A stretch of 30,505 bases of DNA, taken from positions 1 to 30,505 of IMG/VR virus record IMGVR_UViG_3300037325_000230; one strand, given 5' to 3'. The notes under the pieces are model-generated. The model was not told where the DNA came from. It made no database searches and saw nothing but the letters and a program-made list of their open reading frames with translations. Origin of the DNA: a virus. Made by a program: the position numbers and the translations under genes. Shown here piece by piece: positions 1-30,505 of this stretch. Numbering within the stretch: position 1 is the first letter of the stretch; each line of letters begins with the position of its first letter.

Positions 1-443
1 TGACCAATGAATGAAATCCCTACGTCAGCCGCAAAGTTGCCACCAGTGACTGTAGTTGTGTCATCTGCTGAGGCCAAAGTTGTTGGAGTTGCAGAAGTTA
101 GAAATGGTGCAGCACCGTCAGTTACATCACCTTTCGTTGCAGGGGCTCTGGAGGGCTTATTCACAAAGTTTAGGACGTCGTTTGCTGTACCGCCATAGAG
201 AACGACTCTATTGAAGTCGGCAGTTGCTTCTAAAGCGCCTGAGTTTGTGTAGCCAGCATTTTCACTACCAGAAGTAACTAAATAAATGTCAAAGGTTGCA
301 TCACCTATTTGTGAAATAACTGAGTAAGCTCCAGCTGGCTGGTCAGTATCAAAAGTAAAAGTTGTATTGCCTGAGGAGCCAACTAAAAGGCTAAAGCCGT
401 TACCGCCTGAACCGCCACCAAGGCTTTTTAGTGAAATTGTCAT
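1..443 (-). CDS. Tail-fibre/virion surface protein, partial (C-terminus beyond window)
   Basis: The frame is open from an ATG at 443 down to base 1 without a stop, so the 3' end lies outside the window. The start overlaps the stop of the upstream gene by one base (TAATG, 441-445), which indicates translational coupling in the minus-strand fibre operon. The protein starts MTISLKSLGGGSGGNGFSLL and is rich in Gly, Ser, Thr and Ala, as is typical of beta-structured phage surface proteins. No specific family was recognised. The fibre role is inferred from position and composition. Confidence 0.7.
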   Translation of the reverse strand, partial: MTISLKSLGGGSGGNGFSLLVGSSGNTTFTFDTDQPAGAYSVISQIGDATFDIYLVTSGSENAGYTNSGALEATADFNRVVLYGGTANDVLNFVNKPSRAPATKGDVTDGAAPFLTSATPTTLASADDTTTVTGGNFAADVGISFIG

Positions 444-946
444 TATCCCAGTCTCCATCCGAATGTAGCGCCCGTGTAAATTAAGACAACCGCAAAGCCT
501 GCAACGTCTAGGTCAGCATCTTCAGAGAGGCCGTTTATAAGATTACCGTTTCTAGCAACTGCGATTGAAGTAGCTGCCCCTGTGCTGTCTAGAACCTGGA
601 CCTCATCGCCCGCTGAAGGGGATGCTGGGAGGGTAAGGGTAATACCAGAAGTAACTGTAGTTATGTAGCGATAGCCAGCCAAGCAGGTTGTGTTGACTCC
701 AATTGATTCTGTAATCTGAGTCTTTTTTGTTAGAAACTTCGTGTCAACCTGCGCAGTGGTGTCATAAGCAGCCAGATCAACCGTAAGGGCGTTTGTGCTT
801 CCGTTATAAGCTAAGGGTGCCACCGCGCTAAGGATCGACACAGCGGTCTCGTTAGCTAGCCACACAGTGCCATCCCATGTCCAAGTACGGCCTTCTGCGG
901 CGTACTCGTCATCGACATTAGGTGCGTCTGGAAAGTTAAGTGCCAT
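443..946 (-). CDS. Tail-fibre-associated structural protein
   Basis: 167 aa, starting MALNFPDAPNVDDEYAAEGR. The opening, with FPDAPNVDDEY followed by a W-x-WDGTVW segment (about residues 22-30), is a motif I know from N-termini of virion fibre and decoration proteins of marine and freshwater phages. The rest is Thr/Ala/Val-rich with a likely beta-sheet C-terminus. It is coupled to the next gene by a 1-base TAATG overlap. The gap of about 55 bases upstream (947-1002) holds no gene. No enzymatic motif is visible. Role in the fibre or baseplate periphery is inferred from the operon. Confidence 0.7.
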   Translation of the reverse strand: MALNFPDAPNVDDEYAAEGRTWTWDGTVWLANETAVSILSAVAPLAYNGSTNALTVDLAAYDTTAQVDTKFLTKKTQITESIGVNTTCLAGYRYITTVTSGITLTLPASPSAGDEVQVLDSTGAATSIAVARNGNLINGLSEDADLDVAGFAVVLIYTGATFGWRLG

Positions 947-1002
947 TTTTTTATTATACCAGAACTATACTATTATTGTTGCGGCTGCCCTAGGTACTAA
1001 CA

Positions 1003-1365
1003 TTATTCGCCAATCTCAAACTCGGTTGCTTCCCAGTCAATTATTTCTTCATTCCACGAATACATTAGCCCGTCGTCTGGGTAAGGCACTGGCGCTTCCC
1101 ACTGACAGGTCCCCTCATCTAGCACCCACGACTCATAAGGCTTTGGCGAAATGAATGCATCTCGCTCTGCGTCGTAAGTAAACCCGATACCTGCGTAGTT
1201 CTTACGAATGTTCCCGTTGTAAGAAGTGCGTACGCATACCTGCCCGCGAAACTCACCGTAGTAAGCTTCCCAGTCTAAAATGCCGTCAACAACTTCATCT
1301 TCGTTGCGCCCTACAATTACCTCGGTGACAATGTTGTTCTCGTCTAAAAATGCGTAATGAGCCAT
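1003..1365 (-). CDS. Conserved phage hypothetical protein within fibre operon
   Basis: 120 aa. It resembles a small protein common next to tail-fibre genes in cyanophages and other aquatic phages: an opening like MAHYAFLDENNIVTEV, a central RKNYAGIGFTYD (about residues 54-65), a PKPYESWVLDE segment (about 74-84), and a WEAPVPYPDD followed by a Y-x-WNEE ending. The many aromatic and acidic residues and lack of membrane segments suggest a small soluble virion or chaperone-like protein. The family is recognised by pattern only and its function is unknown to me. It sits between two structural genes on the same strand. Confidence 0.75.
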   Translation of the reverse strand: MAHYAFLDENNIVTEVIVGRNEDEVVDGILDWEAYYGEFRGQVCVRTSYNGNIRKNYAGIGFTYDAERDAFISPKPYESWVLDEGTCQWEAPVPYPDDGLMYSWNEEIIDWEATEFEIGE

Positions 1366-1383
1366 GTTGTAAGTCTACCCTTC

Positions 1384-2358
1384 CTAAGCGAAACTAATTG
1401 TATCTGTGCCAGCGGTAAATGTTGTTACTTTGAATCCACCTGCTGCTGCCGGAGTAGTTCCGGTTAGCCCTGCTCCAATAGTAATTGTATAGCTGTCTGG
1501 GTATTTGATGATTACGATTCCAGAACCGCCGTTTGAACCAGTACTATTTCCCACGCCTGATTGCCCTGCTCCGCCACCGCCGCCGGAACCTGTACTAGCA
1601 GTACCCGCTGTTGAAGCAATAGACATACCGTTACCAGCGCCATCGCCACCGCCACCTGTACCACCGGAGCCGCGAGTAGAGCCGCCATTGTTACCACCGC
1701 CGCCACCGCCGCCAGCCCTAAGCGTTGCAGTATTGGTTATTGAGCTACTGGTACCGTTTCCGCCATTTCCACCATTGCCGTTCGCATTTGAGCCAAGAGA
1801 TTGTGAGCCGCCACCACCACCGCCTGCGCCACCCGACGAATTTCCGCCGTCGTATCCTTGCGCTGCCGTTCCCGACCCGCCTGTTCTGTTTGAATTTTGT
1901 CCACCTGCTCCACCGCCTGAACCGCCTGAGTTGCCGTCAAGGTATTGGCCTGCTCCACCACCATTTGAAGTGACGCTAGAAAAAACAGAGTTACTGCCAT
2001 TTAGCCCGTCGTAACCCCCACCGGACCTAGCCGCGCCAGCGCCAATAGTTATTGTGTAATTAGTTGCACCGGCTAAGGTTAGCGCCGTTTCCGCTGATGT
2101 CCCCCTGCCCGAAGTTCCTGCGCTGGTTCTGTATCCGCCAGCTCCACCACCGCCACCATTAGAACCGTTACCCGAACCACCGCCGGCGATAACTAGATAG
2201 TCCACGTCAAAGGGTGGTATTTCGTTTGCATAAAATTGTTTCCAAGCACCACTAATTTTAGTGTGGCCTTCGGTAACTTCTTTCCAGCTACCACCTATCC
2301 GGGTGTGTATCTCTGCGACATCTTTCCAAGCGCCACCGATTTTTGTGTGCGCCGTCAT
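1384..2358 (-). CDS. Glycine-rich tail-fibre adhesin
   Basis: 324 aa. Residues 4-45 hold three 14-residue repeats of the form HTKI-GGAWK. From about residue 57 to 290 the chain is dominated by runs of Gly, Asn and Ser (GGGGGAGG, GGNGGNG and similar), ending in SGIVIIKYP and a short beta-rich tail. Polyglycine sandwiches of this kind form the receptor-binding tip of T4-like phage adhesins and occur in glycine-rich fibre proteins of many aquatic phages. The stop is immediately followed by the next gene after an 18-base gap. Role in host-receptor binding is inferred from composition and position. Confidence 0.75.
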   Translation of the reverse strand: MTAHTKIGGAWKDVAEIHTRIGGSWKEVTEGHTKISGAWKQFYANEIPPFDVDYLVIAGGGSGNGSNGGGGGAGGYRTSAGTSGRGTSAETALTLAGATNYTITIGAGAARSGGGYDGLNGSNSVFSSVTSNGGGAGQYLDGNSGGSGGGAGGQNSNRTGGSGTAAQGYDGGNSSGGAGGGGGGSQSLGSNANGNGGNGGNGTSSSITNTATLRAGGGGGGGNNGGSTRGSGGTGGGGDGAGNGMSIASTAGTASTGSGGGGGAGQSGVGNSTGSNGGSGIVIIKYPDSYTITIGAGLTGTTPAAAGGFKVTTFTAGTDTISFA

Positions 2359-2996
2359 CTAAGCCTCGTACACTAACCAGACATCGCCGTCTGAACCGCT
2401 TGATGGTGCTGAGGTTGAGAGCGTGATGTTCCTGACTACGTTAGAGCCGGTTGCGGCTGTTGTTACTGCGCCGTTAGTTTCTAGCACTCTAGCGTCTAGC
2501 TGAGTCTGAATGTCAGAAGTCACGCCGTCAACATAGTTTAGTTCTGTTGTTGTTGCGGTTACGCCGTCAAGAAGATTTAGCTCTGCAACTGTTGAAGTTA
2601 GTCCAGTAAGCTCATTTTGTTTTGAATCTACCTGAGACTGAATCCCAGAAGTAACTCCATCTACAAAATTTAGCTCTGCTGTTGTTGCGGTCACGCCATC
2701 GAGGATATTTAGCTCGGCTGCAGTTGAGGTAATGTCGCTTATTTGAGAAGTTGTGATACTTATTGCAGTCTGGTCAATACCCACTGTGCTCGTGCCGGAA
2801 TTATAGGTCACCGGAGAGGTCGCTGCCACAACTCCCTCAATGCCACCATACCCTAACGACGTCCACGCCGTAGCACCATCGCCGAGCTTAAACTTGGCTG
2901 TGTCAGTCTCAACGCCAAGCTCAGCAACCGCAAGGGTCGGGTTTGCAGCGGTCCACTCAGAGGCGGTTCCCCGCCTAAGTTGAATGTTAATTGCCA

Positions 2997-2997
<1 letters not shown>
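2359..2997 (-). CDS. Tail-fibre protein with Mtd-N-like attachment domain
   Basis: 212 aa. The N-terminus (about residues 4-52, IQLRRGTASEW...GDGATAW) matches the short domain found at the N-terminus of the Bordetella phage major tropism determinant and many fibre proteins. It is thought to anchor receptor-binding proteins to the virion. It is followed by four AELN-x-x-DGVT repeats (about residues 90-160), common fibre-shaft repeats, and a C-terminal GSDGDVWLVYE segment. It starts on the TAATG overlap with its upstream neighbour and abuts the start of the glycine-rich adhesin gene directly (TAG then ATG). Confidence 0.8.
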
Positions 2998-4322
<1,325 letters not shown>

Positions 4323-4350
4323 TATCTAACCGTTCCCTGTTTGAAGACTA

Positions 4351-5811
4351 CTAGCCTACAATAACTACTTGGTATGAGTCAGCTGCGAGAGTTGAATTCT
4401 CTACCCACGACAGTGTTACTGTATTCACATCTGTGCGCGCTATATCTACCTCTACAGTTTCTCCAGTCGAAAGATCGAAGAGCTGAACTAGAACCATTTT
4501 AGTACCTAGTGCATGCGCTACTGCCCATGTGACCGCACCGCTTGATGGCACTAGCTCTGAGTTAGCGAGCGTAACCTTAGTAGTTGCACCTATGTTAGCA
4601 CGAGCGTCTACTGCAGTTGAAGCTCCAGTACCTCCATGAGCAACAGCAATGTCAGTTGCTTCCCAGGTACCAGTGGCAACAGTACCAATAGTGGTAATGG
4701 ATGCCTGTCCAACGTAAGTAGACGAGATGTCTATAGCATCAGAGGTCACTGCGATTCTGTCTGCAGTGCCTACAGCATCAAGTGTGTTGCCTGTTTTTGT
4801 GAGACCAGAGCCGGCTATGATCTGCCCAGCTCCTGAGAACTGAGTAAATTCTAAATCATCTGTTCCAATTGTTAGTGGGTTATCTGAACTCAGTACGAAT
4901 CCGGCATCGCCATTGGCAGTACCTTCTTCAACGAAGAAGAAAGTTCCTGCGTTTAGCTCAGCAGGCTCGTCAGCATCAGTAGACCTACTAAACACGTTGC
5001 CTGAAAGTGCGTAGACATAAATGCCGTTCTCTGCAGGGTCTGTTTGAGTCTTTAGAAGTACGCGGTCACCATCAGCAAGTGTAACGCCATCAAGAGCCGT
5101 GGTGGCTACTGAACCAGTGCGATCAACATTACCGTCAGCAGCTGAGGAGGCAGCTCGTACGGACTGCTTTACATCAAGCCCAGAGCGTGCTGCGTCTACA
5201 TATGCCTTGTTTGCTGCGTCTGTGTCTGCAGTTGGGGTCGCTACGTTTGTTATCTTGTTGCCGTTTAGCGAGAAATCTGCGGTTGGAACTGCTAGATTGT
5301 TTACGGTATTGACGTCGAGTATTACCGTACCGGAGGCATCGGGGAGAGTTACCGTACGGTCGGCTGTTGGGTCTGTGACAGTAAGAGTAGTCTCATTGTC
5401 ATCAGGGGTAGCACCTTCAAAGACTACCGAAGTAGGCACTGTAACAGTTCCAGTGAAGACTGGGTTGTCAACGGGCGCCTTAGTGTCTATCTGATCTTGA
5501 ACGGAAGAAGTAACTCCATCTAGATGATTGAGCTCCGCTGTGGTGGCGGTAATGCCATCTAGAACATTAAGCTCCGCTGTGGTAGCGGTAATGCCATCAA
5601 GAGTATTTATCTCAGCGGCATTAGCGGTCACACCGTTTAGGCCGACTGCCTCCCAGAGCGTGCCATTGTAGACACGCATTTCGTTAGACTGAGTGTTGTA
5701 GTAAACCTGACCTTCAACGCCTCCGGCCGGGTCAGTTGCTAGATTTTGAATCCTAGCATTCTGAAGCTCATTTTTATTGAGGTTCAGGCTTGTTAAAAAT
5801 TCGCGAGCCAT
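4351..5811 (-). CDS. Large tail-fibre protein
   Basis: 486 aa, the largest fibre gene here. It starts MAREFLTSLNLNKNELQNAR, has a short YYNTQSNEMRVYNGTLWEAV module (about 37-57), then AEIN-TLDG and AELN-LDG repeats (about 60-105). A long domain with GLDVKQSVRAAS, DGVTLADGDRVLLKTQ and ENGIYVY is the signature I associate with a widely distributed phage fibre/adhesin domain (about residues 205-300). The C-terminus (about 400-486) is a compact beta-rich domain ending SYQVVIVG. It lies between 2997-4322 and 5825-6142 on the same strand. Confidence 0.85.
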   Translation of the reverse strand: MAREFLTSLNLNKNELQNARIQNLATDPAGGVEGQVYYNTQSNEMRVYNGTLWEAVGLNGVTANAAEINTLDGITATTAELNVLDGITATTAELNHLDGVTSSVQDQIDTKAPVDNPVFTGTVTVPTSVVFEGATPDDNETTLTVTDPTADRTVTLPDASGTVILDVNTVNNLAVPTADFSLNGNKITNVATPTADTDAANKAYVDAARSGLDVKQSVRAASSAADGNVDRTGSVATTALDGVTLADGDRVLLKTQTDPAENGIYVYALSGNVFSRSTDADEPAELNAGTFFFVEEGTANGDAGFVLSSDNPLTIGTDDLEFTQFSGAGQIIAGSGLTKTGNTLDAVGTADRIAVTSDAIDISSTYVGQASITTIGTVATGTWEATDIAVAHGGTGASTAVDARANIGATTKVTLANSELVPSSGAVTWAVAHALGTKMVLVQLFDLSTGETVEVDIARTDVNTVTLSWVENSTLAADSYQVVIVG

Positions 5812-5824
5812 TTTTTCTTTCTTT

Positions 5825-6142
5825 CTATGATAGGTAGGCTTTACCAGCTATTGAGCTGGAAAAGGCAATTGTCAGGGATGTTTTATTGATGTGGGCGACT
5901 GAGCCTTCTACCATAGAGTTTCCGCTATCGAATACGGTAACGCTGGGATAGAAGTTTAGATCATGCAGGACCGTCCAAGAGGAAGAGGACGCCAGCTGTG
6001 TGTGTGCATATGACACTAAGCCTGGTATATCCTCATCTTGTACTGACCCCGCTCCAGCGGGCCCCTGAGGGCCTGGCGCGGACACTATAATCTGACGGAC
6101 ATACTTACCTGTAGCTATTTTGCTTGGGACATCACCAGCCAT
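5825..6142 (-). CDS. Small tail-fibre/baseplate-associated protein
   Basis: 105 aa. It has a short collagen-like patch (PGPQGPAGAG, about residues 23-32), followed by a beta-rich C-terminal domain with WTVLHDLNFYPSVTVFD and ending AGKAYLS. That C-terminal pattern is common in short phage fibre proteins. The start overlaps the stop of the upstream gene by one base (TAATG at 6140-6144). It is the second gene of the minus-strand block. Structural role inferred from composition and context. Confidence 0.7.
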   Translation of the reverse strand: MAGDVPSKIATGKYVRQIIVSAPGPQGPAGAGSVQDEDIPGLVSYAHTQLASSSSWTVLHDLNFYPSVTVFDSGNSMVEGSVAHINKTSLTIAFSSSIAGKAYLS

Positions 6143-6501
6143 TATCGAGTTACCTCCGGTCTGACGACAAAGTTACCGTATAGAAGTTTGTAGGCATATA
6201 TGTGGTCAGGCCCAATAAGCTCGAGATCGTAGGCATACTGTCCCTCAAAAACCGTGGTCATAACTTCGTCCGTAATGTAGACCGTAATAGTGCCGTCAGT
6301 CTCTCCAAGTGTGATCCCGCCATTCTCTGTTGTTAGATTTAAAACTACTGTTGTACTTGTAACGGTAGGCCTAACTTGCATTCTGCCTTGATACCCGTTA
6401 AGAAGAATCGGCTTCTTAGCTGGGTCTCTCCAGATAATCGTGCGCGACAAAGTTGAACCTTGGTCGGCCACGATATTATAAAGACCGGCTGGAGCGCTCA
6501 T
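6142..6501 (-). CDS. Conserved phage structural protein, first gene of fibre block
   Basis: 119 aa. It starts MSAPAGLYNIVADQGSTLSR and contains an IIWRDPAKKPILLNGYQGRMQVR stretch (split here only for description) near residues 22-45 and a C-terminal YAYDLELIG. Proteins with an opening like AGxYNIxxDQGSTF and W-x-DxxG-x-PIDLTGY are frequent in phage fibre and baseplate clusters. It would be the first gene of the minus-strand operon seen here and is divergent from the DUF3039-like gene, with about 80 bases between starts. Exact virion position unknown. Confidence 0.65.
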   Translation of the reverse strand: MSAPAGLYNIVADQGSTLSRTIIWRDPAKKPILLNGYQGRMQVRPTVTSTTVVLNLTTENGGITLGETDGTITVYITDEVMTTVFEGQYAYDLELIGPDHIYAYKLLYGNFVVRPEVTR

Positions 6502-6546
6502 TTTGACTCTTTTCGGCGAGGGTACAGTCCCTATTATTTTACCTCA

Positions 6547-6583
6547 TTTAAACTTTGCCAAGAAGAGAGGTATACTTATGAGT
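6547..6583 (+). promoter_or_regulatory. Leaderless-type promoter of the DUF3039-like gene
   Basis: A -10 box TATACT at 6571-6576 lies 7 nt before the ATG at 6584. A weak -35 candidate TTTAAA is at 6547-6552, with an 18-nt spacer. An alternative ATG at 6578 would have GAGAGG in front (6565-6570), but it falls inside the region expected to precede transcription start. Confidence 0.5.
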
Positions 6584-6808
6584 ATGTCATCCGTTTTAGA
6601 GGACTTGAAATTAGATTTTAGGGACACTGAAGAAGAGGGTCCCAAGGTCGCTCACTACGCCGAATCTGCATCCGTAACCGAAGGATATGTCCTAGGAACG
6701 CCAGTTACAGCCATTTGTGGCAAAATTTTTATACCTTCTAGGGACCCAGACAGGTTTCCAATATGTTCGACTTGCAAAGAGATAGCTAAAGCGCTATTCT
6801 TAATTTAA
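6584..6808 (+). CDS. DUF3039-like small zinc-binding protein
   Basis: 74 aa from ATG 6584; an ATG at 6578 would add two residues. The core is VAHYAESAS...GTPVTAICGKIFIPSRDPDRFPICSTCKEI (given in parts). It follows the DUF3039 pattern AHYV...G-x-PV-x-ALCGK-x-WVPSRDP-x-KFPVC-x-x-CKEI, a small family I know from Actinobacteria. The ICGK cysteine and the C-x-x-C near the C-terminus suggest a metal-binding knuckle. Function is unknown. A phage-borne copy suggests mimicry of, or replacement for, a host protein. The start is supported by a -10 box directly upstream. Confidence 0.75.
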   Translation: MSSVLEDLKLDFRDTEEEGPKVAHYAESASVTEGYVLGTPVTAICGKIFIPSRDPDRFPICSTCKEIAKALFLI

Positions 6809-6837
6809 GATTAAAAATCGACCCTTAGATTTTGTCT

Positions 6838-6843
6838 TATACT
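6838..6843 (+). promoter_or_regulatory. -10 box for the nrd operon
   Basis: TATACT at 6838-6843 is identical to other -10 boxes in the window. I see no good -35 at 17-18 nt. Transcription starting near 6850 would give a leader of about 88 nt containing the inverted-repeat structure at 6855-6904. Confidence 0.45.
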
Positions 6844-6854
6844 AGAGTTCCACC

Positions 6855-6904
6855 TCCTGACGGAATCCTTTTTTGGATATTAAACCACTGGTTTAACGTC
6901 AGGA
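6855..6904 (+). promoter_or_regulatory. Nested inverted repeats (three-way junction) in nrd leader
   Basis: The outer arms TCCTGACG (6855-6862) and CGTCAGGA (6897-6904) are perfectly complementary. They enclose a 4-bp hairpin ATCC/GGAT with a T6 loop (6865-6878). A second hairpin TTAAACC/GGTTTAA (6880-6886/6890-6896) follows. Only 2, 1 and 0 unpaired bases separate the helices. This could be an RNA leader element or, for the palindrome TTAAACCACTGGTTTAA alone, a repressor operator. It ends 33 nt before the nrdH ATG. Confidence 0.55.
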
Positions 6905-6937
6905 TTTGGCATCTCTACCGACTGAAAGGCGCCTTAA

Positions 6938-7156
6938 ATGGTCACTGTATACACTCTCCCGTCATGCGTTCAATGTGACAGCACTAAGAGAGTCTTAACT
7001 AGACACGGTATTGAGTTCGAAACAATTGATCTTAGTAAGGACGAAGCAGCTATGGCTCTTGTAAAAGAGCTGGGCTACAATGCTGCTCCTGTTGTTGTTG
7101 CAGGCGAGGACCACTGGAGTGGTTTTCGCTTGGATAAAATCTCTGCACTTGCGTAG
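6938..7156 (+). CDS. nrdH: NrdH glutaredoxin-like redoxin
   Basis: 72 aa, thioredoxin fold. It reduces the class Ib ribonucleotide reductase NrdE using electrons from host thioredoxin reductase. Visible features: the redox motif CVQC at residues 10-13, the cis-Pro segment AAPVVV (about 50-55), and the NrdH-specific WSGFRLDKI near the C-terminus (about 60-68). Full length for the family. The RBS GAAAGG (6924-6929) is 8 nt upstream of ATG. First gene of nrdH-nrdI-nrdE-HNH-nrdF, only 2 nt from nrdI. Confidence 0.95.
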   Translation: MVTVYTLPSCVQCDSTKRVLTRHGIEFETIDLSKDEAAMALVKELGYNAAPVVVAGEDHWSGFRLDKISALA

Positions 7157-7158
7157 AC

Positions 7159-7575
7159 ATGCATCATATAGTTTATTTCTCTAATGTTTCCAACAACACA
7201 CACAGGTTTGTTGAAAAATTAGGCGTCTCGGCCCAGCGGATTCCGGTCCGTTGGGAAGGCGAAGAGCCATTTATGGCTTATGGAGAGTATGTTCTTTTTC
7301 TCCCTACTTACGGTGGGGGGAATGACGAGCATAGTGTTCCAAAACAGGTCAAGAGTTTTCTAAACATCAAGACCAATAGAGACTTGCTTCGCGGTGTTGT
7401 CGGATTCGGCAATACTAATTTTGGTGACCACTTTTGTGGTGCAGCCGAGATGATTTCAGCAAAAACTGGTGTACCTTTGCTGTATCGCGTAGAAATTATG
7501 GGTACACCGTACGACGTAGAACAAGTAAACGAGAGGTTAAACCAACTGTGGACAACTACAGCTATCACGAATTAA
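7159..7575 (+). CDS. nrdI: NrdI flavodoxin-like protein
   Basis: 138 aa. NrdI is a flavodoxin-like FMN protein that supplies the oxidant for assembling the dimanganese-tyrosyl radical cofactor of NrdF. Visible features: [18 protein letters not shown] (about residues 4-21) as the phosphate-binding loop, LPTYGGG (about 48-54), and [15 protein letters not shown] (about 82-96), the typical FMN-binding loop. Length matches the family. The 3' end overlaps the start of nrdE by 28 nt. Confidence 0.95.
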
Positions 7576-9662
7576 ATGCAATGCTCAACCTGTACGGCCC
7601 TGACGGGGAGATTCAGTTTGACAAAGACAAGGCAGCAGCTCGCGCTTACTTCTTAGACAACATCAACCAGAACACCGTATTTTTTCACTCACTAGAGGAG
7701 AAACTCGACTACCTGGTTGAAAATGACTATTATGACATCGAGCTTCTAAATAAATACTCGGAAGAAGAGGTTAAAGACCTGTTCAAGCAGGCATACGCCT
7801 ACAAGTTCCGCTTCGAGTCATTCCTCGGTGCCTACAAGTTCTATACTCAGTACGCACTAAAGACTTTTGATGGCGAACGCTACCTAGAGCGCTTTGAAGA
7901 CCGCGTTGTGATGAACGCCCTTATGCTGGGACAAGGCGATGCCGATCTAGCTAAGGATTTGGTTGAGGAAATTATTTCTGGACGCTTCCAGCCAGCTACA
8001 CCAACCTTTCTGAACTCAGGAAAGAAGCAGCGTGGAGAGTATGTATCCTGCTTCCTTCTTCGAATTGAAGACAATATGGAGTCGATTGCTCGTGCCGTTA
8101 ACTCCTCACTGCAGCTCTCAAAGCGTGGCGGTGGAGTTGCGCTAAACCTCTCCAACCTCCGGGAGCAGGGGGCTCCGATCAAGAAAATCCAAAATCAGTC
8201 CTCTGGAGTCATCCCGGTAATGAAGATGCTTGAAGATGCATTCTCCTATGCAAACCAGCTTGGTGCTCGTCAGGGCGCTGGTGCGGTTTACCTAAACGCT
8301 CACCACCCAGATATTATGAGATTCTTGGACACAAAGAAAGAGAATGCCGATGAGAAGACTCGAATCAAGACTCTCTCGATCGGTGTGGTTATTCCTGACA
8401 TCACGCTTGAACTAGCTAAAAATGGCGATGATATGTACCTATTCTCACCTTATGACGTTGAGCGCATCTACGGAGTGCCGTTTGGAGACATCTCAATTAC
8501 TGAGAAATACCAAGAGATGGTCGATAATGCCGAGATAAAGAAAACTAAGGTCTCAGCACGTGAGCTCTTCCAGCGCATTGCAGAGCTTCAGTTTGAATCC
8601 GGCTACCCATACATCATGTATGAAGACACCGTAAACGCTGCCAACCCCGTAGAGGGCCGGATCAACATGTCTAACCTCTGCTCTGAGATCCTGCAGGTGA
8701 ATACACCTACTACCTACAACAATGACCTTAGCTACAAGGACATAGGCAAGGATATCTCTTGCAACCTTGGCTCCCTAAACATTGCTAAAGCAATGATGTC
8801 ACCTGACTTTGAGAAAACTGTTAGCACCGCTATCAAAGCCCTCACGGCAGTGGCAGACATGAGTTACATCGACTCTGTGATGTCTATTGCTGAAGGCAAC
8901 AAAAAGTCTCGTGCAATCGGACTTGGCCAGATGAACCTTCATGGCTACTTTGGTAAAGAGAAGATGCACTACGGTGATGAGGAGTCAATCGACTTTACTA
9001 GCGTTTACTTTATGACCATCTTATACAACGCTCTAAAAGCGTCCAACGAAATGGCCAAAGAGACCAAGGATCCTTTCGATAACTTCGAGAACTCAAAGTA
9101 TGCATCGGGTGAGTTCTTTAGCAAGTACATCGGAGGTGGCTGGGGCCCTAAGACTGACAAGGTTAAAGGCATCTTTGACACTGCTGGAATTAAGATTCCA
9201 GGAGACTTTGAGTGGGTCGAACTACGCGCTTCGGTAATGGCCCACGGTATCTACAACCAGAACCTTCAGGCTGTTCCACCAACTGGATCGATTTCCTACA
9301 TCAACAACTCAACAAGCTCGATTCACCCAATTGCGGCAAAGATTGAGATCCGTAAAGAGGGAAAGCTTGGACGCGTTTACTATCCAGCTCCGTTCCTGAC
9401 TAACGACAACATGGAGTACTTCACTGATGCATACGAGATTGGGCCAGAGAAGACCATCAATGTCTACGCAGCAGCAACTGCACACGTTGACCAGGGGCTA
9501 TCACTAACCCTGTTCTTCAAGGACACCGCAACCACCAGAGATGTTAACCGCGCACAGATTTACGCATGGAAAAAAGGCATCAAAACTATTTACTACATCC
9601 GTATCCGTCAACTTGCCCTAGAGGGCACCGAGGCAGAAGGATGTGTCTCGTGTCAACTGTAA
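7548..9662 (+). CDS. nrdE: Class Ib ribonucleoside-diphosphate reductase, alpha subunit
   Basis: 704 aa from GTG 7548. The family opening [11 protein letters not shown] begins right after this GTG, and GAGAGG (7531-7536) lies 11 nt upstream; an ATG at 7581 would cut the conserved start. It reduces NDPs to dNDPs with NrdF. Seen: redox cysteines C168 (EYVSCFLL) and C405 ([10 protein letters not shown]), catalytic NLCSE with N376, C378 and E380, the [17 protein letters not shown] phosphate-binding region, and the C-terminal redox tail CVSCQL (C699, C702) that NrdH reduces. No intein or frameshift; all key residues are present, so it should be active. Confidence 0.97.
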
Positions 9663-9695
9663 CATGCACTCCTCCATGTATGGTATCGTAGAACT

Positions 9696-11145
<1,450 letters not shown>

Positions 11146-11155
11146 GGAGGCGAAA

Positions 11156-11200
11156 ATGGGTTGCGACTGCGAAGGCTGCGGATGCGGTACAAGTAAGTAA
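11156..11200 (+). CDS. 14-residue Cys-rich micro-ORF after nrdF
   Basis: ATG 11156 to TAA 11198-11200 encodes MGCDCEGCGCGTSK, with four Cys in eight residues (C3, C5, C8, C10). It has the best Shine-Dalgarno in the window, AAGGAGG at 11144-11150, 5 nt from the ATG, starting inside the nrdF stop codon. The tight RBS and the terminator just downstream support a real translated peptide co-expressed with the RNR operon. A metal- or thiol-related role is speculation. No family recognised. Confidence 0.6.
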   Translation: MGCDCEGCGCGTSK

Positions 11201-11208
11201 AAAGATAG

Positions 11209-11235
11209 GCCACCCTACGGGGTGGCTTTTCTTTT
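11209..11235 (+). terminator. Rho-independent terminator of the nrd operon
   Basis: Perfect 7-bp stem GCCACCC/GGGTGGC (11209-11215 and 11220-11226) closed by the stable C(TACG)G tetraloop, followed by TTTTCTTTT. It lies 9 nt after the micro-ORF stop and just before the next -10 box. Confidence 0.9.
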
Positions 11236-11236
11236 G

Positions 11237-11242
11237 TATACT
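11237..11242 (+). promoter_or_regulatory. -10 box, leaderless-type, of the zinc-ribbon gene
   Basis: TATACT at 11237-11242 is exactly 6 nt before ATG 11249. There is no recognisable -35, because that position falls inside the preceding terminator. Confidence 0.5.
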
Positions 11243-11248
11243 GTAACA

Positions 11249-11434
11249 ATGACAACTTACGAATACAAGTGTTCAGATAACCCAAAGCATACGTTTGTAG
11301 AAGTCCGAACCATGGCCGAAGAAGCGTCTCGTTCGACTTGCGCTGAAGAGGGGTGCAATGCTAAAATAAACAGAGTGTTCGGTATCCCCCCAATACAATT
11401 TAACGGGACTGGGTTTAGCGCCAAATACGGATAA
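11249..11434 (+). CDS. FmdB-like zinc-ribbon protein
   Basis: 61 aa from ATG 11249. The pattern TYEYKC...H-FVEVRTMAE...C-x4-C-x-AKINRVFGIPPIQFNGTGFSAKYG (given in parts) follows the FmdB/putative regulatory zinc-ribbon family. That family has the opening YEYxC, a second Cys pair, and the ending IQFxGxGFY. Cysteines at about residues 8, 30 and 35 plus His 14 could bind zinc. The family's role is poorly known. A longer frame starting at 11222 would run through the terminator and is not supported. Confidence 0.75.
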   Translation: MTTYEYKCSDNPKHTFVEVRTMAEEASRSTCAEEGCNAKINRVFGIPPIQFNGTGFSAKYG

Positions 11435-11448
11435 CAGAGAAGGCGTTT

Positions 11449-11769
11449 ATGACCAAGTTATACAGAGAAATAGCAGTTTCAGTTCCAAAATTTGTATTTA
11501 CAGGTGAGCCAAATTGCGCCGAAGCTGACCCAGAATTATTTTTCCCTAAAGACGGTGATGAGCTCTACTATGATCGGAACTTCAAGTCGGTCTACCAAAA
11601 TGAGCATGCGGCCAAAAAAATATGCCACGCTTGTCCTCTAATTAGAGAGTGCTTAGAATTTGCCGTTATAAACGGTGAGATGGGCATATGGGGTGGCACG
11701 ACCGAGTCTGAACGTAAATCTATAAGGCGTCGTAGTTTGGGCGTCAGAGTTATCGTAAAGACAGCATAA
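11449..11769 (+). CDS. whiB: WhiB-family Fe-S transcription regulator
   Basis: 106 aa. The four cluster-binding cysteines are C23, C59, C62 and C68 (NC...CHACPLIREC), followed by the diagnostic GIWGGTTESER loop (about 79-89) and a basic C-terminus KSIRRRSLGVRVIVK for DNA binding. WhiB proteins occur only in Actinobacteria and their phages; they bind [4Fe-4S] and act with the host sigma factor. Phage members (for example WhiB of mycobacteriophage TM4) can interfere with host WhiB regulation. RBS AGAGAAGG (11436-11443) supports ATG 11449. Likely a regulator of phage or host genes. Confidence 0.93.
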   Translation: MTKLYREIAVSVPKFVFTGEPNCAEADPELFFPKDGDELYYDRNFKSVYQNEHAAKKICHACPLIRECLEFAVINGEMGIWGGTTESERKSIRRRSLGVRVIVKTA

Positions 11770-11810
11770 ACTCCAAATGGTACAATAGAACTGTCCCTGG
11801 GAGAGGGTCA

Positions 11811-11822
11811 ATAACTAGTTAT
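11811..11822. promoter_or_regulatory. Perfect 12-bp palindrome upstream of the 90-aa membrane protein
   Basis: ATAACTAGTTAT at 11811-11822 is a perfect palindrome in the leader between the WhiB gene and the next start. A possible -10 TACAAT lies upstream near 11782. Possible operator; low support. Confidence 0.35.
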
Positions 11823-11846
11823 TAAACCTATCCCTAGGAGAAAACA

Positions 11847-12119
11847 ATGGGCATTTTTGCTGATGTATTCAAGAGGTCCTTCGCGCTCATCATCCTACGT
11901 ATTAGCGGAACTTTCGCCGGTGGAGCTATTGCCGGCATTGAGCTATGGGAATCTGCTGCTGTTGCCGCATTCCTTGGTCTTGCAGAAGTTGCAGAATCGC
12001 TATCACGTGCGTACATGATCGATGGAAAACTTGACGCTTATGAAGTAAACGCTGCTTTCGGCGGTTCGCTTGATCCCGACGCTGATGAGTCACTAAAAGA
12101 AAAAGACGCTAATCTCTAA
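11847..12119 (+). CDS. Small membrane-associated protein (holin-like candidate)
   Basis: 90 aa. Residues about 11-50 are hydrophobic (SFALIILRISGTFAGGAIAG and ESAAVAAFLGLAEVAESLS), enough for one or two membrane segments. An acidic/charged C-terminus ends DESLKEKDANL. The pattern is reminiscent of small actinophage holins of the r1t type, which also have two short helices and a polar tail, but I cannot assign it with confidence. It is far from the endolysin gene, which argues against a holin role. RBS CTAGGAG lies upstream of ATG 11847. Followed by a strong terminator. Confidence 0.7.
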   Translation: MGIFADVFKRSFALIILRISGTFAGGAIAGIELWESAAVAAFLGLAEVAESLSRAYMIDGKLDAYEVNAAFGGSLDPDADESLKEKDANL

Positions 12120-12138
12120 ATTAGTACTCTTTTAAAGT

Positions 12139-12170
12139 AACCCCTACTGGACAAAAGTCCGGTAGGGGTT
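12139..12170 (+). terminator. Rho-independent terminator
   Basis: AACCCCTAC (12139-12147) pairs with GTAGGGGTT (12162-12170). An inner GGAC/GTCC stem with an AAAA loop (12149-12160) extends the helix past a T·G pair. T-rich sequence follows. The hairpin also contains the -35 of the next promoter. Confidence 0.8.
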
Positions 12171-12176
12171 TACTAT
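12148..12176 (+). promoter_or_regulatory. Leaderless-type promoter of the 79-aa gene
   Basis: -35 TGGACA (12148-12153), 17-nt spacer, -10 TACTAT (12171-12176), then 6 nt to ATG 12183. The promoter overlaps the preceding terminator hairpin. Confidence 0.6.
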
Positions 12177-12182
12177 TTACTT

Positions 12183-12422
12183 ATGGAAAACTTTGAAACG
12201 TGGCTAGAACACGGAATTAAGATGGGCTGGTGCGGTCCTGCTATATGTGACACTCATGACGGGACCCCCATGTCAGAAACAGAAATGGAAGAATTTGAAG
12301 ATGGTGGTGACCCCTGCCTCCACATAATTCGTCTCTATGAAGATACTGACCAAAAGAAATCTATTGAGGAGATCCACTCACCTTCTGTCTGGCGAGCAAC
12401 TAACCGTGGAATAGATGTATAA
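12183..12422 (+). CDS. Conserved actinophage-type hypothetical protein
   Basis: 79 aa, acidic. Features: FETWLEHGIKMGWCGPAICDTHDG (in two parts, about residues 4-27), EFEDGGDPCLHIIRLYED (about 37-54), and a C-terminal SVWRATNRGI. I recognise this pattern (WCGP-x-C-x-THDG, DPC-x-H-x-LRLY, PSVWRATN) as a conserved small protein of actinobacteriophages with unknown function. Three cysteines and several histidines could bind a metal. It has its own promoter with no room for an RBS, so a leaderless mRNA is likely. Confidence 0.75.
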   Translation: MENFETWLEHGIKMGWCGPAICDTHDGTPMSETEMEEFEDGGDPCLHIIRLYEDTDQKKSIEEIHSPSVWRATNRGIDV

Positions 12423-12435
12423 TTAGTAACAACAA

Positions 12436-12511
12436 CCCTCTCTAACTCAATGGGCAGAGTGGTTGGCCGTTTACGGTTAACTGGTTCGTGGTTCGAATCC
12501 ACGGGGAGGGA
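12436..12511 (+). tRNA. tRNA-like gene with an oversized anticodon arm
   Basis: Acceptor CCCTCTC (12436-12442) pairs with GGGAGGG (12504-12510; one U·G). D-stem ACTC/GAGT with an 8-nt loop. T-arm CGTGG-TTCGAAT-CCACG (12487-12503) is canonical, with a 5-nt variable loop. The anticodon arm (12462-12481) is 20 nt instead of 17: stem GTTGG/TTAAC encloses CCGTTTACGG, which can pair further to leave only TTTA. The isotype therefore cannot be assigned. CCA is not encoded. It lies 40 bp upstream of the tmRNA. Confidence 0.6.
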
Positions 12512-12551
12512 CGGCAGAGGGTTACACCAAAACCATATAACTAAATATCTA

Positions 12552-12858
12552 GGGGGTGCGTAGATTCGACAGCGCTCTAGAAATCAATGAAGCAAGCAGA
12601 GAATCCTGTACCTCTTGAATCGGGAAAAAGAATAACTGCAAACTCACGTTCTGCATTCGCACTAGCTGCTTAATAGCGCTCAGTGCACCACGGGCAGCAT
12701 TAGTTCTAAATGGGCACCCCTGGACTTAAATAAATAGAACACCCACCAAGGTGGCGACCTTAAACGCAACCCGCAACACCGTGGCTGGTAGAGCCTAAGC
12801 TTGTAGAAGACTGGTTTTGAAAGTTCTGGACGCGGGGGGCAGCTCCCCGCCACCTCCA
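12552..12858 (+). ncRNA. ssrA: Transfer-messenger RNA (tmRNA)
   Basis: The 5' end GGGGGTGCGTAGATTCGACAG is the tmRNA hallmark (written here as 5' GGGGGTGCG then TAGATTCGACAG). GGGGGTG (12552-12558) pairs with CACCTCC (12851-12857; one G·U) as the acceptor stem, and A12858 is the discriminator. The tag reading frame at 12638 ends in tandem stops TAATAG. GGACGCGGG near 12828 matches the conserved 3' part. The T-arm is odd: a 6-bp GCGGGG/CCCCGC stem with loop GGCAGCT in place of the usual TTC-containing loop. CCA is not encoded (CTA follows). tmRNA rescues stalled ribosomes and tags nascent proteins for proteolysis. A phage copy would serve late translation. Confidence 0.93.
12638..12673 (+). 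other. tmRNA proteolysis-tag reading frame
   Basis: GCA resume codon at 12638-12640 gives the encoded tag ANSRSAFALAA, then TAA (12671-12673) and TAG. The ALAA end is the ClpXP/ClpAP-type degron. The preceding TAACT matches the position of the conserved pre-resume element. The FALAA ending resembles actinobacterial tags. Confidence 0.92.
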
Positions 12859-12878
12859 CTAATGTTTTCTTTTCTGTG

Positions 12879-12907
12879 TTGACATATCTAAAATACTTGT
12901 GTATAGT
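12879..12907 (+). promoter_or_regulatory. Near-consensus promoter of the subtilase gene
   Basis: -35 TTGACA (12879-12884), exactly 17-nt spacer, -10 TATAGT (12902-12907). It is the closest match to the vegetative sigma consensus that I see in the window. Predicted start near 12914 gives a leader of about 28 nt with AAGGAAAG as the RBS. Confidence 0.85.
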
Positions 12908-12941
12908 CTTAGGTACGTTAAACAATGGAAGGAAAGACACA

Positions 12942-14288
12942 ATGAAGAAATTAATAACTGTATCAGTAGTTGCTGTTTTACTATCAGGAGCATTTGCTGT
13001 TCCTGCTACCGCGGCAACAACTACCATCGCATCCGCTTCGTGGGGCCTAGATCGAATCGATCAGCAGAGTAGTAAGCTCGACAATAGGTATACATCCCCC
13101 GAATCAGGGGGGGCTGGAGTTCGCGTATATGTCCTCGACACTGGAGTGCAAGGTGACCTACCTAACTTTGAAAATCGGGTTGAAGAGGGTTTTGATGCAA
13201 CTAGTCAGTACGGTGGCAAGGGCAACATAGATTGCCACGGTCATGGAACGCACGTGGCCGGAATTATTGCTAGCTCTAAATACGGAGTAGCGCCTAAGGC
13301 AACTATCGTTCCTGTTAAGGTCGCGACCTGTCGTGGCGGTGTATCAAGTGGGTGGATTACTACTGCCCTAAATTGGGTCCTAGACAACCACCCAGCTGGC
13401 ACCCCCGGAGTAGTAAATATGAGCATTGCTGTCCGGCATAACCCTGCGCTGAACGATCTAACTGACAAGCTGTATCGCCAGGGTCTGGTGGTGACAGCTG
13501 CTGCTGGAAATTACAACATGGATGCTTGCAGCCTGAGCCCCGGAAGTACCGAGTCAATTCTCACTGTCGGCTCTATCAATATGAGTGACAATAAAACCAG
13601 GAGAACTACATATGGAGACTGCATTGACATCTATGCACCTGGAGGATTGATTGAATCTGAGGACCCTAGGGCGGAGTCAAGAACTAGAATTGGAACTTCT
13701 ATGGCAGCACCCCATGTTGCTGGAGCAGCTGCACTGTATCTTGCAGATCATCCGGGTGAGTCGGCTGCAATGTTTAATCATCTAGTCAAGATGCACGCAA
13801 CTCAGGGTGCCATAAAGAATGTAATCTCTGGAAGCAGCTTGCTATTAAACATTGGTTTTATCAATGAGCGATCTGGGGGCGCTGAGCTAGCGACTACTCC
13901 GCAGGTAGAGGAGACTCCACCCGCTCCTGTGATAGCAGAGCCAGCACCTGAGGTGGAAGAATCAAAGTCAGAGACTACTGTTACTCCCTCTCCAGATGCA
14001 AACGCGATAGCAGACGCACCTATTAGGTTGACCATTAGTGGAAACTCCAGAATGATAACGCTAAACTGGGACGCACCAGCAAACATAGATAGCGTCACAA
14101 TTCGTCACTATGCTATTGAGTACAGCCTAAATAAAGGTCGCTCTTGGAGGACTTTAGGTAGAGTCGAAGCAACAGGTGGGGAGTTCAGAAATCCCACTCG
14201 TGGCAGAATGGCAACCTTCAAGGTAACAGCTGTAACTGCTGGTGGAGACAGTGAAGCAAGTTCTCCGGTGACAGTACGTATCCGATAA
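12942..14288 (+). CDS. Secreted subtilisin-like serine protease with C-terminal Fn3-like domain
   Basis: 448 aa from ATG 12942. A Sec signal peptide (residues 1-24, MKK...PATA) is followed almost at once by the S8 catalytic domain. The triad is D66 (VLDTGV), H101 (HGHGTHVAG) and S253 (GTSMAAPHVAG), with oxyanion N190 (AAAGN). The inhibitor I9 propeptide usual in secreted proteinase-K-like enzymes is missing: only about 30 residues separate the signal from the catalytic core. A Pro/Glu-rich linker (about 325-365) leads to a fibronectin-III-like domain (about 366-448). Cysteines at 98, 130, 196 and 227 suggest disulfides outside the cell. Monocistronic, with its own promoter and terminator. Unusual for a phage; possible targets are host surface proteins. 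Confidence 0.93.
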   Translation: MKKLITVSVVAVLLSGAFAVPATAATTTIASASWGLDRIDQQSSKLDNRYTSPESGGAGVRVYVLDTGVQGDLPNFENRVEEGFDATSQYGGKGNIDCHGHGTHVAGIIASSKYGVAPKATIVPVKVATCRGGVSSGWITTALNWVLDNHPAGTPGVVNMSIAVRHNPALNDLTDKLYRQGLVVTAAAGNYNMDACSLSPGSTESILTVGSINMSDNKTRRTTYGDCIDIYAPGGLIESEDPRAESRTRIGTSMAAPHVAGAAALYLADHPGESAAMFNHLVKMHATQGAIKNVISGSSLLLNIGFINERSGGAELATTPQVEETPPAPVIAEPAPEVEESKSETTVTPSPDANAIADAPIRLTISGNSRMITLNWDAPANIDSVTIRHYAIEYSLNKGRSWRTLGRVEATGGEFRNPTRGRMATFKVTAVTAGGDSEASSPVTVRIR

Positions 14289-14312
14289 AGAGAGCTATAA
14301 ACTAAGATGAGG

Positions 14313-14340
14313 GCCCTACTTCGGTAGGGCTCTTTCTTTT
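14313..14340 (+). terminator. Rho-independent terminator with UUCG loop
   Basis: GCCCTAC (14313-14319) and GTAGGGC (14324-14330) form a perfect 7-bp stem closed by C(TTCG)G, followed by TCTTTCTTTTT. Terminates the protease transcript. Confidence 0.9.
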
Positions 14341-14344
14341 TAAG

Positions 14345-14456
14345 GTACTAAATATAGCATACGGACACCCCCGGTTTTGCTGATTAATGTACTAAATGCT
14401 TTGTACAAAAAAGCTGTACAAACTTAAACCTAAAGATGTACAAAATTAGGGTACAC
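14345..14456. repeat. Cluster of GTAC-centred repeats (candidate operators)
   Basis: GTACTAAAT occurs at 14345-14353 and 14389-14397. TGTACA occurs at 14402-14407, 14415-14420 and 14437-14442, each followed by AA. GGTACACC lies at 14450-14457. TGTACA is a palindrome. The cluster fills the noncoding stretch between the protease terminator and the -10 box at 14485. Likely a multi-site binding region for a regulator. Confidence 0.55.
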
Positions 14457-14484
14457 CTCCCTACTAATAGATCTTGATATAACT

Positions 14485-14490
14485 TATACT
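14485..14490 (+). promoter_or_regulatory. -10 box, leaderless-type, of the Cys4 phage protein
   Basis: TATACT (14485-14490), then 6 nt, then ATG 14497. No good -35 is visible; the upstream GTAC repeats may bind an activator or repressor. Confidence 0.55.
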
Positions 14491-14496
14491 AGATGC

Positions 14497-15249
14497 ATGA
14501 ACCCAGAGGAAAAGTACCTAATACCTGAAGAGCAGGACCTTGCAGATGCGCTGGCTCGGATTGCTAGCAAGTACGGTAAACTCAATGCTGACGACACCGG
14601 AATATGGGCTGGTTACACCCCAGCCGAAGAAAACTATGAACTTGCACTTATAAATGTTAAGTGTGGAAGTTGTGTCTTCTTCGAGGGGCCAGGCAGCTGT
14701 CAAATTGTAGAAGCTGAAATAGAGGAAGGTGGCTTATGTCGACTTGCCATCATTCCAGACGGTGTAGTGACTGCGGCAGCTGGGTCAAAGCCCGCTCCAA
14801 AGAAGGACCAAATAAAGGGCTCTAGCAAGAACAAAGAGGGGTCTGCTTCCTCAGGTAAGAGCGTAAACTTTTCCGCAGCTATCACTAAGTCTCTTGAGAC
14901 AAAAGTAAAAGAGCATAACGAAAAAGCCGCCAACGGTCGCAGGGTAACTTTGGCTAAACTAAAAGCTGTGTATCGACGCGGTGCTGGTGCCTTTTCCGGT
15001 TCGTACCGTCCCGGTCAGAATAGAAACTCCTGGGCGATGGCTCGCGTCAACGCATTCCTGCTGTTGGTTAGAACTGGTAAGCCTAAGAACGCCAAGTACA
15101 CCACGGACAATGATCTTCTACCAAAAATGCACCCTCGCAGTGCTGCATCGACTTCTGTGTCTCCGTTACTAGCGGCTCTTTTGACAAGCTACGACATCGT
15201 AGATACAGAAGAGTCTTATGACGAGCTTATTGAACCCTGGCTATCTTAA
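14497..15249 (+). CDS. Conserved phage protein with Cys4 motif and C-terminal conserved domain
   Basis: 250 aa. Residues about 54-82 hold a C-x2-C-x8-C-x12-C cluster (VKCGSC...GSCQ...GLCRL), a pattern also seen in some phage head-associated proteins of the XkdF group, possibly metal- or Fe-S-binding. After a Lys/Ser/Gly-rich linker (about 95-120), the region 130-215 (VTLAKLKAVYRRGAGAFS, WAMARVNAFL, TDNDLLP) matches a domain I recall from many actinophage proteins of unknown function. It has its own leaderless-type promoter and ends convergent with the helicase, overlapping it by 9 bp. Function unassigned. Confidence 0.8.
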   Translation: MNPEEKYLIPEEQDLADALARIASKYGKLNADDTGIWAGYTPAEENYELALINVKCGSCVFFEGPGSCQIVEAEIEEGGLCRLAIIPDGVVTAAAGSKPAPKKDQIKGSSKNKEGSASSGKSVNFSAAITKSLETKVKEHNEKAANGRRVTLAKLKAVYRRGAGAFSGSYRPGQNRNSWAMARVNAFLLLVRTGKPKNAKYTTDNDLLPKMHPRSAASTSVSPLLAALLTSYDIVDTEESYDELIEPWLS

Positions 15250-16818
15250 ACGATAGTCTTTTTGGAGTTCTTTCTCGTTTAGCTCATCCACGTCTTTTAG
15301 TATGTAATCTAAAGATCCTAGGTCTAATTCTTCTTTTGCTCTTGTTACCGCAACATACGCCAGCATGAGTTCGTCTCGCTTAGGGATAATATACTTTCTA
15401 GTCTCCTTGTCGTATCTATAGCCCCAAAAATCATCGTAGATTTGAACCCTGTCCCACTCACCGCCCTTGGACTTATGTGCGGTGGTTACCTGAATACCCG
15501 TGTCTTTACTGTGACCGTTTAGTTTCGAGAGAAGCTCGTGCAAGACCTCGTGGCCCTTTTCGCTGAGCAGACTGGCTAATTCTAAGATCTTTTTGCCTAA
15601 ATCTCCGTCGTCCATTGCTTCTTCTATCTCCTCTAGAGATGAGTACTCCTCTAAATCTTGATGCAAGCTCGCGGGTTTTGAGGCTAATAGCCCGTAGAAC
15701 CATGCGATGGTATCTAGGAGATTCATTAGGTCTTTTTTATAAGCAGAGGGTACAACTACACGTTGCCCTACCAAAATCCTTTCAAATATAGCTCGTAACG
15801 CTCCCGCATTGCTCCTGCAGATTACAACGTTAGGATTCTCCATTGTTCCTGAGGGCTCTATTAAGCCTGGAACGCTAGATTTGCCTATAATCTTCTTTGG
15901 TTCCTCTAGTAGATCTAAGAACTTATTACCGATCTCAGCTATTGCGGGACCGAACCTCCATGATTCGTTTAAATCTAAACTTAAGTCAAGATCAACCTTT
16001 TCCATTTCATCTTCTGCGCCCCTAAAACCGTAGATTGCTTGATTGTGATCACCTACGTAGATACGTTGCATCTTTTGATCTCTATAAACCTTGCCGAAAA
16101 CTGGGTTGGTATCTTGAGCCTCGTCTATCATGATGGCGTCAAAACGTACCGACGCATCGCTGTCCTTCATCACTAAGTCTGGATTTTGTAGTGCCCACAG
16201 TTTAGCTACGTGATTCAACTTAATTCTACTTCTACCCCTTATGCTCTTTATATCCGCCCATAGTAGGTTGGCGTCTATAGTTGCTTCTTCTGGGTACGAG
16301 ATGTTTTTTGGGAAGTGTGAGATGTTCAACTCTCTATCTTCACTAATACAGTAATTGTCGATTGCTTTAACCAAGTGGGTCACGACTTTAGCCCCAGAGA
16401 TATAAGCTTCTACATCTATTAGTGTTCCATCAACAATTTTCGTCTCTACGATTCTGTATTTCTCGAACTTAAACCACTTAAAAATGTCCAGCCTCCTAAT
16501 TAGGAAAGCGTTGTTCTTGTTCTTCACTCTGTCTGAAAGCTCTAAACCGTACTTTCTGTAGACATTAGATACATAGATCCAAGAAAGGGAATCTCCCGTC
16601 CTGCATTCTACATTCTTAGGCATAGCCAATGCGGCGTTCTCCCTCATCTGCTTATTGAAAACCACATATAAAAAAAACTTGTTCGGGTTGAGTAACGCAA
16701 TTAATTTTAGAGTAGTAGTCTTGCCAGTGCCAGCTGCTGCACTAACTATAAAGCTTTGACCGGTATGGAAGGTATCTGTTATAAGAGTTTGCTGGCTGGA
16801 TGGAGTAAATTTAGTCAT
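15241..16818 (-). CDS. UvrD/Rep-like superfamily 1 DNA helicase
   Basis: 525 aa. Motifs: Q-motif-like FTPSSQQ (5-11), Walker A AAAGTGKTT (about 28-35), Walker B IDEAQD (231-236), motif III GDHNQAIYGFRG (256-267), motif V TAHKSKGGEWDRV near residue 450, and motif VI YVAVTRAKEEL near the C-terminus. It is an ATP-dependent 3'-5' DNA translocase by family. It is shorter than UvrD (about 720 aa) and has a diverged middle part. Only minus-strand gene between 6.5 and 25.8 kb. Its promoter and those of the flanking genes give it independent control. Likely acts in replication or recombination. Confidence 0.92.
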   Translation of the reverse strand: MTKFTPSSQQTLITDTFHTGQSFIVSAAAGTGKTTTLKLIALLNPNKFFLYVVFNKQMRENAALAMPKNVECRTGDSLSWIYVSNVYRKYGLELSDRVKNKNNAFLIRRLDIFKWFKFEKYRIVETKIVDGTLIDVEAYISGAKVVTHLVKAIDNYCISEDRELNISHFPKNISYPEEATIDANLLWADIKSIRGRSRIKLNHVAKLWALQNPDLVMKDSDASVRFDAIMIDEAQDTNPVFGKVYRDQKMQRIYVGDHNQAIYGFRGAEDEMEKVDLDLSLDLNESWRFGPAIAEIGNKFLDLLEEPKKIIGKSSVPGLIEPSGTMENPNVVICRSNAGALRAIFERILVGQRVVVPSAYKKDLMNLLDTIAWFYGLLASKPASLHQDLEEYSSLEEIEEAMDDGDLGKKILELASLLSEKGHEVLHELLSKLNGHSKDTGIQVTTAHKSKGGEWDRVQIYDDFWGYRYDKETRKYIIPKRDELMLAYVAVTRAKEELDLGSLDYILKDVDELNEKELQKDYRLR

Positions 16819-16825
16819 GAGAGTA

Positions 16826-16855
16826 ATATTAGTGTGATACTCAGATTAAAGTCAA
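16826..16855 (-). promoter_or_regulatory. Leaderless-type promoter of the helicase gene
   Basis: On the minus strand: -35 TTGACT (16855-16850), 18-nt spacer, -10 TAATAT (16831-16826), then 7 nt to ATG at 16818. No Shine-Dalgarno sequence is present. Confidence 0.65.
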
Positions 16856-16888
16856 ATACATTAAAAGATAAATTTAGGAAATTAGTTA

Positions 16889-16917
16889 TTTACACTTCTA
16901 CACCTAAGATGTATACT
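16889..16917 (+). promoter_or_regulatory. Leaderless-type promoter of the 76-aa membrane protein
   Basis: -35 TTTACA (16889-16894), 17-nt spacer, -10 TATACT (16912-16917), then AGAGCT and ATG 16924. Divergent from the helicase promoter, with about 33 bp between the two -35 boxes. Confidence 0.7.
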
Positions 16918-16923
16918 AGAGCT

Positions 16924-17154
16924 ATGGACAACTACCAGAACTTAACGTTACTTGTGTTAGCAGCTGAGTTTGTTATTATCTTGGTGCTTTTTTGGCACCT
17001 TGGCCGTGAAGAATCCGGACGTGAGAAGAAATACAGAAGTGACGAGCGCGATTTGATCATTAGACTGATCCAATCAACTAGACGCCGCTCCGTGAGCGAT
17101 GAAACAAACGAATTTAGAGAAATCCTAGTGGAGAAGCTAAAAAACCGCTCGTAG
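16924..17154 (+). CDS. Small single-pass membrane protein
   Basis: 76 aa from ATG 16924, chosen because the -10 box lies 6 nt upstream; the frame is open further 5' but that would run through the promoter. Residues about 7-25 (LTLLVLAAEFVIILVLFWH) form one transmembrane helix. The rest is a highly charged cytoplasmic tail (EESGREKKYRSDERD...REILVEKLKNRS), probably helical and possibly coiled coil. No family recognised. The shape would suit a membrane anchor or superinfection-type protein, but that is only a guess. Confidence 0.7.
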   Translation: MDNYQNLTLLVLAAEFVIILVLFWHLGREESGREKKYRSDERDLIIRLIQSTRRRSVSDETNEFREILVEKLKNRS

Positions 17155-17171
17155 TACCTAATGAAGTAAGT

Positions 17172-17177
17172 TATAAT
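17172..17177 (+). promoter_or_regulatory. Consensus -10 box TATAAT
   Basis: TATAAT at 17172-17177, a perfect match, upstream of the DUF7455-like gene. The -35 is unclear. A start near 17184 rules out the TTG at 17177 as initiator of the downstream gene. Confidence 0.5.
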
Positions 17178-17221
17178 TGAAAGCAGGAGACTCTCCTAAC
17201 AATAGGGGTGAGATATTACCG

Positions 17222-17479
17222 TTGATAGGGGTAGTTTTGCAAATACTAACTGATAAAACAGAGTGGACCCTCACAAATTTAGACAGGTGCGACTTTAACT
17301 GCACTTCGCAGGCCTTTGTGCGAGCAGTTGGTAATACTGGTGAGCTGCTATTTTGCTCTCACCACTACAATAACACCGCAAATGACGCTCAAGCGTATGA
17401 AAATCTGATGAAATTTGCCTACCAAGTAGTCGATGAGCGTGAACGGCTTATTGAAAATAGGCTACAAGGCTTGAACTAA
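17222..17479 (+). CDS. DUF7455-like small zinc-binding protein
   Basis: About 85 aa. The core LTNLDRCDFNCTSQAFVRAV...GELLFCSHHYNN (in parts) matches the DUF7455 pattern DRCD-x-CGAQAYVRV...GGELLFC-x-HH, a small family common in Actinobacteria. Cys pairs and HH could bind zinc. Start uncertain: TTG 17222 (AGGGGTGAG upstream) or TTG 17237 (GATAGGGG upstream); no ATG is available. A hairpin AAAGGT/ACCTTT with a T-run (about 17490-17510) may terminate it weakly. Function unknown. It is a second host-like zinc protein carried by this phage. Confidence 0.75.
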   Translation: MIGVVLQILTDKTEWTLTNLDRCDFNCTSQAFVRAVGNTGELLFCSHHYNNTANDAQAYENLMKFAYQVVDERERLIENRLQGLN

Positions 17480-17505
17480 CCCGGCTCGAAAGGTTCTGAT
17501 ACCTT

Positions 17506-17709
17506 TTGTTTATACTTACCCTAGTTACAATCATTGCTTCGGTGCTCATCCTATTATCCCTCCTCGCTACAGCATTTGTAGTGGGGTACGAACTTGCGGC
17601 TCGACGTGCGACCAAGGAAGTATTTAAAACAATAGACGCCGCTACTGTAGGAGTAGACCCAGACGTCAAAGACTACAAAGATAGGCTTAGGGGGTTGTTA
17701 GATGAGTGA
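17506..17709 (+). CDS. Small membrane protein
   Basis: Up to 67 aa. An N-terminal transmembrane helix (about residues 3-27, LTLVTIIASVLILLSLLATAF) is followed by a basic-then-acidic cytoplasmic tail ending DRLRGLLDE. The start is uncertain: TTG 17506 gives the full helix, while GTG 17542 would shorten it. A TATACT box at 17511-17516 overlaps the 5' end and might mark an internal or alternative promoter. It overlaps the serine recombinase start by 8 nt, so the two are coupled. No family recognised. Confidence 0.6.
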   Translation: MFILTLVTIIASVLILLSLLATAFVVGYELAARRATKEVFKTIDAATVGVDPDVKDYKDRLRGLLDE

Positions 17710-18382
17710 AGGTAAGGCGTTACTATATGCGCGAGTATCAACTGCAATGCAGGTAAATGATGGAGTATCGCTAGACGTACAAGAGAGGCAGCTAATAAAC
17801 GCTGCTGAGTTTCACGGCTTTGCAGAGTGGGAAGTTATTCGCGAAGAAGGCAAGTCGGGCAAGAACGTTAAGGGACGCCCCGTTTTGCAATCCGCATTGA
17901 GACGCCTTGAGGCCAAAGAAGTAGACGCCCTTATTGTTACAAGAATAGACAGGCTAGCCAGGAGTACAACTGACTTCCTCGAGATAGTGGACAAGGCCGC
18001 CAAGCAAGGGTGGCGACTAATAATGCTAGATCTAAACCTAGATACTTCTACGTACCAAGGAAGATTTGTAACAACCGTGATGAGTGCCCTCGCCGAGATG
18101 GAGCGTGGCATTATTGCTTCCCGTCAGAAAGATGTGCACAAAGACAGGCGGGATCGTGGTATTGTTTGGGGAAAGGATATGGGTCCAATGAATAAGACTC
18201 CCCAAGAAGTTAAGGATAGAATCTTGAGTGAAAGAGACAATGGAGCCTCTCTACGTAAGATCGCTACTGATCTCAACAAAGATGACGTGTTGACAGATCG
18301 TGGCGGTGTGTGGTATGGTTCGTCTGTGAAGAACATAATAGACGCAGCTACTAAAGAAGGGGAACAAGATGGCAAGGCGTAA
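17702..18382 (+). CDS. Small serine recombinase (resolvase/invertase family)
   Basis: 226 aa. Catalytic S13 is in YARVSTAMQ; the conserved D83, R84 and R87 are in TRIDRLARS. The E-helix region with MSALAEMERGIIASRQK (about 125-140) is typical. The C-terminal part (about 155-215) carries a recombinase-type helix-turn-helix (NGASLRKIATDLNKDDV, then TDRGGVWYGSSVKNII). Cuts DNA through a 5'-phosphoserine bond to resolve, invert or integrate. Too short for a large serine integrase. No crossover sites were recognised nearby. It overlaps both neighbours, so it is part of an operon. Confidence 0.92.
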   Translation: MSEGKALLYARVSTAMQVNDGVSLDVQERQLINAAEFHGFAEWEVIREEGKSGKNVKGRPVLQSALRRLEAKEVDALIVTRIDRLARSTTDFLEIVDKAAKQGWRLIMLDLNLDTSTYQGRFVTTVMSALAEMERGIIASRQKDVHKDRRDRGIVWGKDMGPMNKTPQEVKDRILSERDNGASLRKIATDLNKDDVLTDRGGVWYGSSVKNIIDAATKEGEQDGKA

Positions 18383-18722
18383 AAGAGAGCCTTTAGCACC
18401 AGCAACCCCAGGATCAATTGTTGAGTGGGAGGTATCGTATGAGATGCAGGTTAATGGGAGACGTGTAGAGCCAGGAACAGAATTGAAGATAAAGGGTGAG
18501 CGTGGGAGATTTAGATTTGTAAAACACGTAGTATCATCGAACGGGGAATGGGTAGATGTCTGGGGAGGTCCTAAGAACTCACCTTCTATGAGAAGCTTCA
18601 GATCCGACAGAATACAAAGAGTCCACTACAAGAACACAACTGACACTGCCTTAGCTGCAGAGTATAAGGCCAAGAAGGTTGCCATAAAAGCTGAACTAGA
18701 AGAAGCTGCTGAAGATGAATGA
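18369..18722 (+). CDS. Conserved actinophage protein (possibly DUF7246)
   Basis: 117 aa. The pattern VEPGTELKIKGERGRFRFVKHV (two parts, about residues 36-57), a W-x-DVWGGPK (about 62-70), FRSDRIQRVH (about 78-87) and AAEYKAKK near the end matches a small conserved protein I know from actinobacteriophages. I associate it with DUF7246 but cannot verify that. Its first 14 nt overlap the recombinase. The C-terminal tail is acidic and helical. DNA- or RNA-binding is possible from the compact beta core with basic residues, but function is unknown. Confidence 0.75.
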   Translation: MARRKREPLAPATPGSIVEWEVSYEMQVNGRRVEPGTELKIKGERGRFRFVKHVVSSNGEWVDVWGGPKNSPSMRSFRSDRIQRVHYKNTTDTALAAEYKAKKVAIKAELEEAAEDE

Positions 18723-18879
18723 AGAGGCGATTCGTAGGGAGCTCTCTGCTAAGCTACTTCTAGAATCTAAAAATGTAAGAGAAGCAAATAGCGATTACTC
18801 GCTGGCATTAGTATTTGCCTCTTCTCTTGTGATGGACGCCGTTAAAAACATGGAGAGACATATTGAAAATCAGGATTGA
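18715..18879 (+). CDS. Small helical hypothetical protein
   Basis: 54 aa, from ATG 18715 to TGA 18877-18879. It starts MNEEAIRRELSAKLLLESKN and looks entirely alpha-helical. The start overlaps the previous gene by 8 nt and the end overlaps dUTPase by 17 nt; its 3' part carries the dUTPase RBS (GGAGAG at 18852-18857). Continuous overlaps and phage-like packing support a real gene. No family recognised. Confidence 0.65.
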   Translation: MNEEAIRRELSAKLLLESKNVREANSDYSLALVFASSLVMDAVKNMERHIENQD

Positions 18880-19294
18880 GACCACTAACGGAGCAGTTGT
18901 ACCTATCTATGCTCAGGATGGCGACGCGGGGGCTGACCTTTGCGCCAACGAGAACGTAGAGATTAGAGCTGGAGCGCGGAAACTTGTTAAGACTGGTATA
19001 AAGATTGCCATCCCAGACGGATACGTAGGATTGATCCACCCGCGAAGTGGCCTCGCGCTGAAGCAAGGCCTAACAGTTCTAAATGCTCCTGGAACTATTG
19101 ACTCTGGATATCGTGGTGATGTTGGCGTTATCCTGTACAACACTGAGTTTAGTAAGACGGCAGTAATCAGTAAGGGTGACCGAATCGCTCAGTTGGTAAT
19201 CCAAAAGGTTGAAAGAGCAAAGTTTGAAATCGTAGACGCCCTTGATGATACTGACAGAGGCGAAGGTGGATTTGGCTCCACAGGAGTTAACTAA
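18863..19294 (+). CDS. dut: dUTP diphosphatase
   Basis: 143 aa, homotrimeric dUTPase. It hydrolyses dUTP to dUMP and PPi, keeping uracil out of DNA and feeding ThyX. All five motifs are present: DGDAGADL (about 19-26), HPRSGLALK (59-67), GTIDSGYRGDVGVIL (77-91; catalytic D80), GDRIAQLVI (105-113), and RGEGGFGSTG (132-141). Length is typical. TTG 18863 is the start because the conserved N-terminus MKIRI begins there and GGAGAG lies 5 nt upstream. Full set of residues, so likely active. Confidence 0.97.
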   Translation: MKIRIETTNGAVVPIYAQDGDAGADLCANENVEIRAGARKLVKTGIKIAIPDGYVGLIHPRSGLALKQGLTVLNAPGTIDSGYRGDVGVILYNTEFSKTAVISKGDRIAQLVIQKVERAKFEIVDALDDTDRGEGGFGSTGVN

Positions 19295-19296
19295 AA

Positions 19297-19410
19297 ATGA
19301 AAGCCCTCACCGATAAAGAGAAGAAGGCCGTAAAGCTAATCTTGTCTGCTCGGCAAGTACAACGTGCGACTGAATTTAAGATTGCTCAGGAAAAGAATAG
19401 CTCTTCTTAG
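19297..19410 (+). CDS. Very small basic hypothetical protein
   Basis: 37 aa, from ATG 19297 to TAG 19408-19410, starting MKALTDKEKKAVKLILSARQ. Highly charged and helical. It begins 2 nt after the dUTPase stop, with CAGGAG at 19281-19286 as a possible RBS inside the dut 3' end. Plausible but short. No family recognised. Confidence 0.5.
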   Translation: MKALTDKEKKAVKLILSARQVQRATEFKIAQEKNSSS

Positions 19411-19467
19411 CCCAACGTGATTTGCTGGGTGTAGACTTAGGGAAGATGTACCAACAAAGGAGCTAAA

Positions 19468-20778
19468 TTGTCAGATACCTCAGAGTCACAGACCACCTCA
19501 AATAAGGTAAGGACCTTTGTTTTAGACACATCTGTTCTCCTCTCTGACCCAAAGGCAATCTTTCGCTTTGCGGAACACGAAGTTGTTCTGCCCATCGTGG
19601 TGATAAATGAGCTTGAGAAAAAGCGAAATGACGGAGAGATAGGCTATCTTTCACGTAAAGCGCTTCGACTACTAGACGACCTCAGAGATGAGCACGAGCG
19701 CCTAGACTTCCCTATCCCGGTTGGAGACGGTGGAACTCTACGCGTTGAGCTCGGAAACATTGAGCCCGGCATCCTTCCTGCAGGGTTTCAGTTGGGCGAT
19801 AATGATTCCCGTATCTTGGCCGTGGCGGCAAACCTTAAGAACGCAGGTTATGACGTAACCCTCGTCTCCAAAGATCTTCCGATGCGCGTGAAAGCTGCAT
19901 CGATAGGGCTAAACGCTGAGCAGTACCTGCACGAGCTTGCCAACGAAGAGTGGCACGGTATCTCGGAGATTTTGGTCTCTGGTGTAGACATAACTAATCT
20001 CTACGACAATGGTGAACTCGCACATGAATCCATCAAAGGTATGCCCGTCAATACTGGACTAGTACTATCTTCAGAATCTGGTGGTGCACTAGGTCGAGTC
20101 ACAGACAGTGGGACCATTCGTTTGGTCAAGGGTGACCGTGAAGTCTTCGGACTACATGGACGCTCTGCTGAGCAGCGACTTGCTATCGACTCGTTGTTAG
20201 ATCCAGGTATGGGCATCGTCTCGCTCGGTGGTAAAGCCGGAACTGGAAAGAGCGCCTTAGCGTTATGCGCTGGCCTCGAGGCGGTCCTTGAAAGGAAAGA
20301 GCACAAGAAGATTATGGTGTTCCGACCATTGCATGCAGTAGGCGGTCAAGAACTTGGATACCTCCCTGGAACCGAAGCCGAGAAAATGAACCCTTGGGCG
20401 CAGGCCGTCTTTGACACGCTCGGATCGCTGGTCTCTAAAGAAGTAATTGAAGAGGTAATAGCTCGTGGCATTCTTGAAGTCCTGCCACTAACGCACATTC
20501 GTGGGCGCTCACTTCATGACACTTTTGTAATTGTGGATGAAGCTCAGTCGCTAGAGAAGAATGTGTTGCTGACTGTTCTATCTCGTATCGGTCAAAAGTC
20601 TAGAGTGGTCCTGACGCACGACGTTGCTCAGAGAGACAATCTTCGAGTCGGTCGTCACGATGGAGTTGCCTCTGTTGTAGAAAGACTGAAGGGTCAATCT
20701 ATATTTAGCCACATTACTTTGATGCGCTCCGAGCGAAGCGAGATTGCTGCGCTGGTTACTGACCTTCTAGATTACTAG
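19468..20778 (+). CDS. phoH: PhoH-family ATPase with N-terminal PIN domain
   Basis: 436 aa. Residues about 14-150 are a PIN nuclease-like domain (D20 in [12 protein letters not shown]; further acidic residues in NELEKKR and [10 protein letters not shown]). Residues about 225-430 are the PhoH ATPase: Walker A GKAGTGKS (255-262), Walker B FVIVDEAQ near 355, and a conserved [13 protein letters not shown]-PhoH proteins (PhoH2/YlaK) have been described as RNA helicase/RNase modules; PhoH-like genes are frequent in aquatic phages. Start TTG 19468, with AAAGGAG (19456-19462) 5 nt upstream. Full length for the family. Confidence 0.95.
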
Positions 20779-20937
20779 ATGGCCAAACGCGAAGTAAAAA
20801 ACGCCACTATTGACTACAGCGGAGACGCTAGGGAAACTATCTTTGGGTGGTGTTCTACCGAGCAGCACGAAGAGTGCATCCTGGAATTTCCCGGGCACAC
20901 TTGTGTCTGCAAGTGCCATAGTATTAAAAAAGATTAA
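20779..20937 (+). CDS. Small Cys-rich protein downstream of phoH
   Basis: 52 aa; ATG 20779 immediately follows the phoH stop TAG. The C-terminal half has a WCSTEQHEEC and a FPGHTCVCKCH (cysteines at about 29, 37, 45, 47 and 49; several His), a probable zinc knuckle. Similar CST-x-x-H-x-x-C...FPGH-x-C-x-C-x-CH proteins occur in actinophages. Coupled to phoH. Function unknown. Confidence 0.7.
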   Translation: MAKREVKNATIDYSGDARETIFGWCSTEQHEECILEFPGHTCVCKCHSIKKD

Positions 20938-20967
20938 AAACAGCGGACTCTGGACGGGCCTGCTGAT

Positions 20968-20996
20968 TTGAAAAAGGGGACTTTAGCTGTTACTAT
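20968..20996 (+). promoter_or_regulatory. Leaderless-type promoter of the accessory cluster
   Basis: -35 TTGAAA (20968-20973), 17-nt spacer, -10 TACTAT (20991-20996), then 6 nt to ATG 21003. Strongest promoter at the head of the small-gene cluster. Confidence 0.7.
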
Positions 20997-21002
20997 TGTC
21001 AT

Positions 21003-21305
21003 ATGGAAAACTCTAATATAAAAATACAAGTCACTGGCGATTACGAAAAAGTAAACGCCGCTACTACAGAAGCAATAAAATCACGAGCTGAGTTGAGGGT
21101 GGCGTCTGACAAAGCCTTTGACAACGCTGTAACAGTTGGTTGGGAGCTAGGGGCCGCCGATGAGAGAGCTAATTCTCTTGAAATAGTGGACGCCCTTATT
21201 AATGGACTAATAGAAACCGAAGTAGATGCAAGGATGACGCTTGACATCTTAAGAAAGATGCTGGTAGAATCTAATCCTAACACCGAGGGAGAAAAAAGTG
21301 AGTGA
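21003..21305 (+). CDS. Hypothetical helical protein
   Basis: 100 aa, acidic, mostly alpha-helical (MENSNIKIQVTGDYEKVN opening; ERANSLEIVDALINGLIE helix). First gene of the accessory cluster, with its own promoter. Its pattern E-x-x-x-ERxxxLEIVDALI recurs in loosely similar form in later genes of the cluster (AERNQIYKEI, EERKRILDIL, AERKRVVSLL). That hints at a set of related small proteins. No family recognised. Confidence 0.7.
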   Translation: MENSNIKIQVTGDYEKVNAATTEAIKSRAELRVASDKAFDNAVTVGWELGAADERANSLEIVDALINGLIETEVDARMTLDILRKMLVESNPNTEGEKSE

Positions 21306-21456
21306 ACCTGAGTACGAATATAACGAAGATCAGATGGCAGCCATTTTCGCAAAGCTAGAAGTCTCAAAACTTCTAATAAGTATGGGCACGGAGATAGCCA
21401 AGCAAGTTCAAACTGATGTTAAATTTTATAGGATAACCAATGACTCAAGCAAATAG
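21298..21456 (+). CDS. Small hypothetical protein
   Basis: 52 aa, from GTG 21298 to TAG 21454-21456, starting MSEPEYEYNEDQMAAIFAKL. Overlaps the previous gene by 8 nt and the next by 17 nt. GGGAG (about 21287-21291) serves as RBS. Helical, acidic N-terminus. No family recognised; kept because it fills the only gap in an otherwise continuous operon. Confidence 0.6.
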   Translation: MSEPEYEYNEDQMAAIFAKLEVSKLLISMGTEIAKQVQTDVKFYRITNDSSK

Positions 21457-21679
21457 GGCTAAAGGTCCCCTGGTTACGATCAGTGATGCTGCAAGGATGG
21501 CCGATATTAGTACAGAAACTATAAGAAAATACGTTAATCAAGGCATACTGAAGACAGAGTTTGACGGAGGCATGGTCTACTATCGTGAACTACTTAGAGC
21601 ATCCTGGGAGACGAAACAACGCCACATGATTAGTAATGCTGGTGACAATAATTACAGGAGGCAACAAAATAATGTCTGA
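21440..21679 (+). CDS. MerR/excisionase-like helix-turn-helix protein
   Basis: 79 aa. Residues about 11-45 (VTISDAARMADISTETIRKY then VNQGILKTEF) form a winged HTH of the MerR/Xis type used by small regulators and excisionases. An aromatic MVYYRELLRAS wing follows. It may regulate this cluster or act with the serine recombinase at 17702 as a directionality factor; the latter is speculation. Next gene starts inside its 3' end. Confidence 0.8.
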   Translation: MTQANRAKGPLVTISDAARMADISTETIRKYVNQGILKTEFDGGMVYYRELLRASWETKQRHMISNAGDNNYRRQQNNV

Positions 21680-21878
21680 GTGCGATCTACACGACTGGTA
21701 CTTTGATAAAGATGATGATATAGGATGCCCCGTATGTTACGGGATCTCTATAGAGCGTCAACGGATTATTAATGTAATGTATGTGAAAGCTGCTAATCGT
21801 AACATCTTTGAGGCCCTGGATTATCCGTACTCTGCGAAAGAGCTAGAGGATATGATCAGGGAGGGACAAGATGACTGA
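21672..21878 (+). CDS. Small hypothetical protein with CPVC motif
   Basis: 68 aa from ATG 21672; AGGAGG at 21656-21661 lies 10 nt upstream. An N-terminal C4/H7 and a GCPVCYG (about residues 18-24) could bind one metal ion. The middle has an ERQRIINVMYVKAANRN helix, the rest is acidic. Overlaps both neighbours by 8 nt. Function unknown. Confidence 0.65.
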   Translation: MSECDLHDWYFDKDDDIGCPVCYGISIERQRIINVMYVKAANRNIFEALDYPYSAKELEDMIREGQDD

Positions 21879-22149
21879 GCCAAACGAATACCTAGGCTCA
21901 CTTGATCCAGACGAGCTAGAAGCAGAGGAAGAGTTCCTAGATAATCACTGGGCTAACGATTTGCTAGACGCACCCCACGCTTTGATTGCGGTTATAGAAA
22001 CCAAGATCGCTAGAGCGGTAATTGCAGAGCGTAACCAAATATACAAAGAGATTGATAAGCACTTTCGGCTATTTGACGGAGAATCAATTTCGCACAAAAT
22101 CAGCGAAGCGGAGCTTATAACGTTGATAAATGAGGCACTACATGACTAA
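21871..22149 (+). CDS. Acidic helical hypothetical protein
   Basis: 92 aa, starting MTEPNEYLGSLDPDELEAEE. Very acidic N-terminus and an amphipathic middle helix (LIAVIETKIARAVIAERNQI). Overlaps the previous gene by 8 nt and the next small ORF by 8 nt. No family recognised. It shares the IARAVIAERN-type helix with neighbours. Confidence 0.65.
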   Translation: MTEPNEYLGSLDPDELEAEEEFLDNHWANDLLDAPHALIAVIETKIARAVIAERNQIYKEIDKHFRLFDGESISHKISEAELITLINEALHD

Positions 22150-22294
22150 GCAAGCGTTCGGAAATCCCGAACAGTTCAAGTTGTACAAGATGTACAAGTC
22201 AGCGAAATGTCACACTAAACGCCGATTTGTCACGCATACTTTGCACCTAAATACCATTTATGTCCAAACTATAGCGAAAACGGTAGTGTTGTGA
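22142..22294 (+). CDS. Very small basic protein (tentative)
   Basis: 50 aa, from ATG 22142 to TGA 22292-22294. Starts MTKQAFGNPEQFKLYKMYKS and is strongly basic, with two TTGTAC/ATGTAC codon pairs (LYKMYK). The overlap with the previous gene supports coupling, but composition is less gene-like and no RBS is clear. If not coding, the stretch 22150-22360 would be a regulatory region with TGTACA repeats like those at 14402. Confidence 0.4.
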   Translation: MTKQAFGNPEQFKLYKMYKSAKCHTKRRFVTHTLHLNTIYVQTIAKTVVL

Positions 22295-22297
22295 CAG

Positions 22298-22331
22298 TCC
22301 ACTAAAGTGGATAAGTTTCCACTAAAGTGGA
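22298..22331. promoter_or_regulatory. Tandem 14-bp operator-like inverted repeats
   Basis: TCCACTAAAGTGGA occurs twice, at 22298-22311 and 22318-22331, each with 6-bp inverted arms. The copies are spaced 20 bp centre to centre, close to two helical turns. They lie just upstream of a possible -10 (TATTAT at 22338-22343) and the gene at 22360. Typical of cooperative repressor binding. Confidence 0.7.
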
Positions 22332-22359
22332 CGGAACTATTATTAGAAAGAAAATAATA

Positions 22360-22626
22360 ATGACTGAGCAAGAGCAGAAAGATAAATCTGCATGGCACAT
22401 TATCGAGCACTTACACCCCGACACTCAAGTTGCGGTTCGATATGTAGTCGAACGAGCCAAGATTGAAGAGGGTTTTCAAGTAGCTCATATGTTGCAGCAA
22501 GACTACGAGCTGGGCATCCAAGAAGAGCGTAAACGCATACTTGACATATTGATAGCAAACTGCAATACTTACCACACAGCGTTAATGGGTTGTGAGTGTT
22601 CAGTGCAGATTGAACTTATAAGCTAA
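22360..22626 (+). CDS. Hypothetical protein downstream of tandem operator
   Basis: 88 aa from ATG 22360, starting MTEQEQKDKSAWHIIEHLHP. Mostly helical, with a YELGIQEERKRILDILIANC segment resembling other small proteins of this cluster and a Cys pair (GCEC) near the C-terminus. It is the first gene after the tandem operator, so probably repressible. No family recognised. The open frame extends to GTG 22327, but that lies inside the operator. Confidence 0.65.
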   Translation: MTEQEQKDKSAWHIIEHLHPDTQVAVRYVVERAKIEEGFQVAHMLQQDYELGIQEERKRILDILIANCNTYHTALMGCECSVQIELIS

Positions 22627-22661
22627 AACGCAAATAATCATTTTTAACTATAAGGAGAGAA

Positions 22662-23240
22662 ATGAGCTTCCTATATATAGGACTAGACGGAGAGATGTCC
22701 TCCAGTGAGCTGGCTGAAGGCGGTAAGCTGATTCAGATTGGCCTGTTCACTCAGGACGGGTACCAACTTTCTATGATGATAAATCCAGGTGAGTGCCAGT
22801 GGTCAGAGCGCGCCTTCGAGGTTCACGGCATAACACTAGAGTCTTTACAAAGTGCGCCTCTGCCAGATGAGGTTGACAGTCAAGTTTACGATTGGTTGAT
22901 TGCAATAGGAGTAGATACTAACAGCAGGGGTAAAACTATCCCTGTCGGGTTTAACGTTGGCGCATTTGACATGCCCTTTGTGAAGGACTCTCTACCTAAA
23001 AGCTACTCGCTTTTCTCAAGAAGAACTGTTGACCTAAACGCACTCTGCTTCGCTCTGGACTATAAAGAGGAGAACGGGATGCCCGTAAAAGCCGCGACTT
23101 GGAAGAAACGCGCGAAGGCTTATGCCATTGAAAAGATTGGTACAGAAAATCAGCACGATGCTGGTTGGGATGCAGAGATGCACTATTATTGCTTTGAATA
23201 CCTGAAGGGAGTAATCGGTGCCACTACACGTTCAGATTAG
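22662..23240 (+). CDS. DEDDh-type 3'-5' exonuclease (RNase T/DnaQ/oligoribonuclease-like)
   Basis: 192 aa. Exo I: D9 and E11 in GLDGEMSS; Exo II: D103 in GFNVGAFDMPF; Exo III: H165 and D170 in HDAGWDAEMH. All four carboxylates and the histidine needed for two-metal catalysis are present. Single-domain, so likely a nucleic-acid trimming enzyme rather than a polymerase proofreading domain. RBS AAGGAGAG directly precedes ATG 22662. The next gene starts inside its 3' end. Confidence 0.88.
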   Translation: MSFLYIGLDGEMSSSELAEGGKLIQIGLFTQDGYQLSMMINPGECQWSERAFEVHGITLESLQSAPLPDEVDSQVYDWLIAIGVDTNSRGKTIPVGFNVGAFDMPFVKDSLPKSYSLFSRRTVDLNALCFALDYKEENGMPVKAATWKKRAKAYAIEKIGTENQHDAGWDAEMHYYCFEYLKGVIGATTRSD

Positions 23241-23460
23241 AGTAAATCGGACTCTCCTCAGTGAGATACATATCACTAGGGCGGAAGGTGGCACCGACCC
23301 CGACGATGTGAATACTTACATTGCTACTATTGGTGAAGATCCTACTTATCTTGACATTTATGAGCAAGAAGGAGTATACTACAAACATCGCTATGGTGAT
23401 GGTGCAGAGGTTTGCGTTAGGAAAGCACTTGAAGCACTTGAACCATCTATAAAAACATAA
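23218..23460 (+). CDS. Hypothetical protein
   Basis: 80 aa from GTG 23218, overlapping the exonuclease by 23 nt. Starts MPLHVQIRVNRTLLSEIHIT; contains DDVNTYIATIGEDPTYLDIYE and YKHRYGDGAEVCVRKALEAL (each shortened here). Small alpha/beta fold likely. The pattern VNRTLL-x-x-IHI-x-RxxGG...Y-x-V recalls small conserved actinophage proteins of unknown function. Confidence 0.7.
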   Translation: MPLHVQIRVNRTLLSEIHITRAEGGTDPDDVNTYIATIGEDPTYLDIYEQEGVYYKHRYGDGAEVCVRKALEALEPSIKT

Positions 23461-23497
23461 AAGCTAGCATCCGTAAAAACATGGAAATGAGGTCAAA

Positions 23498-23650
23498 ATG
23501 ATTAAGTTTAGAAGCTACAGAGATTCTAGCTCTCTAGGTACCCACTATGTATTCGGCATCAACTTGTACGACATGAGGACTCAGCCAACGCTAGACATCA
23601 TTATTGGCAAGAGGGTGTTCGTATTCTTCTATGACAGAAAGACCAAATGA
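23498..23650 (+). CDS. Small hypothetical protein
   Basis: 50 aa, from ATG 23498 to TGA 23648-23650, starting MIKFRSYRDSSSLGTHYVFG. Beta-rich, ends VFVFFYDRKTK. The TGA overlaps the next ATG (ATGA, 23647-23650), a typical coupling. AATGAGG (23486-23492) may act as RBS. No family recognised. Confidence 0.65.
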   Translation: MIKFRSYRDSSSLGTHYVFGINLYDMRTQPTLDIIIGKRVFVFFYDRKTK

Positions 23651-23910
23651 TAATAACAACTGAGTCAGGTACGGTGTATAACTTAACTGGTGCATTCTGC
23701 GTGCGTAATGGGCAATTTGAATTTAGGATTTGGTGGATCTATTGTTTTGACTCTGAGGAAGACATGCCTATGTCCGAAGTACCTCGACCGTATGAGAGTG
23801 AAGATTCTGGAAGAAGGCTCCCGATTCAGGTTGGTAAGCGCATGTACCTAGGCGGCAAAGACGGCTGGAGGATCTCGACTAAGATAGTATCAATAGAGGA
23901 GACACAATAA
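23647..23910 (+). CDS. Hypothetical beta-rich protein
   Basis: 87 aa, starting MIITTESGTVYNLTGAFCVR. Predicted beta-barrel-like, Trp- and Arg-rich around FRIWWIYCF. Overlaps the preceding TGA by 4 nt and the next gene by 1 nt (TAATG). Similar short proteins with an S-GTxYxL-x-G opening occur in actinophages. Function unknown. Confidence 0.65.
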   Translation: MIITTESGTVYNLTGAFCVRNGQFEFRIWWIYCFDSEEDMPMSEVPRPYESEDSGRRLPIQVGKRMYLGGKDGWRISTKIVSIEETQ

Positions 23911-24014
23911 TGGGAGACTTTATGAGAGAACTATTTGGAAGTAGTTGGGCATACTTGCTAGCTATTGCTGGATTACTGATCTGGTGGGCCGGTCAGAGAT
24001 TTTGGCGCAAGTAA
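23910..24014 (+). CDS. 34-residue membrane peptide
   Basis: From ATG 23910 to TAA 24012-24014. Sequence starts MGDFMRELFGSSWAYLLAIA, with one transmembrane helix (about residues 11-27) and a basic end. It is linked by 1-base TAATG overlaps on both sides (23908-23912 and 24012-24016), which strongly supports translation. Function unknown. Confidence 0.65.
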   Translation: MGDFMRELFGSSWAYLLAIAGLLIWWAGQRFWRK

Positions 24015-24199
24015 TGAGTAACTGGAACGAAGATGTAGACGGACCTATTGTTGAAGGAGAAATAGTAGGGGAAGCTGATCTATTTGATATAGGGTATAGA
24101 GCTGGAGTTGAGGCCGAGAGGAAAAGAGTGGTGAGTTTGTTGGACAATGGCGACCCTTGCGGACTTTGGGCGGTCGATGTTATTGAGGGTAGATACTAA
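24014..24199 (+). CDS. Hypothetical acidic protein
   Basis: 61 aa from ATG 24014. The open frame reaches 23945, but the TAATG overlap fixes the start. It opens MSNWNEDVDGPIVEGEIVGE and has a GYRAGVEAERKRVVSLLDNG helix of the kind repeated in this cluster. Overlaps the next gene by 1 nt. No family recognised. Confidence 0.65.
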   Translation: MSNWNEDVDGPIVEGEIVGEADLFDIGYRAGVEAERKRVVSLLDNGDPCGLWAVDVIEGRY

Positions 24200-24387
24200 T
24201 GGACCACAATAAAATGACGCAAGAGACGGTCCTACAATGGCTAGAGGCATTTTCAAGTGGGCAGACGCCCCCCGATAAAGATCTAATTGAAAAAGCTACC
24301 GGCTACCTCCGTAAGAAGTTTACGCAGCATAACGAGGATCAAAAGTTTGTTAGACTTCACTTAACGCCAGATTCAGGAGATAAGTGA
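24199..24387 (+). CDS. Small hypothetical protein
   Basis: 62 aa, starting MDHNKMTQETVLQWLEAFSS. Helical; includes ATGYLRKKFTQHNEDQK. Starts on a TAATG overlap and its last 4 nt overlap the next GTG. No family recognised. Confidence 0.65.
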   Translation: MDHNKMTQETVLQWLEAFSSGQTPPDKDLIEKATGYLRKKFTQHNEDQKFVRLHLTPDSGDK

Positions 24388-24890
24388 ACAATCCAGATTC
24401 AGCCGGAGACGACAAGATCCTCTATCGATTCGAATTCATAGACGCAGGTATGAGAATAGTAGAGTGGCTATGGCTACTGGAAACTGAACAAGGTTTATAC
24501 AGGGCAAACGATGACCATGTGATTGGTCTAAACGCACGAACTGCAACCAGTGAAGAAGTGGAACTCTACCATGAGGCCTATGAGGACGGCTACGGGATTG
24601 CTCAGATAGAAGAGGCCGAGAGTACATGGAACGGTCTTAGCTTTGCAATGCATGCTAATAAGTCTAAGGTAACCGGGTACGAGATATCAGAACAGAAGAT
24701 CTTCCAATGCGCTATGTGTGGCAAGCAAAAAGACTTCCTAAACGAAGTTGCTGTAATACATTCAGGATCCTACTATCTTGCAACACTTAGAGGTGATATG
24801 CTTTGGTTTAACTGCTACGATTGTGCAACTCTAACGGCAGATATTTCGGCAATAGAGATTGAGGATGACGGGGATAATGAACCTAGATGA
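24384..24890 (+). CDS. Zinc-ribbon-like hypothetical protein
   Basis: 168 aa from GTG 24384 (GGAGATAA upstream). Acidic N-terminal region with RFEFIDAGMRIVEWLWLLE. The C-terminal half carries a CAMCGKQ (about residues 109-115) and an FNCYDC (about 143-148): two CxxC pairs of a zinc ribbon. The largest unassigned gene of the cluster. It overlaps the DUF1599-like gene by 14 nt. Nucleic-acid or protein binding is likely but unproven. Confidence 0.7.
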   Translation: MNNPDSAGDDKILYRFEFIDAGMRIVEWLWLLETEQGLYRANDDHVIGLNARTATSEEVELYHEAYEDGYGIAQIEEAESTWNGLSFAMHANKSKVTGYEISEQKIFQCAMCGKQKDFLNEVAVIHSGSYYLATLRGDMLWFNCYDCATLTADISAIEIEDDGDNEPR

Positions 24891-25164
24891 ATTTCGCGCA
24901 GTAGCGCACAAGCACTACTCGGTGGCAGAAGATGTTCTTGTGCAAAAACAAAGTGACTATGGACCAAAAAACATTGGTAGAAGTCCTGGTGGACCCCTTA
25001 ACGGACTCAGAGTTCGCATGCACGATAAAATCTCCAGGATAAATAACCTAATTGACTCCGGAGTAGCACCTGAGAACGAAAGTTTAAAAGACTCCTTCCT
25101 TGATCTTGCGAACTATAGCATTATTGCGATGATGGTGCTAGACGAGGAATGGCCGGATGCATAG
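24877..25164 (+). CDS. DUF1599-like nucleotide-modification-associated protein
   Basis: 95 aa from ATG 24877; an upstream TTG at 24859 is less likely. The pattern KQSDYGPKNIG...PLNGLRVRMHDKISRINNL...ESLKDSFLDLANYSIIAMMVLD (in parts) matches DUF1599, listed as nucleotide modification associated domain 1. The acidic and His residues of the all-helical core resemble MazG/dUTPase-type NTP pyrophosphohydrolases. It may act on nucleotides with ThyX and dUTPase. RBS-like GACGGGGAT lies upstream. Confidence 0.85.
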   Translation: MNLDEFRAVAHKHYSVAEDVLVQKQSDYGPKNIGRSPGGPLNGLRVRMHDKISRINNLIDSGVAPENESLKDSFLDLANYSIIAMMVLDEEWPDA

Positions 25165-25339
25165 TAAAAATCACGACAAGGCTGCTAATAACAACAGTAA
25201 AAGACGTAGTTCCCCGCTTGGAAGACTAAAAGTGCGAGAAATTTCGGAGTATAGCAGGGTTAAGGAAAAGAACTTAACGGCAAACACTGTAGAAACCACT
25301 GAAAATGTTATTGCCAGTCGGAGCACCAACTCGCTATAG
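25157..25339 (+). CDS. Small basic hypothetical protein
   Basis: 60 aa, starting MHSKNHDKAANNNSKRRSSP. Basic and probably disordered N-terminus, polar C-terminus. Overlaps the previous gene by 8 nt. Composition is low-complexity, so it may be a real but fast-evolving protein or a chance frame. Confidence 0.5.
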   Translation: MHSKNHDKAANNNSKRRSSPLGRLKVREISEYSRVKEKNLTANTVETTENVIASRSTNSL

Positions 25340-25375
25340 TGTGAGATAATAGATTACGTCTTGTTAGGAGATTCA

Positions 25376-25654
25376 ATGAATGACCGTCAGCTTCGAAAAC
25401 TACAAAGGGGACGCCACCTCGCGGATGTTCAACGAATGATACTTTCTAACCCGCTTTTCAAGAATTTGGGTGAAAGAGATCGCAAAAAACTTGCATCGCT
25501 GATATACAAAGCCGAGACAATCGAAATATATGGCAGGGAGCGGAGTATCGCTACCCTAAACGCCTCTTTCGATCAAATCGTAGATGCAGTAAGCCTCGTC
25601 TTAAATGAGATGGACGATTATGATGACGAGGATGAAGAAGATAAAAAGCAGTAG
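25376..25654 (+). CDS. Hypothetical helical protein with acidic tail
   Basis: 92 aa from ATG 25376, with TTAGGAG (25364-25370) 5 nt upstream. A basic helical N-terminal part (RQLRKLQRGRHLADVQRMIL), a middle RKKLASLIYKAETIEIYG, and a very acidic C-terminus (DDYDDEDEED). Mixed charge suggests nucleic-acid interaction or mimicry. Last plus-strand gene before a terminator. Confidence 0.7.
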   Translation: MNDRQLRKLQRGRHLADVQRMILSNPLFKNLGERDRKKLASLIYKAETIEIYGRERSIATLNASFDQIVDAVSLVLNEMDDYDDEDEEDKKQ

Positions 25655-25682
25655 AACAGCAAAGTAACATTTTTCTTGGTTG

Positions 25683-25716
25683 AAAAGCCCTCTAGCAGCG
25701 ATGTTGGGGGGTTTTT
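25683..25716 (+). terminator. Terminator of the accessory cluster
   Basis: AAAAGCCCTC (25683-25692) can pair with GGGGGGTTTT (25706-25715) around one G·G mismatch, followed by T residues. Moderate support. Confidence 0.5.
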
Positions 25717-25720
25717 CGTG

Positions 25721-25820
25721 TATACTATTAGTACTTACTAGCCTCTTTCACTAGTAAGTGAAACTCCTTTCGTTGAGACAAAGAAAAGCCCCCGATGATA
25801 AGTCGGGGGTTTTCCTTTTT
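25721..25820 (+). ncRNA. Candidate small RNA with own promoter and terminator
   Basis: -10 TATACT (25721-25726). A predicted start near 25733 coincides with a perfect 9-bp hairpin ACTTACTAG/CTAGTAAGT (25733-25741 and 25751-25759) with loop CCTCTTTCA. A single-stranded ACTCCTTTCG (25763-25772) follows. The transcript would end at the strong hairpin 25789-25809 plus T-run, giving about 85 nt. No reading frame. The pyrimidine-rich stretches are complementary to GAAAGGAG-type ribosome binding sites. No clear -35. Confidence 0.45.
25789..25820. terminator. Bidirectional rho-independent terminator
   Basis: CCCCCGA/TCGGGGG (25789-25795 and 25803-25809) with a 7-nt loop. T-rich on the plus side (TTTTCCTTTTT), and A-rich upstream (AAAGAAAAG), so it also works for the minus-strand endolysin transcript. 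Confidence 0.85.
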
Positions 25821-25830
25821 CTAAGGAGTG

Positions 25831-26913
25831 TTACTTGGGTGGGAAGTTTATTACTTGACCTATCTGAATAAGGTTTGCATTTGCTATGTTGTTGTGCACG
25901 ACTAGCTCAGCGACATTGTATCCGGCCCTAGAAGCGATTGCGCCTAAAGTATCTCCAGATGCTACTACATAAGGTGCACGAGCTCCAGGTGCAATCCTAA
26001 CTGCTTCTGGAGTTTCTACCTTTACTGGCTCTGGTGCAACTACCTTTACTGGCTCTGGTACAACTGGTGCAACGGGTGCAACTGGCTCTGGTGCTTTCAA
26101 TGCCTCTGGTATCACGGCCTGAACTGGTTTTAACTTTAGCTTGAAGGCCTTAAAGAACTTAGCGGCTTCAGGGGATGTGGACGATGAAGTCTTCTCCACT
26201 GGGAGTGGCTTCACCTTAACCTTTGGTACCGGAATGGTTGTCAGCTTCTTGGAGTAAACCTCAGCTCCGTCGACCTCAACGGAAAGCGTGTGAGTACTGG
26301 TGAGAGTTACTCCCTTGTTTAGAACTTCTCCCGCTTTCTTCACGGTCTTTGTGTAGACGCTTTTACCATCTTTACGAAGTCTAACTTCGTAGCCTTTTGG
26401 AACTCCTTCGATGGTAACAACCACATTTCCATTCTTATGGGTGTAAGTGACGTCGACTAGCTTTTCAAGATTACCGGCAACTTCCTCTTCTTCAATCTTT
26501 TTTGCTAAGTCGAATACATTACCCCAGAAAACTCCTCTAACCGAGTCCGACAATGTCGCGTGCAAATGGGGTCCAGAACTTGCTGAGCCCGAATTCCCGA
26601 TTAGTCCTACGGTGTCGCCGCATTTGACTCTAGCTGCCACTTTTAGTGACGGCTTCACGTGAAGGTGGCAATAGCCAATGTAGAAGACCTTACCCGCAGA
26701 ATCTTGTGCAGACTGGACGATAACCCAGCCCAAGATCCTTGAGAACTGAACGAGCATAATCTTGCCCTCTGTAATGGCCGGAATAGGCGTCTTGATCTTA
26801 ACGCCCCAGTCAGTGCCACGATGTGGATTTTTGGGCGCGCCTCTAAAGTTTCGTACTTTTCCGAAGTAGCCGGTCTTGCTTTTGTCGGGGAAGGGTTTCA
26901 TCCACTTAGACAT
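25831..26913 (-). CDS. Endolysin: M23 metallopeptidase with C-terminal LysM
   Basis: 360 aa. The N-terminal lysostaphin-type M23 domain has zinc ligands H31 and D35 (HRGTDW) and the H116/H118 pair (SGPHLHA), plus CHLH (82-85). It would cut peptidoglycan cross-bridge peptides. A beta-rich middle (about 150-230), a Pro/Val/Lys linker with repeated APEPVK units (about 265-310), and a C-terminal LysM (about 312-358, YVVASGDTLGAIASRAGYN) for glycan binding follow. No signal peptide, so release needs a holin. RBS AGGAG lies 6 nt before ATG 26913. Confidence 0.93.
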   Translation of the reverse strand: MSKWMKPFPDKSKTGYFGKVRNFRGAPKNPHRGTDWGVKIKTPIPAITEGKIMLVQFSRILGWVIVQSAQDSAGKVFYIGYCHLHVKPSLKVAARVKCGDTVGLIGNSGSASSGPHLHATLSDSVRGVFWGNVFDLAKKIEEEEVAGNLEKLVDVTYTHKNGNVVVTIEGVPKGYEVRLRKDGKSVYTKTVKKAGEVLNKGVTLTSTHTLSVEVDGAEVYSKKLTTIPVPKVKVKPLPVEKTSSSTSPEAAKFFKAFKLKLKPVQAVIPEALKAPEPVAPVAPVVPEPVKVVAPEPVKVETPEAVRIAPGARAPYVVASGDTLGAIASRAGYNVAELVVHNNIANANLIQIGQVINFPPK

Positions 26914-26948
26914 AAGATCTCCTAAAGTTTTTGGTGTGCTCTACTATT

Positions 26949-27170
26949 TTACCGCGGATGTAGGTGGGCTATTTTTGCTCTAGCGGCTTCATGGCAATAA
27001 CGAATCATGTAGGGCTGCAACAACCGCCGGAGGCCACGGTGACGGTTCTCATGCCAGTGTCTTGGATGCATGTGAACGCACCACTTTCTGGCAGCAACGC
27101 AGTTTCTATTGCGTATAACTTTGGCGTCACTTTCCAAGAAATACCTAAAATAGAGGGTTAGCCTTCTCAT
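26949..27170 (-). CDS. Small basic His/Arg-rich protein
   Basis: 73 aa, starting MRRLTLYFRYFLESDAKVIR. Rich in Arg, His and Trp, with an HMHPRHWHENRHRGLRRLL stretch and a C-terminal YCHEAARAKIAHLHPR. I favour this strand over the overlapping plus-strand frame at 26964 because of the neighbouring endolysin and the phage-like composition. A -10-like TAAACT (minus strand, 27182-27177) lies 6 nt before the ATG. Function unknown. Confidence 0.5.
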   Translation of the reverse strand: MRRLTLYFRYFLESDAKVIRNRNCVAARKWCVHMHPRHWHENRHRGLRRLLQPYMIRYCHEAARAKIAHLHPR

Positions 27171-27179
27171 TAAAAAAGT

Positions 27180-27196
27180 TTACCATCGTTTGGTAA
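27180..27196. promoter_or_regulatory. Palindrome between divergent genes
   Basis: TTACCA (27180-27185) and TGGTAA (27191-27196) form a 6-bp inverted repeat with a 5-bp spacer. It overlaps the possible -10 of the minus-strand gene and lies upstream of the ice-binding-like gene. Candidate operator. Confidence 0.45.
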
Positions 27197-27212
27197 TCGG
27201 TGAGTTTAATGT

Positions 27213-28688
27213 GTGCTACTGTTGTGGAAATGTCCTCGGCTTGGTGGACAACCACAGAACTCTAAAGGGATCAAAATTACACGCACTCACAAGAATAAAA
27301 ACGTTTTATCTACACTCATACTAGTCACTGCAATTGCTCTTGCAAGCATAGTAGCTACCCCTTGGTCAAGTAGAGCGGACTCCCCAGGCAATATTAATCT
27401 AGGCGGCGCTGGCAGCTTTGCAGTGCTTGCTAAAACTTACGTAGTAACGGGGGCAGGCAGCACTGTCCATGGAGACATAGGTTCTGGAGATGCTACGACT
27501 ACTGGTGCTGGTAGCACTCACAGGGGGAGCATCTACGCTGGAGCCGCGATAACTACTGGTGCTAGTAATAACATAGACGGCAATCTATATGCAATGGCCG
27601 CCATTACTTTAGGAGCTGGAAACGAAATCGCTGGGACTGTAAGAGACAGTCAAGGCGCAATCAAAGACTCATACTCTCAAGCAATGACGGCTATGGGCCG
27701 AGTAATCTCTGAGGCCATGGGAGTTCCTGCCGAAACGATAGCCACAGCTTTGGCTGGTCGAACACTAGTTGCTGGTGCCTACACTGCTACAAGCGGTGGG
27801 TTCTTGACCCTAGCTGGTAATCTTACGTTAGACGCTGACGGCAACTCGAACGCAGTATTCATAATTAAAAGCCCGACCTATATATCTACAGCTGCTGGCA
27901 GTTCTGTGACGCTAATCAATGGAGCTAAGGCTAGCAACGTTTTTTGGATTACTGGTGGGTACATGTCCATGGGCGCTGATGCCAGAATATCGGGAAACAT
28001 CCTAGCCAATGGGTACGTAACCGTCGGAGCAGGTGCAAGTGTTCGGGGTCGTGTGTTCTCTAAGAATAGCTACGTGCTCTTTGGACTCAGCGGTCCAGGT
28101 TCTTCTTTTGGTCTAGTAGGTATTGGAACTGGGCCGACTCCAACGCCTACTCCTACTCCAACGCCGACTCCAACGCCTACTCCTACTCCAACGCCTACTC
28201 CGACTCCAACGCCGACTCCAACGCCGACTCCAACGCCTACTCCTACTCCAACGCCTACTCCTACTCCTACAAGTAGCCCGACTCCTAGCCCTACAAGTAC
28301 TCCAACGCCGACTCCAACGCCTACTCCATACCCACCGCAGACTCCGGCACCTAGTCCAAAACCAAGCAAGACTCCAACGTCGACTATTACTACCGACCCT
28401 GTAGCTGTGGAACCTCCAACTGCAGAACCTCTTCCGGAGACTACTGAGGTAGCTACACCAGAGGTCGTAGTCGTGGTCGTGGCTCCCATCGTAGTTGTGA
28501 TACCGCTAGACCCATTCTGCCTAGCAGAAGACGAAGAGCCTATGGGCATATTTGAAAGTATGGTTGCAATACCATTAGCGTTTACTCAGTCAGTTGGCAA
28601 GTTTATTGTGGGAGCATTTGCAGTTCTGGTGGATACCATTCGAGGTATCTTATATTCAGTTGCTTCGGCAGCAGGTGTGTACCGATAG
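27213..28688 (+). CDS. Secreted ice-binding-like (DUF3494) protein with Pro-Thr stalk
   Basis: Up to 491 aa. An N-terminal Sec signal (hydrophobic [19 protein letters not shown]) precedes a DUF3494 domain. The domain shows [35 protein letters not shown] and later [51 protein letters not shown], all typical of the ice-binding beta-solenoid. A Pro-Thr repeat stalk (about residues 310-390) and a hydrophobic C-terminus follow, so it may be surface-anchored. No ATG precedes the signal: GTG 27213, TTG 27222 or a non-standard ATT 27276 (AAAGGGA 5 nt upstream) are the options. Family members bind ice or act as adhesins. Rare in phages. Confidence 0.85.
28135..28270 (+). repeat. Tandem hexamer-like (ACTCCT/ACGCC) repeats encoding Pro-Thr
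   Basis: Repeats of CC(A/G/T)AC(T/G) codon pairs (CCNACN) encode the (PT)n stalk. They form a low-complexity tract prone to slippage and to length variation. Confidence 0.85.
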
Positions 28689-28752
28689 AGCGATAACTAT
28701 GAGGTAGACTTAGAGTTAAATTAAAACTTAAATCATAATTAGAGGACTACCA

Positions 28753-29451
28753 ATGACAGAACTTACATTTAGATCAGACATGACCGTGGAGCTAGTCCAG
28801 TCAATGGGCGACGATGCTTCAGTAGTAAAGGCCGCTCGTGTCTCTACTGGTGGTAGCACTACTACTCCCGAGAAGGATGCTGGTTTAATTAACTACCTTA
28901 TGCGTGATCGCCACGGCACCCCTTTTGAGCACAACGCTTTTACGTTCTATGTAGAGGCACCTATCTTTGTGTTCCGCGAGTTTATGCGTCACAGGGTTGC
29001 GTCATACAACGAAGAGTCAGGCCGATACAAAGAGCTTGCTCCAGTGTTCTACATTCCTAGCGAAGATCGTAAGCTAATTCAAGTTGGTAAGCCAGGTGCT
29101 TACACTTTTGAAGAGGGAACTTATGACCAGAAAAAGATTGTTCCGGCAGACATCAAGATGGCAGCTAAAGAGGCATACGCTGCTTATCAGCGGATGCTAG
29201 AAAAAGGTGTTGCCCGAGAGGTCGCAAGGAGTGTTCTACCAGTTGGACTCTACTCTTCTATGTTTGTTACGATGAACGCCCGTACACTGATGAACTTTCT
29301 GTCACTTCGAACTATGCGTGAAGGAACGATGTTTCCTTCTTTTCCGCAGCGGGAGATAGAGATGTGTGCCGAGAAGATGGAAGACTTCTTTGCAGAGGTC
29401 ATGCCAGTTACTTACGCAACGTTCAATAAGAATGGTCGAGTGGCACCTTAA
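28753..29451 (+). CDS. thyX: FAD-dependent thymidylate synthase
   Basis: 232 aa. ThyX converts dUMP to dTMP with methylene-THF, FAD and NADPH. The signature RHR-x5-NE-x-SGRY is at residues 79-92 (RHRVASYNEESGRY), with S84 in the signature. RHGTPFEHN (about 53-61) and the C-terminal FLSLRT-x-x-EGTMFPS (about 183-198) are also typical. Full length. RBS GAGGA precedes ATG 28753. Together with dUTPase and NrdHIEF it completes a dNTP-supply set. Confidence 0.97.
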   Translation: MTELTFRSDMTVELVQSMGDDASVVKAARVSTGGSTTTPEKDAGLINYLMRDRHGTPFEHNAFTFYVEAPIFVFREFMRHRVASYNEESGRYKELAPVFYIPSEDRKLIQVGKPGAYTFEEGTYDQKKIVPADIKMAAKEAYAAYQRMLEKGVAREVARSVLPVGLYSSMFVTMNARTLMNFLSLRTMREGTMFPSFPQREIEMCAEKMEDFFAEVMPVTYATFNKNGRVAP

Positions 29452-29463
29452 CTTATACGTTAC

Positions 29464-29736
29464 TTATTTTTTGGGAGACTTGCGTTCTTTATCTGTACCA
29501 TCGAAGATATAGCCGTCACCGTCACCGTCGCGTGGCAAGTCTTCTTCGGGCTTCTCGTATCGGAAAGGCCAAAAGGTAATCCACCAAGCAATAAGCGTAA
29601 ACATGATTAAGTTACCAGTGATTGTCTTGGCATCGCCCTCAAGGACTAGCCAACCGATGATAAGTGCTACTAGTGTCCACGCTTGATCAAGAGTGTCCTT
29701 TAATAGTTCTTTCAGGAAGTGAAAGATAGTTTTCAT
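29464..29736 (-). CDS. Two-helix membrane protein, holin candidate
   Basis: 90 aa. Two transmembrane helices (about 19-33, AWTLVALIIGWLVLE, and 41-58, GNLIMFTLIAWWITFWPF) are joined by a short polar loop. A charged C-terminal tail has a DGDGDG cluster and ends KERKSPKK. Two helices, small size and a charged tail are typical of class II holins. It is on the same strand as the endolysin but about 2.5 kb away. The DGDGDG motif could bind calcium. Holin role not proven. Confidence 0.7.
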   Translation of the reverse strand: MKTIFHFLKELLKDTLDQAWTLVALIIGWLVLEGDAKTITGNLIMFTLIAWWITFWPFRYEKPEEDLPRDGDGDGYIFDGTDKERKSPKK

Positions 29737-29783
29737 TTATAGATTACTTTCTGCTCGTTTTATTTTTAGAAGGCTGAAGTACA

Positions 29784-30505
29784 TTATTTAGCTCTCTTTA
29801 CTGTTCTGGCTCGGGACGAAGGTCCACTAGATGAGGCGGCTGCGGAAGAAGTGGCAGCGGCAGTTGCTGCAGTTGCTGCAGTCTGTGCGACTGTGCTAAC
29901 TATGACTGCTGCTACAACTACTTCCTCTGACTCTTCGCGAACTTCTGGGGACATATTTGCTCCGAGGTTTCCTATGTCGTTAAAGACTTCAAGAACTGCT
30001 GCTGATGCTGCACCCACTAATGGGATAGCTGCAAGCTCTTTTGGCATCTCGGGGTCGTCAGCCTCGGCAACTATCGACAGAGCTTCAAGGGCTGCTTCGT
30101 AAACTATAGATCCCTGTGGCGCAGTTTGGAAAGCCTGGAAAGCTGCTTCCTTAACTGAGGTCTGTTGCTCGTTAGTTAAAATCCGGGGATTCTCAATCTG
30201 TGCAATCTCTCTAACGAGTGCCTCGATATTCTCTGCTGTGACTGGCTCTTTAATCTCTCTAACGAGTGGCTGCTTTGTTGTAGGCTCTGGGGTTGCAACT
30301 GTTGTCGCAGTGGGGCTAGGTGTGGCCGTAGGCGTATTAAAAATAGGGGGGACTGTATCCAGAGTGGCTATGGGTTTTGAAGTCGGGGCTGGGGTGGACT
30401 GTGGAGTCTGCTCTGTTTTTGTTGGTGTGGGTGTGGAGGTCGGAGTGGGGGGCGGAGTGCGCTTCGGAGTGGTGGTCGGCTCAACAGGATTAGAGTCAAG
30501 GATAG
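29784..30505 (-). CDS. Pro/Thr-rich protein, partial (N-terminus beyond window)
   Basis: The frame is open from the stop at 29784-29786 to the window edge. The visible part has a Pro-Thr-rich region (about 30280-30500) similar in style to the DUF3494 stalk. A helical region follows with two LVREI copies (EPVTAENIEALVREIAQIE), then an Ala-rich hydrophobic segment near the C-terminus, ending RARTVKRAK. An internal ATG at 30047 is not needed as start because the reading frame continues upstream. Possibly a virion or surface protein. No family recognised. Confidence 0.7.
   Translation of the reverse strand, partial: ILDSNPVEPTTTPKRTPPPTPTSTPTPTKTEQTPQSTPAPTSKPIATLDTVPPIFNTPTATPSPTATTVATPEPTTKQPLVREIKEPVTAENIEALVREIAQIENPRILTNEQQTSVKEAAFQAFQTAPQGSIVYEAALEALSIVAEADDPEMPKELAAIPLVGAASAAVLEVFNDIGNLGANMSPEVREESEEVVVAAVIVSTVAQTAATAATAAATSSAAASSSGPSSRARTVKRAK

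What the first reader, a model, noticed from the sequence alone, without database searches (positions are those of the whole stretch)
25721..25820. Candidate sRNA with anti-Shine-Dalgarno stretches
A convergent intergenic region of only about 175 bp holds a -10 box, a perfect 9-bp hairpin that starts where transcription should begin, a free CTCCTTTC, and a strong terminator. CTCCTTTC is the exact complement of GAAAGGAG and nearly complementary to the phoH RBS (AAAGGAG). It could regulate translation of RBS-bearing (non-leaderless) genes and spare leaderless ones, which would link to the promoter finding above.
Basis: partly seen in the sequence, partly recalled or inferred. Interest (0 to 1): 0.65.

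Follow-up and report, generated by a model that had tools for sequence, protein, structure and literature searches.

The report
Phage small RNA with anti-Shine-Dalgarno seed
Between two genes of an uncultured bacterial virus sits a small non-coding RNA gene, conserved in many related viruses, whose exposed stretch copies the tail with which ribosomes recognise messenger RNAs, so it probably blocks the start of translation of some messages; no experiment has yet shown the RNA or its targets.

Summary
Window 25721-25813 carries a -10 box, a 5' hairpin, an unpaired CTCCTTTC and a strong terminator. Homologues of the upstream gene o25376 in other IMG/VR phages are followed by the same layout in 19 distinct members. 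The sequence between is unalignable, yet TCCTTTC recurs in 15 of 20 segments (500 shuffles: at most 6). A plus-strand -10 box occurs in 18 of 19 (shuffles at most 8), on the minus strand in 0 of 19. A covariance model finds one copy per phage record, held-out copies elsewhere, three copies moved next to a small membrane-protein gene, and none in 198 bacterial genomes. CUCCUUUC is a perfect piece of the 3' tail of 16S rRNA in many Actinobacteria. Many members also carry CAU 3-11 nt upstream, making them complementary to SD plus AUG. Best reading: a conserved phage sRNA that pairs with translation-initiation regions. The proposed phoH target is unsupported (phoH in 6 of 28 records), as is 'spares leaderless phage genes' (these phages are not SD-poorer than four sampled Actinobacteria). 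Target class unresolved: phage late or lysis genes, or host mRNAs.

The parts
25376..25654 (+). o25376, 92-aa protein of unknown function (predicted two-helix); conserved gene just upstream of the sRNA
   Evidence: 43 viral loci found with alignment A1, none in genome contigs; no Pfam or PHROG family; AlphaFold model is two helices
25682..25717 (+). 16-bp hairpin followed by TTTTT: probable terminator of the upstream operon, insulating the sRNA gene
   Evidence: fold; not seen in the relatives whose -10 box lies right after the stop codon
25721..25726 (+). -10 box TATACT of the sRNA promoter
   Evidence: -10 hexamer in 18 of 19 o25376-linked members, shuffle mean 3.0 and max 8; 0 of 19 on the minus strand
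25732..25760 (+). 5' hairpin of the sRNA (9 bp + U-G, loop CCUCUUUCA)
   Evidence: hairpins of unrelated sequence at the same place in many members, z below -3 in 7 of 19
25764..25771 (+). conserved single-stranded motif CUCCUUUC, piece of the 16S rRNA 3' tail (anti-SD)
   Evidence: TCCTTTC in 15 of 20 segments, 500 shuffle sets max 6; alignment A2; 16S tail
25785..25813 (+). intrinsic terminator of the sRNA, followed by CCTTTTTC; weaker tail in the minus direction
   Evidence: 15 consensus pairs, 8 with compensatory changes
25831..26913 (-). convergent endolysin gene (Peptidase_M23 + LysM), RBS TTTAGGAG
   Evidence: Pfam; a lysin-like gene lies near the sRNA in many relatives

Best explanation
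Window 25728-25822 (+) is a small non-coding RNA gene of about 90-95 nt belonging to a phage-specific family not yet in Rfam. SHOWN by comparison: an own promoter, 5' hairpin, conserved unpaired (C/U)UCCUUUC and intrinsic terminator, one strong copy in nearly every sRNA-bearing record, usually near the endolysin gene. INFERRED: the exposed motif, identical to part of the 3' anti-Shine-Dalgarno tail of the 16S rRNA of the probable (actinobacterial) hosts, base-pairs with SD sequences of mRNAs; in many members the CAU upstream also pairs with the start codon. This blocks 30S binding and represses translation. INFERRED with less confidence: because the phages' strong SDs sit on late structural genes and on endolysins, and the gene stays near lysis genes, the RNA mainly tunes or delays translation of SD-led late/lysis mRNAs, with SD-led host mRNAs as possible further targets.
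For: Motif: TCCTTTC in 15 of 20 non-redundant segments, shuffles max 6; CTCCTTTC in 10, shuffles max 4. Promoter strand: + 18/19, - 0/19. Covariance model R1: E below 2e-7 once in each of the 15 sRNA-bearing records searched; held-out copies L039, L062 (two in tandem), L044, L046, L019, L056, L017, L024, L042, L034; copies moved to another locus in G034, G029, G041. In L019, L023 and L039 a second TCCTTTC copy sits in the terminator loop, as expected for an RNA-level seed. Host tail: GGCTGGATCACCTCCTTTCTAAGGAG in many Actinobacteria; antiSD CCUCCUUU(C) and SD (G)AAAGGAGG for actinobacterial classes in PMC10783764. CAU 3-11 nt upstream in 10/19 plus 8/10 members against 3/19 plus 2/10 at 12-20 nt. 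Pattern scan of IMG/VR: 82 distinct hits from an incomplete scan against 30 for a same-composition control from a complete scan. No CM match in 198 genomes of an actinobacterial class. Lysin group: 12 of 27 with AGGAG or better against 12% over the core gene groups.
Against: No RNA data. No recognisable -35 box in the window. The motif is degenerate in L137, L138 and L086, and absent in L133. Close relatives of the window phage (G026-G028) lack the RNA in the parts held, so it is dispensable. No phage gene shows a cognate-specific match: mean longest complement 4.95 cognate against 4.90 non-cognate; lysin sites 5.7 against 5.9. The minus strand has an SD-ATG look in many members, which an alternative reading could claim. 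The host is inferred, not identified.
Confidence: 0.58

Rival explanations
1. Host shut-off / leaderless switch: an abundant RNA copy of the 16S tail binds SDs broadly and shuts SD-led host translation while leaderless mRNAs go on.
For: The motif matches the actinobacterial 16S tail. About half of the called phage genes have no SD and some have a -10 box just before the start codon. GAAAGGAG precedes only 6 of about 1700 called phage genes, one of which is the complement of an sRNA itself.
Against: With one crude measure the phages have SD-like 5-mers at 27% of starts, not fewer than four sampled Actinobacteria (2-25%); late phage genes carry strong SDs; abundance in the cell unknown; host not identified.
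Confidence: 0.2
2. A dedicated base-pairing sRNA against one or a few specific host mRNAs; the CAU-N-CUCCUUUC element is the complement of that mRNA's start region.
For: Complementarity to SD plus AUG; the flanks of the motif are shared within subfamilies, e.g. CCTTTCTACTAAGTGAA in L165 and L400.
Against: Flanks differ completely between subfamilies; the host genome is unknown, so this could not be tested.
Confidence: 0.22
3. The minus strand is the functional one: GAAAGGAG-N-ATG is the ribosome-binding site of a tiny minus-strand ORF, and the plus-strand motif is only its shadow.
For: ATG at 3-11 nt after GAAAGGAG in 10/19 and 8/10 members; comparable hits elsewhere in IMG/VR are true SDs of minus-strand genes.
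Against: Minus-strand -10 box in 0/19; ORFs mostly 5-18 aa and not conserved between close relatives; no start codon in the window, L144, L156, L158, L160; in L034 both flanking genes are on the plus strand.
Confidence: 0.1
4. The motif binds a protein (ribosome-assembly or RNA-processing factor, or a phage protein) as a decoy of the 16S 3' end rather than pairing with mRNAs.
For: Identity with the 16S tail is equally explained.
Against: The conserved part is UCCUUUC, not the GAUCACC part that Era recognises (own knowledge); the CAU position is unexplained.
Confidence: 0.07
5. Only a bidirectional terminator with chance sequence.
For: The terminator is real, and in several relatives only the terminator is present (L127, L128, L131).
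Against: Motif and promoter conservation far above shuffles; held-out CM hits, including copies with an unrelated terminator stem.
Confidence: 0.03

Closest known systems
C/CU-rich-seed sRNAs of Firmicutes (Listeria LhrC, PMC4132741; Staphylococcus RsaE / Bacillus RoxS, PMC9217828, PMC5419742)
   Same: Small trans-type RNA with single-stranded pyrimidine (UCCC-type) stretches in loops or linkers that pair with SD regions, and an intrinsic terminator (details partly own knowledge).
   Different: Encoded by phages of probable actinobacterial hosts; seed is UCCUUUC as in the 16S tail, not UCCC; no homology seen; no target known here.
Phage antisense RNAs that block RBSs (c4 of P1/P7, sar; review PMC12197685)
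   Same: Phage RNA with a complementary segment around a ribosome-binding site.
   Different: Those are specific to one phage mRNA; here the conserved part is generic anti-SD.
PAK_P4as15, antisense RNA of the endolysin gene in Pseudomonas phage PAK_P4 (cited in PMC12197685)
   Same: Phage sRNA linked to the endolysin gene, proposed to delay lysis.
   Different: Here the RNA ends before the lysin stop codon and does not overlap the coding region.
Abundant toxic ncRNA of cluster A mycobacteriophages L5/D29 (PMC5712189)
   Same: Non-coding RNA of actinobacteriophages.
   Different: The D29 region holds no UCCUUU or CUCCUU motif and is about 500 nt.
MazF cleavage of the 16S anti-SD (PMC12274833)
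   Same: Attacks SD-led initiation.
   Different: A protein toxin acting on the ribosome, not an RNA acting on mRNA.

Membership tests
Bacterial/phage intergenic sRNA gene | own promoter on the right strand | tested here: met
   -10 box 18/19 on +, 0/19 on -; not tested by TSS mapping
Bacterial/phage intergenic sRNA gene | intrinsic terminator | tested here: met
Bacterial/phage intergenic sRNA gene | conservation in sequence or structure, no conserved ORF | tested here: met
Bacterial/phage intergenic sRNA gene | a detectable transcript | not testable with these tools
   no RNA-seq available
C-rich-seed anti-SD sRNAs (LhrC/RsaE type) | single-stranded pyrimidine seed complementary to SD | tested here: met
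   motif 50-96% unpaired in all but L086; complement of GAAAGGAG
C-rich-seed anti-SD sRNAs (LhrC/RsaE type) | demonstrated pairing with target mRNAs | not testable with these tools
   target predictions not discriminating
C-rich-seed anti-SD sRNAs (LhrC/RsaE type) | UCCC core | tested here: not met
   conserved core is UCCUUUC
Any Rfam family | match at the gathering score | tested here: not met
   only the tmRNA of the window matched
Mycobacteriophage D29/L5 Pleft ncRNA | shared motif | tested here: not met

The most novel reading that the evidence does not exclude
The RNA is a phage-made copy of the 16S rRNA anti-SD tail, extended to cover the AUG, that acts on the whole class of SD-led mRNAs and so works as a translation-class switch during infection. 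Independent phage groups have evolved analogous RNAs, e.g. the L167/L177/L236 group with CUCCUUUCG in the loop of a hairpin whose stem keeps pairing through base changes.
Probability: 0.22. Interest if true: 0.88.

Novelty: new variant of a known kind. Interest (0 to 1): 0.64.

Why it matters
Few phage sRNAs are known outside enterobacteria, and I found no described family of phage RNAs built on the ribosome's own anti-SD sequence. If the RNA represses SD-led initiation, it gives a simple handle on how phages set lysis time or switch translation between mRNA classes, in hosts where leaderless mRNAs are common. The family is compact and conserved, with a 7-8-nt testable core and natural gain/loss variants.

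Tried and rejected
phoH as the conserved target: phoH in 6 of 28 records. Cognate-target search by duplex energy and by longest complement over about 1700 phage gene starts: no group clearly better with its own sRNA; G001 has a 13-nt match at MSAQTNF..., but its orthologue in G002 has nearly the same site with a different sRNA, so it proves nothing. Lysin site as specific target: no. Host SD comparison: not in favour of host shut-off, but based on crude gene calls and 27-80 kb per genome. Relation to the D29 toxic ncRNA: rejected. Arthrobacter phage Racecar stretch (41 kb): no CM match. DNA similarity of the sRNA region in isolated phages: only a terminator match. One search was a meaningless probe peptide and carries no weight. 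Structure of o25376: plain helices, not pursued.

Full report
WHAT IS THERE. The window is a 30.5-kb IMG/VR virus record with actinophage-like genes; its PhoH is nearest, apart from one unannotated faecal phage fragment, to Arthrobacter phages Racecar, Mimi, Atuin and Talia1610. Between o25376 (+) and the M23-LysM endolysin (-) lie 176 bp. In order on the plus strand: a 16-bp hairpin with T tail (25682-25717), TATACT (25721-25726), a 9-bp + U-G hairpin (25732-25760), CTCCTTTC (25764-25771) and a terminator (25785-25813). The RNA from the -10 box to the terminator folds much better than shuffles (z = -5.65). There is no convincing -35 box.

IS IT CONSERVED? Direct searches with the lysin, with o25376 or with the hairpin DNA found nothing. 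ThyX and the DUF1599 protein brought in relatives, and o25376 homologues were found in them. An alignment of these (A1) found 43 viral loci and none in bacterial genomes. Downstream of o25376 about half of the distinct loci repeat the layout -10 box, hairpin, pyrimidine motif, terminator. The proteins are only 36-53% identical to the window's and the sRNA segments are otherwise unalignable, yet TCCTTTC occurs in 15 of 20 segments; 500 sets of dinucleotide shuffles never exceed 6 for any 7-mer. A consensus -10 hexamer is present in 18 of 19 on the plus strand (shuffle mean 3.0, max 8) and in 0 of 19 on the minus strand. The 5' hairpins differ in sequence but are significantly stable (z below -3) in 7 of 19 members: window, L156, L146, L152, L154, L158, L160. 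Some members (L151, L164, L166, L137, L086) have weak or no 5' hairpin, so the hairpin is common rather than universal.

A COVARIANCE MODEL. Alignment A2 gave model R1, whose only consensus pairs are in the terminator, 8 of 15 with compensatory changes. Over 1.1 Mb it gives one match above 52 bits in each of the 15 sRNA-bearing records, the next being 33 bits. Held-out loci match at 34-49 bits: L039, L062, L044, L046, L019, L023, L056, L017, L024, L042, L049, L034. L062 has two tandem copies, both with TCCTTTC. L032, L053, L069 and L037 are matches to the terminator alone and do not count. In three records where o25376 has no sRNA beside it, a copy is found elsewhere, with a different terminator and next to a divergent gene for a small membrane protein: G034, G041 and G029. 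The nearest relatives of the window phage, G026-G028, gave no match, so the gene comes and goes. No match in 198 genomes of an actinobacterial class, although the same model rings in phage records.

WHAT THE MOTIF IS. CUCCUUUC(U) is a perfect piece of the 3' end of 16S rRNA; one search shows ...GGATCACCTCCTTTCTAAGGAG in many Actinobacteria (and some other phyla), and PMC10783764 lists antiSD CCUCCUUU(C) for actinobacterial classes. In most members the motif lies in an unpaired linker; in L019, L023 and L039 a second TCCTTTC copy sits in the terminator loop. In 10 of 19 plus 8 of 10 members CAU lies 3-11 nt upstream of the motif, against 3 of 19 plus 2 of 10 at 12-20 nt: the RNA is complementary to SD, spacer and AUG at natural spacing. 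The same fact supports the rival that the minus strand is a real start site. Against that rival: no minus-strand promoter, tiny unconserved ORFs, no start codon in the window and several relatives, and contexts such as L034 with plus-strand genes on both sides. I give it 0.1.

A WIDER PATTERN. 33 of the 82 have an ATG at SD distance on the minus strand, so many of these are ordinary SDs of minus-strand genes. Others look like further sRNAs, notably a group with -10 TATACT followed by ACCGGYGG-TTTTACTTCTCCTTTCGTTGTG-CCRTCGGT, where the motif is in the loop of a hairpin whose stem changes on both sides. This is a lead, not a result.

TARGETS. In the window the phoH RBS is nevertheless the only sense AAAGGAG. 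Over about 1700 called phage genes roughly 13% have AGGAG or better and 6 have GAAAGGAG. Strong SDs concentrate in structural-looking gene groups and in the lysin group, 12 of 27. Cognate and non-cognate sRNAs match phage start sites equally well. With the same crude measure four Actinobacteria samples show 2-25% SD-like starts and the phages 27%, so the idea that the phage spares itself by avoiding SDs is not supported; the true host is unknown, so this comparison is weak.

HOW IT PROBABLY WORKS. Shown by comparison: promoter, motif, terminator, single copy, phage-specific, mostly near lysis genes. Inferred: base-pairing with SD (and AUG) to block initiation. Guess: main targets are SD-led late/lysis mRNAs of the phage, possibly host mRNAs too. 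Works like: LhrC/RsaE-type CU-rich-seed sRNAs. Member of that family: no, since the core differs and no homology was seen.

LITERATURE. Searches of the open full-text library found no description of a phage RNA with an anti-SD tail; subscription papers and preprints are not covered. The toxic ncRNA of D29 (PMC5712189) lacks the motif.

Noticed in passing
window 12552-12861 (+): Complete tmRNA gene (RF00023, 89 bits) in the phage; blastn shows similar DNA in many of the relatives.
   Followed up: partly
window 12436-12512 (+): tRNA-like gene with a four-base anticodon call (ttta) just before the tmRNA; possibly an unusual or decayed tRNA.
   Followed up: no
window 27213-28688 (+): Ice-binding-like protein with a long Thr-Pro repeat and a hydrophobic C-terminus, divergent from the small gene before the lysin.
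   Followed up: no
window 25764-25829: TTTCTAAGGAG after the terminator equals the 16S/spacer junction CCTCCTTTCTAAGGAG of many Actinobacteria; AAGGAG can pair with the sRNA motif in read-through RNA. Window-specific, maybe chance.
   Followed up: partly
L167, L177, L199, L219, L235, L236: Another phage RNA-like element with CUCCUUUCG in the loop of a covarying hairpin after a TATACT-like box.
   Followed up: partly
L168-L170, L178, L189, L200, L239: Phage elements holding both AGAAAGGAG (or ACAAAGGAG) and CTCCTTTCT in one short region, able to pair with each other.
   Followed up: no
L183, L237, L258: TATAAT followed by a CCCGG hairpin and TTCTCCTTTCCTTTCGG before a terminator in another phage group.
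   Followed up: no
L400, L401, L402: In three phages the sRNA lies divergent to a small membrane-protein gene (holin-like by look, no Pfam hit).
   Followed up: partly
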